A stretch of DNA of 64,000 nt from Gracilinema caldarium DSM 7334 (GTDB lineage: Bacteria; Spirochaetota; Spirochaetia; Treponematales; Breznakiellaceae), in contig NC_015732.1 of NCBI RefSeq assembly GCF_000219725.1, positions 1,364,001-1,428,000 of the forward strand, written 5' to 3'. The notes beneath the pieces were generated by a model that saw only the letters and a program-made list of their open reading frames with translations, ran no database searches and was not told the DNA's origin. Every line of letters starts with the position of its first letter. Position 1 is the first letter of the stretch. Position numbers and translations under genes: made by a program. Positions 1 through 64,000 of this stretch are shown piece after piece.

Positions 1-842
1 TTATAAGGTCTTAAAGCAGTGAGGGCTTCGTAGGAACAAGCTACAGAAATGATTTTTGCATAAAGGCTGATGCGTTCTCCCTTCAATTTTTGAGGATATC
101 CCTCACCATTCTGACGTTCGTGATGCTCAAGGACTCCTACACAAATAGAAAGAGGAAAATCCAGGCTTTTTAAAATGTTATAGCTTAGAATGGGGTGGGT
201 TAAAATAGCCTTGCGCTCTTGGGGACTTAAGGGCCGGTTGGACATATACAGTTGAGGTGGAAGTTTCAGCATACCAATCTCATGGAGCAATGCGGCTACT
301 CCCAACTCTATAAGCCGATGATTCGGTAATTTTAAATAAGTTCCGATAATGACAGCGATAATAGTAGATTTTACCGTATGATTAGCCAGAAAATTCTGAT
401 TTTTAGATAGGGGAATCTCTACTCGAAGTAAAAAACGGCGATCTTCTTTTACAACATCACATACTTCTTTAATCTTATCCGCCACTTCTTTAAAGTTAAT
501 CTCGTTTTTTGTAGTATATCGAGTAAACAAGTTTTCAACATACAACAAGAATTTCTGATAAAATTCTATCGCCTGTTTAAGTCTTTCACTATCATTGTTA
601 TTTTTAATTTCAACTTCTTTAATTTCTTCTCTTTCCTGTATGTTTGCAGTTGTCGTATCAGAATATTCCTCTTGAGGGATTCCATCGGATTGAACTTCTC
701 TGAATTCCCAGTCTAAAAGAGCTTTTTTTAAAGCATTTGTGAAGGGCATTTCTGGTGTCGTCAGAATAAACCGTCCATCTAAATAAGCAGGTTTGGTAAA
801 ATAACTGTCCTGCGGAATATCTTTAATGGGAAAGGATTGCAT
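1..842 (-). CDS. HD-GYP-like signalling protein, C-terminus cut by window edge
   Basis: Reading the minus strand from ATG at 840-842 gives at least 280 residues open to the window edge. An N-terminal region of about 145 residues is followed by an HD-GYP domain. Seen motifs are NHTVKS, LLHEIGM (His187-Glu188), THPILSYNIL, HHE (240-242), GEGYP (GYP 248-250) and a final ALRPY. Canonical HD-GYP enzymes hydrolyse cyclic di-GMP and carry HDIGK at the metal site; here Asp is Glu and Lys is Met, while the GYP signature and other histidines are kept. It may be a weak or altered phosphodiesterase or a sensor. It is divergent from the gene at 913, with 70 bases between start codons. No obvious Shine-Dalgarno is seen. 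The family call is firm; activity is uncertain. Confidence 0.85.
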   Translation of the reverse strand, partial: MQSFPIKDIPQDSYFTKPAYLDGRFILTTPEMPFTNALKKALLDWEFREVQSDGIPQEEYSDTTTANIQEREEIKEVEIKNNNDSERLKQAIEFYQKFLLYVENLFTRYTTKNEINFKEVADKIKEVCDVVKEDRRFLLRVEIPLSKNQNFLANHTVKSTIIAVIIGTYLKLPNHRLIELGVAALLHEIGMLKLPPQLYMSNRPLSPQERKAILTHPILSYNILKSLDFPLSICVGVLEHHERQNGEGYPQKLKGERISLYAKIISVACSYEALTALRPY

Positions 843-856
843 TATGTATACCCCTG

Positions 857-885
857 TTGACCCGTGCCATACTTTTCTCTATCAT
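857..885 (+). promoter_or_regulatory. Sigma70-type promoter for the 913 gene
   Basis: TTGACC at 857-862, a 17-base spacer and TATCAT at 880-885. The expected start near 892 leaves about 21 bases of leader that include an AGGAGA ribosome site at 901. Called by eye. Confidence 0.5.
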
Positions 886-912
886 TTTCGGCAATTATAA
901 AGGAGAACACCA

Positions 913-1752
913 TTGAAATTCAAATCTATTTTTATTCTTTTTAATGCCGTAATTCTTCTCTCCTTTTGTTTTGTCTTTGCTATGCCCTTTTTTGCCCTTG
1001 GCGCAGAGTTTGCTCTCTCGTTCTGGAAAACCAGCTGGCCCTTAGGTCTCTTATTACTTATAATTCTAACAGGTTTTGACGTTTTTTTCATGACCAATGT
1101 TAAACTTTTTGAGCTTCTTGAACGGGAGGACTGGCCTGCCTTGGTGCAATATTTAGAAGATAGGGTTCTAAAACAGCATCGGTATACTCAGCGGCTTGTG
1201 AAACTACTCATCCATAGTTATCTTGTGATGTCGGATCCTCAAAGTGTGATTACGCTGGAAGTAAAGCTAAAAAAGGAAAACCCTAAACTACTTCGTAAAA
1301 ATACTCTTCTTTTTGGGCTCTCCCATGTACTTAAGGGTGATCATGTCGGTGCAGTCACATTATTTTTAGAACAAGAAAAAAACAGCAACCATGCCAATGA
1401 CTGGGAACAGTGGTATCTCTGTTTCGCCCTCCTGTTACAGCAAAAATTCACCGATGCCGCCGATCGGCTCATTGTCCTAGCTCAGCATAGCAAGGATTCC
1501 CTTGTTTGTGCTTTATCAGCTCTTTTTTTACAGGATACCATTGTTAAAGCCGTCCCCGAAAAGGCTATAGAGGCGAAACAGGCTGCTGAAACAGCAAAAC
1601 AGCGGATTAAGCGCGCTTTGCCTGACCTGAAAGCCTGGAATAAAGAACTGGGAAAAGCTCAGGGTGAGATTCATGTCATTATTTTGGCAAAGTCTCTGGA
1701 AGATGCAGCTCGATATATCTACGAGGAGGAACCGCACCATGCGCATGTTTAA
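913..1752 (+). CDS. Membrane-anchored protein of unknown function
   Basis: 279 residues from a TTG start, chosen because AGGAGA lies 6 bases upstream and no ATG fits. Two hydrophobic segments (about 5-30 and 42-62) look like membrane helices, followed by roughly 210 residues of helical, TPR-like sequence with repeated Leu/Ala patterns. I do not recognise a named family. The last 14 bases overlap the aminotransferase at 1739, so the two are probably one transcript with coupled translation. The helical tail probably lies in the cytoplasm or periplasm as a protein-interaction surface; this is inference from the sequence pattern only. Confidence 0.7.
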   Translation: MKFKSIFILFNAVILLSFCFVFAMPFFALGAEFALSFWKTSWPLGLLLLIILTGFDVFFMTNVKLFELLEREDWPALVQYLEDRVLKQHRYTQRLVKLLIHSYLVMSDPQSVITLEVKLKKENPKLLRKNTLLFGLSHVLKGDHVGAVTLFLEQEKNSNHANDWEQWYLCFALLLQQKFTDAADRLIVLAQHSKDSLVCALSALFLQDTIVKAVPEKAIEAKQAAETAKQRIKRALPDLKAWNKELGKAQGEIHVIILAKSLEDAARYIYEEEPHHAHV

Positions 1753-2956
1753 TAAGTCCCATAAACTTGACAATGTCTGTTACGATATTCGCGGGCCCGT
1801 CATGAAAGAGGCAAAACGGATTGAGGCAGAGGGCTTTCGGGTCCTTAAGTTAAATATTGGTAATCCTGCGGCCTTTGGTTTTAATGCCCCCGATGAAATT
1901 TTACATGATATTATCGTCAATCTTCAGAATGCCCAGGGGTATTCGGACTCTCAGGGTATTTTTGTGGCCCGCAAGGCTATTATGCAGGAATTTCAGTCTA
2001 AGGGCATTATGGATGTAACCGTCGATGATATTTTCATCGGCAACGGGGTGAGTGAGCTCATCATGATGGCGATGCAAGGCCTGCTTGATGAAGGAGATGA
2101 AGTCCTGGTTCCCTCACCGGATTATCCCCTGTGGACCGCTGCAATTACCCTTGCGGGGGGTAAGGCAGTTCACTATCTCTGTGATGAGGCATCAGACTGG
2201 AACCCCGACCTGAGCGATATTACATCCAAAGTTACCAGCCGCACCAAGGCTATAGTCGTTATCAATCCGAATAATCCAACCGGTGCGGTCTATGATAGAA
2301 CTATACTGGAAGGTATCGCTGCTATCGCCAGTGAATCGGATCTACTGGTCTTTGCGGATGAAATCTATGACAAAATACTCTACGATGGGGCGGTCCACAT
2401 TCCCATGGCAAGCATCAATCCGGATATTTGTACCATTTCCTTTAACGGCCTTTCCAAGGCATACCGGGCGGCGGGCTTCCGCTCCGGGTGGATGGTCATT
2501 TCCGGCAATAAGCGGATCATCTCAGGATATCGGGAAGGGCTGGAGATGCTTTCCAATATGAGGCTCTGCGCCAATGTCCCTGCCCAATACGGTATACAGA
2601 CTGCCCTTGGCGGCTACCAGAGTATTAAAGACCTGGTTCTGCCCGGTGGTCGCCTTAAGGAACAGCGGGATACCTGTGTTTCCCTGGTAAACTCTATCCC
2701 CGGCCTTTCGGTAACCAACCCCAAGGGAGCCCTCTATTGTTTCCCAAAGATTGATGTAAAGCGTTTCAATATTACCGACGACGAGCAGTTTGTGATGGAC
2801 CTTTTGCGGGACCAGCGGATTCTCTTAGTTCAGGGTACAGGATTTAACTGGAAAGAACCGGATCATTTCAGAATTGTCTTTTTACCTGATAAGGAAACCA
2901 TTGCGGATGCCATGAACCGGCTTCGCACCTTTCTGACAACCTATAAACAGCTTTGA
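1739..2956 (+). CDS. alaA: AlaA-type PLP aminotransferase (glutamate-pyruvate)
   Basis: 405 residues from ATG 1739, preceded by GAGGAGG at the correct distance; the open frame runs 75 bases further upstream, but that part lacks family similarity. The N-terminus (SHKLDNVCYDIRGPV, LKLNIGNPAAFGF, AQGYSDSQGI) matches what I know of E. coli AlaA/YfbQ. The PLP lysine is in NGLSKAYRAAGFRSGW, and NPNNPTG is the cofactor-binding signature of class I/II aminotransferases. It should transfer the amino group from glutamate to pyruvate, making alanine, in the cytoplasm. It overlaps the upstream membrane-protein gene by 14 bases. Full length. AlaA is the best guess among close class I relatives. Confidence 0.85.
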   Translation: MRMFNKSHKLDNVCYDIRGPVMKEAKRIEAEGFRVLKLNIGNPAAFGFNAPDEILHDIIVNLQNAQGYSDSQGIFVARKAIMQEFQSKGIMDVTVDDIFIGNGVSELIMMAMQGLLDEGDEVLVPSPDYPLWTAAITLAGGKAVHYLCDEASDWNPDLSDITSKVTSRTKAIVVINPNNPTGAVYDRTILEGIAAIASESDLLVFADEIYDKILYDGAVHIPMASINPDICTISFNGLSKAYRAAGFRSGWMVISGNKRIISGYREGLEMLSNMRLCANVPAQYGIQTALGGYQSIKDLVLPGGRLKEQRDTCVSLVNSIPGLSVTNPKGALYCFPKIDVKRFNITDDEQFVMDLLRDQRILLVQGTGFNWKEPDHFRIVFLPDKETIADAMNRLRTFLTTYKQL

Positions 2957-2960
2957 CAAT

Positions 2961-3001
2961 AAAAAAGGCGATGCGCCTGGACGTCGTTGTGCGCACCGCC
3001 T
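2961..3001 (-). terminator. Intrinsic terminator for the lepB-PBP-DUF115 operon
   Basis: Arms at 2966-2976 and 2991-3001 pair over 11 positions with one mismatch. On the minus strand the stem is followed by six U (A-run 2961-2966). It lies about 80 bases past the stop of the DUF115 gene. On the plus strand there is no U-run. Confidence 0.7.
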
Positions 3002-3079
3002 AACTCACCAGAGGAATACACCCCGTTGATAGTATATATATCGGATTGTTTGCTTCAGGCTTTACAGAAAAAATAGTAT

Positions 3080-4933
3080 TTAATGGCTTTTTAATAACAA
3101 AATTTGATAATTTATGGAATTATGCAGTATGGAATAGAACGACGTAAGGTAGGTGAGGTAGCTCTGGAGAGCATCTTTCTCTTGACTGTTGTTGATACTG
3201 ATTTTGTTTTCTTCACTGTCAGTAAATAAAAATCCAGCTATATCCTTAATCGGGCTCTGTGCGATCTGATCATTGATTCGATCCAGCTCCGTGAGCTTGT
3301 TATCTAAGAGATTAATAGAACCTTGCATCATTTCCTGTAACAGTGAATTGACCAGAGCAGTACCCCTTTCTGTAATGACCAATAAATCTGTCAGGGCTTG
3401 TATAAGAGTTTGTTGATTTTTTTCCCATGCTTGTTGTAAGTGTTTCTGATGATCTGCTGCAAAAAACTGATCTTCTAATTGCTTAATGATATTGCTAAGC
3501 TGGTTCTGCAATTCAAGCCGTATGACTGGACGGCTTAAGAGGTCTTCTACAGATCCAAGTTCTAAGCCTGGAATACCTATCCCATTCGGCGAAAGGCTTT
3601 TACAGATCCCTGGAGGAAGCTGACGAAGCCTTGCTTCAAACCATGCAGTATAGAGGGATAGCCTTGCATCGGTTAATACCTTGTCGCCGGATGCACTGGG
3701 TGCATAAAAAGGATGGGCCCCCATAAGGCTCTGGAACGACTGGGTTTCGGCGGGCAGAAATCGATGTGATTTGGTAAAGGCCCGTTCTTCAAATAAGGCG
3801 CCCGTAAAGTGGGTCTTATAATCAGGATAAGAGAGATCGAGTCCTGCTATATAGATTGGCTTTGATCCCAGGTGGAGGGCAAAATCGAATGCTGTCGTTG
3901 CTACCGATCCTCCCGCACCGAGTCGGCCTTTAACATCTACATTTTTTTCTAAATAGTATCCCAATGGATATAGGGAAGAACAAAGCAGTCTATGCTGAAA
4001 GGAATGCCTTAAGACTGTAGGATACACACCAATTTCGGTGACAAGACATGTCCTGAGAGCATGGCAGAAATCGAGATGTCGTGCATTCCAATATTGAGGA
4101 TCTACAACCACAACAAAATCTGGTTCTATACCACTCCTGAGTAGTGCTCTTAAAGCCGTATCTACAGCAATAATGAGACACCGTTTATGAAGTTCCGGCA
4201 GGAACGGAAGTATATCATCCAAGGAAGGCCCGGCGGCAAGCACCAGAGCAGGGAAAGAGGGAAAGGCCTCTGCGAATGCTGCAATGCCAGGAATATCGAT
4301 GAGGATATGCTGGTTTGCTACAATGTTTTTAACCCAACGCTTGCCAAATTTTTTAATGGTTGCTTCATTAACATCCGTTTTGGTTTTCCAGAGCGAAAGT
4401 ATGTGCAAGAGATCCTTCACCACATCTGGTTCAGCTTCACGATATGGTCTTGAGATAATTGGTAGTGGAGGAGAGGAAAATAAAGGGAGCACATTAAAAA
4501 GAGCACCCATCGTTTTATCGATAATAAAAATGATACCAGGGGAACAGAGCAAGGAGCTCAAATCCCGTGCTGTAAGGGCAGTAAGCAGTATTGATGGGTT
4601 TGGTTCGATGATAACCAAGGGATTTTGCGGATACTGTTCTCGGATATGTTCCGCTGTATAACCAAGTCCAAAGCCGAGAAGGATAAAGGGAGTCTGGTTT
4701 TGTACCTGTGCTGATTGTACCGATGTCTGAATAACCCGTTTAGCCTCTTCTCTAGGGTTCCTGCTCGAGTGGATCCAGATACCCCGATATTTCATGCTAA
4801 TATCCCCTGATGGGGTGGTAACCAATTGAATATCTATGTTTGTTTGATTCAGGATTTCTGCTTCCTTGAGGAGCCGTTTATAGAGCTCTGGAAACACCTG
4901 TTCGAGAACAGCCTTGTTTGGTGTCAGCATCAT
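3080..4933 (-). CDS. DUF115 (MptE-like) protein, motility-accessory-factor type
   Basis: 617 residues starting MMLTPNKAVL. The central part has the DUF115/6-hydroxymethylpterin pyrophosphokinase-like signature: LVLAAGPSLDDILPFL, then IAVDTALRALLRSGIEPDFV and VVVDPQYWNARHLDF. In other bacteria such proteins (Maf family) are linked to flagellin glycosylation with nonulosonic acids; spirochaete periplasmic flagella are also glycosylated, so a role there is plausible but inferred. The last 150 residues are helical and may form a coiled coil. There is no signal peptide. The start codon directly abuts the stop of the transpeptidase gene upstream, so it is the last gene of the lepB-PBP operon, ended by the hairpin at 2961-3001. 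Confidence 0.75.
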   Translation of the reverse strand: MMLTPNKAVLEQVFPELYKRLLKEAEILNQTNIDIQLVTTPSGDISMKYRGIWIHSSRNPREEAKRVIQTSVQSAQVQNQTPFILLGFGLGYTAEHIREQYPQNPLVIIEPNPSILLTALTARDLSSLLCSPGIIFIIDKTMGALFNVLPLFSSPPLPIISRPYREAEPDVVKDLLHILSLWKTKTDVNEATIKKFGKRWVKNIVANQHILIDIPGIAAFAEAFPSFPALVLAAGPSLDDILPFLPELHKRCLIIAVDTALRALLRSGIEPDFVVVVDPQYWNARHLDFCHALRTCLVTEIGVYPTVLRHSFQHRLLCSSLYPLGYYLEKNVDVKGRLGAGGSVATTAFDFALHLGSKPIYIAGLDLSYPDYKTHFTGALFEERAFTKSHRFLPAETQSFQSLMGAHPFYAPSASGDKVLTDARLSLYTAWFEARLRQLPPGICKSLSPNGIGIPGLELGSVEDLLSRPVIRLELQNQLSNIIKQLEDQFFAADHQKHLQQAWEKNQQTLIQALTDLLVITERGTALVNSLLQEMMQGSINLLDNKLTELDRINDQIAQSPIKDIAGFLFTDSEENKISINNSQEKDALQSYLTYLTSFYSILHNSINYQILLLKSH

Positions 4934-6799
4934 TTACTCAAGCTCCAGATGGATCACCATACCTTTCGTGATTGGGGTCCCAGGATCGGGGATCTGTTTT
5001 TTAACCCAGCCGTCACCATCAATTTCTACGGTAATATCATCCTGCAAAAGCAGAGGTAAAAGCTGTTTTTTTGAGTATCCCCTCAAATCGGGTAAGTTTT
5101 CGCCCATGGCAATAGTTGGGGGGAAATTTAATACCACAGTCCCTGGATGCTCAACCTGAAGACTTTTACCTCTCGGTATGCCGAGATAATTTGCCAATTC
5201 TTCCGACGCTTCTCTGATTGCAGGAGCTGCTATACGGCCTCCTAAGTAGGAATCACCCTTTGGGCGAATAATAACCATATACAGAATGAGCGATGGCTGG
5301 TCCGCTGGTACCAATGCCAAAGTACTGGCGATATAATCTGTTTTTGAATAGGTTCCGGTTTTGGGGTCAATAATCTGAGCCGTTCCTGTTTTAACTCCGA
5401 TAGGGATATCATCGACCCTGGCTCTTCTTCCGGTTCCTGCTTCAGAAGAAGCTGCAAGCATATATTTTCGCAGTTCCCGGGCAGTCTCCGGTTTAAGTAT
5501 CTGGCGGGGAATTCCTGTTTGCAGATCCCGAACTAATTTCCCTTCATGATTAAGGACTCGTGCTACGATTCGAGGAGGTACTAAAAGACCATCGTTTGCG
5601 ATTGCAGTGGCAGCTTGCACCATCTGTAATGCAGAAACTGAAATTTCCTGTCCAATAGCAATGGTTGGTTTTGAACGGGCTGACCAACGGTTTATAGGCC
5701 GTAAATAACCACTGGTTTCTCCGGGAATTCCAATACCGGTTTTCATTCCAAAGCCAAATTGCTGTATCATAGTATAAAAAGTTTGAGCGTTTATCTGATC
5801 TGAAGCATAGGCTGCCCCAGCATTACAGGAATAGGTGATAATCTCCTGGGGGTGAACCGTGCCATGAGCGCCCAGACATTTAATGGTGATTTTTTCTCCA
5901 CCGCTCGTCGTCTGTTCATATTGTCCATCACAGATAAAAGTACTATTCGGAGTGATTGCTCCTGTATCAAGCATGGATGCAAGAGAAAAGACCTTAAAAA
6001 CGGATCCCGGTTCATAGGCCCAGATAGCAGGACGATCCATTCTTTCCTGTTCAGTTGAGCTGCTAATCTCATTAGGATTAAAATTCGGCAGCGAAACATA
6101 GCCCAAAATGTCTCCTGTTTGGGGTGTCATGGCAATCAATATAACTGCTTCAGCCTTATTTTCTTCCATGCTTTGGTCTGCGATCTGTTCAAGGGTATAC
6201 TGAACCTTTGTATCGATGGTCAAAATAAGCTGATTCCCATAGAGTTGTCCGTTTTGAGGGGCAAGATCCGATTCAAAGGCATATTCAAGGCCGCCAAGCC
6301 CTTGATTTTCATCCCCTACAAAACCAATAAGATTACTGGCCAGGTTTTTTTCTGGATAAATACGACCCATTATTGGTTCGATAGCTATGCCGGGGAGTTT
6401 CCCTGCTTTAATTAGGTTTTCAATAGTACCCAGAACCGATTGATCTAGACGTTTTTTTAAATAGATAAAGGAACTGTTGGATTGCTGTACCCGATCAATA
6501 ATTGCTTTTTCTTCCATATCTACTAATGGTGCAAGCAGTTTTGAGCTCTCTTCCAGTGCAGTCATAGCTTCGGGTTTCCATATGGTTATATTACCGAGCC
6601 TTGTTTGCATGGCAAGAATGGTGCCGTTTCTGTCCAGAATTGGTCCTCGCTCAATAAGATTATTCTTTTCTGTATTTTGATCTACTGCTTCAGGGAAAAG
6701 CATAAGCTGTGCATACCGCACATAGACAAAGAGGATAAAGAGCATAAAAAGGCTTGTAAAGACAATAATTCGACCCTTTTTTGGTGGGACTGCTTCCAT
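4934..6799 (-). CDS. Class B penicillin-binding protein with one PASTA domain (FtsI/SpoVD-like)
   Basis: 621 residues. One N-terminal membrane helix (about 11-33), then the dimerisation region containing ILDRNGTILA, then the transpeptidase domain with the three catalytic motifs: SVFK (Ser266, Lys269), SCN (324-326) and KTG (470-472). The C-terminal 60 residues (FPPTIAMGENLPDLRGYSKK onward) read as a single PASTA repeat. It should cross-link peptidoglycan at the outer face of the inner membrane, probably at septation. Start ATG overlaps the lepB stop as TAATG, with AAGGGA before it. Class B proteins with a PASTA tail are better known from Gram-positives (SpoVD, PBP2x). Whether this is the main FtsI cannot be decided here. 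Confidence 0.85.
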   Translation of the reverse strand: MEAVPPKKGRIIVFTSLFMLFILFVYVRYAQLMLFPEAVDQNTEKNNLIERGPILDRNGTILAMQTRLGNITIWKPEAMTALEESSKLLAPLVDMEEKAIIDRVQQSNSSFIYLKKRLDQSVLGTIENLIKAGKLPGIAIEPIMGRIYPEKNLASNLIGFVGDENQGLGGLEYAFESDLAPQNGQLYGNQLILTIDTKVQYTLEQIADQSMEENKAEAVILIAMTPQTGDILGYVSLPNFNPNEISSSTEQERMDRPAIWAYEPGSVFKVFSLASMLDTGAITPNSTFICDGQYEQTTSGGEKITIKCLGAHGTVHPQEIITYSCNAGAAYASDQINAQTFYTMIQQFGFGMKTGIGIPGETSGYLRPINRWSARSKPTIAIGQEISVSALQMVQAATAIANDGLLVPPRIVARVLNHEGKLVRDLQTGIPRQILKPETARELRKYMLAASSEAGTGRRARVDDIPIGVKTGTAQIIDPKTGTYSKTDYIASTLALVPADQPSLILYMVIIRPKGDSYLGGRIAAPAIREASEELANYLGIPRGKSLQVEHPGTVVLNFPPTIAMGENLPDLRGYSKKQLLPLLLQDDITVEIDGDGWVKKQIPDPGTPITKGMVIHLELE

Positions 6800-7203
6800 T
6801 ATTGTATCCCTTCAACTCTTCCTAGTACAAAATCAGCTGAAATTGGTCCATAGTTTCGTGAATCATAGGATACTTCACTGTTTTCGCCAAGGACTAGTAT
6901 ATACTCTTGATTCTGTATTTGCACACAACGTTTTACCGCAATGGTTCCCTGGGGCGAAACAAATACTACAATATCTCCGATCCGTGGATAATTCCAACGA
7001 AGGATATATTTTTTTGACCAGGGTAGTCGGAACCCATAAGCTAACTTATTAATGAATAATACCTTTCCAGGATAAATTGTAGGCATCATGGAGGTGCCTT
7101 CAGCAATCATAATATCAAAGCACAGGATTTTGATAAGCAGTGCTACAAAAAGCGCACCGAGTATCGTAATTCCAAGGGAAGCATCTTTTTTAAGTTCATT
7201 CAT
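6799..7203 (-). CDS. lepB: Signal peptidase I
   Basis: 134 residues from ATG 7203. The open frame continues upstream for 61 codons, but only the shorter form begins like the family (MNELKKDASLG, then one membrane helix about 11-30) and it sits just behind a good promoter. The catalytic serine is in EGTSMMPT (Ser38), the general-base lysine in AVKRCV (Lys91), and the GEN-x-SYDSRNYG box follows. It removes signal peptides from exported proteins at the inner membrane. It is short for the family, close to the compact Gram-positive type. First gene of an operon with the PASTA transpeptidase and DUF115 protein. Confidence 0.85.
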   Translation of the reverse strand: MNELKKDASLGITILGALFVALLIKILCFDIMIAEGTSMMPTIYPGKVLFINKLAYGFRLPWSKKYILRWNYPRIGDIVVFVSPQGTIAVKRCVQIQNQEYILVLGENSEVSYDSRNYGPISADFVLGRVEGIQ

Positions 7204-7211
7204 GTTATCCC

Positions 7212-7240
7212 AGTATAATAAACTTAGTGCTCTCTGTCGA
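7212..7240 (-). promoter_or_regulatory. lepB promoter, near-leaderless
   Basis: On the minus strand TCGACA (7240-7235), 17-base spacer, TATACT (7217-7212). Only 8 bases separate the -10 box from the lepB ATG, so the predicted RNA start lies about 2 bases before the start codon. On the plus strand TATAAT at 7214-7219 overlaps the same box and may serve the divergent gene at 7250. Confidence 0.6.
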
Positions 7241-7249
7241 TAAAGTACT

Positions 7250-8356
7250 ATGATGAATGAACTGATCCGCAACCAACATATAAACCATCGACGTCGTTTT
7301 GCTCCGCTTCCTTTAAAATCTCCCCGGTTTCGTCTTGCACCTGCAATACAGAACCTGAATAGATTATCCCGGTTTTCAAAGCCCACAATGGTCCATTCAG
7401 AGAAAATTCATAAGGGCGGCTGGAATATATTGTTCAGTTTACTTTTTATTACAGTAGTTGTGCTATTTATTGCTGGACTTGTCTTTTCTCCATGGCAGGT
7501 TCGTAGTGATCAAATTGTTTTTCCGGCTGATCAATCAAATGAAGTATATCTTAAATCGTATATAAAGCAGGGGTTATGTGAAACTTCATACATGAACGAA
7601 GAAGAGTCCATCCCTCTGGCTTTAACCGAGCAATTTGCATGGCAGATCTACCGAGTCCGAAGCGGCGATACCCTGTTGGGCATCGCAAAACGTTTTAACC
7701 TTTCTATCGATGCAATTATTGCCCTGAATGGAATTACCAATGCCCGATCCTTAAAAAGTGGCACCCAATTAAAAATCCCAAATATGGATGGAATTCCCTA
7801 TATGGTAAAGAAAGGAGATTCTCTATTAAAAATTTCGAAATCCTGGGGTATACCTATCGAAGCTATCCTGGATGCTAATGATTTAACCAGTGATATTATC
7901 AATCCCGGTACTCAATTGTTTCTTCCCGGAGCCCGGCTCAGTTCTATAGAAATAAAACGAGTGATGGGGAATCTCTTTGTCTATCCTCTTAAGGGACGAC
8001 TTACCAGTACCTATGGGTGGCGTAATGACCCTTTTACCGGAGTCAGGCGTTTTCATGCTGCCATCGATTTGGCTCAGAATGTTGGTGTTCCTGTAGGGGC
8101 ATCGATGGATGGGAAAGTGTTATATACGGGGTTTAATGCTGTGTACGGGAATTATGTTATACTGAGCCATGAGGGTGGGTATCAAACGATGTATGCCCAC
8201 CTGGACAGCATTCTCGTAAAGAAAAGTGACCGGGTAGTTCAAAAACAGCGGATTGGTACAGTAGGCAATACTGGATACAGTACGGGACCTCATCTGCATT
8301 TTGCCATTTTTAAAAATGGGAGAGCTATGAATCCTTTAGAGTTATTAGGAAAATAA
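7250..8356 (+). CDS. LysM / M23 peptidase-family murein hydrolase or activator
   Basis: 368 residues. A basic N-terminal cytoplasmic stretch (about 1-55), one membrane helix (about 58-80), two LysM repeats (starting YRVRSGDTLLGIAKRF and YMVKKGDSLLKISKSW) and a C-terminal M23 domain. Zinc ligands appear intact: H and D of RFHAAIDLA and the HLHF motif near the end (GPHLHFAIF), so it could be an active endopeptidase on peptidoglycan cross-links in the periplasm. The start is ATG 7250 or 7253; no clear ribosome site is present, and ATG 7388 just before the helix is an alternative. Divergent from lepB with 46 bases between them. Confidence 0.85.
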   Translation: MMNELIRNQHINHRRRFAPLPLKSPRFRLAPAIQNLNRLSRFSKPTMVHSEKIHKGGWNILFSLLFITVVVLFIAGLVFSPWQVRSDQIVFPADQSNEVYLKSYIKQGLCETSYMNEEESIPLALTEQFAWQIYRVRSGDTLLGIAKRFNLSIDAIIALNGITNARSLKSGTQLKIPNMDGIPYMVKKGDSLLKISKSWGIPIEAILDANDLTSDIINPGTQLFLPGARLSSIEIKRVMGNLFVYPLKGRLTSTYGWRNDPFTGVRRFHAAIDLAQNVGVPVGASMDGKVLYTGFNAVYGNYVILSHEGGYQTMYAHLDSILVKKSDRVVQKQRIGTVGNTGYSTGPHLHFAIFKNGRAMNPLELLGK

Positions 8357-8376
8357 AAGAATTAGTACGATTTCGC

Positions 8377-8406
8377 TTGCGTAATGAAACCTGTCAGTGG
8401 TATACT
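8377..8406 (+). promoter_or_regulatory. Promoter for the 42-residue peptide gene
   Basis: TTGCGT at 8377-8382, 18-base spacer, TATACT at 8401-8406. The predicted start near 8413 leaves a short leader with AGGAGG, followed by ATG 8429. Confidence 0.55.
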
Positions 8407-8428
8407 GCGGACAGGAACAGGAGGTTCC

Positions 8429-8557
8429 ATGCGGCAGCTTGTATTTGTACTTATCGCACTGTTGGCGGTTGTTACCTTCATCCGTGCCTATGATGTTCCT
8501 GCAAATCAGGAACTACAGGGGAATACAACAGTACAGACGATCATTACGAAACATTAA
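8429..8557 (+). CDS. Small exported or membrane peptide, 42 residues, unknown
   Basis: ATG 8429 follows a perfect AGGAGG with 5 bases of spacing and its own promoter. Translation gives MRQLVFVLIALLAVVTFIRA and then a polar tail rich in Asn, Thr and Gln, ending TKH. The first 20 residues are a hydrophobic segment with one Arg, fitting a signal peptide ending near Ile-Arg-Ala, or a single membrane helix. If cleaved, the mature peptide would be about 22 residues. No cysteine, so not a lipoprotein. No known family recognised. It precedes the PIN-PhoH gene by 57 bases, which hold a hairpin. The strong initiation region makes me believe it is translated. Confidence 0.6.
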   Translation: MRQLVFVLIALLAVVTFIRAYDVPANQELQGNTTVQTIITKH

Positions 8558-8571
8558 AATTACTGTGACCG

Positions 8572-8577
8572 TATACT
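8572..8577 (+). promoter_or_regulatory. Possible -10 box upstream of the PIN-PhoH gene
   Basis: TATACT at 8572-8577 without a convincing -35. RNA from here would start near 8584, inside the left arm of the hairpin at 8579-8618. Confidence 0.3.
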
Positions 8578-8578
8578 T

Positions 8579-8618
8579 GCATGCATCCAAAGTCAGTAGT
8601 ACACTTTTGGATGTATGC
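8579..8618 (+). promoter_or_regulatory. Hairpin covering the start codon of the PIN-PhoH gene
   Basis: Left arm 8579-8593 and right arm 8603-8618 pair over 15 positions with one G-U and one bulged base; the loop is 9 bases. The right arm contains the weak ribosome site (TTTGGAT) and the ATG at 8615. No U-run follows, so it is not a terminator. It could hold translation down unless melted or bound. Confidence 0.55.
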
Positions 8619-9889
8619 TTAAGTCTAATAAACTGTTTGTTATTGACACCAATGTCTTCATCCATAATCCTGAAGCGGTGCTCTCCTTTCGGGATTCTGA
8701 GATCGCTATACCCCTCGTCGTTCTTGAGGAATTAGACAAATTAAAAACCTATCAAGACCATCGTGGCAGAAATGCCCGTGAGGCTATTCGATTTTTTAAT
8801 AATTTGATTAAAGGAGGAGATGTTCGCAGCGGGGTAAAACTCGAAAATGGTTCCATTTTGCGGGTCATTTTTGGCGGTATTGGAGAACCCCCTGCAGATT
8901 TGCCCCTTGATCGCAACGATAATGTAATTATCCTGCAGGCAGCATCCTTGTTGCAAAGCGGTCGACCGGTATTTTTTGTTTCTAAGGATATCAATGCACG
9001 GGTAAAAGCAGCAGTCCTTGGTCTTAAAGCGGTAGATTACGAAAAACAGAAGGTGAACGCTGCGGAGTTGTATTCTGGAATACGGGAAAATCTCTCCAGT
9101 TCTCAATTCAATGAAATTTGTGACAAATTGTACACCAATGAGTATCTTTATACCCCAGGATCTGATCCTGAGCAGGATTTTTTAGGCCGTTGGGATAAGA
9201 AAAATGGTGTCCTTCAGCCGGTTCCACAGGAACGGAAACATTGTTTTGGTATTAAAGCAAGAAATGAACGCCAATGGGCAGCCCTTGATTTATTGCTCAA
9301 CCCTGAAATACCCTGCGTTACCCTTATTGGCAGAGCTGGGACTGGTAAAACGCTGTTGGCTATAGCGGCAGGCTTACATCTTGTAATAGAAGAAAAGAAA
9401 TATGAACGCATTTTAGTGTCCCGGCCAATTGTTCCCTTAGGTAAAGACATAGGGTATTTACCCGGCGAAAAGGCTGCAAAATTGGCCACATGGATGGAAC
9501 CCATTTTCGATAATCTGGAATACCTGCTGTCTATCAATAAACGGCCCAATCTGAAGAATGTGGACCAGATTTTTAAGGAAAAATACATGGAAGTAGAGGC
9601 GGTTACCTATATTCGTGGACGTTCCCTGCCATCACAGTTTATTGTTATTGATGAAGCACAAAATTTAACGCCCCATGAAATAAAAACCATCGTTTCCAGG
9701 GCGGGGGCAAATTCTAAGGTGGTACTCACCGGAGACCCAGAACAGATTGATAATATGTACCTGGATGCCAATTCAAACGGTCTTTCATACCTGGTTGAAG
9801 CCTTTAAGGGAGAGCCCCTCTTTGGTCATATAACCTTGCAGAAAACTGAGCGGAGTGAGCTGGCTGAACTAGCTGCACGATTGTTATAA
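8615..9889 (+). CDS. PIN domain-PhoH ATPase fusion
   Basis: 424 residues. N-terminal PIN nuclease domain begins KLFVIDTNVFIHNPEAV, with acidic residues also at EELDKL and DRNDN (Asp in the metal-site positions). The C-terminal PhoH-like ATPase has Walker A GRAGTGKTLLA (near residue 240) and Walker B IVIDEAQNLTPHE. Proteins of this layout (PhoH2, YlaK-like) are reported as RNA helicase/ribonucleases in other bacteria, often toxin-antitoxin linked. Here no antitoxin-like partner is recognisable, although the 42-residue peptide lies upstream. The start codon is inside a hairpin. A second, PIN-less PhoH is at 18793. Confidence 0.88.
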   Translation: MLKSNKLFVIDTNVFIHNPEAVLSFRDSEIAIPLVVLEELDKLKTYQDHRGRNAREAIRFFNNLIKGGDVRSGVKLENGSILRVIFGGIGEPPADLPLDRNDNVIILQAASLLQSGRPVFFVSKDINARVKAAVLGLKAVDYEKQKVNAAELYSGIRENLSSSQFNEICDKLYTNEYLYTPGSDPEQDFLGRWDKKNGVLQPVPQERKHCFGIKARNERQWAALDLLLNPEIPCVTLIGRAGTGKTLLAIAAGLHLVIEEKKYERILVSRPIVPLGKDIGYLPGEKAAKLATWMEPIFDNLEYLLSINKRPNLKNVDQIFKEKYMEVEAVTYIRGRSLPSQFIVIDEAQNLTPHEIKTIVSRAGANSKVVLTGDPEQIDNMYLDANSNGLSYLVEAFKGEPLFGHITLQKTERSELAELAARLL

Positions 9890-9905
9890 TGTAACAGGAT
9901 ACCCT

Positions 9906-10088
9906 ATGATAAACAGGAGTTTTCAAGAGCTTATAGATGGATCTTTTCAGAGCTTACAGGCAATGGAAGCGCGAAAAAAGGTGCAATATATTATGGTTTA
10001 TCAACAGAAACTACAACAATTAGAAGAAGAATTAGATCAATTTATCGAAGAGGCTCAACTCACCACAGAACTTCGGAATAAAGGATAG
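9906..10088 (+). CDS. Small helical protein, unknown
   Basis: 60 residues, ATG 9906, with AGGA 10 bases upstream. The sequence is polar and helical; the second half (QQKLQQLEEELDQFIEEAQL) has heptad-like spacing of Leu and Ile, suggesting a short coiled coil that might dimerise. No signal peptide, no cysteine. It lies 16 bases behind the PIN-PhoH gene and 4 bases before the next gene, so it belongs to one transcript with both. No function can be assigned. Confidence 0.6.
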   Translation: MINRSFQELIDGSFQSLQAMEARKKVQYIMVYQQKLQQLEEELDQFIEEAQLTTELRNKG

Positions 10089-10092
10089 AACA

Positions 10093-12402
10093 ATGAACCA
10101 TTATCGAAAAATAGCAACCATTATTACGATTATAAGTATTTTCCTCAAAAGTGCGCTTTTTGCAGAAGTACGTTTTGAAGGTCTTGATCTTTTTCCTGAT
10201 AGTCGATTGCTGTATACCGTACAAGTGTCGAATCCTGGTTCAATTCCTCATAGTGGGCTCTTCATTTCTGACCTTGAAAAAAATAAAACCAAGTTATTAA
10301 CTCTTTTTCCTGAAAAAATAGAACTTCTTGATGAAGGCCGAATCGTACAGGTACGCAATAGTTTTGGTGCTTTTAGATTCCCTATAAAAGGGGGCTTGCC
10401 TTCATCGGTTATGGGGTTTCCTACATTCCCTGAGGGAGCCCCTATTCAATCTGGGCGTATTGAGGCAATGTCTGCATCTTATGATGGGAAATGGGTCCTT
10501 TATGTGGAACCGATAAGTGCTGCTTATGGAAACCTGGTATTGATTGATGTAGGCACAGGCAAAAGGATACCCATTGCTACTCGTGTAGAGCGTCCAGGAC
10601 GCCAGTTCCCCGCGGTCTGGAGTAAAGATTCCCAGGTTCTTATTTATGTCAAAGAGGGCAAACTGTATTATTATGCCCTTTCATCGTTACAATCAGTCCC
10701 AGTGGACGAACAGTTTCGTTTAATCGGCAATGGCCAGATACATTCAGTCTATTGGGGACCACAAGGTGACTTTTTTTATATCAATGGAAGGACTATATAT
10801 AAGGTTCGCAGTTCAGAGCTTTTTGCCCGGTCTCTCTATGCGAATTTTTTAGAGATTGGCCAGGTTGCTGGTATATTGCCCTTTACATATGAGCCTGCCT
10901 TTGATCGTTTTTGGATACATCCAGCATCAAAGGCGATACTTGTTTCCAAGGCAGGTCAAATACTCTTCTTTTTCCCTCTTACAACCCAAGGTAACCAGAC
11001 TTCCAATACCTTCGAACAAAGTTCCATATATCCTTATCTTACGTTGCCTGTTCTGTGTTCGGATATACGTGTATTATGGTCATCTAGCGGTGTAATCACC
11101 CTATGGGGACTTCGATCTGACAACGGCGCACTTGCTTTTTCCTACCGGCTCGATGCTTCCCAAGACACAGGCCCTTATAGCTTTGTGCCGATAAAACTAC
11201 CAGCCATTTCTGAGGCTCTCCTATCTCCCGATGGAACAAAGGCGGTGCTTTGGGGTGAAGGGGGGTGTTATATCTATACCTATTTAGATTGGAAGGCGGT
11301 AACCACGGTCAGTAAAAATCCTACCTTAAGTGTCCAGTGGATTACAAATGATGAAGTAATTGTTGGAGATCATCAATTTATTTACAAATTGAAACAACCG
11401 GATAACCGTACGATACTTAATCTTTCAAAAGCCGATTCTTATGCTTTTGAAACTGCTACAGGATTAATCGTGACTAAAGTCAATGAGGTCTGGTTCAGCA
11501 CCGATGGTACTTCACCATGGTCGTTGCGTACCGATAAAGTTAGCCTCCGGACACCAATGTTGAGTTCTGATCGATTTAGGGTGTATCTAGAACCCCAGGG
11601 TGGTGGGCTCTATACAAATATTCCCATGGTGCGTTCTCTTGCTGCACTAACTACGCAACCGCTTATCCTTGTAGATGGGACACAATACGAATCCATCAGT
11701 GAGGTCCCTGGTAAGGATACTAGTACTTCTTTTAGTAATGTGTTTAATAATGGAAAGCGATATGGTACGAGAACACTCTCAATTACCTTTGATGTGATGG
11801 ATAGTTTTGAAGGGCTTACTACGGTGCTCGATATTCTCAAACAGTATAATATACGGGCTACCTTTTTTGTAAATGGTGAATTTATTCGCCGCTATGGTGA
11901 TATGGCTCGGCTTCTCAGCACCTCTGGCCACGAAATCGCTTCGCTTTTTTACGCACCTATCGATTTGTCAGATACGCGGTATCGTGTAGATACTCATTTT
12001 ATTAAACGGGGTCTTGCACGAAACGAAGATGAATATCTCAATGCAACTGGAAAGGAATTATCATCCTTCTGGCATGCACCTTATTATATCATTTCACCCG
12101 AAATTGTTTCCGCCGCCAGTTCTGCAGGATACAAAACAATAGGTCGTGATCTTGATCCCTTTGATTGGGTTGGCAAATCGGATATGCGCAGAAGCTATGT
12201 ACCTTATCTTACCGCTTCGGACATTGTCGATCAGATTATGCAAAAGAAACGGCCCGGTTCTATCATCCCCATACGGATTGGAGCAAATGAAAACACTCGA
12301 ACAGATTACCTGTTCAACCGATTAGATGTGCTCCTCGATGCCTTGTTACGAGCTGGATATGAAATTGTACCGGTAAGTACCTTACTAGAACAAGCTAAAT
12401 AA
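10093..12402 (+). CDS. Exported beta-propeller protein with degenerate NodB-like C-terminal domain
   Basis: 769 residues, ATG with AAAGGA upstream. A signal peptide (about 1-24, ending LFA) is followed by about 500 residues with TolB-like blade patterns (repeated SxDGxxxLY-type strands) and, from about residue 560, a polysaccharide-deacetylase (NodB) fold: SITFDVMD, RATFFVNGEF, SGHEIASLF, WHAPYY, DPFDW. In active enzymes these read TFDDG, H-x3-H and R-x-PY. Here the second Asp of motif 1, the second His of motif 2 and the Arg of motif 3 are missing, so catalysis is doubtful. It may bind glycans in the periplasm. Last gene before the terminator at 12434. Confidence 0.75.
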   Translation: MNHYRKIATIITIISIFLKSALFAEVRFEGLDLFPDSRLLYTVQVSNPGSIPHSGLFISDLEKNKTKLLTLFPEKIELLDEGRIVQVRNSFGAFRFPIKGGLPSSVMGFPTFPEGAPIQSGRIEAMSASYDGKWVLYVEPISAAYGNLVLIDVGTGKRIPIATRVERPGRQFPAVWSKDSQVLIYVKEGKLYYYALSSLQSVPVDEQFRLIGNGQIHSVYWGPQGDFFYINGRTIYKVRSSELFARSLYANFLEIGQVAGILPFTYEPAFDRFWIHPASKAILVSKAGQILFFFPLTTQGNQTSNTFEQSSIYPYLTLPVLCSDIRVLWSSSGVITLWGLRSDNGALAFSYRLDASQDTGPYSFVPIKLPAISEALLSPDGTKAVLWGEGGCYIYTYLDWKAVTTVSKNPTLSVQWITNDEVIVGDHQFIYKLKQPDNRTILNLSKADSYAFETATGLIVTKVNEVWFSTDGTSPWSLRTDKVSLRTPMLSSDRFRVYLEPQGGGLYTNIPMVRSLAALTTQPLILVDGTQYESISEVPGKDTSTSFSNVFNNGKRYGTRTLSITFDVMDSFEGLTTVLDILKQYNIRATFFVNGEFIRRYGDMARLLSTSGHEIASLFYAPIDLSDTRYRVDTHFIKRGLARNEDEYLNATGKELSSFWHAPYYIISPEIVSAASSAGYKTIGRDLDPFDWVGKSDMRRSYVPYLTASDIVDQIMQKKRPGSIIPIRIGANENTRTDYLFNRLDVLLDALLRAGYEIVPVSTLLEQAK

Positions 12403-12433
12403 AAGGATCCCAAGCATACTAGTGCAACATAAC

Positions 12434-12465
12434 AAAAAAAGCCGCCTGAAGAAGGCGGCTTTTTG
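12434..12465. terminator. Bidirectional intrinsic terminator
   Basis: GCCGCCT / AGGCGGC stem (12441-12459) flanked by A-run and T-run, so it can end transcription from both sides: the 7250-12402 plus-strand run and the tRNA-Val gene on the minus strand, whose 3' end is 2 bases away. Confidence 0.85.
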
Positions 12466-12466
12466 T

Positions 12467-12540
12467 TGGGCGCTGAGAGACTCGAACTCCCGACATCCTC
12501 GGTGTAAGCGAGGCGCTCTAGCCAACTGAGCTAAGCGCCC
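12467..12540 (-). tRNA. tRNA-Val (anticodon UAC)
   Basis: Minus-strand cloverleaf of 74 bases: acceptor GGGCGCT/AGCGCCC, D arm GCTC/GAGC, anticodon stem CCTCG/CGAGG with loop CTTACAC (anticodon TAC), T arm GGGAG/CTCTC with TTCGAGT loop. Discriminator base is A. The CCA end is not encoded; the next bases are ACA, so CCA must be added by the nucleotidyltransferase. Confidence 0.95.
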
Positions 12541-12549
12541 GATGGCGAG

Positions 12550-12579
12550 ACCTTACCATACAACGCGAATAAAAGTCAA
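12550..12579 (-). promoter_or_regulatory. tRNA-Val promoter
   Basis: On the minus strand TTGACT (12579-12574), 18-base spacer ending TGG, and TAAGGT (12555-12550), an extended -10 form. RNA would start a few bases before the mature 5' end at 12540. Confidence 0.55.
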
Positions 12580-12624
12580 GGGCCCATGGGATATCAAGAT
12601 GATTTTTTGTCATGAATATGGGGC

Positions 12625-12653
12625 TTGTTAGGCTTGAGAAGTCCATGTATGCT
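12625..12653 (+). promoter_or_regulatory. Candidate uvrA promoter, near-leaderless
   Basis: TTGTTA at 12625-12630, 17-base spacer, TATGCT at 12648-12653. Predicted RNA start 12660, three bases before ATG 12663. Both hexamers match consensus at four of six positions. Confidence 0.35.
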
Positions 12654-12662
12654 AAGCCTGTT

Positions 12663-15497
12663 ATGGATAAATTGATCATAAAGGGTGCCAGGGAGCATAA
12701 TCTTAAAAATATCGATTTAGAACTACCCCGGGATAAACTTATTGTTATTTCCGGTCTTTCTGGATCCGGTAAAAGTTCATTAGCCTTTGATACCATCTTT
12801 GCAGAAGGTCAACGCCGTTATGTTGAAAGTCTCTCTGCCTATGCACGGCAATTTCTTGGTCGCATGGATAAGCCCGATCTTGATTATATTGAAGGACTCT
12901 CACCGGCAATTTCGATTGAACAAAAAACGACCCATAGAAATCCCCGTTCTACGGTAGGAACCGTAACAGAGATATACGATTATTATCGGCTGCTCTATGC
13001 ACGGATTGGTATTCCCCATTGCCCTTCCTGTGGTAGAGAAATAAAGGAACAATCGGTGGACCAAATGGTCGATACTATCATGGCTTTTTCAGAGAGGACA
13101 CGGGTTCAGATTTTGGCTCCGGTTATCAGAGGTAAAAAAGGTGAGCACCAGAAGATTATAGAGGATGCCCGGAAAGCGGGCTTTGTCCGGGCAAGAATTG
13201 ATGGACTGTTAGTGAATTTGGAAGATGACATCAAGCTGGATAAACAAAAAAAACACACCATAGAAATTGTGGTTGACCGTCTTGTTATTGGTCCTGAGAT
13301 TCGGTCCCGTCTTGCTGAATCGGTAGAAACTGCCCTGGATTTGGCAGAGGGAATCATGCAGGTATTACGATCTAACGGACAGGAAGAGGATGAACTCTTT
13401 TTTAGCAGGCAAAGTGCCTGCCCTGAGTGTGGTATCTCAATCCCTGAACTGCAACCGCGGTTGTTTTCTTTTAATAATCCCTTCGGAGCCTGTCCTGCCT
13501 GTACCGGGCTCGGCATCAAGATGGAATTTGATCCGGATCTGATCATCCCCGATAAAAGCCTTTCTTTTAATGAAGGGGGGTGCATTCCCTATAATCCTGA
13601 ATCAGCCTGGAACCGAAGCCGTTTTGAAAGTCTCGCCAAACATCTGCATTTCAGTCTGGATACACCTTTTGCTGAACTTCCAAAAAAAGTGATGGATGCC
13701 ATTCTGTATGGAACCGATGAAGCCATCGACGTAGTTTATGAGAACCGGGAAAGGACCGGTAAATTTGAGTATAAATCCCGCTTTCCTGGGATCCTCGAAG
13801 ACCTGAAACGTCGTTACCGTGAAAGCCAGAGCCAGGGAATTAAGGACTGGCTTGAAAAATTCATGAGTCAGAAGCCCTGTGAGGTATGTGGTGGCCGCAG
13901 GCTAAAACCCGAAGCTCTGGCGGTTACGGTGGGTGGCAGGAATATCCATGAATTAAGCAGTCTGTCGGTAGCAGATTCTTTACAATTTTTTGAAACGATT
14001 CATTTTACCGATACAGAACGGACTATTGCAAAACAAATTCTGAAGGAAATAACTGCCCGCCTGGGATTTATGAAAAATGTAGGGCTTGACTACCTTACGC
14101 TGGAACGGAAAGCTGCTACCCTTTCGGGAGGTGAAGCTCAACGAATACGGCTTGCCACCCAGATCGGTTCAAGTCTGGTGGGCGTGCTTTATATTCTGGA
14201 TGAACCATCTATAGGACTGCACCAGCGGGATAACCAGCGGCTTATTGATACACTATTATATCTCAGAGATATAGGTAATACGCTGATTGTTGTTGAACAT
14301 GATGAACAGACCCTGAGAACCGCCGACTATATCGTTGATCTTGGCCCGGGGGCAGGAGTTCATGGTGGCAGGGTGATTGCCCAGGGAACACCCCAGGAAG
14401 TAATGGCTGTCCCTGAAAGTCTTACCGGCCAGTATCTATCTGGGGCCCTCTTTATGGAAATTCCCAAGAAACGGCGAAAAGGGAACGGAAACTATATACG
14501 GTTAAAAAATGCCACGGAACATAACCTTAAGGGCATCGATATCAGTATTCCCTTAGGGGCATTTACCTGTATTACCGGTGTATCTGGTTCAGGGAAATCT
14601 ACCCTTTTATCTGATGTGCTGTTTCCTGCAATTTCCAATCGGGTAAGTAACACAAGCTATCCCGAAGGAGCATATGAAGCAATAGAAGGAGTGGAATATA
14701 TCGATAAGGTCATCAACATTGACCAGAGCCCTATCGGCAGAACACCCCGTTCGAATCCGGCTACCTATGTGGGAGTATTTTCTGGTATACGGGATCTTTT
14801 TGCGAGTTTACCGGAAGCAAAATCTCGGGGTTATAAACCGGGGAGATTTTCCTTTAACGTGAAAGGTGGTCGATGTGAACATTGTCAGGGAGATGGCACC
14901 ATAAAAATAGAGATGAATTTTCTTCCTGATGTCTATATCACCTGTGATGTCTGCCATGGAAAACGTTTTAATAAAGAAACCCTGGAGGTTCGTTACAAGG
15001 GCAAAAATATAGCTGAAGTACTGGATATGACTATAGAAGAAGCGGCTGAGTTTTTTGCCTTTATCCCCCATATAGAGCGTAAACTGGACACCCTGCTCTC
15101 TGTAGGGTTGGGGTATATTAAACTTGGGCAGTCTGCACTTACCCTTTCTGGTGGTGAGGCTCAGCGGGTTAAACTTGCTCTTGAGCTTTCAAAGCGTTCT
15201 ACTGGGAAAACACTCTATATACTCGATGAGCCTACTACGGGCCTTCATTTCGCCGATGTAAAACAACTTATGGAGGTTATACAGCGGCTTGTGGATGGCG
15301 GAAATACGGTTATCATGATTGAGCACAATCTGGATGTCATTTTACAGGCTGACTATATTATTGACCTGGGTCCTGAAGGGGGGGACCGGGGTGGATCAAT
15401 CGTTACGACTGGTACCCCTGAAGAGGTGGCAGCCTGTGACAAATCCTATACTGGATATTATATCAGAGAACAGCTTGAACGGAGCTTGAATAACTGA
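12663..15497 (+). CDS. uvrA: Excinuclease ABC subunit A
   Basis: 944 residues from ATG 12663, the start that gives the usual UvrA beginning [19 protein letters not shown]; ATGs at 12612 and 12645 are in frame but add unrelated residues. Two ABC ATPase halves: Walker [16 protein letters not shown] and [15 protein letters not shown], signatures [12 protein letters not shown] and [12 protein letters not shown], Walker B ILDEPS and ILDEPT. Zinc-binding CPSC/C and CEHC-QGDG regions are present. It recognises bulky DNA damage and loads UvrB in nucleotide excision repair. No LexA-like box was noticed upstream. Its stop overlaps the next start (TGATG), the first of a series of coupled genes. Confidence 0.96.
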
Positions 15498-18400
15498 TGA
15501 GAATAGCCGGGATTATTACTCTTCTTGTAATCCTGATGTTAACTATTCCGGTTTTTGCACAATCAGGAGATGCTCAAGTAACAGAAAATGGGATTACAAC
15601 TTCCGTCGATGACCGCGAAGGTTTGCCTGATTATATAGAAATGGATATTCAAACTTCCAGACTTGATGAATTGGCTGACTGGTGTCGCCGTCTTGGTCTG
15701 TCTGATGCAGGAGATAGGAATGAATTATCGGATCGGCTCCGGACATATTATGGGATCACAGCATCGAACATTAGCTCAAATTTAAAAAACACCCGATCCA
15801 TAACTATAGAGTCCGCCCGGAGTACCGATTACTTTACCTTAGAAAAGGTAAATGAATCCTATGCTCGGCTTTCTGGGTCAGTGGTTATTACAGTAAAGGA
15901 TGATGAAAGTCTGCATCGCCTTAAGGCTGATGAGGTGCTTTTTAACCGAACAAGAAATATCTTGAATGCTCGAGGACATGTAGAATATACAAAAGAAAGC
16001 GGTGGTGTAAAAGAGTCTTTTAAAGGAGATTCAATAACCATTTCTCTGGATAATTGGGAAGGGGTTTTCCTGGGTGGAGCCTCTGAGCGTTCTTTCTCTG
16101 ATACGAGTACTACCTATCGTTTTGCTGGAGAAATTATTTCCCGAAATGAGGAAGAGGTAACCATATTAAAGAATGCAAAGATTACTAATGCTTCTCAGGA
16201 AGAAGATTATTGGTCTATTGCTGCAACAAAGCTATGGCTACTGCCTAGTTCTGACTGGGCGATGGCAAATGCAGTATTAAAAGTAGGAGAGCTACCACTT
16301 TTGTATATACCTTTTCTTTATCTTCCGGGAGATGAGTTGGTTTTTCATCCCGTATTAGGATATCGATCTAGAGAAGGTACTTTTGTTCAAACTACAACAT
16401 ATATCTTAGGACAACCAAAGGCTAGTAATTCGTCGGAGAATTCAATTACTAAAATTCTTGGATCCAGCGAGGATACCGAGCGAAAACGGGAAGGTCTTTT
16501 TCTGCGAAGTACTGGTAAACGCCTGATTAATGCGGATTCACCCAGTTTACGTTTGCTGTTTGATGTGTATGCAAATCTAGGTACCTATGCTGGGATTAAT
16601 GCTTCAATTCCTAAAAAAGGTGTTTTGGGGAAAACAGATATTTCTTTTGGATTCGGACTTACAAGGGATATCTATGAACCACAATCGAACTATTATACAC
16701 CTTTTAAAAATAATGATGGTGAAAGCAATTGGAATACATCAGATTTTTTTGGAAATACCATCCCATTAAGGTATCGTTTTAAAGGTTCTGGGTCTATTAA
16801 TACATCTCGTTTCTCATTGACCTGGGAATTCCCTATGTATTCTGATCCCTATGTAGATAGGGATTTTTTAAACAGAACGGAAAATGTAAGCTGGTTTCAG
16901 ATGATTAAGGAAAGTCTTACGAGAAATGAATCTACCAGTACTACAACGACATCTACCATTGGGTCTTATTTATGGAATGTAAAAGCAAATTTTCCTACCC
17001 CTTTATTTTCTGATAATTCTCAGCGTTCTACTTTATCAATACAATATTTATCATCAAGTTTATATTTTAAAACCCGTAGTGTTAGTAATTCCGAATCACC
17101 GCTAGAGGCATTGTTTTTTTATCCAGATCACTGGACTATTTATACAACAAGTCTTTCATTGAAAGGTGTCCTTTGGGGGACTGCTGATACAAAAGAAGGA
17201 TCAGATGTTTTAAAAGAAAAAGCTGAGAAATTGCCTACAGATTTACAAATCCCTAACTCATGGTCACCTTGGTATTCCGAGGATGATAAAAGCAAAACTG
17301 AACTAAAGTTACAAAATGAAGCAAACCAGGAGCCTCTTGCAAAAATTCAACCGCCGACTATTCAACAGAGTTTTGAAATGAGTAATAATCAATCATTAAA
17401 ACTGAACATTGACTATAGCTATAATCCTTCTTTTTCTACAGAACTCTTTTTTAGGTCTTCTGAACAACATTGGAAAACTAAAGATGATGTTCGTTGGGAT
17501 GATTATTCATCTATATTTACAAATTATAAAAGTGATGCAAGTTTGGGATTTTCACTCTCTGATTCGTTGGGATTTGTATCTACATCACTAAAACTTATAG
17601 ATCAAACAGCCTTTCAAACATATAATTATTTGAATGAAGAAGCTGAAGAATATGATACAGAAAGTGAAAAGCAAGAAGCACTCTTAAAAACATATACGGG
17701 TACTTATAATTATATTATTCCTGAATATAGTTTAAAATTAGCACCATTTGTTAAAAATGATGTTTGGAAAGATTCAAATTTTCAATACAATTTACGAGGT
17801 ACCTTATTAAAAACTGCCTTTAACGGTAATGTTGACACAGGATCATGGATAACAAAATTAGGTACATGGGATAAAAACTATGTTTCGCAAAACCAAATCA
17901 AAATGGATTTAGTAGCATTGACTGGAAATCAATCACAGAGTAGTAGCTTATCTTTAGAGCTACCACCTCAAGATAGTTTATTAAAAAGTTCTACTAATCT
18001 TAATATTGGTATAAGTCGGACTAGTATTTCGTTTTCTATCCTTAACCCTTTTGAAACGGCCGTATATAAGCCCGTAACAGCTTCAGAGGAGCTCAAAGTT
18101 CAAACAAATATAAGCCTTACTCAATCGTTGATATATGATCCAGAGATCAAGGATATTACCTATTGGAGTTCTGGAGCTATTGTAGGTCCTGTTTCAGCAA
18201 GTTATATTGCTAAAAGAAATTCCTCAACGGGAAATCTTGAACCCACAACCTTTTCATTAGTCTATATAGATTCATTTAAGAACGATGCTGTATGGAAAAA
18301 CAGAGTTGCTTATTCTTTTGATGTTAATAGCAGTTTGAATATGGATCTTCAATCCTATACTAATTCTGTATTTACTTTTTCTTTAGGTACTACCTGGAAA

Positions 18401-18796
18401 ATTGCCAAGTTCTTAGATGTAAGTTTTAGTTCTAAATCGCAGAATTCAGCGGTTTTTCGGTATGTGCAGAATTGGCCGATCTGGGAAAGCCATACTAAAA
18501 TGCCCGGCGAAGAGAATCCTCTTATTGATCTACTAAATTCTTTTCGCTTTGATAATAATGAATTAAGAAAACAGTCAGGATTTAAGCTTAAATCACTGAG
18601 TGTTAAGGCTGTTCATTATTTAGGTGATTGGAATGCCACGTTAGAAGTAAATCTGGCTCCGTATCTTAATACGGCAGTAGTTCCAATGCGTTATCAATTT
18701 AATACAACCGTTTCATTCTTAGTGCAATGGATACCTATTCCAGAATTTAAGACTGAGACCTATAGAGACTCGAAGAATGGCTTTATCTTTAAATGA
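15497..18796 (+). CDS. LptD/OstA-like outer-membrane protein
   Basis: 1099 residues. Signal peptide about 1-21 (ends PVFAQ). Residues about 90-230 look like the OstA/LptA jellyroll: YARLSGSVVITVKD, LKADEVLFNRTRNILNARGHV, FKGDSITISLDN. The rest is a long series of alternating aromatic and polar strands typical of a large beta-barrel. In proteobacteria LptD inserts lipopolysaccharide into the outer leaflet; treponemes carry a similar protein although they lack classic LPS, so the cargo is unknown. The 3' half is clearly more AT-rich than its neighbours. It overlaps uvrA by one base and phoH by four. Confidence 0.75.
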   Translation: MRIAGIITLLVILMLTIPVFAQSGDAQVTENGITTSVDDREGLPDYIEMDIQTSRLDELADWCRRLGLSDAGDRNELSDRLRTYYGITASNISSNLKNTRSITIESARSTDYFTLEKVNESYARLSGSVVITVKDDESLHRLKADEVLFNRTRNILNARGHVEYTKESGGVKESFKGDSITISLDNWEGVFLGGASERSFSDTSTTYRFAGEIISRNEEEVTILKNAKITNASQEEDYWSIAATKLWLLPSSDWAMANAVLKVGELPLLYIPFLYLPGDELVFHPVLGYRSREGTFVQTTTYILGQPKASNSSENSITKILGSSEDTERKREGLFLRSTGKRLINADSPSLRLLFDVYANLGTYAGINASIPKKGVLGKTDISFGFGLTRDIYEPQSNYYTPFKNNDGESNWNTSDFFGNTIPLRYRFKGSGSINTSRFSLTWEFPMYSDPYVDRDFLNRTENVSWFQMIKESLTRNESTSTTTTSTIGSYLWNVKANFPTPLFSDNSQRSTLSIQYLSSSLYFKTRSVSNSESPLEALFFYPDHWTIYTTSLSLKGVLWGTADTKEGSDVLKEKAEKLPTDLQIPNSWSPWYSEDDKSKTELKLQNEANQEPLAKIQPPTIQQSFEMSNNQSLKLNIDYSYNPSFSTELFFRSSEQHWKTKDDVRWDDYSSIFTNYKSDASLGFSLSDSLGFVSTSLKLIDQTAFQTYNYLNEEAEEYDTESEKQEALLKTYTGTYNYIIPEYSLKLAPFVKNDVWKDSNFQYNLRGTLLKTAFNGNVDTGSWITKLGTWDKNYVSQNQIKMDLVALTGNQSQSSSLSLELPPQDSLLKSSTNLNIGISRTSISFSILNPFETAVYKPVTASEELKVQTNISLTQSLIYDPEIKDITYWSSGAIVGPVSASYIAKRNSSTGNLEPTTFSLVYIDSFKNDAVWKNRVAYSFDVNSSLNMDLQSYTNSVFTFSLGTTWKIAKFLDVSFSSKSQNSAVFRYVQNWPIWESHTKMPGEENPLIDLLNSFRFDNNELRKQSGFKLKSLSVKAVHYLGDWNATLEVNLAPYLNTAVVPMRYQFNTTVSFLVQWIPIPEFKTETYRDSKNGFIFK

Positions 18797-19821
18797 TGCC
18801 CTTGACGTTGTGGGCCACCCTCTATACACTTTCTCAAGAGGTTCCTTTGGGCAGTAGTATAACTATAGTACTAGATAGTCAAGATATAGCTAGCGGCGTC
18901 TGTGGTGCTAATGATAGCAACTTAAGGGTTATCGAGCATACTCTGGGAGGACATATTGCTACCAGGGGTAACGAATTACGTCTCGAAAACTGTGATGAGT
19001 TACTTCAATCTCGCATAAAAATGATTATTGATCATTTAATTGATGCCGTTAGAAAGGGTGAACATCCTTCACCGGAGTATGTTCGGTCCCTTACCCTTAG
19101 CATGCAAAACGACCAATCAGAGAGTTATAATGTAACAAAGGTCCTTGATCCTTTACGAGAGTCGGTGATACAGATTCCTAATGGTTTTGGGCGTGTCTAT
19201 CCTCGGACTTTGAATCAAGCAGTATATATTCAAGGTATCCGTACCAATGAAATTGTGTTCTGTATTGGTCCTGCAGGTACTGGAAAGACCTTTTTGGCAG
19301 TGGCAGAAGCTTTGCGTCAGGTACTTTCTAAGAAACGGCGAAAGTTGGTTCTTACTCGACCTGTAGTGGAAGCTGGGGAAAGTCTTGGGTTTTTACCGGG
19401 GGATTTAGCTCAGAAAATTAATCCATATTTACGTCCTTTATATGATGCTATGGAAGCCCTGGTCCCATATGAAACGATTCGTAGAATGGAAGATAACCGA
19501 GCCATTGAGATTGCCCCCCTTGCATATATGCGTGGTAGAAGTTTAAATGATTGTATTGTTATACTTGATGAAGCCCAAAATACCACCAAGGAACAGATGA
19601 AAATGTTCCTAACCCGTATTGGTGAAGGTTCTCAGGCTATAATAACCGGTGATACTACTCAGATTGATTTACCCCGCCGTAACGATTCGGGATTGCTCCA
19701 CGCAATCTCGCTGCTCCATCATGTGGATGGATTACACTTTTCTTATTTGAATACCGCAGATGTGGTTCGAAACCCACTTATTAAAAAGATCATACAAGCC
19801 TATGATAATGAATCCAAATAA
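18793..19821 (+). CDS. phoH: PhoH family ATPase (YbeZ type)
   Basis: 342 residues, ATG overlapping the LptD-like stop by 4 bases (ATGA). N-terminal KH-like region about 20-110, then PhoH ATPase with Walker A GPAGTGKTFLAVAEAL, the LTRPVVEAGESLGFLPGD segment and Walker B VILDEAQNTTKEQ. In many bacteria this gene sits beside ybeY, as it does here two genes on, and is thought to act with it in ribosome or RNA maturation. Full length; soluble. Confidence 0.9.
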   Translation: MMPLTLWATLYTLSQEVPLGSSITIVLDSQDIASGVCGANDSNLRVIEHTLGGHIATRGNELRLENCDELLQSRIKMIIDHLIDAVRKGEHPSPEYVRSLTLSMQNDQSESYNVTKVLDPLRESVIQIPNGFGRVYPRTLNQAVYIQGIRTNEIVFCIGPAGTGKTFLAVAEALRQVLSKKRRKLVLTRPVVEAGESLGFLPGDLAQKINPYLRPLYDAMEALVPYETIRRMEDNRAIEIAPLAYMRGRSLNDCIVILDEAQNTTKEQMKMFLTRIGEGSQAIITGDTTQIDLPRRNDSGLLHAISLLHHVDGLHFSYLNTADVVRNPLIKKIIQAYDNESK

Positions 19822-22009
19822 TACCTTTATGAAAACCCTATGGCCTAGGAAAATCCGATTTTGGCCTGCCTTCGTTACCTCCCTCACTTTTATTACAATA
19901 TTCATAATTGCTTTCAGCAATGTAGGAAAGTCATCAACCGTAAGTCCGACGTTACGAGAATTTGAGGTTGGCAAAGTTGCTAATCGTGACCTTATCGCAG
20001 ATAAAACCATCTCATATATTGATGAAGAAGCCACTCAACTACGAAGAAAGGCTCAAGAACATCTTGTTCCTGCTGTGTTTCGTTATTCAAATGATGCGAC
20101 CCGGGATGCTCTAGCAACATTTGGCAGATTTAAATCCCTGGTTCATTCTCTTTTTATAAATCGAGTGTCTGTGGAATCTTTTAAACTCGGTATTCAGGCT
20201 GAATATCCAGGGGTTTTCCCCCCAAATATTCTGGATACCCTTTTTAGAAGCCCTTCCCGAGAGCGGTTTCTTGAATATGCAGAATCGGTTTTAAAAATAA
20301 TCCTTGAAGAAGGGATTTTCTCAATGGGAAACCTTAACCTCGATCTTTATAACCCAGACCAGGTTGAGGTAATACGAAGGGGTTCTTTGCGAACTGAACG
20401 AGAACGGATTCCTATAAGTCGTATAGTAACACTTATTACCGTAAAAGATAGAATTAACGAAATTACCAATACAGGTTCTTATCCTTCTTTGTTTGGGAAT
20501 ATAGCACCAATGTTGCTAAGCCCGTTTGTAACAGAAAATACTTTTTTTTCTCAGGAAGATACCAATCTTCGACTTGAAGAAATTACTAAACGCCTTGAAC
20601 CTGTTGTTCGTCAGATTGAACGGGGTGAACGGGTTATAAAAAAGGGAACCATAGTATCCAAAGATGATATGGTTAAACTCAAAGCCCTTAACCATATTAA
20701 GAATAAAGTAAATTACCAGTATATTTTAGGTTTTATTGGCGTTTTACTGTTATCTTTTGGTTTGGTTGTATTTCTTTCAAACCCTTCTCTTATTGGTAAA
20801 CCTTTAGAAAATAAAGAAATATATTTTCTTGCTATACTTGGTAGTTTGTATGGTATAAGTTCTATAATTCTGTCCAGAATGTTCAATTTTGATTATTTAC
20901 CGCTTTCGGTACTTGTCCCTACATCACTTTGTATTATGCTCTCAGCTGTTATCATAGGTAATAGGGCAGCCTCTGCTCTCGCCATCTCCATACCAATAAT
21001 TGTCCTTGCTATTGGTGCTTTTGATGACAGGGCATTCTTTTTTGCCCTTGCAGCTGGAATTGGTAGTGTATATGCTATGAGAGGGGCCGAACGACGTATT
21101 GATTTAATTAAGGCTGGTCTTTTAGTGGCTTTCATACAAGCCTTAGTTGTTATGGTATTGCTTCTCTATGATCAAGCTCCACTTTCAGTTTTCTTTTCAG
21201 TTGTGTTCTGGTCTGCTTTTAATGGTTTTATGTGTGGAATGCTGGTGCTTGGTTTTCTGCCGCTCCTTGAACAGGCCTTAAATGCTACCACTACCTTTAG
21301 ATTGATGGAATTAGCTGATTTAAATTCACCTATTCTGAAACGTTTATTAGCTGTAGCGCCAGGAACCTACAGTCATTCCGTGACTGTAGCTAACCTCGCC
21401 GAATCTGCTTGCCGGGATATTGGGGCTAATGCGCTTTTAGCCAGGGTTGGTGCCTATTATCATGATATTGGCAAGATGGATCAGCCCGATTATTTTATAG
21501 AGAATCAGGCTGCATATAATAAACACGATGACCTCGCACCACGATTGTCAGCAACTATTATCCGTAGTCATGTAAAACTGGGTATAGAGAAAGCCCGGGC
21601 TTTAGGCTTACCTCAGTCAGTAATTGATATTATTTCAGAACATCATGGAAACTCAGTGATTGCCTGGTTCTATAATGAAGCCCTCAAACAGGAAGATCAG
21701 GTAAAGGCCGATGATTTTTCCTATCCTGGTCATCCTCCCCGAAGCAAAGAATCGGCAGTCGTAATGCTGGCCGATACGGTTGAAGCAGCCATGAGAACCC
21801 TTAAAAAACCAACCATTTCTAAAATTGAAAAATTTGTTCATGAACTGATAGTTGGTAAATTCGAGCAAGGTCAGCTCGATCATTCTGAATTGACTTTTAA
21901 AGATTTGGAACTGATAAAAAGTGCCTTTGTACGGGTTTTAGCTGGTCATTATCATGCTCGGATAGAATATCCTAAAATAACGAGGGAGGTCCCCTTTGAA
22001 CAGGGTTGA
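19808..22009 (+). CDS. 7TM-HD family membrane phosphohydrolase (PgpH/YqfF-like)
   Basis: About 733 residues if started at ATG 19808; ATG 19829 is an alternative and neither has a clear ribosome site. One N-terminal helix, a large extracytoplasmic domain (about 40-300), then about seven membrane helices (300-500) and a cytoplasmic HD domain: GTYSHSVTVANLAE, AYYHDIGKMDQPDYF, IRSHVKLG, SEHHGNSVI. The HD residues are intact. PgpH proteins of this layout degrade cyclic di-AMP in Firmicutes; the same role here is inference. It overlaps phoH by 14 bases and ybeY by 14. Confidence 0.85.
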   Translation: MNPNNTFMKTLWPRKIRFWPAFVTSLTFITIFIIAFSNVGKSSTVSPTLREFEVGKVANRDLIADKTISYIDEEATQLRRKAQEHLVPAVFRYSNDATRDALATFGRFKSLVHSLFINRVSVESFKLGIQAEYPGVFPPNILDTLFRSPSRERFLEYAESVLKIILEEGIFSMGNLNLDLYNPDQVEVIRRGSLRTERERIPISRIVTLITVKDRINEITNTGSYPSLFGNIAPMLLSPFVTENTFFSQEDTNLRLEEITKRLEPVVRQIERGERVIKKGTIVSKDDMVKLKALNHIKNKVNYQYILGFIGVLLLSFGLVVFLSNPSLIGKPLENKEIYFLAILGSLYGISSIILSRMFNFDYLPLSVLVPTSLCIMLSAVIIGNRAASALAISIPIIVLAIGAFDDRAFFFALAAGIGSVYAMRGAERRIDLIKAGLLVAFIQALVVMVLLLYDQAPLSVFFSVVFWSAFNGFMCGMLVLGFLPLLEQALNATTTFRLMELADLNSPILKRLLAVAPGTYSHSVTVANLAESACRDIGANALLARVGAYYHDIGKMDQPDYFIENQAAYNKHDDLAPRLSATIIRSHVKLGIEKARALGLPQSVIDIISEHHGNSVIAWFYNEALKQEDQVKADDFSYPGHPPRSKESAVVMLADTVEAAMRTLKKPTISKIEKFVHELIVGKFEQGQLDHSELTFKDLELIKSAFVRVLAGHYHARIEYPKITREVPFEQG

Positions 22010-22457
22010 AATCTCGGTAGATGACAGTCTTGGTGAAATAATCTGGCTTCCACGACTAGAAGCCTATGCTCTTGGGGTGCTAGCATATCTGGGAAAAGAC
22101 CTTTGGGATATTTCTATGCTTCTTTGCACGAATGAAACAATCAAAGCTCTCAATGCAGAGTATCGTAAGAAGGATGAACCTACCGATGTATTGTCCTTTG
22201 AATTAGGAGAGACCCTTCAGGATGCGAATGGAGAAACTCGTTTTCTCGCTGGAGACATTGTAATATCTCTTCAAACACTGTATGAAAATGCAGACTATTT
22301 TAACGTAAGTCCCGATGAGGAGTTACGCCGACTGGTAATCCATGGTATTCTGCATTTAAGCGGTATGGATCATCAAACAAATGAAGCTTCTGAACCAATG
22401 TTGCAGTTACAGGAACGAATACTGGAACAAACCAAAGAGGAGCATATTCTTCTATGA
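21996..22457 (+). CDS. ybeY: Endoribonuclease YbeY (rRNA maturation)
   Basis: 153 residues from TTG 21996, supported by GGGAGG six bases upstream. The zinc motif H-x3-H-x5-H is seen as HGILHLSGMDH, with RKKDEPTDVLSFEL upstream, the standard family signature. YbeY matures 16S rRNA ends and helps ribosome quality control in the cytoplasm. The gene begins inside the end of the pgpH-like gene and ends with a 4-base overlap with the corC-like gene, so expression is coupled. Confidence 0.93.
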   Translation: MNRVEISVDDSLGEIIWLPRLEAYALGVLAYLGKDLWDISMLLCTNETIKALNAEYRKKDEPTDVLSFELGETLQDANGETRFLAGDIVISLQTLYENADYFNVSPDEELRRLVIHGILHLSGMDHQTNEASEPMLQLQERILEQTKEEHILL

Positions 22458-23236
22458 ATTTAAAAGATATTTGGAACAGAATTATAAATACTACTGCTCA
22501 GGAAGATATAAAAGAATTTGATAAACTCGAGTCGGACCAGAAAGAGATGATCCGGGGGGTAGTCGAACTTTCGGATACGACCGTAAAAGAAGTTATGGTT
22601 CCACGGATCGACACGATATTTCTCTCTGTTGATATGGAGCATGAAGAAATGCTCGAAAAAATTGCAGAAAGCGGCCATTCCCGTTTCCCAGTATACAAAG
22701 ACACCATCGATAATGTTATTGGTATTCTCTATGTAAAAGATCTGCTTCGAACTCTAGTCAAACATGAAGCAATAGATATGACAACTATTTTACGAAAACC
22801 TTTTTTCGTTCCCGAATCAAAGCGAATTGATAATTTGTTACGGGATATGCGGCGTAAACGGGTCCATATTGCTGTGGCTGTTGATGAATACGGAGGGGTT
22901 TCTGGTATTGTCTGTATGGAAGACATCATAGAAGAGATCGTTGGGGACATTCAGGATGAGTTTGATAATGAACGGGAAGATATACTCCAAATTGGAGATG
23001 GGGTTTATCTTTGTGACGCCCGGATCAATTTAGAAGATCTAGCTGAATCACTCAAGCTTGATTTACCAATTGAAGATTTTGATACGTTGGGTGGTTTTGT
23101 TTTTGACCTATTCGGGAAAATACCAGTAAAATATGAAAAAGTTAGTTATGGAGATTATGATTTTATTATTCAGGATATGGAAGGTCATAAGATCAATACC
23201 GTAAAAATCGTACTAAAACGGAGCCCTACGGAATGA
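22454..23236 (+). CDS. CBS-pair CorC/HlyC domain protein (TlyC-like)
   Basis: 260 residues, ATGA overlap with ybeY. Two CBS motifs (VKEVMVPRIDTIFLSVD to about 120, and the segment containing PESKRIDNLLRDMRRKR, with AVAVDEYGGVSGIV) and a C-terminal CorC/HlyC transporter-associated domain (from about 175: LCDARINLEDLAESLKLDLP). No membrane helices, so it is the soluble CorC/TlyC form. In spirochaetes such proteins have been called haemolysins, but the E. coli relative is linked to magnesium/cobalt efflux. I would not call it a toxin. Confidence 0.88.
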   Translation: MNLKDIWNRIINTTAQEDIKEFDKLESDQKEMIRGVVELSDTTVKEVMVPRIDTIFLSVDMEHEEMLEKIAESGHSRFPVYKDTIDNVIGILYVKDLLRTLVKHEAIDMTTILRKPFFVPESKRIDNLLRDMRRKRVHIAVAVDEYGGVSGIVCMEDIIEEIVGDIQDEFDNEREDILQIGDGVYLCDARINLEDLAESLKLDLPIEDFDTLGGFVFDLFGKIPVKYEKVSYGDYDFIIQDMEGHKINTVKIVLKRSPTE

Positions 23237-25212
23237 AACGTGCTATAAGGTCTCTCGGTATCGGTTTTTTCTTATTTGTATCTGCAGTTATGGTACCTGC
23301 TCAACAGACTCTTTCGTCCTGGTATGAAAGAGGCCAAACAGCCATGATACAGGAAGATTGGTATAGTGCAGCAGAGGCCTTTCTTGAAGTGTTAAAAATA
23401 AATCCATCCCATGCAGAAGCGCTTGCTTCATTAGCTGAATGTTACTATGAACTCCGTGAATATGATCAGGCCCTTTCTTGGGTCCGAAAAGCACGAACCC
23501 TTTCCCGTTCTTCCATGTCCCTCGCAAATCTTGAAGCCCTCACCCTTATTGCTATGGGACAGCTCGATACTGCATCATCTGTTTTAGCAGATATCCTTGT
23601 GCGTGAACCCTATAATAAAGAAGCCCTCTTTACCGCCGCAGAACTTGAACTTGCAAGGGGAAAGGTTGGACAGGCTGTTACAAAATACCGTGAAGCGGTA
23701 AACCGTTATCCCGATGATCGACAAGCATTGTTATCCCTGGCGCTGGTCTTAGGATCCCTCGGTGAATACGATTCGGCTCGAACCTATGTTACAAAAGCAA
23801 TAGCCCTTCATACCGATGATTATCGTGTTCATTATTATGCAGCTTATCTGGATACACTGGCAGGTAGACTTGATAGTGCTGCTAGTGCATTAGATATTGC
23901 ATTGACTCTAAGACCCACCTTCCAGGCAGCCCGTTCCTTACTGGCGATGGTACGGTATCGATCAAACCGGTTCGAAGAAGCCGCACGCCTTGCGGATCAG
24001 ATTATTGCAACCAATCGGAATGATGTAAGTGCCTGGTATATTAAGGGTATGGCCTTTACTCGGCTTGGCCGTTTAGCCGAAGCCCGGCAAATTCTTTCGA
24101 TGGCTCTTACCATTGATGGAGATGATGAATTTATCCGTGCTGCATTAGAGGATGTTGTATTAAAATCTACGAGCCTTGAATCCTCTGAACGGTCCATCTG
24201 GGCATCCTGGCATTTTAAGAAAGCGAAGGAATATTTAAGTAAAAATCAAGCTCAGGATGCTCTCTTTGAGTACCGGCGGGCCTTACGTATTAATCCCTAT
24301 GCACCAGAACGGCAGGATTATGCCGAATTACTTCGGGTCGAGGGGTATCCAGGACGACAACTCGAAGAGCTAAAATTTTTACAAGATATTGGACGTTCTA
24401 ACCGTACCATTAATGATACTGTAGAAGCATATAATTCACTGCTTTTTGATACTCTTCCAAGGGTTTGGCAGGTAAACCCGTACACCATACAGAATCGACA
24501 CTGGAAACTTGCGGTATTTTCTGTCGGGGCTCAATCAGGAATGAAACATGTTGATGCTGGTGCAGTTGCCGCATCCTATATCCAGGATATTTTAACCCAT
24601 GACGGCAATATTCTTGCTTTACCGCTAGAACTAAGACAGTCAAGTTTTTCGACAGCCTATCGAACAGCCCGTGAAGCTGGGGTAGATTATTTTTTAGTAG
24701 TTTCTGTTAAGGAACAGGATAGGGATCTATTTTTACAAGCAGAAATGTATGTCGGACGAACCGGATCTAAAGCAGCATCATTCTCAGTATACAAGGTAGG
24801 TCAGGACCGACTTAGAAATGGGAGTCGTCAAATAGTAGCTCAGGTACAAGCTGTTTTGCCCTTCCGAGCTGTTATTCTTCAGCGAAAGGCAAACCTTATA
24901 CTCATTGATAAGGGAAAAGCCGATGGTGTGGTAAAATCAAGTACCTATCAAATAATTAAAAAGGGTAGTGCAACCGTGAAAAGTGAAGGCCTTGGTCTAT
25001 CCTACACACAGCAAGATATTATTGGTACCTTGATAATAAATGAGATTGATGAACTGGTAGCTCAAGGGACAGCTACAAGAGCTGGTTTTTATGATGAAAT
25101 TACTAGTGGAGACGAAGTTGTTGCTCTTCCTGAAACAGATGCATCAGCAATTCCTAAAAAGAATGAGACCATAGACCCTGAATTACGTGAGCTGCTCAAA
25201 AATCTTCGTTAA
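23233..25212 (+). CDS. Exported TPR-repeat protein
   Basis: 659 residues with 4-base overlap upstream. Signal peptide about 1-23 (ends VPAQQ). Residues 30-350 are tetratricopeptide repeats, for example AAEAFLEVLKINPSHAEALA and ARQILSMALTIDGDDEF. The C-terminal 250 residues (from about YNSLLFDTLPRVWQ) include a region with strands and Gly-Lys-Ala-Asp-Gly-Val-Val that resembles the FlgT/curli-like surface-binding modules, but I cannot name it. Periplasmic scaffold is likely. It ends the uvrA-to-TPR chain; 34 bases separate it from the convergent gene, with no hairpin seen. Confidence 0.75.
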   Translation: MKRAIRSLGIGFFLFVSAVMVPAQQTLSSWYERGQTAMIQEDWYSAAEAFLEVLKINPSHAEALASLAECYYELREYDQALSWVRKARTLSRSSMSLANLEALTLIAMGQLDTASSVLADILVREPYNKEALFTAAELELARGKVGQAVTKYREAVNRYPDDRQALLSLALVLGSLGEYDSARTYVTKAIALHTDDYRVHYYAAYLDTLAGRLDSAASALDIALTLRPTFQAARSLLAMVRYRSNRFEEAARLADQIIATNRNDVSAWYIKGMAFTRLGRLAEARQILSMALTIDGDDEFIRAALEDVVLKSTSLESSERSIWASWHFKKAKEYLSKNQAQDALFEYRRALRINPYAPERQDYAELLRVEGYPGRQLEELKFLQDIGRSNRTINDTVEAYNSLLFDTLPRVWQVNPYTIQNRHWKLAVFSVGAQSGMKHVDAGAVAASYIQDILTHDGNILALPLELRQSSFSTAYRTAREAGVDYFLVVSVKEQDRDLFLQAEMYVGRTGSKAASFSVYKVGQDRLRNGSRQIVAQVQAVLPFRAVILQRKANLILIDKGKADGVVKSSTYQIIKKGSATVKSEGLGLSYTQQDIIGTLIINEIDELVAQGTATRAGFYDEITSGDEVVALPETDASAIPKKNETIDPELRELLKNLR

Positions 25213-25246
25213 CTGATCATGAGAATACATATAATTTTTTATCTCT

Positions 25247-26494
25247 CTACATTCCTTCGTCTCCTAATAAAGGTAATATCGATTGTATCCATTCACGAGC
25301 TTCCGTAGGATATGTATTCTTCATGAGCAGAAATTCAAATAGTGCTTCACGATATTTGCCTGTCATGTAATAGGCTTGCCCTAGGTAAAACCGACTCCGG
25401 GCTTCGATACTAGTAGATCTTGGTAAAGAAATAAATCGAACCAATTGTTCTATAACAGTATTCCAATCCCGATTATTAAACGGACCCTGTACGATGGTTC
25501 TGAGCGTAAATTCTTCACCACCACCAGATGTATTCAGATCCTGAGAAAAAACACGTGGCTTTTTTAAACTTTTCTGATTTTGTTCAATAAACGGTAACAT
25601 AGATACTACTTTTGCGCTTTCAGGACTTAAAGGTTGGATTGCAGTTGGTAAGAATATGTTGTTATAGATAGAAGGAACTGTAGCTGTTATGGAGAGTGTT
25701 GGAAGTGGTAAGGATCGGATATCACTTTGAGGACCCGGGAGTCCGATTCGAAAGGTTCCAGCAGTTACTTCAACAGGTACTATGGTTATGTTTTTTCCTA
25801 CTTCTAGCTTCAGGGTTCCCTGTTTAATATCATCTTCAAAAACAAGGGCATAATAATAGGGAATATTAGGTACTGGATAATCGATAAAAGGACTTTCAAT
25901 AATGCCGCCCTGAACGATGACTGCTTGTACAAGATCCTGGACATGTCGAATTGGCTGAGTGCTACGATATAGAACGAGGGGGCGGTTTGAAGTTGTTTCT
26001 GAACCATTTAAGGTAAACGAAAGTATAATACTATCATTTTTAATCTCTGGTAATAGGGAAGAAATGTTTTGATATTTTGTTGCTGAAGTTGAAAACAAGA
26101 CCGGAGTCTTTTTTACTTCTAATTCGATATAATTTGAATTGGGTATAGTTACCCTATATGGTACTTCGCCGGCATTACTGGCGAGTACAAGGTAGGAGTA
26201 TATCCCATCAGCTTCTATGGGTTCAATATAGGACTGAACTCCACGGGGTATCTGTACCGGCTCCTGTTCTAAGATGTTTTTTTCACGAGCTTGTTTTATT
26301 TTTCGATAAATATATACCGGTCCTGATCCATCCGGCGGATCTACCCAATGAAGTATAACCTTGTCGTCTTGAATTGTTGCAGCAATTTGCCGAACAAAGG
26401 GTCCACTCTGAGCATTATTTTCTTCAGGAAATCCTAAAGTTAGTAATACAAGAGAAAAGATCAAAATGGGTATTAATGTAATACGGAAATACAT
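25247..26494 (-). CDS. Exported protein with fibronectin III-like and TPR segments, unknown
   Basis: 415 residues. Signal peptide about 1-29. From about 33 there is an FN3-like domain (DDKVILHWVDPPDGSGPVYI) and a second similar strand-rich region from about 150. The C-terminal 70 residues (ARSRFYLGQAYYMTGKYREA) form one or two TPR-like repeats. No enzyme motifs. It probably sits in the periplasm in a protein-binding role. The -10 box lies so close to ATG 26494 that the mRNA may be leaderless; AAGGGAG 12 bases before ATG is an alternative ribosome site. Single gene, convergent with the TPR gene. Confidence 0.65.
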   Translation of the reverse strand: MYFRITLIPILIFSLVLLTLGFPEENNAQSGPFVRQIAATIQDDKVILHWVDPPDGSGPVYIYRKIKQAREKNILEQEPVQIPRGVQSYIEPIEADGIYSYLVLASNAGEVPYRVTIPNSNYIELEVKKTPVLFSTSATKYQNISSLLPEIKNDSIILSFTLNGSETTSNRPLVLYRSTQPIRHVQDLVQAVIVQGGIIESPFIDYPVPNIPYYYALVFEDDIKQGTLKLEVGKNITIVPVEVTAGTFRIGLPGPQSDIRSLPLPTLSITATVPSIYNNIFLPTAIQPLSPESAKVVSMLPFIEQNQKSLKKPRVFSQDLNTSGGGEEFTLRTIVQGPFNNRDWNTVIEQLVRFISLPRSTSIEARSRFYLGQAYYMTGKYREALFEFLLMKNTYPTEAREWIQSILPLLGDEGM

Positions 26495-26500
26495 AGTACT

Positions 26501-26506
26501 AGTATA
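26501..26506 (-). promoter_or_regulatory. -10 box, leaderless spacing
   Basis: On the minus strand TATACT lies exactly 6 bases before ATG 26494, placing the expected RNA start on the A of ATG. No good -35 at 16-18 bases was found (TAGCCG at 17). Confidence 0.4.
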
Positions 26507-26562
26507 CTCCCTTCTTTCATTTTCGGCTATTTCTTTTCTTTGTACATAGGTAAAAGATGGGT

Positions 26563-26591
26563 TTGACAGAGTAGCTTCTTTTCCGTAAGCT
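26563..26591 (+). promoter_or_regulatory. Promoter with consensus -35, leaderless spacing
   Basis: TTGACA (26563-26568), 17-base spacer, TAAGCT (26586-26591), then 6 bases and ATG 26598. The predicted RNA start is the A of the start codon; no Shine-Dalgarno is present. Confidence 0.6.
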
Positions 26592-26597
26592 ATTCCT

Positions 26598-26876
26598 ATG
26601 TTTGTATCGGTAGCTTTGGACCCCGGTTCAGAAGAACGGGCTCGAGAATTGGCTGATCTACTTGCCCAATATGGTTTTGAAAAGGTACAGCGGGGATTAT
26701 GGGAGTCCGGTCTTGTGCATCCATCCAGCCTTGAACGGCTTAAACACGATATTGACCGGTTGACCGATGCCTATGATCGCATACGGATTTTCCAGTATCC
26801 TGTCGAAGGCACCCTGGTAATTTCTGCCCTGAGGGATAAAAAATGGCGCAAGCTTATTGCTAGACCATCAACATAA
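26598..26876 (+). CDS. Orphan Cas2-like small protein
   Basis: 92 residues. Layout fits the Cas2/VapD ferredoxin fold: strand MFVSVAL with Asp8 just after, helix ERARELADLLAQYG, strand EKVQRGLWESGL, helix SSLERLKHDIDRLTDAY, strand DRIRIFQYP, strand TLVISAL. Cas2 proteins have the same strand order and the conserved Asp after strand 1. No cas1 or CRISPR repeats are in the window, so adaptation is unlikely; it may be an RNA-binding or nuclease-like domestic protein. The prfB ribosome site AAGGAG overlaps its stop codon, so both are one transcript. Predicted leaderless. Confidence 0.65.
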   Translation: MFVSVALDPGSEERARELADLLAQYGFEKVQRGLWESGLVHPSSLERLKHDIDRLTDAYDRIRIFQYPVEGTLVISALRDKKWRKLIARPST

Positions 26877-26888
26877 GGAGATATGTTC

Positions 26889-27999
26889 ATGCTGCTTTCT
26901 GAATTAGGTAACCCAATCATGGAACTTAAAACTCAAATCTATGATACCTGGAGGCGTCTTTGACGCCGCAGGCTTTGATGAAAAAATAAGAAATCTTGAA
27001 CAAAAAACCCATGATGCCGATTTCTGGAATGATCCATCCAAAGCAGAAAAGGTTATGAATGAAATCAAAGCTCTCAAAACCCGTTACGAACCTTGGAAAG
27101 CTTTGGTTGCAGAAATAGAAGATCTGGAAGTTCTCTATCAGCTTGCCAGTGCTGAACATGATGAGTCCCATGCACCGGAAATTGAGGCGACGTTTAAGGA
27201 TATACAAAAACGCTTTGAAAAACAGAATTTGGTTGAACTCATGTCCGGTGAGGTTGACCAGAGCAGCTGCTTCCTTACGGTTCATGCCGGGGCAGGAGGT
27301 ACTGAAGCCTGTGACTGGGCTCAGATGCTGTACCGGATGTATCTACGCTGGGCTGAACGCAGAGGCTTTTCCATCGAAGAAGTAGATATGCTGGAAGCCG
27401 AGGGAGGAATCAAGTCTGTTACGGTAAAGATCGAAGGCGATTATGCTTACGGATACCTCAAAGGTGAGACCGGGGTACATCGCTTGGTGCGAATTTCACC
27501 TTTCGATGCGAATGCCCGGCGGCACACATCCTTCGCTTCGGTGTATGTGTTTCCGGTACTCGATGATTCCATAGAAGTAGAGATTCGGCCTGAAGATCTT
27601 CGTATTGATACCTACCGTTCAGGTGGTGCTGGTGGACAGCATGTGAATAAGACCGACAGTGCAGTCCGGTTAACGCATCTGCCTACTGGTATTGTGGTCG
27701 CCTGTCAGAATGAACGGAGCCAGATAAAGAATAAAGCTACAGCTATGAGCATGCTTAAAGCCCGGCTCTATGAATACTATCGGGCAGAAAAAGAAAAGGA
27801 GAATGAACGCTTTGCCCAGGAAAAAAAGGATATATCCTGGGGTAACCAGATCCGGTCTTATGTGTTTCAACCATATACGCTGGTTAAGGATGCTCGAACA
27901 AAGGTTGAAGTGGGAAACATACAGGCGGTTATGGATGGCGATATAGATGTATTTATCGAGGAGTATCTCCGTTTTGCCTGGCATAATGCACAACAGTAG
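26889..27999 (+). CDS. prfB: Peptide chain release factor 2, with programmed +1 frameshift
   Basis: The product is read as 26889-26960 joined to 26962-27999. ATG 26889 lies 8 bases after AAGGAG; ATG 26883 is only 2 bases away and less likely. After 24 codons the ribosome meets CTT TGA at 26958-26963; a +1 slip gives Asp-Ala-Ala-Gly and continues to the end, about 370 residues. The tripeptide region SPFDANARRHTSF and the GGQ loop SGGAGGQHVNKTDSAVR are present. RF2 releases peptides at UGA and UAA. The slip autoregulates RF2: when RF2 is scarce, ribosomes pause at UGA and shift. Not a broken gene. Confidence 0.95.
26950..26964 (+). promoter_or_regulatory. RF2 +1 frameshift site
   Basis: GGAGG (26950-26954) three bases before CTT TGA C (26958-26964), the same order and spacing as the E. 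coli prfB site (internal Shine-Dalgarno, three bases, CUU UGA C). Confidence 0.95.
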
Positions 28000-29467
28000 A
28001 CATAGACTACTTACATTGTGCTTAATTTTCTTTTTTATTTTTTCTCTTACCTCTTTGTTTGGTTTAGGAAAATCTGAAGAAACCAAACAAGTTGAGTCTG
28101 TTGAAAAGCCAGAGCTAATCGTATATATCTGTGATGTAGATATATCTCAGATGCCTGAGGAACAAAAGATTGTCGGTCTTCGAATCCGTTCAGTTTTCGT
28201 TCAGACCTTAAAACATATTAATGAACGAAAACGAAGTGCTATAGAGGTAGCTCGATATAAAGAAAAAATCTGGCAAGAACAAAAAAACACTGCTGCAAAG
28301 GCTCTTGCAGAAGCACGAAATAATCGAGATATGCTTCTGTTTAAGGGTTATTCACAACAAAAGTACAAAATAGAATATGATAAAATGACTACTATAATAT
28401 CTGATCTGGAAAAGAAATATATTAATACACTTAAACAGCCACCCAAAATAGCTGAAACTGCTCGGCTCGTTTTACATAAAGACACCGCCGGTGGCATCTT
28501 TGCTTCGGGACCACAGTCTGCAGAGCGGCAACAATTTTGTAAGGATCGAGGTATTGATTTTCTATTAATAAGTTCTTTACATGAATTGTTTGGACGTTGG
28601 GTTCTATCATATAACATATATCGTTCTATCGACAATATAGATATTTATTCTGATGCAATAGCCTTTTTACCGGAAGAATTAGAAACTATTTTGCCAAATA
28701 TGGTTTCGGCCTTATACGAAGGTTTCTCTGGAAGTCCTACCGGCGCAGTAAAGGTTTCAGTTGAGCCATCTTCCGCTACTATTGCACTGGATGATGTATG
28801 TATGGGAAAAGGAATTACTTCAGTTATCGAAGGACCACCTGGAACAGTATCGGTTTCTATTAGTCATCCTGGATATTACCCACTTAACTTTTCTATGGAC
28901 CGCACTCCAAATGAGTTACATACCGCAGAGGTATCCCTGACTCCAATTGCTGTACATGCTTTTGACATCGTCAGTTCAGTTCCGGAAATATATGACATTT
29001 ATATTGATGGACTTTATCAAGGTAAAACTCCACTCACTATCGAAATGCCACAGGGTAATTATTCAATGCTTATAGTGAAAAAATCGGGCGATCAAGAAAC
29101 ACAATCGGTTCCCCTTATTCTTCAAACAAAGGATGGAATTGTACATGTTTCTGATACGTTGCTGCAATCCCAAAGTGAAAGACCAGTAGAAGGAGCTCGA
29201 AGAAAATTCTATAACGCTTTTGGTCGTTTTTGGATTGCTTTGCCTGTGGCATATGTTTTGAACGGAGTGGCAAATACCTATATAAATGCGATCTATTATA
29301 GTGAAAATCAAGATTTAGTTGATCCAGCAACAAAATGGTATTATTCAGCTCAAGCTGCCTGGCTTATTACTGGGGTCTTTTTAATTGAATCTGTTTATCG
29401 ACTTGGATGTTACCTGTATAGTGCTAATAGAAAATCAAGCTCGGTTCTGGAACCACAAAAGAACTAA
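27986..29467 (+). CDS. Exported PEGA-domain protein with C-terminal membrane helices
   Basis: About 493 residues from ATG 27986 (chosen because a signal peptide follows at once: LLTLCLIFFFIFSLTSLFG). The first 250 residues contain a coiled-coil stretch (KNTAAKALAEARNNRDML). Two PEGA domains follow: VSVEPSSATIALDDVCMGKG and DIYIDGLYQGKTPLTIEMPQ. Two hydrophobic segments near the end (about 405-425 and 440-465) may anchor it. PEGA modules occur in surface-layer and spirochaete envelope proteins; function unknown. It overlaps prfB by 14 bases. Confidence 0.7.
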   Translation: MHNSRHRLLTLCLIFFFIFSLTSLFGLGKSEETKQVESVEKPELIVYICDVDISQMPEEQKIVGLRIRSVFVQTLKHINERKRSAIEVARYKEKIWQEQKNTAAKALAEARNNRDMLLFKGYSQQKYKIEYDKMTTIISDLEKKYINTLKQPPKIAETARLVLHKDTAGGIFASGPQSAERQQFCKDRGIDFLLISSLHELFGRWVLSYNIYRSIDNIDIYSDAIAFLPEELETILPNMVSALYEGFSGSPTGAVKVSVEPSSATIALDDVCMGKGITSVIEGPPGTVSVSISHPGYYPLNFSMDRTPNELHTAEVSLTPIAVHAFDIVSSVPEIYDIYIDGLYQGKTPLTIEMPQGNYSMLIVKKSGDQETQSVPLILQTKDGIVHVSDTLLQSQSERPVEGARRKFYNAFGRFWIALPVAYVLNGVANTYINAIYYSENQDLVDPATKWYYSAQAAWLITGVFLIESVYRLGCYLYSANRKSSSVLEPQKN

Positions 29468-29488
29468 ATTTTATTAAGGAAGGTACAT

Positions 29489-30379
29489 GTGGTACAAAAT
29501 ACGTTTGCAGAAAAATTAAAGCGACTCATCGGGATTGGATCAAAAATTTCTGATGATTTTTTTGATGAACTGGCAGACCTGCTTGTAGAAGGTGATTTTG
29601 GAGCCTCAGAAGCCATTAAGACAGTAGAGATGGTTAAATTTCGCTCTAAAAAGGCAGGATTAGTTGTGAGCGATCAGATAAGATCCCTACTTGCACAAGT
29701 ATTAATAGAAAAACTCTTACCTATTCCTGAAAATCATGGACTGTATAGGAAGCCAGATGCTTTAACTATTCTCTTGCTTCTTGGTGTGAACGGGGTTGGA
29801 AAAACAACCACCGGAGCAAAATTAGCTTATCGGTACCAGACTTTATTTCAAATGAAACCTATATTAGCTGCGGCAGATACCTTCCGAGCCGCAGCTATAG
29901 ATCAACTCAAAATACACGGTGATCGCCTTGGTATTCGAGTTGTAGCCCATAAACAAGGTGGGGATCCGGCGGCAGTTATATATGACGCAATAGAAGCCGC
30001 CCAGGCTTCAGGAACACCAGTTGTTATAGGAGATACTGCGGGCCGGATGCATACAAAGACAGCCCTAGTTGAAGAATTAAAAAAAATAGATCGTATCGTT
30101 GCTGGAAAAGCCAGCAATGCTGTCTATTATAAATTACTAGTTCTGGATGCTACCACTGGACGTAATGCTTATACTCAAGCAGAGGTATTTCATAGTGCGG
30201 TAAAGCTAGATGGAGTAATACTGACAAAATATGATTCCAGTGCCAAGGGCGGGATAGTGTTTTCTCTTGCTGAGTCTTTAAAGTTACCGGTAATGTATAT
30301 TTGTACCGGTGAAACCTATGGAGATATATATCCATTTAATCCGGAACAATTTGTGAAAACATTTATCGGATTAAGCTAA
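29489..30379 (+). CDS. ftsY: Signal recognition particle receptor FtsY
   Basis: 296 residues from GTG 29489 with AAGGAAGG upstream. N domain about 1-85, then the SRP GTPase: G1 GVNGVGKTTTGAKLA, the AADTFRAAAIDQL box, DTAGRM (G3) and TKYDSSAKGG. The acidic A domain of E. coli FtsY is absent, as in many bacteria with NG-only FtsY. It docks the SRP-ribosome complex at the inner membrane for co-translational insertion. Confidence 0.95.
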   Translation: MVQNTFAEKLKRLIGIGSKISDDFFDELADLLVEGDFGASEAIKTVEMVKFRSKKAGLVVSDQIRSLLAQVLIEKLLPIPENHGLYRKPDALTILLLLGVNGVGKTTTGAKLAYRYQTLFQMKPILAAADTFRAAAIDQLKIHGDRLGIRVVAHKQGGDPAAVIYDAIEAAQASGTPVVIGDTAGRMHTKTALVEELKKIDRIVAGKASNAVYYKLLVLDATTGRNAYTQAEVFHSAVKLDGVILTKYDSSAKGGIVFSLAESLKLPVMYICTGETYGDIYPFNPEQFVKTFIGLS

Positions 30380-30386
30380 TCGCTCT

Positions 30387-31409
30387 ATGAAAAAAATAAT
30401 GATGCCTGTTTTGTTTTTATTGATTTTACATAACGTTTTCGCTTCGGAATGGTATCGATCAGATTCTGGTGGCATTGCTCTGGAATCGCTTTCTTCTGTT
30501 CTTGCTTTGCGTGAGGAATATGCGCTTGAAGTAACCACGTGCGACGCTCTTAATTTACCCGATATTCTTAATAATCTTGAAAAGAATGCAGGCAGCATTG
30601 TTGCAGAATACCTCTATCATAAGAAACAAATTATTATGCGCCGTTATAAACTCTATGATGGTCAGAAAAAGTTACGATTAGTCTCCCAGTTTACAGCTCA
30701 GGGTTTTGTTTGGATCGAACGATATGACAGTAAACGACGGCTTTATGAAGAATATTGGTCTCTTGATGCATCTACATGGTATAAAAAGGTGTATCTTTTT
30801 AATAGAGAGAGGCCTACAACAACTCGAACCTATGTTGGTAATTTTAATAGGGATTGGTTGCTTTTATCTACTGATATATATCAATATGATCGGACAGGTT
30901 TTCTTCGCACTATTGAACGAAATATTCGGTCGAAAGATGTTGAATCTAATAGTACCGAGTGGTTTTCTAAAGATGTTCCATCCCTTTCTACTGTAAACAA
31001 ACCCGGTCCTGGTAGTTCTGGAATTTCGTCAAATTCGTCTACAGATAGAGAAACAAGCATTCTCTATAGTTTGGATGTTCAAGGTCGGGTTATCCGAGAA
31101 CAACATAAAAACAAAGATGGAATAATAGTATACGAGAAGATTAATACCTGGGAGAAGGATAGGGTGAGTTCTGTTCTTATTACAGAAAACGGAAAAATAA
31201 CAAAAGTTGAATATACCTATGATAACCAGGGTAACCGTAGTAGTGAAAAATATTATTATGGATCAGAATTAGTTCGGCAAATTTTTATACAGGGTAAAAA
31301 AGAAACAGAAGAGCTGTATGACAAGGGGGAGCTTCTTTTACGGACCATCTGGGTTGATGGTGTCAAACAATCAGAATACCGGCCTAGCCGTCCTATACTA
31401 CAACCGTAA
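30387..31409 (+). CDS. Exported protein with antigen-like/Rhs-like strand repeats, unknown
   Basis: 340 residues, 7 bases after ftsY. Signal peptide about 1-19 (ends NVFA). The body has short repeated strand pairs such as YDSKRRLYEEYW, YSLDVQGRVIREQHKNKDG and YTYDNQGNRSSEKYYYG, which look like YD-repeat/MORN-type beta-hairpin modules. A Ser/Gly-rich linker lies at about 205-225. Probably periplasmic or surface. No named family. It precedes the lol-type genes by 28 bases and may share their transcript. Confidence 0.6.
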   Translation: MKKIMMPVLFLLILHNVFASEWYRSDSGGIALESLSSVLALREEYALEVTTCDALNLPDILNNLEKNAGSIVAEYLYHKKQIIMRRYKLYDGQKKLRLVSQFTAQGFVWIERYDSKRRLYEEYWSLDASTWYKKVYLFNRERPTTTRTYVGNFNRDWLLLSTDIYQYDRTGFLRTIERNIRSKDVESNSTEWFSKDVPSLSTVNKPGPGSSGISSNSSTDRETSILYSLDVQGRVIREQHKNKDGIIVYEKINTWEKDRVSSVLITENGKITKVEYTYDNQGNRSSEKYYYGSELVRQIFIQGKKETEELYDKGELLLRTIWVDGVKQSEYRPSRPILQP

Positions 31410-31437
31410 TTGTAGTATGTATAAAAAGGAATTACTT

Positions 31438-32748
31438 ATGGGTAAATATCGATGGATTCGTTTTATTGCATTTCGTTATCTAGCTCGTTCTAGAAAAGGA
31501 CGGCAATCTTCGGCTTCTATATCCAGTCGATTCGCTATACTGGGGATAGCTATCGGTGTTTTTGCACTTATTATGGTTATTGGTATTATGAATGGATTTC
31601 AGATGGGTTTTGTAGAAAGTATTCTTGAAATTTCTTCCTTTCATCTTCGGATCGAAACACCTGTAGATACACCAATTCCCTCATTGAAGGGTAATGCTAT
31701 CAGATCTTCTCTCCCATTTACTGAGTTTCAAGCCCTTGTACGAGGAAATCGAAAAAAACAACAAGTGACCTTAATTAGGGGCGTCCCAGCTTCAATTAAT
31801 GAACAAGACCCTGCTATGATACAAGCGCTGCATCTACAGAATGGTTCTTTTACAGTGACCGAACCGTCTTCTATTATAATAGGTGCAGAACTTGCCCGTA
31901 GTTTAGATCTACATGTAGGAGACTCAATTTCAGTAGCATCCATTGCGGGAGATCTTTTTTCAGAAACCAGACCAGAATTAGATACTTTCATTGTTATGGG
32001 TATCTTTCGTTCTAATTTTTATGAATTCGATGCTTCCTGGGCATTCATCAATCTAGATAGAGCCTTGGCTTTACAAGATGGTGCAGGAAAGATACAACTT
32101 GGTATTAAGCTTGTAGACCGATGGCAGGATCAAACAGTGATACATGATGTAATAACACAGAATTCATCATTACATGGTAAGATCAGTTCCTGGAGAGACT
32201 ATAATAGATCCTTTTTTAGCGCCCTGCGAACTGAAAAATTAATTATGTTTTTTTTAGTTGCTCTTATTTTTGTTGTAGTTGCGCTTAATATTTATCAAGC
32301 TCAACGAAAAACGGTATTAGAAAGACGTGAGGAAATTGGTCTTTTACGTGCCCTGGGTGCTTCGGTGCAGGGGATACAAACTATTTTTATAACCGAGGGC
32401 CTCGTAGTTGGTTTTGCTGGGGCAACCGTAGGTTTAGTTCCTGCACTATGGTTTGCTGGTAATACTGCTTTCTTTTTTTCACTGCTTGAAGGATTTGTAA
32501 ATGCTATTCTGAATTTGGTAAATTCCTTTCTTGGAATTTTATTTCATATACCAGTTCAGGAAGGTAGGGCTTTTGCTTTTTTCTCACCTCAGATTTTTTA
32601 TATAAAAGATATTCCATGTAAGCTTGTGCCCTATGAGGTGCTCATTATCTATGGATTTGGCATTTTATCTGCCACCCTTGCAGCAGTATGGGCTGCATTA
32701 CCATTGAGTAAGTTATTCCCTGCGGAGGTACTGCGGTATGATCAATAA
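31438..32748 (+). CDS. lolC: LolC/LolE-family ABC permease, first copy
   Basis: 436 residues from ATG 31438, chosen for AAAGGA upstream; the open frame extends further but overlaps the previous gene out of family context. One N-terminal helix (about 32-52), a large periplasmic MacB-type domain and three C-terminal helices (about 265-290, 315-350, 405-430) with ERREEIGLLRALGAS before the second. Together with the ATPase and second permease it should form a LolCDE-type complex that takes lipoproteins from the inner membrane. Overlaps the ATPase gene by 11 bases. Confidence 0.8.
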   Translation: MGKYRWIRFIAFRYLARSRKGRQSSASISSRFAILGIAIGVFALIMVIGIMNGFQMGFVESILEISSFHLRIETPVDTPIPSLKGNAIRSSLPFTEFQALVRGNRKKQQVTLIRGVPASINEQDPAMIQALHLQNGSFTVTEPSSIIIGAELARSLDLHVGDSISVASIAGDLFSETRPELDTFIVMGIFRSNFYEFDASWAFINLDRALALQDGAGKIQLGIKLVDRWQDQTVIHDVITQNSSLHGKISSWRDYNRSFFSALRTEKLIMFFLVALIFVVVALNIYQAQRKTVLERREEIGLLRALGASVQGIQTIFITEGLVVGFAGATVGLVPALWFAGNTAFFFSLLEGFVNAILNLVNSFLGILFHIPVQEGRAFAFFSPQIFYIKDIPCKLVPYEVLIIYGFGILSATLAAVWAALPLSKLFPAEVLRYDQ

Positions 32749-33463
32749 TGAAGTTTTTCAGGAATCTAATCCAGCCCTTGCAATTCGGGACGTGTATAAA
32801 TCCTATATTTCAGGGTCTGAAACCTTGACAATTCTCAAATCTGTAACTTTTTCTGTACCCACCGGTGTAAGTGTTGCAATCACTGGAGAGAGCGGCAGCG
32901 GGAAAAGCACCTTACTTAATATTATCGGTGGACTTGACCGGGCGGATGCTGGTTCAGTGCGGGTTGGTACGTTTCACCTCGATCAGTTGTCTGAAACGCA
33001 GCTGAATGAATATCGGGGACTCCATGTAGGGTTTATTTTTCAATTTCATTATCTATTAAAAGATTTTACTGCCCTTGAAAATGTGTATCTTCCCGCATAT
33101 ATGGCAGGTGTTTCTAAAAAGGACGCTATAGAAAAGGCTCGGTTGCTTTTGACTGATGTGGGGATGGAACATCGGCTCCAGCATTATCCTAGCCAATTAT
33201 CTGGTGGAGAACGTCAGCGAGTGGCTGTAGCCCGAGCTCTCATAAATAATCCCGATGTTATTTTAGCCGATGAACCTACAGGGAATCTAGATCGCTCAAA
33301 CAGTCAAATTGTTGCGGATCTTCTCTTTATGAATGCAGAAAAATACCATAAAACGTTGCTAGTAGTTACCCATGATGACAGCATCGCCCAGCGGGCTAGT
33401 ATACAGTATAGGTTAAATGCCGGTATTCTCGAAGGGTATACATATTCTGGAGCTACCCTATGA
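32738..33463 (+). CDS. lolD: LolD-like ABC transporter ATPase
   Basis: 241 residues, GGAGG upstream. Walker [18 protein letters not shown]-loop FQFHYLLKDFTALENV, signature LSGGERQRVAVARAL, Walker B VILADEPTGNLD and switch His in TLLVVTHDD. The length and the FTALENVYLP segment fit the LolD/MacB subfamily. It drives the two flanking permeases. It overlaps both neighbours, so stoichiometry is likely coupled. Confidence 0.9.
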   Translation: MINNEVFQESNPALAIRDVYKSYISGSETLTILKSVTFSVPTGVSVAITGESGSGKSTLLNIIGGLDRADAGSVRVGTFHLDQLSETQLNEYRGLHVGFIFQFHYLLKDFTALENVYLPAYMAGVSKKDAIEKARLLLTDVGMEHRLQHYPSQLSGGERQRVAVARALINNPDVILADEPTGNLDRSNSQIVADLLFMNAEKYHKTLLVVTHDDSIAQRASIQYRLNAGILEGYTYSGATL

Positions 33464-34728
33464 AACAACGGGTTCGGTTTTTCATCGCTCTTCGATACCT
33501 TTTAAGTCCCTCGCCTGAGGGTGATCGTTATCTGAGAGGTGCTGCTCTGGGAATCGCAATTAGTATGGTACCGATTATGATTACCCTTATTGTTTCTGAT
33601 GGTATGATTCAGGGCATCACCAATCGCTACTTAGAATTAAGCACAGGGCACCTGCAGCTCTATTCTTACTTGGCCGGTGCTGATGAAGTTGCTTTACTTA
33701 TGCCAAAATTACAAGGGATACCAGGAATTCGTATGGTAAGCCCTGAACGGGATGGTATGGGTATTCTTATTGGGCCCAAAGGAAAAACAGGTACATCCTT
33801 ACGTTCAGTTGCAGCATCTTTTTTAAATTATGAAGGGACAAAACAATATCTTTCTGTTCTTTCAGGAGATTTACAGCTTCCTGATTCCCGAAGCTGTCTT
33901 CTTGGTACTAAAGCAGCAGACGCTATAGGTGCCAAACCTGGGGATACGATCCGGCTCATGACGGTACGAACCACTGATACTGGTACTATGATTCCCCGTA
34001 TTACACCATTAAGAGTTAACGGTATTATTTCTTCTGGATATCGTGAACTGGACGCCCTTTGGTGCTTTATACCCTATGATTTAGGAAGAACTATTTTAGC
34101 ATCTGATACCTCAAGGTCTTTTCTTGTGATTAAAACTGATAATCCCTATAAGGGGCTTGAAAAAATTCAAAAATTGATACAGGAACAACTGGGAGATGTG
34201 GTTGGAATATATAGTTGGAAAGAATTACAGGCTACCCAATTTCAATCCTTTGAATCTACCCGGCAAATATTACTGTTTATTATGGCGATTATTGTATTAG
34301 TCGCCGCAGTCAATGTTGCCTCTGCGACTTCCATGCTGGTGGTAGAACGACGTAGGGAAATTGCCATATTAAAATCCTATGGAGCTCGTCCAGGTGATAT
34401 TGCAGGACTCTTTGCCTTCGGAGCAGGACTTACCGGACTAGTAGGAGCTTTTGTTGGGATCGCTGTAGGGCTTGGCATCGGGTATACTATTAATGAGATT
34501 ATTCATGGATTGGAAATAGTTCTTTCTTGTATATCTAGCCTTTTTCATGGAAACCCAGTGGTCCTGTTGAATCCAGCCTATTATCTTGAACGTATACCAA
34601 TTATTATTAATTGGTCTGTAGTTGCATTATTATTTTGTTTAACCGTTGTTGGTTCGATCATTGCAGCTCTAGGTAGTACTCTTAGGGCAGGCAAATTATC
34701 ACCAGTAGAAATACTGCAAAAATTCTAG
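33460..34728 (+). CDS. lolE: LolC/LolE-family ABC permease, second copy
   Basis: 422 residues, ATGA overlap with the ATPase gene. One N-terminal helix (about 25-48), periplasmic domain, and three C-terminal helices (about 268-290, 318-350, 385-410), with VVERRREIAILKSYGARPGD near the second. Same layout as the first permease but divergent in the periplasmic part. Likely partner in the lipoprotein-release complex. Confidence 0.82.
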   Translation: MKQRVRFFIALRYLLSPSPEGDRYLRGAALGIAISMVPIMITLIVSDGMIQGITNRYLELSTGHLQLYSYLAGADEVALLMPKLQGIPGIRMVSPERDGMGILIGPKGKTGTSLRSVAASFLNYEGTKQYLSVLSGDLQLPDSRSCLLGTKAADAIGAKPGDTIRLMTVRTTDTGTMIPRITPLRVNGIISSGYRELDALWCFIPYDLGRTILASDTSRSFLVIKTDNPYKGLEKIQKLIQEQLGDVVGIYSWKELQATQFQSFESTRQILLFIMAIIVLVAAVNVASATSMLVVERRREIAILKSYGARPGDIAGLFAFGAGLTGLVGAFVGIAVGLGIGYTINEIIHGLEIVLSCISSLFHGNPVVLLNPAYYLERIPIIINWSVVALLFCLTVVGSIIAALGSTLRAGKLSPVEILQKF

Positions 34729-34739
34729 GGATACAACAT

Positions 34740-35279
34740 ATGCTATGTGATATATGCGGGAAGCGAGAAGCAATAGTTTTTATTCATCAAGTTGGAATAG
34801 GAGAAAATAGAGAGCTGCATCTCTGTTCTCAATGTGCTTATGAACATGGACTTCAGCATCTAGAAGGTGATGTTGGAAAAGCCCTTATTGAGTTATTAAA
34901 AAAAATCCCGATAGATAACACCCCGTTGTCAGAATCTATTGAAACAAAAGGATCAATGCAGTCGGGGAAACAGAAAAAAAAATACCCAGATCGTTGTCCT
35001 GTTTGCGGGAACACGATTCAGGATATTAAAAAGACTGACCTTGCGGGCTGTGAAACATGTTGGGAACTTTATGGTGAATTGTTATTAAGTTCTATCAAAA
35101 GACAACGGTCAGGAGTACCATATCATGGCCGTTTTTCTGTCAAACTTTCTAAAAGCATGACTTTAAAAATGGAGCTGGAGTATCTTAAACAACTTTTACA
35201 GACCGCTGTCGCCATGGAAGATTATGAACAGGCCGCTATATACCGGGATAAAATTCGATTACTTGAGCAGGGAGTATAA
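34740..35279 (+). CDS. mcsA: McsA-like zinc-finger/UVR protein
   Basis: 179 residues. Four CxxC pairs: CDIC and CSQC near the N-terminus, CPVC and CETC at about 88-113, fitting two zinc sites. A C-terminal UVR motif (LEYLKQLLQTAVAMEDYEQA) resembles the ClpC linker and UvrB/UvrC. In Firmicutes McsA activates the arginine kinase McsB and feeds ClpCP. Here the McsB-like and clpC genes follow directly, so the link is strong by context. It begins 11 bases after the second lol permease. Confidence 0.88.
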   Translation: MLCDICGKREAIVFIHQVGIGENRELHLCSQCAYEHGLQHLEGDVGKALIELLKKIPIDNTPLSESIETKGSMQSGKQKKKYPDRCPVCGNTIQDIKKTDLAGCETCWELYGELLLSSIKRQRSGVPYHGRFSVKLSKSMTLKMELEYLKQLLQTAVAMEDYEQAAIYRDKIRLLEQGV

Positions 35280-35283
35280 GCCT

Positions 35284-36375
35284 GTGAATACTACTTATCT
35301 TGACCCTTGGTTCTGGTTTAATGATAATCCTGATCTGGATTGTGTGGTTTATTGCAGACTTGGATTATATAGAGCTCTTTCGGGAGAACTGTTTCCTCAT
35401 CGTTGTTCCAATGAGGATTTGGAAAGAATTCAAAATAAGATCATCCTGATCCTCAATGAGCTTATCGGTAATAAACTGTTACTTATTACATCAGAAAACC
35501 TAGGCGATAGCCTTACTTCTGCCCAAGAAATATTTGATGATTCAGACCTCATCTTATTACAAAATGGACAAACGCTTGTTCTCGGTCCAAAAGGTATGCT
35601 TTTTCTTATCAACAAAAATTCCCATGTGTTTTTTTCACAGATAGGACCAGGATTTCTGGCTCTAGATTCTTTTCAAGAATTGCTCACTCTGGATGAAACT
35701 CTTGATACAGAACTCACCTGGGCTTGCTCAGAAACCTATGGATTTCTAAATCCAGATCCCATCCATACCGGCAGTGGATTAGAATGTAGGGCTCTACTAT
35801 TCATGCCGGGAACCATAGAAAGTGGTATGTTTGAACGGGCGGTGAAAAGCTTAATATCTCAGGGTTTTGAATTATCACTCTATCAAGGCGAACAATCAGC
35901 AGAAGATTCGGCCCGGACAGAAACCTCTTTTCCCCTGGTCTATCTTCGCTATTCAGTCTCTCCAGGTATGTCTGAACAAGATGGTCTTGAACAGATACGC
36001 AATGCTTTGAATGGCCTTATTAAGGGAGAACGGGCTACACGGGAGCGATTAGTGCAAAAGCTTTCCGATGAAATTCTCGATAAAGCAAACCGAGCATTCG
36101 GGATTCTGACCCACGCTCATCTCCTTTCAAGGGATGAATGTCGGAAACTACTTTTAGACCTTCGTAAAGGTCTTGTCTATAACTGTATTTCATTTCAGGG
36201 CAATCAAGGACTCCTCGCTGATATTGACCGCTTATGGTTTTCGACCGAAACTTTAGTACGACAACGTCTGGCGATAGTACCAGAACAACAGATAACCGAT
36301 AATTATGTACAAAGCCTCCGGGCAAAACTTGTCCGGAGCGTGCTTTCGCAGTACCATATAGAGAGGGGGATGTAG
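35284..36375 (+). CDS. McsB-like phosphagen-kinase-fold protein, active site degenerate
   Basis: 363 residues from GTG 35284, the usual McsB length, with GGGAG upstream. It lines up with B. subtilis McsB as I recall it: VVYCRLGLYRAL for SSRIRLARN, NPDPIHTGSG for CPTNVGTG, RAFGILTHAHLLSRDECRKL for the YGVLSN region. The acidic NEED motif is NKNSH (110-114), the CPxN loop has D158 and H161 in place of Cys and Asn, and the middle Arg of the first box is Gly27. Phosphoryl transfer to arginine is therefore doubtful. It may serve as an adaptor for ClpC. Adjacent genes: mcsA 4 bases before, clpC 1 base after. Confidence 0.75.
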   Translation: MNTTYLDPWFWFNDNPDLDCVVYCRLGLYRALSGELFPHRCSNEDLERIQNKIILILNELIGNKLLLITSENLGDSLTSAQEIFDDSDLILLQNGQTLVLGPKGMLFLINKNSHVFFSQIGPGFLALDSFQELLTLDETLDTELTWACSETYGFLNPDPIHTGSGLECRALLFMPGTIESGMFERAVKSLISQGFELSLYQGEQSAEDSARTETSFPLVYLRYSVSPGMSEQDGLEQIRNALNGLIKGERATRERLVQKLSDEILDKANRAFGILTHAHLLSRDECRKLLLDLRKGLVYNCISFQGNQGLLADIDRLWFSTETLVRQRLAIVPEQQITDNYVQSLRAKLVRSVLSQYHIERGM

Positions 36376-36376
36376 T

Positions 36377-38923
36377 TTGTTTAAAGGTCTTACCCAACGG
36401 GCACAACGAATACTTACCGTAATAGCCCAGGATGAAGCTCGACGTTTTCATAGCGATCAGCTTCTTCCTGAACATATACTTGTTGCTGTGATTAGGGACG
36501 GATCTGGTACAGCCTGCAGAGCTTTGGAAGATTTAGCCATAGATTTGCAGGATTTCCGTCATGTTTTAGAACGGGAAATTCCGCAAAAGACCGGTACCTT
36601 TATTTTCGGGGATGTACCGCCTTCCCGCCGGGCTCGAACCTTACTCGAAGCTGCCGCTGAGGAAGCCCGCAGTTTTGGTCATGAATATGTAGGTACTGAA
36701 CATTTATTGCTCGCGTCCATAAGAGAGGAGAATTCTCCTGCAGCACGGTATTTAGTGGAAAAACATATTAGCCCAGAAATGCTTCGTTCCACAGTGCAAC
36801 TCGTACTTGGGCAGATTCGGGATGATGGTCCTGTTGAAGACCCCCGGGATAGCGCCCATACGGCCGGTTCAAATCCTTTCGGGACAGGAACACCAAGCGG
36901 GCAAAAGAACACCCGGACGCCCATTATCGATGAATTTTCCCGGGACCTTACGGCCATGGCCCGGCTTGGTTCCTTGGATCCCGTCATTGGCCGTGAAAAG
37001 GAGGTTCGCCGGGTAGTACGGATTCTTGCCCGACGAACTAAGAATAATCCGATCCTTGTAGGCGAACCTGGTGTGGGCAAAACCGCCGTAGTCGAAGCCC
37101 TGGCCCAGCTTATTGCATCTGAAAATGTTCCAGAAATATTAGCGGATAAACGACTCCTTGCCCTCGACCTAGCCTCGGTAGTGGCCGGAACAAAATACCG
37201 CGGCGAGTTTGAGGAACGGCTCAAAAAAATCATGAAGGAAATCAGTCAGGCGGGAAATATCATCCTCTTTATTGATGAAATTCATACGGTTATCGGTGCC
37301 GGTGGTGCGGAAGGTACTATCGATGCCTCTAACATGCTCAAGCCCGCCCTTTCCCGGGGAGAAGTTCAGTGTATTGGCGCTACAACCCTCGCTGAATATC
37401 GGAAGCACTTTGAAAAGGATGCGGCTCTCGAACGGCGTTTCCAGATGGTACCCGTAGAAGAGCCAAGTCTTGAAGAAACTATACAGATTCTTAAAGGAAT
37501 CAAGAAACGCTACGAGGAACATCACCGTGTTATCTATAATGATGGAGCAGTTTTAGCGGCGGCAACCCTGGCCCAGCGCTATATCACCGGCCGGTTCATG
37601 CCCGATAAGGCGATTGATCTTTTGGATGAAGCTGGGGCGAAACGAAAACTCGAAACCGATATCAAGCCCGCCGAATTAAGTGAAATAGAAAACGAAATTA
37701 AACGGCTTACGGAAGAAAAGGTTCGCCTTGTGGCCGCCCAGGACTATGAAAAGGCTGCAGAACTGAGGGACCAAGTCCGGTCCCTCAGGTACCAGCTCGA
37801 ATCGGTAAAACAGGCCTGGGAACGTCTTTCCCGGGAAGAACGGCCTGCAGTTACCGAAGCTGACATACGTCAGGTTGTTGCGGAAGCCACAGGAATCCCC
37901 CTGGCACGGCTCGAAGAAAGTGCATCCCGTAAACTGTTACGGATCGAAGAAGAACTGCACCGTTCGGTTATAGGACAGGACGATGCGGTTCAGCGGATTG
38001 CTGCGGCCATCCGGCGCAGCAGGGCAGGGGTATCTTCTCTCAAACGCCCCCAGGGGTCATTTATATTCTTAGGGCCCACCGGGGTCGGTAAAACCCTTTT
38101 GGCAAAACGCCTTGCGGAGTATCTTTTTGGAACCGAAGAAGCCCTGGTTCGCATAGATATGTCTGACTATATGGAAAAACACAATGCCTCCCGTCTTGTT
38201 GGAGCTCCCCCCGGCTATGTAGGGTATGAAGAAGGCGGGGTGCTTACAGAAAAAATCCGTCGAAATCCCTATCGGGTTATCCTTTTTGATGAAATAGAGA
38301 AAGCCCACCATGATGTCTTTAATCTTTTGTTACAGGTTTTGGAAGAGGGGGAACTCAAGGATAATCTGGGGCATACGGTAAGTTTCCGGAATACGGTCAT
38401 CATTATGACGAGCAATGCAGGGGCCCGTGAAATTTCCCGAGATGCTCGCCTTGGATTTAACCCCGATTCGGGCATTATGAACCTGGAAGAAATCCGCTCA
38501 GCCGCCCTGGCAGAACTTAAGCGTCTCTTTAACCCTGAATTCATTAATCGGGTTGATGATATTGTCGTGTTCCATGCCTTGAGCCGCGAACAGGTTCAGG
38601 CAATCCTGGCCCTTGAAATTCAGGAATTGAATAAACGGCTCCATGACCAGGGGTACTCGATTCAGGTTAAACAGAGTGCCCAGGATATTTTAATAGAAAA
38701 GGGCTGGGATCCCAAATATGGCGCCCGTCCCATGCGCCGGGCTATCCAAAAAGAATTAGAGGATGTCCTGGCCGTGTTAATTCTTGAACAGGAATATCCC
38801 GCTGGAACAATATTTATAGCCGAAGACCGGGATGGAAAAATCAGCATCAAATCAAAAAAGAATAAGCCGACCCTGCTAACCACGGTTCCGGCTGTTTCCT
38901 CAGAACCGATTAGCAAATCCTAG
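36377..38923 (+). CDS. clpC: ClpC ATPase, Clp protease unfoldase
   Basis: 848 residues from TTG 36377. N-terminal Clp-N double repeat (about 5-145), first AAA+ with Walker [17 protein letters not shown], a middle region with a UVR motif ([15 protein letters not shown]), second AAA+ with [18 protein letters not shown] and the ClpP-docking loop RLGFNPD. It unfolds substrates for ClpP. The UVR-bearing M-domain marks ClpC, matching its place behind mcsA and mcsB-like genes. No CIRCE element or CtsR gene is seen nearby, unlike the Firmicute operon. GGAGG-type site overlaps the mcsB-like stop. Confidence 0.94.
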
Positions 38924-38932
38924 GAGGAATAT

Positions 38933-39640
38933 ATGGTTTCCTTGCTACTCAAGGGGGCAGACAAAATGATAACTCTCACCCCCTCTAAAATTATTGCGGT
39001 GGGCCTTAATTACCATGCCCATGTGCAGGAAAGCAAGGTCTTTGATTTAAAGAAACTCGAAGTACCCACAGAGCCAGTACTCTTTGCCAAGACCCCCAAC
39101 GTTCTCGTGGGACCGAATGAACCCATTGTCATACCCGCCTTCCTCAAGGAATATCATTTTGATGAACCCCGGGTCGATCCTGAGGCAGAACTGGCTATCA
39201 TCATCGGAAAAAAGTGCAGGCATGTACTTGAGCACGAAGCCCTCGACTATGTACTGGGATATACCTGCTTTAACGACGTGAGCCAGCGGAATATTCAAAA
39301 GCTCGATGCCTCTGGCTGGTTCCGTGGTAAATCCTTTGATACCTTTGGTCCCATAGGCCCTGTTATCGTACCCCCATCTCTACTGCCAGATCCCCAACGT
39401 CTTGCCATTACCTGCAGGATTAATGGAAAAACCACCCAGGCCGCTTCCACCGCTGATATGATCTTTTCAATAAAAAAGCTGATTGCTTTTATTTCCATAA
39501 ATTTCACCCTCGAGGCTGGGGATATTATTGCAACGGGTACCCCCAGCGGTGTGAGCCCCATAAAGGCCGGAGACGAAGTTGAGGTCGAAATAGAAGGCAT
39601 TGGCATACTGCGGAATCCGGTTATCGAGGAAGTCCGATAA
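38933..39640 (+). CDS. Fumarylacetoacetate hydrolase family protein
   Basis: 235 residues, AGGAGG before ATG 38933. Family signatures: IIAVGLNYHAHVQE, EPVLFAKTPNVLVGPNEP, DPEAELAIIIGKKC with metal-binding acids, GYTCFNDVSQRN, GDIIATGTPSGVSPI. Members cleave C-C bonds of acylpyruvates or decarboxylate oxaloacetate (FAHD1 type) in the cytoplasm with Mg2+. The exact substrate cannot be told. It is followed without gap by a class V aminotransferase. Confidence 0.9.
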   Translation: MVSLLLKGADKMITLTPSKIIAVGLNYHAHVQESKVFDLKKLEVPTEPVLFAKTPNVLVGPNEPIVIPAFLKEYHFDEPRVDPEAELAIIIGKKCRHVLEHEALDYVLGYTCFNDVSQRNIQKLDASGWFRGKSFDTFGPIGPVIVPPSLLPDPQRLAITCRINGKTTQAASTADMIFSIKKLIAFISINFTLEAGDIIATGTPSGVSPIKAGDEVEVEIEGIGILRNPVIEEVR

Positions 39641-41131
39641 ATGCATAATCTGGAAGCCCATTTTTCTCAATTTCGTAACAATACCATAGGAATTGATAAG
39701 TTCCTGACAGGTCCCTATGGGGAAGTTCCCCTGGTATATGCCGACTGGATTGCCTCGGGAAGGCTGTATGGCCCCATCGAAGAACGGATGCTGAAGATTG
39801 CCTATCCCTATGTGGCAAATACCCATTCAGAGTCGAGCGCCCTCGGGGCCAGCATGACCCGGGCCTACCATGAAGCACGGCGGCGCATTAAAGCCTATGT
39901 CAATGCCTCCGCTGATGATGTGCTTATTACCGCCGGTTCAGGTATGACCGGTGCGGTCAATAAACTGCAGCGTATTTTAGGATTGCGGATCCCCGAGCGC
40001 GCTCGCGGCCTCTGTGGCAGGGGAGTCTGCGAAATACCCGAAGCCCAACGGCCTGTGGTGTTTATCTCCCATATGGAACACCATTCAAACCACACAAGCT
40101 GGCTTGAGTCCTTAGCCGATGTGGTCATTCTTGAACCGGATGAACAACTTCTGGTACAGGTTGATGAACTGGAACGCCAGCTTAAGCGCTATGCTGCTCG
40201 TCCTGTTAAAATTGGTGCCTTTTCGGCGGCCTCAAATGTAACGGGCATCAGGCCCCCCTACCGGGAACTGGCCCGGGTGATGCACCGCCATGGTGGCATC
40301 GCCCTCGTCGATTTTGCCGCCGCCGCACCCTATGATCCCATTGATATGCACCCTGAGGGGGACCCGGAGGGCTATCTGGATGGTATTTATTTCAGTCCCC
40401 ATAAATTTTTAGGTGGTCCAGGATCACCGGGGGTAGTGATATTCAATAAGCGCCTGTATCATAACAGCACCCCCGATGATCCCGGCGGCGGCACCGTAAA
40501 ATGGACCAACCGATGGGAACGGGCCCACTATGTGGATGATATTGAAATGCGGGAAGATGGTGGAACCCCGGCCTTTCTCGGTACGATTCGAGCCGCCCTC
40601 GCCATGGATCTCAAGGCTACCATGGGTACCGATGCAATCCATGAACGGGAAGCTCAGCTCATCAACCTGACCTTTGATACCCTGGCAGAGCTGCCCCAGC
40701 TTCATCTGTTAGCTCAGGAACAACGGGAACGGATCGGAGCTGTATCCTTTTATTTTGATCACCTGCATTATAACCTCGTGGTTCGCCTCCTCTCTGAGCG
40801 CTATGGAATTCAAGTCCGGGGCGGCTGTTCCTGCGCGGGTACCTATGGCCATTATTTATTGCATATTGATAAGAAATGGTCCCATGCAATTGCCTGCCAG
40901 GTGGATTCGGGGGATCTATCCAAAAAGCCCGGGTGGGTTCGGCTATCCCTGCATCCAACCATGACCAATGATGAGCTTGCGTATATCCTTGGGGCTATTA
41001 AGGAAATAGGGGAAAAGGGTCTTGAATGGGCAGAGGACTATTATTTCGATAAAACCTCCGGTGAATATTTTAGAAAAGACCGTCAGGATTTTACCGCCTT
41101 TTCCATGGAAAGCCTCTTCATACCTTTTTAA
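39641..41131 (+). CDS. Class V aminotransferase, cysteine desulfurase-like
   Basis: 496 residues, ATG directly after the upstream TAA. PLP lysine in YFSPHKFLGGPGSP (His-Lys), cofactor Asp in IALVDFAAAAPYDPI, and SHMEHHSNHTSW, typical of the class V/SufS fold. RGGCSCAGTYGHYLL near residue 395 places a Cys where SufS has its persulfide Cys. It is longer than SufS/IscS by about 90 residues; the extra is spread, including an N-terminal segment (FRNNTIGIDKFLTGPYG). It may be a desulfurase or a lyase. No suf or isc genes are beside it. Confidence 0.78.
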   Translation: MHNLEAHFSQFRNNTIGIDKFLTGPYGEVPLVYADWIASGRLYGPIEERMLKIAYPYVANTHSESSALGASMTRAYHEARRRIKAYVNASADDVLITAGSGMTGAVNKLQRILGLRIPERARGLCGRGVCEIPEAQRPVVFISHMEHHSNHTSWLESLADVVILEPDEQLLVQVDELERQLKRYAARPVKIGAFSAASNVTGIRPPYRELARVMHRHGGIALVDFAAAAPYDPIDMHPEGDPEGYLDGIYFSPHKFLGGPGSPGVVIFNKRLYHNSTPDDPGGGTVKWTNRWERAHYVDDIEMREDGGTPAFLGTIRAALAMDLKATMGTDAIHEREAQLINLTFDTLAELPQLHLLAQEQRERIGAVSFYFDHLHYNLVVRLLSERYGIQVRGGCSCAGTYGHYLLHIDKKWSHAIACQVDSGDLSKKPGWVRLSLHPTMTNDELAYILGAIKEIGEKGLEWAEDYYFDKTSGEYFRKDRQDFTAFSMESLFIPF

Positions 41132-41173
41132 GAACCCATACATGATCTGCAGAGTCTGGCAGACAGTACTCAG

Positions 41174-41209
41174 GGGGACCTTAAAAATTAACATTTTTTA
41201 GAGATCCCC
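41174..41209 (+). terminator. Probable terminator-like hairpin after the aminotransferase
   Basis: GGGGA (41174-41178) pairs with TCCCC (41205-41209) and the inner bases add a weaker AT-rich stem. Only a short T-rich stretch follows (GTTTT at 41214), so termination strength is uncertain. Confidence 0.35.
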
Positions 41210-41267
41210 ATGAGGTTTTCTGCAGGGGCCTGCGGTCAGTACATAAAAAATTCTTCAAAATTTTTAG

Positions 41268-41296
41268 TTGCAATATGTAGTGTAAAATATTATATT
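41268..41296 (+). promoter_or_regulatory. Promoter of the GPx-OhrR operon
   Basis: TTGCAA (41268-41273), 17-base spacer, TATATT (41291-41296). Expected RNA start near 41303, ribosome site GGAGG at 41315. The -10 box lies inside the palindrome at 41287-41310. Confidence 0.7.
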
Positions 41297-41310
41297 ATGC
41301 AATATAATAT
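41287..41310. promoter_or_regulatory. Perfect palindrome, likely OhrR operator
   Basis: ATATTATATT-ATGC-AATATAATAT: two 10-base arms in perfect inverted symmetry around a 4-base centre. It covers the -10 box and start of the GPx-OhrR transcript. MarR/OhrR repressors bind AT-rich palindromes of this kind at their own promoters, so autorepression is the simplest reading. Confidence 0.7.
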
Positions 41311-41324
41311 GCATGGAGGATTGT

Positions 41325-41810
41325 ATGGAATCTAGTATTTATCAATTAAATGCCATACGTAATGATGGTTCAAACTGTGACTTTGCTCAGTATAAAGGAA
41401 AAGTCTTATTAATCGTAAATACCGCAAGCAAGTGCGGCTTTACGCCCCAATATAAGGGCCTTGAAGCACTCTATGAAAAGTATAAGGAACAGGGGCTCGA
41501 AATAATTGGATTTCCCTGTGACCAGTTTGCCCACCAGGAACCGGGTTCCGACGAAGAGATTGCTCAGTTCTGTTCAATGAATTATGGGGTGACATTTCCA
41601 ATTATGAAAAAGATCGAAGTGAATGGTCCCAATGCACACCCGGTTTTTCAGTGGCTCAGAAAGAGAGCACCCGGAGCAATTGGTGATTCCATAAAATGGA
41701 ATTTCACCAAATTCCTCGTAGCAAAGGATGGTACCTCAGTGAGAAGGTATGCACCGACCGTTGAGCCGAAACAAATCGAATCAGATATTCAAGCAGCCCT
41801 TGCATCATGA
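41325..41810 (+). CDS. Glutathione peroxidase family (Cys type)
   Basis: 161 residues from ATG 41325, chosen because GGAGG lies 5-6 bases upstream; an earlier ATG at 41313 overlaps that site. Catalytic tetrad pieces: NTASKCGFT (Cys37 in place of selenocysteine), GFPCDQFAHQEPG (Gln) and KWNFTKFLV (Trp, Asn). It reduces peroxides, probably using thioredoxin rather than glutathione, as most bacterial Cys-type members do. It overlaps the OhrR gene by 4 bases and shares its palindromic operator. Confidence 0.92.
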   Translation: MESSIYQLNAIRNDGSNCDFAQYKGKVLLIVNTASKCGFTPQYKGLEALYEKYKEQGLEIIGFPCDQFAHQEPGSDEEIAQFCSMNYGVTFPIMKKIEVNGPNAHPVFQWLRKRAPGAIGDSIKWNFTKFLVAKDGTSVRRYAPTVEPKQIESDIQAALAS

Positions 41811-42235
41811 AAGAGGAACTTCTGCTTTCGAACCAGATCTGTTTTCTCGTATATAGGCTCGATCGGGAAATTCAGGCTTCCTATAGGCCCTTATTGGATG
41901 TTCTTGGCTTAACCTATCCGCAATACCTTGTCATGCTCGTCCTCTGGGAACTGGGGCAGGCTGAGGTGGGTAAGCTCTGTTCCCTGCTTAATCTGGATAC
42001 GGGGACTATTTCCCCATTGCTGAAACGGCTTGAAAAATCTGGTTTGATTCATCGAAAACGTTCAGAGCAGGATGAACGGGTCGTTGTGGTAAGCCTGACC
42101 GATGCGGGGAAAGCGCTTGAAGAGCAGGCTCTTTCGGTTCCGCAGCATATGTATTCCTGCCTTTTTCATAATGCAGAAGAATATGTTGCATTAAAACAAA
42201 TGCTTGGTAACTATATTGATCGGCTTTCTTCATAA
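41807..42235 (+). CDS. ohrR: MarR-family regulator, OhrR-like
   Basis: 142 residues, ATGA overlap with the peroxidase gene. NQICFLVYRLDREI holds Cys12 at the position of the reactive Cys of OhrR, followed by YRPLLDVLGLTYPQYLVMLVLWE, a hallmark of OhrR. The winged helix is KLCSLLNLDTGTISPLLKRLE with wing RKRSEQDERVVVVSLT. Organic peroxide oxidises the Cys and releases DNA. The target is probably the palindrome before the operon. No ohr gene lies here; the peroxidase seems to take its place. Confidence 0.9.
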   Translation: MKEELLLSNQICFLVYRLDREIQASYRPLLDVLGLTYPQYLVMLVLWELGQAEVGKLCSLLNLDTGTISPLLKRLEKSGLIHRKRSEQDERVVVVSLTDAGKALEEQALSVPQHMYSCLFHNAEEYVALKQMLGNYIDRLSS

Positions 42236-42256
42236 ACGAGGGGGCTTACAGGCAGC

Positions 42257-42300
42257 AGCGGGTACCTCTCAAACTTGGCTGATTTCAGAGGTACCCCGCT
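42257..42300. terminator. Strong hairpin between convergent ohrR and glgC
   Basis: AGCGGGTACCTCT (42257-42269) pairs with AGAGGTACCCCGCT (42287-42300), 13 pairs with one bulged base and a 17-base loop. No U-run on either side. By place it may block transcription or protect both mRNA ends. Confidence 0.5.
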
Positions 42301-42318
42301 CTATACCTTATTCAATGA

Positions 42319-43593
42319 TTAAATAACTGTTCCGGGGTAGAGGACTGCGTTCTTCGGGATGACAATAATACCATCGACAATATGGTAGTGACCATAGTCC
42401 CCATCGGTCCGGTTCAGGTCATCGATGCCGATACGGCAGCCTTCCCCGATCCGGGCATTCTTATCTATGATTGCACCTTTTACAATGGTCCCCTTGCCGA
42501 TACCAATATCGGGGAGTCGAGCCTCGGCATTCTGCCGCTTTTGCTCTTCGGACTCGTAAAAGTCAGCACCCATACAGACCACCCCATTAAGGCTTGCCCC
42601 GGATTCTATGATGGTTCGGATACCGACAATGGAATTGGAAATCGATGCATTGGTGATGATACAGCCCTCTGCAGCAATAGACTGGTTCATGTTGCTGAAG
42701 TTCATTTTTGAAGGAGGCAGGTTGCGCATGTGAGTATAAATCGGGGATTTTTCATCATAAAAATCAAACTTCGGGGTAAGGCTGGTAAGATCAAGGTTTG
42801 CTTCGTAGAAGTTTTTAATGGTTCCGATATCTTCCCAGTATCCATCATAAATATAGGCATTTATTTTTTTCTTGCCAATGAGGGAAGGAATAATTTCCTT
42901 GCCAAAGTCGGTAAAGTCATTGTCCAGGCTCGATTCCATGGCATCCGCATCAAAGACATAGATCCCCATGGATGCCAGGTATTCCTTGCCCTTTGTTCTC
43001 CGGTCTTGTAGTAATTCAGTAGGTATCTTGAAATCGTTGATATCCTTCACCGGTCCTGGTTTTTCAAGAAATTCGGTAATTTCATTTTTCTTGTTTGCCT
43101 TGAGGATTCCAAGCTGGCTCGCATCTTCCCGAGTGACAGCGGTGCATGCGATGGTCACCTCTGCGCCGGATTCCTTATGTTGTCTCAGGAGTTCCTGCAG
43201 ATCCATCCGGTACAGCTGGTCCCCCGACAGGATGAGGTAATGGCTCGGGTTCTGGGTCCTGAAGTGGATAAAGTTTTTCCTTACCGCATCGGCGGTACCT
43301 TCGTACCAGCCTGAATGTTCAAAGGTCTGTTCTGCCGCAAGAATTTCGACAAAACCCCGGGAGAAGGAGTCAAAATTATAGGTATGGGCTACATGCATAT
43401 GGAGGGATGCAGAGTTGAACTGGGTTAAAATATAGATTTTTCTTAAATTTGAGTTGATGCAATTTGAAATAGGAATGTCTACGAGCCGGTATTTCCCGCC
43501 AAAAGGAACTGCCGGTTTTGCCCGGGATTGTGTTAAGGGAAATAGCCTTGTTCCTTTACCTCCACCAAGGACAATAGAAAGTACCTCTGTCAT
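42319..43593 (-). CDS. glgC: Glucose-1-phosphate adenylyltransferase
   Basis: 424 residues from ATG 43593, with AGGAGGAGC upstream; the frame extends 40 codons further but only this start gives the family N-terminus. MTEVLSIVLGGGKGTRLFPL, the SRAKPAVPFGGKYRLVDIP box, LSGDQLYRMD, GTADAVRKN, WEDIGTIKNF and a left-handed beta-helix tail (IGKGTIVKGAIIDKNARIG). It makes ADP-glucose for glycogen synthesis. Own promoter at 43637-43665. No other glg genes are in the window. Allosteric effectors are not deducible. Confidence 0.95.
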   Translation of the reverse strand: MTEVLSIVLGGGKGTRLFPLTQSRAKPAVPFGGKYRLVDIPISNCINSNLRKIYILTQFNSASLHMHVAHTYNFDSFSRGFVEILAAEQTFEHSGWYEGTADAVRKNFIHFRTQNPSHYLILSGDQLYRMDLQELLRQHKESGAEVTIACTAVTREDASQLGILKANKKNEITEFLEKPGPVKDINDFKIPTELLQDRRTKGKEYLASMGIYVFDADAMESSLDNDFTDFGKEIIPSLIGKKKINAYIYDGYWEDIGTIKNFYEANLDLTSLTPKFDFYDEKSPIYTHMRNLPPSKMNFSNMNQSIAAEGCIITNASISNSIVGIRTIIESGASLNGVVCMGADFYESEEQKRQNAEARLPDIGIGKGTIVKGAIIDKNARIGEGCRIGIDDLNRTDGDYGHYHIVDGIIVIPKNAVLYPGTVI

Positions 43594-43636
43594 TTTGCTC
43601 CTCCTGAATGTTTGTTTTGCACCATCCTTTTTTCTT

Positions 43637-43665
43637 AGTATAAGATGAGATATTCCATCTGTCGA
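43637..43665 (-). promoter_or_regulatory. glgC promoter
   Basis: On the minus strand TCGACA (43665-43660), 17-base spacer, TATACT (43642-43637), giving about 37 bases of leader with a strong ribosome site. Same hexamers and spacing as the lepB promoter. Confidence 0.65.
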
Positions 43666-43673
43666 TACTTTCT

Positions 43674-43682
43674 TGGTATAAT
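43674..43682 (+). promoter_or_regulatory. Extended -10 promoter with leaderless spacing before mrfA-like gene
   Basis: TGG-TATAAT at 43674-43682, then 6 bases and ATG 43689. Predicted RNA start is the A of ATG; no Shine-Dalgarno precedes the gene. No strong -35. Confidence 0.55.
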
Positions 43683-43688
43683 TTCTGT

Positions 43689-46040
43689 ATGAATAAGGCC
43701 AATACACAGGCACCAGAGACCGAAAATCCTAAGGCTCAAGAACGGATTTTGGATGAACTGCTTACAAACCCCGCATTTGCAGAGCATATTGTTCTTGAAA
43801 AACGGCTTCCCGCGGTGCCGCCGAGCATGGCACCCATACCGGATGATGTCGATCCCCGCCTGAAAGAAGCGTTATACAGCCGGGGTATCCAGGCCCTGTA
43901 TACCCACCAGGTTAATGTTTGGAACCATGTCCGATCAGGCAGACACACCATCGTGGTAACTCCGACCGCATCGGGAAAAACCCTCTGTTATAATCTACCA
44001 ACCCTGCAGGCTTTGCTTGAGGATGAGCATGCCAGGGCTTTATACCTCTTTCCGACCAAGGCTCTTTCTCAGGATCAACAGGCGGAACTCAATGAGCTGG
44101 TTAATGGCAAATCAGGTGTTCTTCCTATTAAGGTGTGCACCTATGATGGGGATACCCCGGATTCCTTACGGATCGCTGCCCGAGATACCGGTCGTATTAT
44201 TGTATCCAATCCCGATATGCTCCATGCGGGTATCCTGCCTAATCATCCCAAATGGATAAAGTTTTTTTCCTGTCTTAAATATGTTGTCATTGATGAAGCC
44301 CATACATATCGTGGTGTTTTTGGCAGTCATGTGGCCAATGTCCTGCGTCGGCTATTGAGGATTGCTGCCTTTTATGGTTCCCATCCGGTGATGATCCTCT
44401 GTTCTGCCACCATTGGAAACCCAAAGGAACTGGCTGAACAACTCATCGGTCAACCAGTTTCATTGGTAGATAAAAATGGAGCTCCCAGGGGTGAAAAAAG
44501 AATCGTTCTTTATAATCCCCCCTTAGTAGATGCGGTTCAGGGGATTCGGCGCAGTGTGGTAACTGAAAGCCGCCGCTGGACCGTATCCCTGCTTCGATCC
44601 GGGATTAAGACTATTCTTTTTGCCCACTCCCGACTCAAAACCGAAGTGGCCGCTTCCTATATACGGGAAGATCTGGCAAATATCTATACGGATAATCATC
44701 ATATCCGAGTAGAGCCATACCGGGGAGGTCTCCTACCCAACGAACGGAGGGAGATTGAAAAGGGCCTTCGGGATGGGACAATTCAGGGCGTGGTTTCAAC
44801 CAATGCCCTGGAGCTGGGGATCGATATTGGCGGCCTTGATGCGGCGGTAGTAGCGGGATTTCCCGGCTCCTTTAATTCCTTCTGGCAGCAGATTGGCCGG
44901 GCTGGACGCCGGGGCGGCACTTCTGTCGCGATTTTTATTGCCTCTTCGTCGCCGTTGGACCAGTATATCATCAATCACCCCGACTGGTTTTTCCGCAGTT
45001 CCGCCGAAGAAGCCCGGCTCGATCCGGACAATCCCTATATCCTCACGGACCATGTAAAGTGTGCTGCCTTTGAACTTCCTTTTACGGATGCAGATATGGA
45101 CCTAGGGAGAGACCCATTTGGCTCAAAGGTTCAGGATGTGCTTGAGTATCTCGAAGAAGAAGGTATTGTCCGGGCTGTTTCAGGCCGCTGGTACTGGGCT
45201 GATCGATCTTACCCAGCGGAAAGCATCAGTCTCCGTTCGGCCACTGCAGATAATGTGGCTATTATCGACACGACCCAGGGACGGAATATCGTAATCGGTG
45301 AGATGGACCGGCCAAGTGCCAAGGAACTGGTCTTTGATAATGCGGTATATATGCATCGGGGGCGTCAATACCTCGTTACAAAACTCGATATTCAGAAGCG
45401 AAAGTGCCTCGTGGAAGAGGCGAATGTCAATTATTATACCGATGCCCTGGTTAAAACAGACATTAAAGTACTATCAGAGGATGAAAAGCTTGATGTACCA
45501 GGATCATGGTGTCGTCTTGTTCTGGGGGATGTGCTCGTACGATCCCAGGTGGCCAAGTTTAAAAAAATCCGTTTCCATACCCATGAAAACATAGGTTACG
45601 GCACCATAGAATTACCCGAAGAAGAATTGCAGACCCGGTCTTTGGCATTGCTTCTTGAGTCTGATACGAGCCTGGGTACAGCCCTTCAGGGCCGGGATGA
45701 ACAGGAAATAGGGCGAATTTTATCCGGTATTGGTTCCCTTATAAAGCGGATTGCCCCCATCTTTGTCCTCTGTGATCAGCGGGATATCGGTATTTCAGAA
45801 CGGGTACGGGATACCCATTTCATGGTACCCGCTCTCTATATATATGACCATTACCCGGGAGGAACAGGGCTTGCGGAGGCTTTGGTCCAAAAGATTCCCA
45901 GTCTTGTGCAAACTGTAGCGGAAACGGTGGCCGCCTGCCCCTGTGAGTCGGGCTGTCCCAGTTGTGTGGGACCCGATGGAGATAAGGCGGCGGTTCTCGA
46001 TTTTTTAAGACCGGTACTGGACCATGGCGGGAAATCTTAA
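43689..46040 (+). CDS. mrfA: MrfA-like DEAD/DEAH helicase
   Basis: 783 residues. SF2 helicase with Walker A VTPTASGKTLCYNLP, DEAH box VVIDEAHTYRGVF, ILCSATIGNP, and second RecA half with VSTNALELGIDIGG and QQIGRAGRRGG. The C-terminal region (DUF1998) has four Cys, CPCESGCPSC, near residues 757-767, a metal site known in YprA/MrfA of B. subtilis. MrfA with MrfB works in mitomycin C damage repair independent of UvrA there. The mrfB-like gene follows with 17 bases of overlap. Predicted leaderless. Confidence 0.85.
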   Translation: MNKANTQAPETENPKAQERILDELLTNPAFAEHIVLEKRLPAVPPSMAPIPDDVDPRLKEALYSRGIQALYTHQVNVWNHVRSGRHTIVVTPTASGKTLCYNLPTLQALLEDEHARALYLFPTKALSQDQQAELNELVNGKSGVLPIKVCTYDGDTPDSLRIAARDTGRIIVSNPDMLHAGILPNHPKWIKFFSCLKYVVIDEAHTYRGVFGSHVANVLRRLLRIAAFYGSHPVMILCSATIGNPKELAEQLIGQPVSLVDKNGAPRGEKRIVLYNPPLVDAVQGIRRSVVTESRRWTVSLLRSGIKTILFAHSRLKTEVAASYIREDLANIYTDNHHIRVEPYRGGLLPNERREIEKGLRDGTIQGVVSTNALELGIDIGGLDAAVVAGFPGSFNSFWQQIGRAGRRGGTSVAIFIASSSPLDQYIINHPDWFFRSSAEEARLDPDNPYILTDHVKCAAFELPFTDADMDLGRDPFGSKVQDVLEYLEEEGIVRAVSGRWYWADRSYPAESISLRSATADNVAIIDTTQGRNIVIGEMDRPSAKELVFDNAVYMHRGRQYLVTKLDIQKRKCLVEEANVNYYTDALVKTDIKVLSEDEKLDVPGSWCRLVLGDVLVRSQVAKFKKIRFHTHENIGYGTIELPEEELQTRSLALLLESDTSLGTALQGRDEQEIGRILSGIGSLIKRIAPIFVLCDQRDIGISERVRDTHFMVPALYIYDHYPGGTGLAEALVQKIPSLVQTVAETVAACPCESGCPSCVGPDGDKAAVLDFLRPVLDHGGKS

Positions 46041-47331
46041 GGCCCGGCTCGAACGGATCCGTGCCCAAGGAAGTTCGAGTCTCAAGCCTCAAGTTGATGG
46101 TTCCTTGCACTGGGAGGCTCTCGACTTAGCACACCGACAGAAAAGTCAATATGCAGACCCAGTCACTCCTGCCACTTTTCCGCCTCCCTGGGTCAGTCTC
46201 GACCGATTGGTTCTTTTTCGCAGGGAACTCATTCCCTTGGAAGTCCGGGCTCATGAGACAGGGAATCTTTCAGAGTTTTTTACCATTTTATGTCGGGGAT
46301 TAATACAAGCAGGACCAGGAATCAACCCGCAGGACTTACTGTTTTTTGACCTTGAAACGACGGGCCTCTCTGGAGGCGCTGGAACCGTGGCCTTTCTTGC
46401 AGCCTTTGGTGAATTTACAGGGGCTTCCCTCGAAATTCGTCAGTACCTCCTCCTGGATTATCCTGGAGAATCTCTTTTTATAGAACATATCGAAAAAGAA
46501 CTAACGAGGAAGCCTCATAGGGTGCTTGTATCCTATAACGGGAAAGCCTTCGACATCCCGCTGCTCCGCAGCCGTTTTATTCTGCAGGGACGATTATTGC
46601 CAGAAACGGATCATATCGACCTGCTTCCGCTTTCCCGGCTTCTCTGGACCGGTCTGGTCCCTTCTTGCTCACAGGCTAATCTTGAAGCCTTTGTGTTACA
46701 GAAGGGCCGTCAGGATGATATTCCTGGCGCCTTGGCCCCACAAATATGGTTTTCCTTCCTCAGAGAGGGGCCTCAGGGTGAAGCCCTTATGAATCTCCTT
46801 TCCGTTTGTCATCACAATCTGCTTGATATTCAGGGCCTGGCAGAACTGTTTACGCTTCTGCTCCACATTGGGTCAAGGCCCCTTGAGGTCCTGGAAACCA
46901 TTCCCTTTAATCTGGACCGGCTTGCTCTCCTTTGGCCTGCAGGGGACCTCCAGCTAGCCATACTGCATGAGGCTGCACGGCGTGGTTCTGCCCGGGCGCT
47001 CTTTGCACTTGCCCGCTTGGCGCGGCAGGATAGTGACTGGGATGCATACCGTCGCTATTTAGAACAGATCCTCCAGGTTCCCTCTTCTGCGCCAGGGCTG
47101 TCTGCGTCTGCCCTGCGGCTTCGAGCAAGCATTGCCCTGGCTTCTTTTTACGAATGGAAAAAAGGGGACCTGGAACAGGCTGAGATGTATACGAGGCTTG
47201 CTCTGGGCTTGCTCGAAGCCGCAGGCGCCGAACGACGCAGGGCCGGCGCCAGAGGTCTTGCTCCTTCCATCAATATGAAGCTGGAAAAACGCCTCAAGCG
47301 GATTCTGGCAAAGCGGCAGAGATCCCCTTAG
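46024..47331 (+). CDS. mrfB: MrfB-like exonuclease with RNase H fold and TPR tail
   Basis: 435 residues, beginning inside the end of the helicase gene. Residues about 85-260 form a DnaQ/RNase H-like exonuclease: FFDLETTGLSGGAGTVAF (Asp and Glu), DHIDLLPLSRLLW (Asp) and CHHNLLDIQGLAEL (His and Asp), a full DEDD-type set. The rest is helical with TPR-like pairs (about 310-410). In B. subtilis MrfB (YprB) is the nuclease partner of MrfA for interstrand crosslink or mitomycin adduct removal. Same order and overlap support one function. The first 80 residues are poorly defined. Confidence 0.82.
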   Translation: MAGNLKARLERIRAQGSSSLKPQVDGSLHWEALDLAHRQKSQYADPVTPATFPPPWVSLDRLVLFRRELIPLEVRAHETGNLSEFFTILCRGLIQAGPGINPQDLLFFDLETTGLSGGAGTVAFLAAFGEFTGASLEIRQYLLLDYPGESLFIEHIEKELTRKPHRVLVSYNGKAFDIPLLRSRFILQGRLLPETDHIDLLPLSRLLWTGLVPSCSQANLEAFVLQKGRQDDIPGALAPQIWFSFLREGPQGEALMNLLSVCHHNLLDIQGLAELFTLLLHIGSRPLEVLETIPFNLDRLALLWPAGDLQLAILHEAARRGSARALFALARLARQDSDWDAYRRYLEQILQVPSSAPGLSASALRLRASIALASFYEWKKGDLEQAEMYTRLALGLLEAAGAERRRAGARGLAPSINMKLEKRLKRILAKRQRSP

Positions 47332-47342
47332 GAAGCGGTGTA

Positions 47343-47424
47343 CCTACTAATGCGGTGCGCCCTTGGCATCTGTATGACCCCGGAAGCGGTGCGGATCCAG
47401 GAATGGGGCGTCGCATCTGGTAGG
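47343..47424. repeat. Long imperfect inverted repeat between convergent genes
   Basis: Bases 47343-47362 and 47406-47424 pair over about 16-17 of 20 positions with a 43-base loop that also holds a repeat of GGAAGCGGTG (first copy at about 47332). It lies between the mrfB-like and uvrD stops; may end or stabilise both transcripts. Confidence 0.35.
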
Positions 47425-47439
47425 CCCCGATTAGGACAA

Positions 47440-49443
47440 TTATGCGAACTTGCTTTTAATTTGGGCAAAGTAGTCGGCGGCTTCGTCGGCGGTTTCTATG
47501 GCCGCTTCGCCTTCATGGTATTCCACCAGGTGCTGGGGAATTTCTTCCAGGAAGGGTGAGTGACTACATTCTGCCAGGCTCTGAAGCCGGCGGCGTTTGC
47601 GGCAACTGGTGATAAAGAGTTTGTCCCGGGCCCGGGTTATGGCCACATAAAAGAGACGCCGTTCTTCCTCTATGTTGCCATCCCCTTCCTCCAGGCTCCT
47701 CGCGTGGGGAATGAGCCCATCCTCGGCGCCGGCGATGAACACCACGGGGAACTCCAGCCCCTTGGATGCGTGGATGGTCATCAGGTTAACCTTGCCCTTG
47801 CCCGCTTCTTCGTTGTCATCGTCCCGGGTTATAAGGCTTATCCGGTTCAGGTAGGGGAAGAGGGTGGGGTCAAAGTTGTCCGGGTCGTTTTCCCAGGTTT
47901 CGATGGACTGGATTAGGTGTTCGATGTTTAAAAATTTCCAGCGGGCAGCCTTTTCGTTTTTGTTATATTCGGTGACCAGGTAGCTCCAATAATCGATATT
48001 GTCCACCAGGGCCCGGACCTTTTTAGCCAGACCCCGTTTTCCGAGCATTTCGCCCCGGAAATATTCGATGAGGGTAATAAAACTTTCCACATCAACGCGG
48101 CCCTTTTCGGGAAATAGGGTGTCCTTGGCATAGCGAAGCTGGTTCATCGCATCCCAGACTGAGGTCTGATGCTGTTTTGCATGGGTGGTGATATGTTCGA
48201 TGGAGCTTTTGCCGATACCCCTGCGGGGGGTGTTGATGATTCTGAGGAGGTTCACATCATCATCGGGATTTGCGATAACCCGGAGGTAGCTGATGATGTC
48301 CTTTATTTCCTTGCGCTGGAAAAAGCTGGTGCCCCCTGAGACCCGGTAGGGGATGTTTTCAGCCAGGAAGGCTTCTTCGATATGCCGGGTCATGGAGTTG
48401 GTGCGGATTAAAACGCCGAAATCATCGTACTTTAATTTTTCTTTCATCATGATGGAACGGATCGATTGGGCAATAAAGTCCGCCTCATCGCTCTCGTTTT
48501 CAGGATAAAAAATTTCTATCGGTTTGCCGCCTCCGTTGCCAGACCAGAGTTTTTTATCCTTTCGGTTTGTATTGTGGGAAATAACCCCATTGGCCGCTTC
48601 CAGGATGGTACTGGTAGAGCGGTAATTTTGTTCCAGCTTAATTTCCACCAGGTCCGGAAAATCCCGTTCAAAGTTCAGGATGTTTTCGTAATTTGCACCC
48701 CGCCAGGAATAGATGGATTGGTCGTCATCGCCGACGACGCAGACATTCCGGTCCGCCAGAAGATGCATCATGTGGTATTGGGTAAGGCTCGTGTCCTGGA
48801 ACTCATCGACCATGATATAGCGGTACCGGTGGCGGTAGCTTGCAAGTACATCAGGATGTTCTTCGAAAAGCTGGATGGGCAATACCAAAAGGTCGTCAAA
48901 ATCTACGGCATTGTATACCTTTAGACTGCTCTGATATTCCTTGTAGACCCGTTCATACTCGTCGTTAGCCCCATCTCCCCAGTGGTAGCGGCCGATTTTA
49001 ACGTTGGAAAAAAGCTGGCCGATTTTATACAGGTCCGCTGTTTCCGTAGAGAGGCCGCATTCTCGGATGCAATCCTTAATGAGCTGAGTCCGGTCGGTTT
49101 CATCATAAATAGAAAAATTATGCCGGTATCCCAGGCGGTCGATATGGGAACGGAGAATCTGCACCCCGAAGGCGTGAAAGGTGCTCACCGTAAGGTTTTG
49201 CAGCTTTTTTCCTGTCAGTTCCCGGACCCGCTCTTCCATTTCCCGGGCCGCCTTATTGGTAAAGGTTAAAGCAAGGATGGCCGATTGGGGGATACCCTGC
49301 TCGAGCATATAGGCAATCCGGTAGGTGATAACCCGGGTTTTCCCTGACCCTGCACCGGCAATAATGAGTACCGGCCCTTCTATGGTCGTTACCGCCCGGA
49401 TTTGCTGTTCATTCAGTTCCTTTTCAAAATTCAATTTTGTCAT
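47440..49443 (-). CDS. UvrD/PcrA-type superfamily 1 helicase
   Basis: 667 residues. Walker A AGAGSGKTRVITYR, motif II VDEFQDTSLTQY, motif III VGDDDQSIYSWRGA, motif IV ENYRS-type EQNYRSTSTILEAAN, motif V MTIHASKGLEFPVVF, and motif VI VAITRARDKLF. Full helicase core with 2B domain; the C-terminal tail is short compared with PcrA (about 720) and Rep. Acts in repair and removal of blocked complexes. It starts 9 bases after the small membrane protein, with no evident Shine-Dalgarno; a TATAAG box lies 8 bases before ATG. Confidence 0.93.
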   Translation of the reverse strand: MTKLNFEKELNEQQIRAVTTIEGPVLIIAGAGSGKTRVITYRIAYMLEQGIPQSAILALTFTNKAAREMEERVRELTGKKLQNLTVSTFHAFGVQILRSHIDRLGYRHNFSIYDETDRTQLIKDCIRECGLSTETADLYKIGQLFSNVKIGRYHWGDGANDEYERVYKEYQSSLKVYNAVDFDDLLVLPIQLFEEHPDVLASYRHRYRYIMVDEFQDTSLTQYHMMHLLADRNVCVVGDDDQSIYSWRGANYENILNFERDFPDLVEIKLEQNYRSTSTILEAANGVISHNTNRKDKKLWSGNGGGKPIEIFYPENESDEADFIAQSIRSIMMKEKLKYDDFGVLIRTNSMTRHIEEAFLAENIPYRVSGGTSFFQRKEIKDIISYLRVIANPDDDVNLLRIINTPRRGIGKSSIEHITTHAKQHQTSVWDAMNQLRYAKDTLFPEKGRVDVESFITLIEYFRGEMLGKRGLAKKVRALVDNIDYWSYLVTEYNKNEKAARWKFLNIEHLIQSIETWENDPDNFDPTLFPYLNRISLITRDDDNEEAGKGKVNLMTIHASKGLEFPVVFIAGAEDGLIPHARSLEEGDGNIEEERRLFYVAITRARDKLFITSCRKRRRLQSLAECSHSPFLEEIPQHLVEYHEGEAAIETADEAADYFAQIKSKFA

Positions 49444-49452
49444 AGGTGCTTC

Positions 49453-49932
49453 TTATATTTTTTTAACAAAGATGGCAAAGGCTGAAATCCCCAGCATGGC
49501 CACGGCGGTCACAATACAACCGGCTAGGGCCACGCCGATAATGACCGCCAGGAGGGTCTTTTTTTTATCCAGGCCCAATATCCAGGCGCCGAGGGTGCCG
49601 GTCCATGCACCGGTAACCGGCAGGGGGATGGCCACAAAGGCCGCAATGCCGAGCCAGCCCCAGGCTTCCACCTTTTCGTGGACCTTGCCCCGGGCCCGCT
49701 CAACAAAGGCATCAAAGACTGTTTTATACCATCCCCAATGGTATAAAAGCCGGTGCCCCGTGGAAAGAAAAATCCAGCAGACCGGAGCAACCAGGGCATT
49801 AATACCAACACTGTACAGCAGAGCCAGATACCAGGGCATGCCCTGAGAGAGGGCGAAGGGAATGGCTCCCCGCAGTTCTGATATGGGTAGAAAGGCAAAA
49901 AAGGTGGTCCAAAAGAGGGTCTGTGGACTCAT
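49453..49932 (-). CDS. Small membrane protein, COG2426 family
   Basis: 159 residues with AAGGAAA before ATG 49932. About four membrane helices, a SELRGAIPFAL segment near the N-terminus and IPLPVTGAWTGTLGAWILG in the middle, the pattern of the 'putative small multi-drug export' family. Substrate unknown; the name has little direct backing. It lies between the ArsB/NhaD-type permease and uvrD in one minus-strand run. Confidence 0.82.
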   Translation of the reverse strand: MSPQTLFWTTFFAFLPISELRGAIPFALSQGMPWYLALLYSVGINALVAPVCWIFLSTGHRLLYHWGWYKTVFDAFVERARGKVHEKVEAWGWLGIAAFVAIPLPVTGAWTGTLGAWILGLDKKKTLLAVIIGVALAGCIVTAVAMLGISAFAIFVKKI

Positions 49933-49941
49933 AGTGTTTCC

Positions 49942-51210
49942 TTACATCATAATATAGAGCGTCCCCAGCATAATGGTTACCAGGGTAGTAGGCAAGCCCA
50001 CCTTCAGGTAGGTCCCGAAGGATATATCAATATCGAACCGTTTTGCGATTTCAGCGACAATCAGGTTGGCCACCGACCCCAGGAGGGTCAGGTTGCCCGC
50101 ATAGGTGCTTGCCATGGCCAGCACCAGGTAGAATTGTTCCGTATCAGCAAAATACTGGGCCAGGGGCCGCATGAGCATGACCGCGGGTACGTTGGAAATG
50201 AGATTGGACAGCACCAGGGTAAAGGCAGAAAGGCCGGCCATGCTCTGGCCGACGAGGGGGAGGGCTTTGGCTACGAACCAGGAGAAGGCAGATGTTTTTG
50301 CCACCGCGGCGGTAATAATGAAAAGACCCCCAAAAAAGGCAATGATGGTCCAGTCCAGTTCTGCAAAGACCCGTTCGGGTTTTATCCGGCGGGTGGTGAG
50401 GAGCAGGGCTGCGGCGACCATGGCGGCGGCATAGACCGGAGCATCCAGGATGAAGGCAATAATCATAATAAGAATTGCAATAAGGCTCTTATACAGCAAG
50501 GGCTTATAAAGGCGCTGGTCTGAGAGGCCTTCCTGAGCAAGATCTGTAACCGTTATTTTTTCATTTCCTGCAAATTCCATTTTAAAAACGATGACCGTCA
50601 GAAAGTATGCCACGAGGAGGCCCAGAACAGAAGGAATCGCCAGCCGAGACAGGAAGCGGCCAAAGGGAATGCCGCTCGATGCACCGATCAGCATGTTCTG
50701 AGGGTTGCCGATAATGGTTGCCGCCGAGCCTATATTCGCCGAAAGAGCCAGGGCGATGAGGTAGGGAACCGGATCCCGTTTTGCCCGTTTGCAAAGGACC
50801 GCCACAAGGGGCGTTAACATGATACAGATGGTATCGTTCAGGAACAGAGCAGAGAGCACCGCCGAGGAAACCATGACCAGGCCGAGCAGTTTCCGGGGCC
50901 GGTCCGCAGCCCGGAGCACCAGATTCCCTGCCAGGTCAAAAAAGCCGGAGAACTTCAGGTTGGCCGTAATAATCATCATCGATAGGATGAGAATCAGGGT
51001 ACTGAGATCGATGGCTCTTGCGGCTTCTTCCGCAGAAATACCACCCAGGGCGATGAGAAAGGCTGCCCCCGCAAAAGCAATGGTAGCCCGGTTCATTTTG
51101 AGTCGGGGAAGCCTGCCGATAGCGATTCCAATCAGAGCCAGGAGTATGACCCCATCGACCAGCACAGTCTGGCCCCAATCTTTAAAAATGGTAAGAAATA
51201 TCATATTCAT
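49942..51210 (-). CDS. ArsB/NhaD-type anion or sodium permease
   Basis: 422 residues, AAGGA upstream. About eleven hydrophobic helices, GGISAEEAARAIDLSTLILI near residue 57-76, FLNDTICIMLTPLVAVLCKR, SANIGSAATIIGNPQNMLIG and SNLISNVPAVMLMRPL, the two halves of the ion-transporter superfamily signature. Could move arsenite, dicarboxylate, sulfate or act as Na+/H+ antiporter; no neighbour tells which. No arsR/arsC genes nearby. Confidence 0.82.
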   Translation of the reverse strand: MNMIFLTIFKDWGQTVLVDGVILLALIGIAIGRLPRLKMNRATIAFAGAAFLIALGGISAEEAARAIDLSTLILILSMMIITANLKFSGFFDLAGNLVLRAADRPRKLLGLVMVSSAVLSALFLNDTICIMLTPLVAVLCKRAKRDPVPYLIALALSANIGSAATIIGNPQNMLIGASSGIPFGRFLSRLAIPSVLGLLVAYFLTVIVFKMEFAGNEKITVTDLAQEGLSDQRLYKPLLYKSLIAILIMIIAFILDAPVYAAAMVAAALLLTTRRIKPERVFAELDWTIIAFFGGLFIITAAVAKTSAFSWFVAKALPLVGQSMAGLSAFTLVLSNLISNVPAVMLMRPLAQYFADTEQFYLVLAMASTYAGNLTLLGSVANLIVAEIAKRFDIDISFGTYLKVGLPTTLVTIMLGTLYIMM

Positions 51211-51282
51211 ATTGATGAAATCCTTCGTCTACTCTTACATAGAGCTATTTATCAAAACATCATGGTGAGGCGATTAGCCTGC

Positions 51283-51870
51283 TTACTCATACCATGTGAG
51301 AAGTTTCGCCAGGGCTTTCCCTGCCTTTCCCCGATGGCTGATGCGGTTCTTCTCGTCCTCCGATAATTCTGCCACGGTACAACCTCGTTCTGGAAGATAC
51401 AGGATCGGGTCATAACCAAAACCGCCGCTGCCCCGGCTTTCCCGGATAATTTCACCCTCCAGGGTTTCCTGCACCACATAAAACCGGTCATGGCTGAAGA
51501 GGGCCACCATGGAACAGACAAAGCGGGCCTTCCGGTTTGTCTCATGCTCCAATTCCTTGAGCAGTAAGGCGTTCCGTTCCCAGCTTTCCAGCTTTTTGCC
51601 ATTGGTGCTTCCATAGCGGGCAGAAAAAACCCCCGGCCGTCCGTCCAGGGCATCTACACAGAGCCCCGAATCATCGGCGATGACCGGTTCATGGACAAGA
51701 TCATACAGGACCCGGGCCTTGATAAGGGTATTTTCTATAAATGTGCTTCCTGTTTCATCGGGATCAAAAACAAGCCCCGCCGATGCGGGGGTCACTAAAA
51801 TATGACCTGAAAAAATCTGTTCCAGTTCCCGTTTTTTATGTTCGTTATTGGTAGCTAGCCACAATTTCAT
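51283..51870 (-). CDS. rdgB: Non-canonical purine NTP pyrophosphatase
   Basis: 195 residues. TNNEHKKRELEQIF, FIENTLIKARVLY, VIADDSGLCVDALDG-RPGVFSARY and the ending SHRGKAGKAL match RdgB/HAM1. It hydrolyses ITP, dITP and XTP to keep them out of DNA and RNA. ATG 51870 is preceded by TAGGAT exactly 6 bases away, which could be a weak -10 for a leaderless mRNA or simply an AGGAT ribosome site. First gene of a minus-strand run toward uvrD. Confidence 0.94.
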   Translation of the reverse strand: MKLWLATNNEHKKRELEQIFSGHILVTPASAGLVFDPDETGSTFIENTLIKARVLYDLVHEPVIADDSGLCVDALDGRPGVFSARYGSTNGKKLESWERNALLLKELEHETNRKARFVCSMVALFSHDRFYVVQETLEGEIIRESRGSGGFGYDPILYLPERGCTVAELSEDEKNRISHRGKAGKALAKLLTWYE

Positions 51871-51953
51871 AGGCCCATCCTACAACAGGATGCACCCTCA
51901 CGACAATAAGGGGGGGGAGATGAAACCATATGTTCCAGATAAATAGAATACAG

Positions 51954-51982
51954 TAGACAATATAGCAACTCTTATTTAAAAT
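51954..51982 (+). promoter_or_regulatory. Promoter of the first barrel-protein gene, near-leaderless
   Basis: TAGACA (51954-51959), 17-base spacer, TAAAAT (51977-51982), then 8 bases and ATG 51991. Expected leader about 2 bases. No ribosome site. Confidence 0.45.
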
Positions 51983-51990
51983 CAAAGACA

Positions 51991-53655
51991 ATGCAGTATA
52001 TAAAAATCATCCCATTAAGTGTATTATTTATTATTTTTGTACATCAATATAGTTTTTCTGTACCCTTAAAAATAATTGGGGTAGGAGATCCCCTTTTGGA
52101 AGATTATGTTTTTCTCATCCGTACTTCTGAAGAAAGTGTACTTTCCTTAACACCGCCCCTGTCGAGTGATGAGATATTAAGTAATTTGAAAAAACTCTCT
52201 ACGGTAAACCGTTCACCAGCATGGTGGGCTGCTTATGAAAGAATACTGCAAGCTCTCTCGGAAACTCCTTTACTAAAAGATGATGTTTGGGGGATGACTA
52301 TACATCCACAACTGGCCGTAGAAGGACGATGGCGAACGAATGAAAACCTGGATTGGTTGAAACAGGAACAACAGAACCCAGCTCTTTTTACTGTTCCATT
52401 AGAATTCTTTTTTGTAGACCGTTTCTATGCTCGGGGGGATCTAATCCTTCGTAATGATCCTTCATTTTATAATGATGATAAAGCCTATGGTACTAATCTT
52501 CCTTTGGATATACAAAAGCTCGATGCAAACATGCCTCTCAAGGCCTTTGTATCAGTTGGTGGAATTTGGTGGAATGTTCAGCTTGGCCGGGACCGGTTGT
52601 CTTTTGGTAATGGACATAGTGGGAACCTTGCTGTTGCGGATAGCCCCGATTATTATGATTTTGCTCGGTTATCTCTGTTTAGTACCAATTTTAAATATTC
52701 CTTATTGGTTACGCAGCTTCCACTGGAAACGACAGATTATTTTTATGCTTCAGGATTTGCACCGACTGATGATATGACTCTCAAAGAGACGAACCAAAGA
52801 TATCTGTATGTGCACCGTTGGGATTTTCGTTTATGGAAGCAACTATCAATAGGGGTTACTGAGGGTCTTATAGTGGGTAATAGTCCCCTTGAGCTGCGAT
52901 ATTTAAATCCCTTAAATATCTATCATTCTTTTTTTTCCTGGAATGATTATGAGAAATGGAATCAAGAGGGGGATATGAATGGTTCCCTTGTTTCTATAGA
53001 TGTTGAATGGGCGATGGGCTGGGGTATCAGCTTCTATGGGCAGGCAGTTATGAACCAATTTGCTACACCCTATGAACTTGAGCATTGGCCTGAAGATAAC
53101 AGTCCCAACGGGCTTGGCTGGCTTGGCGGTGTAGAATATAATCGAGATATAGCTGGTTATAGATCTCAGTTTTATTTGGAAGCTGTATATACTGACCCGT
53201 ACCTTTATATTTTATCGAGTCCCTTTGCAAGTTTTATCTGGATGCGCCGTCTTTCAGAGCTTACACGTAAAAAACTTCGATATTCCTGGATTGGTTATCC
53301 GGAAGGTAGAGATGTTATCCAAGTATCCTTAGGATCAAAGGTGTATAAAGTTCCGTTTGGTTTTAACTGGGTTGTTTCATATTTAGTGCGGGGTGAGCAT
53401 TCGATTCTATGGGATTGGGAAAAGGGCAGTTCCGCTGTGCAACAGCACAGTCCTTCTGGTGTAGGGGAACATAATTGGCGAATATCTTTTGAATTCCAGT
53501 GGCAGGTGATGGATTCTCTTTCATTTAATATATTCAATGCTTGTCAATGGGTACTGAATGTGGATCATCAATCAGGCGTAACGGCCTTTGGTAGTGAATT
53601 TGCTATAAGTGCAAAGTATATATTGGGCACCACTAATAACTCTGTTACTTATTAG
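51991..53655 (+). CDS. Outer-membrane barrel protein, Wzi-like, copy 1
   Basis: 554 residues. Signal peptide about 1-23 (ends FSVPL). Residues 25-110 are a helical N-terminal part, then alternating strands with many Trp and Tyr. QLGRDRLSFGNGHSGNLAVA and YDFARLSLFSTNFKYSLLV recall capsule-assembly (Wzi) family barrels. The stretch WDFRLWKQLSIGVTEGLIVG lines up with YDFKLWPAFEFGFFESVVWG of the next gene, marking distant paralogues. Likely outer membrane; function unknown. Its stop codon sits inside the first of three hairpins. Confidence 0.65.
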   Translation: MQYIKIIPLSVLFIIFVHQYSFSVPLKIIGVGDPLLEDYVFLIRTSEESVLSLTPPLSSDEILSNLKKLSTVNRSPAWWAAYERILQALSETPLLKDDVWGMTIHPQLAVEGRWRTNENLDWLKQEQQNPALFTVPLEFFFVDRFYARGDLILRNDPSFYNDDKAYGTNLPLDIQKLDANMPLKAFVSVGGIWWNVQLGRDRLSFGNGHSGNLAVADSPDYYDFARLSLFSTNFKYSLLVTQLPLETTDYFYASGFAPTDDMTLKETNQRYLYVHRWDFRLWKQLSIGVTEGLIVGNSPLELRYLNPLNIYHSFFSWNDYEKWNQEGDMNGSLVSIDVEWAMGWGISFYGQAVMNQFATPYELEHWPEDNSPNGLGWLGGVEYNRDIAGYRSQFYLEAVYTDPYLYILSSPFASFIWMRRLSELTRKKLRYSWIGYPEGRDVIQVSLGSKVYKVPFGFNWVVSYLVRGEHSILWDWEKGSSAVQQHSPSGVGEHNWRISFEFQWQVMDSLSFNIFNACQWVLNVDHQSGVTAFGSEFAISAKYILGTTNNSVTY

Positions 53656-53662
53656 TGGTGCC
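53626..53662. repeat. Hairpin 1 of 3: perfect 14-bp inverted repeat over the stop codon
   Basis: GGCACCACTAATAA (53626-53639) and its exact reverse complement (53649-53662), 9-base loop. The TAG stop of the preceding gene (53653-53655) lies in the right arm. No U-run. Confidence 0.85.
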
Positions 53663-53665
53663 TAA

Positions 53666-53686
53666 GCAAATCCTTTAAGGATTTGC
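53666..53686. repeat. Hairpin 2 of 3: 10-bp inverted repeat
   Basis: GCAAATCCTT (53666-53675) and its exact reverse complement (53677-53686) around one base; as RNA the top pairs would open to a small loop. It is also a DNA palindrome. Confidence 0.8.
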
Positions 53687-53700
53687 AAATAGCTAAGGTA

Positions 53701-53730
53701 AACTTCTAAAAACTGAAGTTTTTAGAAGTT
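53701..53730. repeat. Hairpin 3 of 3: perfect 14-bp inverted repeat
   Basis: AACTTCTAAAAACT (53701-53714) and exact reverse complement (53717-53730) with a 2-base centre. It ends 24 bases before the next ATG, just ahead of the AAGGAG ribosome site at 53743. Confidence 0.85.
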
Positions 53731-53753
53731 CCCTATTGTTCTAAGGAGCCCCT

Positions 53754-55346
53754 ATGAAGAAATTTTTATTGATGATAGTTCTATGGCTTAACGTATTTTT
53801 ACTGTTCTCTCAGGTTATTCATGACCCTAATGCTCAGCTTTATAAGGATATTGACCATTGGGCAGTCCAAGGTTATATCTCTATGGCGTTACCTCAGATT
53901 CGGCCCTATCCAGCCCAGCTGTTAGATGTAATTTTGCAAGAAGTTATTGATCGAGGAAATTCTATAGCCCGTCAGAAAGCTCAATCCTATGCCTCCGCTA
54001 TTGCGCCGGGGGCTCGGCCTGTACATGTGGGAATTCATGGCACTCTAGTTGGCAAGGATGATGATCTCACCTTATTTGGGGCGCCTACGGTGGATGGAGT
54101 GCTTAGGTTTGAAAAATGGCTCACTGGATCTTATGAACTTCAGGTATATGGTTCACTAAGAAAACCAGGTAAAGAGCTTATTGTGCCAGGAACTTATTCA
54201 CCCTATAGTGACTTTGTGCTTGATTGGTCAAATGTAGGGCCTATCAATATTCTCCAGGATTGGAATTCTACCCTTGCCCTTGGTAGTGACCAACTTTATT
54301 TTCAATCCGGATTGAATCGTACCAGTTTCGGTCCTTTTTATGATTCCAGTATCGTTGTGGGTCCCCAGGCTGGACGGGCCGGCCATTACAGTCTCGAGTA
54401 TCGGCGGGAAAAGTGGAATTTTGGCATTCTTTTTATGGCAATCACGGGAACCGATGATTTTGGCCAGGGGCAATTCCCTGATAAATACCTTATGCTTCAT
54501 ACCTATGATTTTAAACTCTGGCCAGCCTTTGAGTTTGGTTTTTTTGAATCCGTTGTATGGGGCGGTCGGTTTGAACCACTTTATTTCATTCCCTTAAATC
54601 AGCTTTTCGCAGCCCAGTCAATGGCAGGATTTTCCGATAATTCCCTCTTTGGTATTCATGCACGCTGGCTTCTCTATCCAGGACTTCAGATTCTGGGCCA
54701 AATTTATGTGGATGATTTAAACTTTAATGATCTAGTTCAGTTTAATTTTGATACTAAATATAAACTTGCCGGTCAGGCTGGTATTAATTATATGCCCATC
54801 GATAGCTGGCTTCCGGATATTCGCATGGAATATACCGTCGTAATGCCCTACATGTATACCCATGAAACGGGGGATGAAAGTGTTAGATATCAACAAAATT
54901 CTCCGAATTATTTTAACTATACCCACCGGGGTAAGAATCTGGGGACTGACCTAGAACCAAACTCAGATCGAATTAAGCTGAGCTTTGCTAAAGCATTGCG
55001 CCCCGATCTTAGTTTAACCCTTTCTGGCTATTTTACCCGTCATGGGAATGCTTCTGAAGGAATTGCAGATATGAACCAGACATATCACGATGGTTCCATA
55101 CTCGATGATGGCCGTACTGATGATAATAAAGCGACCTATCACTACGAAACCCGTTTCCTCACCCAATCGGTGATTGATTACCGTTTGGCAGGGGGCTTGA
55201 GTCTTTCCTGGTCTATCCCAACCGCCTTTGGTGTTTTTTGTGCTCAGGCTGACTATGTCCTCGAATATGGCTGGAACCGGGACCTGATTAAAGATGATAA
55301 CGGCATGATCAATTACTGGGGCCTCAGTGCCTCCTGGCGCTGGTAA
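53754..55346 (+). CDS. Outer-membrane barrel protein, Wzi-like, copy 2
   Basis: 530 residues, AAGGAG before ATG 53754. Signal peptide about 1-20 (ends LLFSQ). An N-terminal helical region (DIDHWAVQGYISMALPQIRP) resembles SLH-type or Wzi N-termini, followed by aromatic-rich strands to a C-terminal WGLSASWRW, a typical barrel ending with aromatic residue. Distant paralogue of the preceding gene by the DFKLW/EPLYFIPLN segments. It probably sits in the outer membrane. No cargo or ligand known. It ends 4 bases before the convergent radical SAM gene. Confidence 0.68.
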   Translation: MKKFLLMIVLWLNVFLLFSQVIHDPNAQLYKDIDHWAVQGYISMALPQIRPYPAQLLDVILQEVIDRGNSIARQKAQSYASAIAPGARPVHVGIHGTLVGKDDDLTLFGAPTVDGVLRFEKWLTGSYELQVYGSLRKPGKELIVPGTYSPYSDFVLDWSNVGPINILQDWNSTLALGSDQLYFQSGLNRTSFGPFYDSSIVVGPQAGRAGHYSLEYRREKWNFGILFMAITGTDDFGQGQFPDKYLMLHTYDFKLWPAFEFGFFESVVWGGRFEPLYFIPLNQLFAAQSMAGFSDNSLFGIHARWLLYPGLQILGQIYVDDLNFNDLVQFNFDTKYKLAGQAGINYMPIDSWLPDIRMEYTVVMPYMYTHETGDESVRYQQNSPNYFNYTHRGKNLGTDLEPNSDRIKLSFAKALRPDLSLTLSGYFTRHGNASEGIADMNQTYHDGSILDDGRTDDNKATYHYETRFLTQSVIDYRLAGGLSLSWSIPTAFGVFCAQADYVLEYGWNRDLIKDDNGMINYWGLSASWRW

Positions 55347-55349
55347 TTA

Positions 55350-57965
55350 TCATTGTTTTATCGCAAGTTTTTTTATACAAATAGAAACTGAAAAACGGTG
55401 ACCTTCGGTGGGTACAAGATAGCTGATATCAAGTTTGGGCCCACCGTATATGCTAATAACCGGTATGCTCATTTTATCGTCCCACCGAAGGGTTGCTTCT
55501 GAGAGAATTCGCTTTTTCGTATCTTTAGGGGCAATCTCGAAAACACGCTGTTCCATAAGGGTGCCCTTCCGTTCTGTATAGGCTACTTTAAGTGATGCAA
55601 GCCATTTTCGACAGAGTGTCAGTGCTGCAGCCAAATCAAGAGCCGGAAAACTAATTTCTAAGTGCTGAGGGTAGAATGCTTCTCTATCCTCGGTACAAAG
55701 AGTGGCTTCTACATTGGAGAGAGCTTCTAGGACATCCTGCAAGATTATATCATTCAGCATTGGACTATCATCAGGGCTAGAATCGTCACTAAAGCCATAG
55801 ACTGCAAGCACCGTTTCTCCGTAAAAGCCCCAGCCAATACGATCCTTCCATGTTGGAGAAGTCCAAAGGGCTTCGGTAATACGGAACAACTTACCTGTAA
55901 GGTCCGGTTTTTTTGTCAGAACCTGGTGTAATAACAGGGCTGAAAGATATTCTGGATAGGCACCGCGATAGGATTCACCCAAGCGAACCTTGATATATTG
56001 GGGTCTGATCCGTCGTTTCGCTCTGATAAGTTCTGCTATTTGTTTTGCTTTTGTTTGTACCGGATCTCCACTGATTCTGTGTCCTATAAGAAATGACTGT
56101 TCTTCGGGAACACGACAGGATCCGCAGCCCATACAATGCCCATCACCTTGGTTCCCGCCAAAGCATAGTTCTGATTTCTGTCGTTCCCGCGCTTTTATAT
56201 AGGTACGGTATAAGAAAAGATTATTGATAGATGTTTGAACGAACGAAAGAGAAAAGGGATAGTCGTTATTTTTTTCGCCTGTAAAGGGAGATTGGGGACC
56301 AAGGTCATCCTTATAGGTTTGATATATCATGTCGTTAAAGGAGCCCCGAATCCCCCCATCGTATAAAATGCCCCTTTCTGCTGCCCGTTCTAGTATTTCT
56401 GCAAGCCGATAATCCCCCAGTACCAGAAGCTGATCAACCACATATTCATCCCAATCCATGGCTAGCCGGTACTCAAAGCCGGCACCTTCCACTGCGGTTG
56501 CTATGGCTGAGCTAATGGTTTCTAATTTTTTTCGGTCCAGCTCGAGGGGTGCATACCGCAGTGGGGTAAAGGGCATTCTAACCAGGTACCCCGCAGAAAA
56601 GAGAAGTCGAGGCCTTGGGCGGTGCTGCTCTGTCAGCTCCTTAAGCCGCTGGCAAAACTGGATGAATTCAGTTATATCAGATTCGGTTTCAAAACCTGAA
56701 AGAATATAGAACAACTTAATTTCCCGGGCTTTTTCCTGAAAAAGCCTTTCTATGAGGTGCCATAGATCCTGTGTAGATAAGCCTTTGGCATAGAAGGCCC
56801 GCATTCCCTCAGAAATTCCTTCTACACCAATGGTAAAGGCTCGCTTTTCTGCTGATAGTTCACATTCAAGCATACCAGGTGTATTCACAAGAATATCTGC
56901 ACGCTGGCTCATCATGTTTACCCGGTCAAAGATACGGTTCAGATCTACAAGCAGAGACAGAATATCCGAGTGTGCATTGAAGTTAAAAGAATAGAGTTCC
57001 AGGGTAGAAGCCCCTGTATGACGAATCAGATTTTTGGCCATCTCAAGGATTCTGTCCCTAGGCACTTCCCGATAAGGTTTCCGCTCCCAGCCCTCAAAAC
57101 AGAAAGTACAAAATGATGGACAGCCCCATGAAATCTGGAGGCGGGCTGTACTAGCCTCAGGCGAATTAAGAATGGGATAAGCCTCAGGTAAGAAAGGATG
57201 TTCGAAGGCATAACTTCGTGCAGGGTGAATTTCTCGATAGTTTTGTTGATGTTCTAGTCGATCAAATTCCAAGTTCTTATGCGAATCCTCTAAAGTGTGC
57301 CCTGGGGATGGGTGATATAAATGATGTCCATAGGCCCAAAAGGATGGCAAAGCTGCTTCTAGTTGTTCAAGAATTGTTCGTTTATCCGAACCATTAATTT
57401 CTCTCAGTTGGGCAATCAAAGAAAAAAGTTCCTTGCCACCAGGATTTGCTTCGGCTTCGCCAAAATAAAGCCCATCTGCGAAGGAATCCCCATCGGAAAA
57501 AATCAACCCCTGATTTGCAAGTGCATTAGATCCACCCACGATGATAAGGGGCCATCGGGAATTCTTCCAGGAAGCCCGTTGAGAAGCCCGGAGGGGAATT
57601 CCCGATTTTTGTAACAATAGAGGAAGATTTATCAGTTCCAGAGCATAAGAACAGGAAATGAGCAGGGCATCAAATTCGACAGCCACCTTACCTGAAGCAA
57701 TTCCTCGCATCCAAGGGAATTCATGGTTATCAAGCTCTTTTCGTTCTGCCCGGGATGGGAGAAAAGTAAAATCACCAAAGGCTTTTTCACCCAAGGCTTT
57801 TCTCATCAAACTGTACAAAAAAAGATGGGGACTTGATCGCTGAACATCCTGCCACGGAGAAAGCCTTACAAAAAGTATACGCACCTCTGCGGCATCCCAG
57901 GGAGGATTATCCCAGCCTAGAGCTTGGGCAGGAGCTGTAAAGGGACTATAATCGGTCAAACCCAT
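55350..57965 (-). CDS. Radical SAM protein with B12-binding-like N-terminus and extra Cys cluster
   Basis: 871 residues. The first 240 residues look like a cobalamin-binding-type fold (ILFVRLSPWQ, LLISCSYALELINLPLLLQ, IIVGGSNALAN). The radical SAM core has GCPSFCTFCFEG: Cys282, 286 and 289 in C-x3-C-x2-C. A further cluster, CFGGNQGDGHCMGCGSC, follows about 330 residues later, and a C-terminal domain begins YIKVRLGESYRGAYPEYLSA, resembling the DUF2344 type. The layout is like TIGR03960-class proteins of unknown reaction. It lies 6 bases behind the DEAD-box helicase gene. Confidence 0.75.
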   Translation of the reverse strand: MGLTDYSPFTAPAQALGWDNPPWDAAEVRILFVRLSPWQDVQRSSPHLFLYSLMRKALGEKAFGDFTFLPSRAERKELDNHEFPWMRGIASGKVAVEFDALLISCSYALELINLPLLLQKSGIPLRASQRASWKNSRWPLIIVGGSNALANQGLIFSDGDSFADGLYFGEAEANPGGKELFSLIAQLREINGSDKRTILEQLEAALPSFWAYGHHLYHPSPGHTLEDSHKNLEFDRLEHQQNYREIHPARSYAFEHPFLPEAYPILNSPEASTARLQISWGCPSFCTFCFEGWERKPYREVPRDRILEMAKNLIRHTGASTLELYSFNFNAHSDILSLLVDLNRIFDRVNMMSQRADILVNTPGMLECELSAEKRAFTIGVEGISEGMRAFYAKGLSTQDLWHLIERLFQEKAREIKLFYILSGFETESDITEFIQFCQRLKELTEQHRPRPRLLFSAGYLVRMPFTPLRYAPLELDRKKLETISSAIATAVEGAGFEYRLAMDWDEYVVDQLLVLGDYRLAEILERAAERGILYDGGIRGSFNDMIYQTYKDDLGPQSPFTGEKNNDYPFSLSFVQTSINNLFLYRTYIKARERQKSELCFGGNQGDGHCMGCGSCRVPEEQSFLIGHRISGDPVQTKAKQIAELIRAKRRIRPQYIKVRLGESYRGAYPEYLSALLLHQVLTKKPDLTGKLFRITEALWTSPTWKDRIGWGFYGETVLAVYGFSDDSSPDDSPMLNDIILQDVLEALSNVEATLCTEDREAFYPQHLEISFPALDLAAALTLCRKWLASLKVAYTERKGTLMEQRVFEIAPKDTKKRILSEATLRWDDKMSIPVISIYGGPKLDISYLVPTEGHRFSVSICIKKLAIKQ

Positions 57966-57971
57966 GATCCG

Positions 57972-59153
57972 CTATTGTTCCTCTATAGGGCTGGGGGTTA
58001 AAATTTGGCCTTTATAGAGTATTTTAGGATACACGACGATACCCAATTTTTTCTCGAGTTTTGCAAGCCGCTCTAGTTCAATGGCATCTCCGATAGTAAT
58101 CATAATTCCATGTTTACCGGCACGGCCTGTACGGCCTGCCCTATGGGCATAGGCATCGGTGGAATCGGGTACATCGAGGGCAATGACCTGGCTAATATCT
58201 TGGATATCCAGACCCCGGGCGGCCAGGTCACTGGTAATCAGAACCCGCACTCTGCCGGAACGAAAATCATCTATAGCTTTTTTTCGAGCCTGTTTGTCCA
58301 TTTCACCGAAGAGGCCCAATGCGGCAATTTTATGAAATTGAAGCTGAGAAACTACATTGCCTATCTGGCCATTGATATTATAGAAAACCAGGACTTTTTT
58401 AGGGTTAGTAGCGACAAGGAGTGACCTAAGGGTCCCAATCTTCTTCCTGCTCTCAGCATAAAGCGCCCAATGTTCAATATTTTTTTGCAGAACTTCATGG
58501 TTTTCGACAGTAATATTGATGTAATTTTCTCTTAAGATGGGTAAGAGACGCTGGCGAGCCTTTTCCCCAATAGTTGCAGAGCATGCCGCAAGAAGCCGTT
58601 CCTGGGGCAGCAGTGAGACAAAACGGTTCGTTTCTTCTTTGAGGTCATCAGCCACAAGTCGGTCTGCCTCATCAAGAACAACCTGACGAATCTGCTGTAG
58701 CGAAAGCTTCCCCATCTGCTCAAGCTGTATAATGCGACCGATATTGCCAATAATGATATGAGGTTTATTTTTTTTTAGTATCTCAATTTGGCGGCTGATG
58801 TTTGCTCCACCCATAAGCAGAACTGCTTTCAGAGGACTTCCCTCTAAAAGAAAATCGGTTTCTTTTTTTATTTGGGCACATAGTTCGTAGGTTGGTCCAC
58901 AGACTACCAGCTGAGGACCATGCCTTTTGGGGTCGGTCTGTTCCAAAAGATCCTCTAAAAGATTTTGAAGCAGAGGAATGAGGTATGCAAAGGTCTTTCC
59001 TGTTCCTGTAGCGGACTGAAAGAGGCAATCACGCCGACTTAACAATACCGGAATGACCCGTTCTTGAATAGCTGTAGGCTTCGTAAAGGATCGTTCTAGG
59101 AGTCGTCCAATAAAAAGCGGGGCTACTCCCAACTGTTCAAAGGTAATGTTCAT
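57972..59153 (-). CDS. DEAD-box RNA helicase
   Basis: 393 residues from ATG 59153, with AAGGAT upstream (the frame starts 10 codons earlier inside the previous gene). Q motif TFEQLGVAPLFIGRLLERSF-x-KPTAIQ, Walker A SATGTGKTFAYLIP, DEAD VVLDEADRLV, SAT in AACSATIGEK, and HRAGRTGRAGK near the end. Unwinds RNA, likely in ribosome assembly or cold growth. No long C-terminal RNA-binding tail, so a minimal core. It sits between a glycosyltransferase and a radical SAM gene, probably by operon sharing rather than function. Confidence 0.92.
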   Translation of the reverse strand: MNITFEQLGVAPLFIGRLLERSFTKPTAIQERVIPVLLSRRDCLFQSATGTGKTFAYLIPLLQNLLEDLLEQTDPKRHGPQLVVCGPTYELCAQIKKETDFLLEGSPLKAVLLMGGANISRQIEILKKNKPHIIIGNIGRIIQLEQMGKLSLQQIRQVVLDEADRLVADDLKEETNRFVSLLPQERLLAACSATIGEKARQRLLPILRENYINITVENHEVLQKNIEHWALYAESRKKIGTLRSLLVATNPKKVLVFYNINGQIGNVVSQLQFHKIAALGLFGEMDKQARKKAIDDFRSGRVRVLITSDLAARGLDIQDISQVIALDVPDSTDAYAHRAGRTGRAGKHGIMITIGDAIELERLAKLEKKLGIVVYPKILYKGQILTPSPIEEQ

Positions 59154-59160
59154 AGGATCC

Positions 59161-60315
59161 TTATCGTTTGCGGAATTCTTCATAAAGGTTTATCATAGCG
59201 TCGATAAAACGGTCGACTGAATAATTCCGGGATATTTCTTCCGATTTTTTGCCCATCTCAACCTGTAGTTGTTTGTTTCCAAGAACTTCAAGAGCCTTTT
59301 CCCAAAGCTGTTTATCATCCACAAGGGCCCAACCATTTTCGCCATTCAGAACCATATCATCAATACTAGGATCCGCAGTGGCGACTACAGGAAGCCCTGA
59401 TGCCATAGCTTCTATAAAGGTAATAGGATGGACTTCACTGTGGGAAGCACTCATAAAAAGATCTGCTGCTGCATAAACCATCTTTATTTCCTCAGGCCAT
59501 CGCAGATATCCGGTAAAGACTGTTTCGTTGGATATCCCAAGCTCGTACGCATAGGCTTCCAAATCCCGCCTATCCGGTCCATCTCCTACAATCATAAGCC
59601 TGGTCTGGGGGCGCTCTGTAACTATTTTTTGAAAGTTTTCAAGCAAGGTATTGATGTTTTTTTCTGTTGCAAGGCGTCCCACAAAAACTATAAGGTCATT
59701 ATCCTCGTTGATATTGAAACGTCTCCGCAATTCCTTGCTGGCTTCTCGGATTGTCATAGACCGTTCATAAAAGGTACTTAAATCGATGCCATTAGGAATA
59801 ATCCGTACAGGCTTTTTATAACCATGTTCAAGTAAGTAATTTTTAATTTTCTTGGATGGGGCAATAACACAATCCTCATATTTTAGTACATGATTTAAAA
59901 GATCTGGCAAGTTTTTCTTTAAAAATGGTTCTAATAAAGGAACATAATAGAGATAATCTTCATAATAGGTATGTATCGTATGAACTGATGGAATATGAAG
60001 TTTTTTCTGTACCGCCTTAGCTGCGAGATGTAAGCTAAATTCTGAGTGGCTATGAATAATATCCAGATCAAGATTGCGGGCAATTTTAACCACCTTGGGT
60101 TCAAAGAAAAAGCCTATTCTATGTTGAGGTTCATTAGGAAATTTAATAGATGGAATACGATATACTCCATCTTCAGGCTGAGCATCAGGGTGTTGTACAG
60201 TAAATACAAAAACCTGGTGACCACGTTTCTCAAGCTCTCTTTTTAAAGTTCTAACTACTGTAACAACCCCATTAACCTGGGGGGGATAGGTATCAGAAAA
60301 AAGTCCTATTCGCAT
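59161..60315 (-). CDS. GT4-family glycosyltransferase
   Basis: 384 residues from ATG 60315, with GAGGAGAA upstream; the longer frame adds 28 residues without family likeness. [28 protein letters not shown] is the usual start of diacylglycerol glucosyltransferase-type GT4 enzymes. [28 protein letters not shown], and the E-x7-E motif [20 protein letters not shown] follow. It could add glucose to diacylglycerol (glycolipid synthesis, known in spirochaetes) or to another acceptor; the first is favoured by the N-terminus. Cytoplasmic face of inner membrane. Confidence 0.85.
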
Positions 60316-60594
60316 AACATTCTCCTCAATAAGGCAACAGTATGTCAAAATTTCTACGCTTAGTCGAGTAATCTGTATTTCAACGTTTTTATAACACATT
60401 CTTCATTTTGACTACTTTCATAGAGATTTTACTCATGTTAAAATTGCTTTAGCATAATTGTACTATAAATGTCTTCCATAGTGTTTTTCATTCATAGAGG
60501 CAACTGTTGAACAATACTCTCATATTTTAATAACAGGGTGGCTCTAAAAACTTGGCAAGATATTTAGTGATCTCTGATAAGGAGGATTAAAGGA
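60316..60594. other. AT-rich divergent intergenic region
   Basis: 279 bases between the GT4 gene (-) and the symporter gene (+). It must hold both promoters, but no pair of hexamers is convincing. Weak plus-strand candidates are TTAAAA-17-TACTAT (about 60440-60468) and TTGAAC with TAATAA at 15 bases (about 60508-60534). AAGGAGG with a second AAAGGA lies just before ATG 60595. No riboswitch pattern or terminator recognised. Confidence 0.4.
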
Positions 60595-62058
60595 ATGATA
60601 AGTGTTATCCTGCTTGTGCTTTTTTTTACCCTTATGACCGGAATTGGTATCTGGGGGATGGGGCGGACGAAGACCCTAGGTGACTTTTTCCTGGGCGGCC
60701 GGACCATGGGCCCGTGGATTTCAGCTATTGCATATGGAACTTCCTATTTTTCTGCAGTACTTTTTATCGGTTTTGCTGGTAAACAGGGCTGGCTCTTTGG
60801 ACTGAACGCCCTCTGGATTGCTTTGGGAAACTCCCTTATCGGCGCCATGGGTGCATGGCTTGTTTTAGCAAAACGGACCCGCACCATGACCCAGAATCTG
60901 GATACCATGACCATGCCGGAATTTCTTCAGGAACGGTATGGAGCACAGCATTTAAAACCTCTGGCCGCGGCTATCATTTTTTTCTTTCTACTTCCCTATT
61001 CTGCTTCAGTGTTTAAAGGGCTTGGACACCTCTTTGAGGCGGTCTTTCATATTCCCTATGATGTGGCACTTTTGCTTATGATTGGTTTTACTGGGATTTA
61101 CTTGGTACTGGGGGGCTACTTTGCCATCGCCATGACCGATCTTATTCAGGGGGCAGTCATGTTTATCGGTGCTATTGCCATGGTTCTCGTGGTTTATAGT
61201 AAGGAAGGCGGTCTGCTCACGACGCTCCGGCATATATTCGAAAACTATACTGCCCATATTCCGCCTCAGAGCCGCCCCTCAGTTATTACCATTCTTTCTG
61301 TAGTTTTTATGACCAGTTTTGGGCCCTGGGCGCTTCCCCAAATGGTGCAGAAATTTTATGCCATTAAAGACGAAGTAATGATTAAACGGGCTACAGTGGT
61401 AACAACGATATTTTCAGCGGTTATAGGCTTTTCTGCATATTTAGTAGGTGTAAGCTCCCATGTGTTTTTTAATCCTAATACTCTTCCTAAAACCGCCAAG
61501 GGAGCCATCAATTTTGATTCTATAGTACCAATCCTTCTGACTCAGCTCTTGCCGGAATTGCTACTGGCTATCATTCTCCTGTTAGTGCTTTCTGCATCAA
61601 TGTCAACCCTGTCTTCTTTGGTATTGGTTTCTTCCTCATCTGTGGCTATAGATCTCTATCCGGGCCGGGTCGCGGCGGAAAGCAAAAAGGACCGATCCAT
61701 TGCCATGATGCGCTTTCTTTCAGCGCTTTTTGTCATTATCTCCTATTTTATTTCTAAGTATCAGTTTGATGTCATTGTCACCCTTATGTCATTATCCTGG
61801 GGTGCTGTGGCTGGATCCTTTGGTGCCGCCTTTATTTACGGACTCTTCTGGAAAGGTGCCACCAAGGCCGGAGCCTATGGAGCGATGCTGAGCGGGCTCA
61901 TAACTGAAATAGTTCTTTTTTATATTCTGGGACCCGCCCAGTCTCCTCTCGCGGCGAGCCTTGCAATGCTCCTTCCTTTTGGAATCCTTCCACTCATTTC
62001 AACCTTTACTAAAAAACCGGATAAAAATGTACTCGACAGGGCCTATAAAGGCTTGTAA
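60595..62058 (+). CDS. Sodium:solute symporter (SSS/PutP family)
   Basis: 487 residues with AAGGAGG upstream. About thirteen hydrophobic helices. DFFLGGRTMGPWISAIAYGTSYFSA, the segment FTGIYLVLGGYFAIAMTDLIQG, and SASMSTLSSLVLVSSSSVAIDL are family signatures; the Ser-rich one forms the sodium site in helix 8. The solute cannot be named. It is 10 bases before iorA, so uptake of an organic or amino acid, then degraded to an arylpyruvate or 2-oxo acid, is a plausible link. Confidence 0.88.
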   Translation: MISVILLVLFFTLMTGIGIWGMGRTKTLGDFFLGGRTMGPWISAIAYGTSYFSAVLFIGFAGKQGWLFGLNALWIALGNSLIGAMGAWLVLAKRTRTMTQNLDTMTMPEFLQERYGAQHLKPLAAAIIFFFLLPYSASVFKGLGHLFEAVFHIPYDVALLLMIGFTGIYLVLGGYFAIAMTDLIQGAVMFIGAIAMVLVVYSKEGGLLTTLRHIFENYTAHIPPQSRPSVITILSVVFMTSFGPWALPQMVQKFYAIKDEVMIKRATVVTTIFSAVIGFSAYLVGVSSHVFFNPNTLPKTAKGAINFDSIVPILLTQLLPELLLAIILLLVLSASMSTLSSLVLVSSSSVAIDLYPGRVAAESKKDRSIAMMRFLSALFVIISYFISKYQFDVIVTLMSLSWGAVAGSFGAAFIYGLFWKGATKAGAYGAMLSGLITEIVLFYILGPAQSPLAASLAMLLPFGILPLISTFTKKPDKNVLDRAYKGL

Positions 62059-62068
62059 AGTGGATGTT

Positions 62069-63748
62069 ATGGAAGAACTAGCCTTACTTGGTGATGAGGC
62101 TGTTGCTTTGGGAGCTATCCATGCGGGATTGACCGCAGCTTATGGCTACCCTGGCACCCCCTCAACAGAAATAATGGAACGGCTCATTGCCGAATATGAA
62201 GCGGGCGGCCCCAAAGCCGCATGGTGTACAAACGAAAAAACTGCCCTCGAGGCAGCCCTTGGAGTCTCCTTTGCAGGCCGCCGTGCCATGGTGACTATGA
62301 AGCATGTAGGTCTTAATGTGGCGGCGGATCCTTTTGTTAATGGGGCTCTCCTTGGTATTAAGGGAGGTCTTGTTATAGCAGTAGCCGACGATCCGGGTAT
62401 GCACAGCTCCCAGAATGAGCAGGATTCTCGTTTCTATGCATCCTTTGCACTGGTGCCTTGTCTGGAACCCCGGACTCAGCAGGAAGCCTATGATCTTACC
62501 CGGGAAGCCTTTGATATTTCCGAAACCTTTCATGTACCGGTTTTGTTACGGCTTGTAACACGTCTCTCCCATGCCCGTTCCGGAGTACGGACTGCTCCCA
62601 GCCGAGACCAAAATTCTCTTTCTAAAGCAGACAAGCGGGAGTGGATGCTCCTCCCTGCCTATGCTCGCCGCCGCTATGCCTCCCTTTTGGAACGGCAGAG
62701 CTCGATCCATGTCTGGTCAGAAGCCCATCCTGTGAACCGACTTGAACTAGAAGGCCGGGACCTGAGCCGGGTAGTGATTACCACGGGCCTGGGGGGCAAC
62801 TATTACGAAGAAAACCTAGCTGACCTGAAAGTCCACCTTCAAAATCAAGGCCGACGACTGCCCGCTCGGCTTCACATTGGTGTCTATCCTGCCCCCCAGG
62901 CCCTGATTCGCCGACTATGTCAGGACGCTCAGGAAATCTTGATAATCGAAGAGGGTCAACCTCTGGTAGAACAAAACCTAAGGGGAATTTTACCTCAAAA
63001 ACCTGTTATCCATGGCAAGCTAGATGGAACCCTCCCTGCTTCGGGCGAACTGGACCCCGATGTAGTTCGGCCTGCCCTGGGGATTGCAGCACGACCGGCT
63101 TTACAGATCTCTGCATTGCAGGATGGTTCCTTTACGCTTCCCGGCAGACCACCCCAGCTTTGCAATGGCTGTCCCCATGGTGACAGTTATACCACTTTAC
63201 AGCTTGCGGTAGAGGGCCTTGAATCGGTAGCGATAACCTCCGACATCGGCTGTTATGCCCTGGGTGCTACCCCTCCCTATGATGTACCAGAAACGATCGT
63301 TTGCATGGGAGCCTCGGTGAATATGGCCAAGGGTGCCGCCGATGCGGGTATACAGCATGCCATTGGAGTTATTGGGGATTCAACCTTCCTTCATTCAGGT
63401 ATTACCCCTCTTATCGATGCCATTGCTTCCAATACCCCCATGACCCTTGTCATCCTGGATAACTCTATTGTAGCCATGACAGGTTGTCAGGACACGATGT
63501 TACCCTCTGAAGGTATTGCACAGCTGGTACTTGGGTTGGGAGTTGAACCAGACCATGTGATTCAGCTCGAAGCCAAGCGGTCCAACTTGGAAGTAAATGC
63601 TGAGATCCTTCGCAAAGAAATTCTATACCAGGGTGTCTCGGTAGTGATTTTCAAGCGGGAATGTATCGAAGCAATTAAAAAAAGACAGAAACTGGAGGCC
63701 GCAAAGAAGGCTAAACCGGTATGCGAAGACAGGGGAGGCCAGGCATGA
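62069..63748 (+). CDS. iorA: Indolepyruvate ferredoxin oxidoreductase, alpha subunit, no ferredoxin tail
   Basis: 559 residues from ATG 62069 (GTG 62060 in frame is an alternative). The N-terminal pyrimidine-binding part has AAYGYPGTPSTEIMERL; the TPP part has NGCPHGDSYTT, CNGC and IGDSTFLHSGI with LVILDNSIVAMTG. Such enzymes oxidise arylpyruvates to acyl-CoA with reduction of ferredoxin. Typical IorA ends in two 4Fe-4S clusters; here the chain stops after FKRECIEAIKK with no CxxCxxC run, so electrons may pass through a separate ferredoxin. iorB follows with a 4-base overlap. Confidence 0.87.
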   Translation: MEELALLGDEAVALGAIHAGLTAAYGYPGTPSTEIMERLIAEYEAGGPKAAWCTNEKTALEAALGVSFAGRRAMVTMKHVGLNVAADPFVNGALLGIKGGLVIAVADDPGMHSSQNEQDSRFYASFALVPCLEPRTQQEAYDLTREAFDISETFHVPVLLRLVTRLSHARSGVRTAPSRDQNSLSKADKREWMLLPAYARRRYASLLERQSSIHVWSEAHPVNRLELEGRDLSRVVITTGLGGNYYEENLADLKVHLQNQGRRLPARLHIGVYPAPQALIRRLCQDAQEILIIEEGQPLVEQNLRGILPQKPVIHGKLDGTLPASGELDPDVVRPALGIAARPALQISALQDGSFTLPGRPPQLCNGCPHGDSYTTLQLAVEGLESVAITSDIGCYALGATPPYDVPETIVCMGASVNMAKGAADAGIQHAIGVIGDSTFLHSGITPLIDAIASNTPMTLVILDNSIVAMTGCQDTMLPSEGIAQLVLGLGVEPDHVIQLEAKRSNLEVNAEILRKEILYQGVSVVIFKRECIEAIKKRQKLEAAKKAKPVCEDRGGQA

Positions 63749-64000
63749 AACGGGATATCATTTTAGCCGGAGTAGGCGGGCAGGGGATCCTTTCTGTGGC
63801 TGCCATTATTGCCAAGGCTGCGGTGGGTCAGCAGCTCCAGGTTAGACAATCAGAGGTCCATGGTATGTCCCAGCGGGGTGGGGCGGTTCTCGCACATCTC
63901 AGGATTGCTGATGGCATCATTTATTCTGATCTCGTCCCAAAGGGTGAGGCAGATCTCATTATTTCTATGGAGCCCCTCGAAAGTCTAAGGTACATTGGCT
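63745..64000 (+). CDS. iorB: Indolepyruvate ferredoxin oxidoreductase, beta subunit, cut by window edge
   Basis: ATG 63745 overlaps the iorA stop as ATGA, with AGGGGAGG upstream. The 85 codons present read MKRDIILAGVGGQGILSVAA, VRQSEVHGMSQRGGAVLAHL and DLVPKGEADLIISMEPLE, the gamma-type domain of 2-oxoacid:acceptor oxidoreductases. It pairs with IorA. The 3' part is outside the window. Confidence 0.9.
   Translation, partial: MKRDIILAGVGGQGILSVAAIIAKAAVGQQLQVRQSEVHGMSQRGGAVLAHLRIADGIIYSDLVPKGEADLIISMEPLESLRYIG

Follow-up and report, generated by a model that had tools for sequence, protein, structure and literature searches.

In Bacillus subtilis, translational coupling leads to strong binding of McsB to ClpC, which holds McsB inactive, and the action of McsB is controlled by the binding and release of McsA (PMC5506225). 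The adaptor function of B. subtilis McsB is reported to need its kinase activity (Kirstein 2007, in the account given by PMC5506225), and for this reason the kinase and adaptor roles are hard to separate in that organism. In Staphylococcus aureus McsB, the catalytic residue is Cys157, and the loop Y147-Y153 is contacted by the McsA zinc finger (PMC12467219). On the side of ClpC, the phosphoarginine-binding sites of the N-domain also hold the resting state (PMC12583610).

The window, a stretch of 64,000 nucleotides from Gracilinema caldarium DSM 7334 (NC_015732.1, positions 1,364,001 to 1,428,000), carries the mcsA-mcsB-clpC gene order of the Bacillota, and three genes form the locus.

34740 to 35279, forward strand: mcsA, activator homologue of 179 amino acids (NCBIfam McsA NF053706, E 3.2e-26).
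35284 to 36375, forward strand: mcsB homologue with degenerate active site (PF00217, NCBIfam and PDB McsB matches; model compared with 6FH1).
36377 to 38923, forward strand: clpC, ClpC-type AAA+ unfoldase (Pfam Clp_N, AAA, AAA_2, ClpB_D2-small, UVR).

The mcsB homologue is an intact open reading frame of 363 amino acids with a GTG start, made credible by the congeners, in which the ATG or GTG start codon of McsB falls on this residue. The mcsA gene ends 4 nt ahead of this start, the sequence GGGAG lies 9 nt upstream (35270-35274), and clpC starts with TTG at 1 nt past the mcsB stop. The mcsA product includes two CxxC...CxxC zinc-finger pairs (as its translation shows) and, at the C-terminus, a UVR motif (Pfam UVR, E 2.5e-6), and the clpC product includes Clp_N repeats and a UVR motif within the middle domain (Pfam). 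A LolC/LolD/LolE-like ABC transporter set (31318-34728) is located directly upstream of mcsA. No CIRCE element was found within the window, and promoter and terminator scanning gave signals not above those in shuffled sequences. In the complete G. caldarium genome (one contig), the window mcsB is the only PF00217 gene; direct scanning of genome contigs with window McsB as the query gave no match.

Membership of the protein in the McsB family was indicated by matches to Pfam PF00217 (E 1.9e-6), to McsB in PDB (E 4e-19), and to the NCBIfam arginine kinase (E 4.9e-26), for which the score was 91.6 bits against a cut-off of 385. A second NCBIfam equivalog gave 81.8 bits, the equivalog cut-offs being 385 or 500. 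Since neither cut-off was reached by any spirochaete genome searched, the kinase-type ones included, the NCBIfam cut-off alone is not discriminating. The structure predicted from the window protein together with Bacillota sequences (pLDDT 73, pTM 0.75; residues 63-97 poorly modelled) gave only McsB as top matches in Foldseek, and on comparison with McsB 6FH1 (VIA Z 27.5, rmsd 3.2, 321 residues aligned, model range 2-360) both the phosphotransferase domain and the dimerisation domain were present. As judged from this model, the window protein is a full-length McsB fold and belongs to the McsB fold family and operon module. It thus resembles McsB of the Bacillota (B. subtilis, G. stearothermophilus and S. 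aureus; PDB 6TV6, 6FH1 and 8GQD) in the whole fold, dimerisation domain included, but shares only about 20-24% identity with it.

The active site was examined in a full-length alignment of 80 Bacillota McsB and 129 spirochaete homologues. A total of nine positions (five phosphate-binding Arg, the general-base Glu and the next Asp, the catalytic Cys, and a second acidic residue) were assigned by homology from arginine kinase, of the phosphagen-kinase fold, and are taken here to be the catalytic positions of McsB. The corresponding segments of the window protein, with the loop that is aligned with S. aureus Y147-Y153, are as follows (reference residues in B. subtilis numbering unless stated).

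35356 to 35364, forward strand: R25-L26-G27, the McsB RxR pair (R29/R31), second Arg lost (alignments).
35611 to 35625, forward strand: N110-K-N-S-H114, equivalent of NEEDH, general-base Glu (E121) and Asp lost, His kept.
35629 to 35631, forward strand: F116 at R125 (the HIR Arg), lost (alignments).
35725 to 35745, forward strand: C148-F154 (CSETYGF), equivalent of the S. aureus McsB loop Y147-Y153 (alignment).
35755 to 35766, forward strand: D158-P-I-H161, equivalent of CPTN, catalytic Cys167 lost (alignments).
35782 to 35784, forward strand: E167 at R176 (the GLRAS Arg), lost (alignment).
35875 to 35877, forward strand: S198 at R207 (the VRG Arg), lost (alignments).

All nine residues are found in 80 of 80 Bacillota McsB, so that the motif loss in window McsB is not by chance; members of the window genus keep one or two. 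Window McsB retains two of nine, Arg29 and a Glu aligned with position 212, where the congeners have Asp or Lys. The five ATP-phosphate-binding Arg (R29, R31, R125, R176, R207) read R, G, F, E and S, and four of the five are also gone in the congeners. The Glu at R176 and the D-P-x-H in place of the catalytic motif, with Asp at C167, are shared by all four genus members. The genus also lacks Arg337, the phosphoarginine receptor (alignment), and no shifted replacement Arg or acidic residue is conserved across its four aligned members. Unlike McsB of the Bacillota, the window protein is therefore devoid of the catalytic Cys, the general-base Glu, four of the five phosphate-binding Arg and Arg337. 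By its sequence it is placed outside the McsB kinases, the residues that define them having been looked for and found missing.

The initial annotation had described a protein matching McsB in length and overall pattern, in which NEED was replaced by NKNSH, the CPTN loop by DPIH and one of the clustered Arg by Gly. The family matches and the fold agree with the general assignment, and DPIH stands as described. The loss of NEED was also confirmed, although NKNSH covers the His next to NEED as well, and the Gly is the second Arg of the RxR pair (SSRIR to YCRLG), the first being kept. The listed losses hold, but the damage extends beyond them, including the changes of HIR to HVF (NKNSHVF for the NEEDHxR region), GLRAS to GLECR and VRG to LSL. 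Two checks that it had proposed, alignment with McsB of Firmicutes and spirochaetes and structure modelling, were both in its favour: the losses were upheld with no shifted conserved Arg or acidic residues in the genus, and the McsB fold was recovered over both domains.

The spread of the loss was followed in 77 McsB homologues of the class (family codes f1-f22) by an alignment-free motif count, which ruled out that the motifs only seemed missing through misalignment. CP[ST]N was found in none of the 77, versus 80 of 80 Bacillota McsB and 21 of 28 kinase-type relatives in the phylum (26 of 28 by a looser pattern in the kinase-type families of other Spirochaetota classes), and N[ED]EDH in one of the 77, versus 80 of 80 and 27 of 28. 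The nearest kinase-type relatives, McsB of other Spirochaetota classes (f28, f33, f39, f47, f55, f57), are encoded in the same operon and keep NEEDHxR and nearly always CP[ST]N, whereas the window class has neither. The supposition that this was an oddity of a single gene thus proved wrong. The degree of decay differs within the class. In many members of f3, both RxR Arg (R29, R31), the HxR Arg (R125) and the Asp are still present and Lys stands at R176; the f1, f4 and f5 homologues are decayed further. Most f3 loci were chosen for their high rank by score, which biases the f3 sample to the less decayed ones. For these many f3 members, the loss of nucleotide binding or weak activity would be less sure than it is for the window genus.

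Mean retention in the class was 0.35 for catalytic columns versus 0.64 for other family-invariant columns, defined as those invariant in the Bacillota and the kinase-type relatives (permutation p 0.011), and in the window genus 0.14 versus 0.56 (p 0.033); the retained columns in the genus include His123, the loop glycines, Glu251, Arg255 and Arg341. As catalytic columns were lost more and structural columns kept, the McsB homologue sheds catalysis but keeps its frame. In a tree made without the catalytic columns, 49 class members, all degenerate, formed one branch (SH-aLRT 96; long branches with unsure deep order, and the class members G436, G389 and G535 are outside the 49-row clade). A single loss of the McsB active site in the class is likely. 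Degenerate homologues are also found in other classes (f23, f25, f30, f36, f45, f48 and f53 among others), and further, separate losses probably occurred there. As far as motifs and alignment indicate, active-site loss is an old, class-wide condition and not peculiar to the window gene.

The window mcsB is under purifying selection. Its reading frame is open in all four genus members, and dN/dS was 0.126 for G001-G003, the sole pair with unsaturated dS, and 0.23-0.27 for the other pairs, compared with 0.10-0.14 for mcsA (where computable) and 0.03 for clpC. The mcsB gene evolves faster than mcsA and clpC in the genus, with 51-57% identity versus 92-94% for clpC, and because its evolution is so much faster than that of clpC, the constraint is moderate. 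The proposals of the initial annotation that the gene is intact, packed tightly between mcsA and clpC (gaps of 4 nt and 1 nt) and under selection (genus dN/dS 0.13-0.27) are all borne out. With catalytic residues lost and purifying selection on its gene, the window protein counts as a pseudokinase, a possibility raised there; the retained fold, the missing active site, the selection, the kept operon and the lack of shifted residues together support this part well.

Linkage to the neighbouring genes was also conserved. Among the 77 class loci, mcsA is directly upstream in 75, clpC downstream in 73, and both are in place in 72. In a set of 59 relatives (G039 and G044 included), mcsA and mcsB were both present in 22 and both missing in 37, and never occurred apart (Fisher p 1e-16, a value that ignores kinship); a ClpC-type match was obtained in all 59, in some only ClpB-like. 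Within the window family, 29 of 36 genomes have neither gene. In one genome without mcsAB (L164), lolE adjoins clpC directly, and in a complete genome of 1.1 Mb of the same order (G045), ClpC-type genes are present and neither mcsA nor mcsB was found. Furthermore, McsA and McsB with a degenerate active site are fused into a single open reading frame in G041, G055, G084 and G091 (f4) and G419 (f9), probably in G070 (f5), and in G088 and G130 (f4), where the fusion was recognised by the UVR part only; fusion is thus seen in two or three lineages. The natural fusions of G055 (L022) and G041 (L018) are good subjects for structure work. Separate from these degenerate fusions are open reading frames of about 310-390 residues in f50 and f26 (L107 of G426, L105 of G470, L110 of G360, L109 of G398, L112 of G305), in which one McsA-type zinc finger is joined to the McsB phosphotransferase domain; they keep GDEDHxR and CPTN, apparently lack the dimerisation domain, and are located mostly just upstream of clpC.

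The Gly of the McsA-contact loop, invariant in Bacillota McsB, is likewise found in 77 of 77 class members, and the Cys five residues past it is lost in all aligned class rows but one. McsA with at least one CxxC-CxxC pair was found in 67 of 76 class members read. Other parts of the system were uninformative. The equivalents of the ClpC N-domain phosphoarginine-site residues Glu32 and Glu106 are kept in window ClpC, but they are kept alike in kinase-type, pseudokinase-type and McsB-less genomes and thus tell nothing of McsB function. The sole LMWPTP hit in the genome, outside the window (G000:C1:2973194-2973580, L280), is of the arsenate-reductase type (P-loop CTGNSCRSQMAEG) and not of the YwlE type (P-loop CxGNTCR); the lack of a YwlE-type phosphatase is, however, not discriminating, because those hits that were read in kinase-type relatives also belong to the arsenate-reductase type. 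In contrast to the Bacillota system, CtsR is absent from 198 Spirochaetota genomes, and hence there is no retained CtsR target.

These observations altogether make it likely that the protein is an old McsB-family pseudokinase forming the structural half of an McsA-McsB complex that acts on ClpC with no arginine phosphorylation involved. That it serves as an adaptor bridging McsA and ClpC, as also put forward in the initial annotation, we infer from synteny, gene fusion and co-loss. Judging from its residues, window McsB would be unable to phosphorylate arginine. It may form a stoichiometric complex with McsA, the McsA zinc finger docking on the retained loop that precedes the position of the lost Cys, and the complex could act on the neighbouring ClpC by handing over damaged proteins, or alternatively by holding ClpC in, or releasing it from, the resting state, in either case with no phosphoarginine tag. 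Kinase-type McsB unites ClpC binding and tagging in one protein; window McsB would have dropped tagging and kept binding. By analogy with B. subtilis, the McsB-ClpC and McsA-McsB interactions could outlast the loss of catalysis. A protein touching the N-domain sites could switch ClpC without phosphate, an idea with which the kept sites are only compatible, because they are also kept in McsB-less relatives. The main point against a kinase-free adaptor is the reported dependence of the B. subtilis adaptor role on kinase activity, in the review's account (PMC5506225).

Some features of the genus pocket could be read as a rebuilt rather than an abandoned active site. The genus conserves new polar residues there, Asp at C167, His at N170 and Glu at R176, in addition to His123 and Arg29. 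Unusual chemistry is known from further kinase folds in which the canonical residues are missing. The alternative of the initial annotation, an active kinase (or another phosphotransferase) whose site is re-routed through other residues, such as NPDP[I/H]H-x-GSG-[L/M]E, for arginine phosphorylation or different chemistry, is nevertheless unlikely: four of the five phosphate-binding Arg are gone; across the four genus members, the phosphotransferase domain has invariant Arg only at positions 29, 34, 44 and 194, of which the last three are not at lost sites; the congeners do not share Arg178 of the window protein; and the new motif is confined to the genus, except that two f5 genomes have part of it (PDP). 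It is also rather improbable that this motif with His123 and Arg29 was rebuilt in the genus for a new ligand, or for chemistry other than arginine phosphorylation, by which McsA-McsB would be switched on ClpC. The retained fold and pocket residues (Arg29, His123 and the GxG-loop glycines) would also suit a kinase-dead sensor, in which the old pocket binds nucleotide, phosphoarginine or another ligand and reports to McsA and ClpC. Such a sensor would fall within the pseudokinase reading as a special case, and we give it a small chance, since the Arg337 receptor is not kept in the genus, most phosphate ligands are gone and no candidate ligand is at hand.

Very little weight is given to the reading that the gene is decaying towards loss and is held for now by its operon position alone. 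The fast evolution of mcsB relative to mcsA and clpC, and the absence of mcsA and mcsB from 29 of 36 family genomes, with lolE beside clpC in one, would fit such decay. The frame, however, is open in four of four genus members under the dN/dS given above, degenerate mcsB is intact throughout the whole class, in-frame fusion to mcsA is found in several lineages, and losses always take both genes.

The pseudokinase with a role in the McsA-McsB complex is comparable to the bacterial Ser/Thr Hanks-type pseudokinases (families reviewed in PMC12599244) in that catalytic residues are lost while the gene is conserved, but differs from them in fold. Searches for McsB with pseudokinase, spirochaetes, Treponema or Leptospira retrieved no report of a degenerate McsB, most subscription journals lying outside the search, and the literature searched gave no comparable pseudokinase of the phosphagen-kinase fold. 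Genes of treponemes and their relatives are probably misannotated as 'protein arginine kinase', and ideas of phosphoarginine tagging should not be transferred to them unchecked. A class that keeps McsA, McsB and ClpC without the kinase site provides a case in which kinase and adaptor roles are separated naturally, and makes it directly testable whether McsA-McsB can steer ClpC without a phosphoarginine tag.
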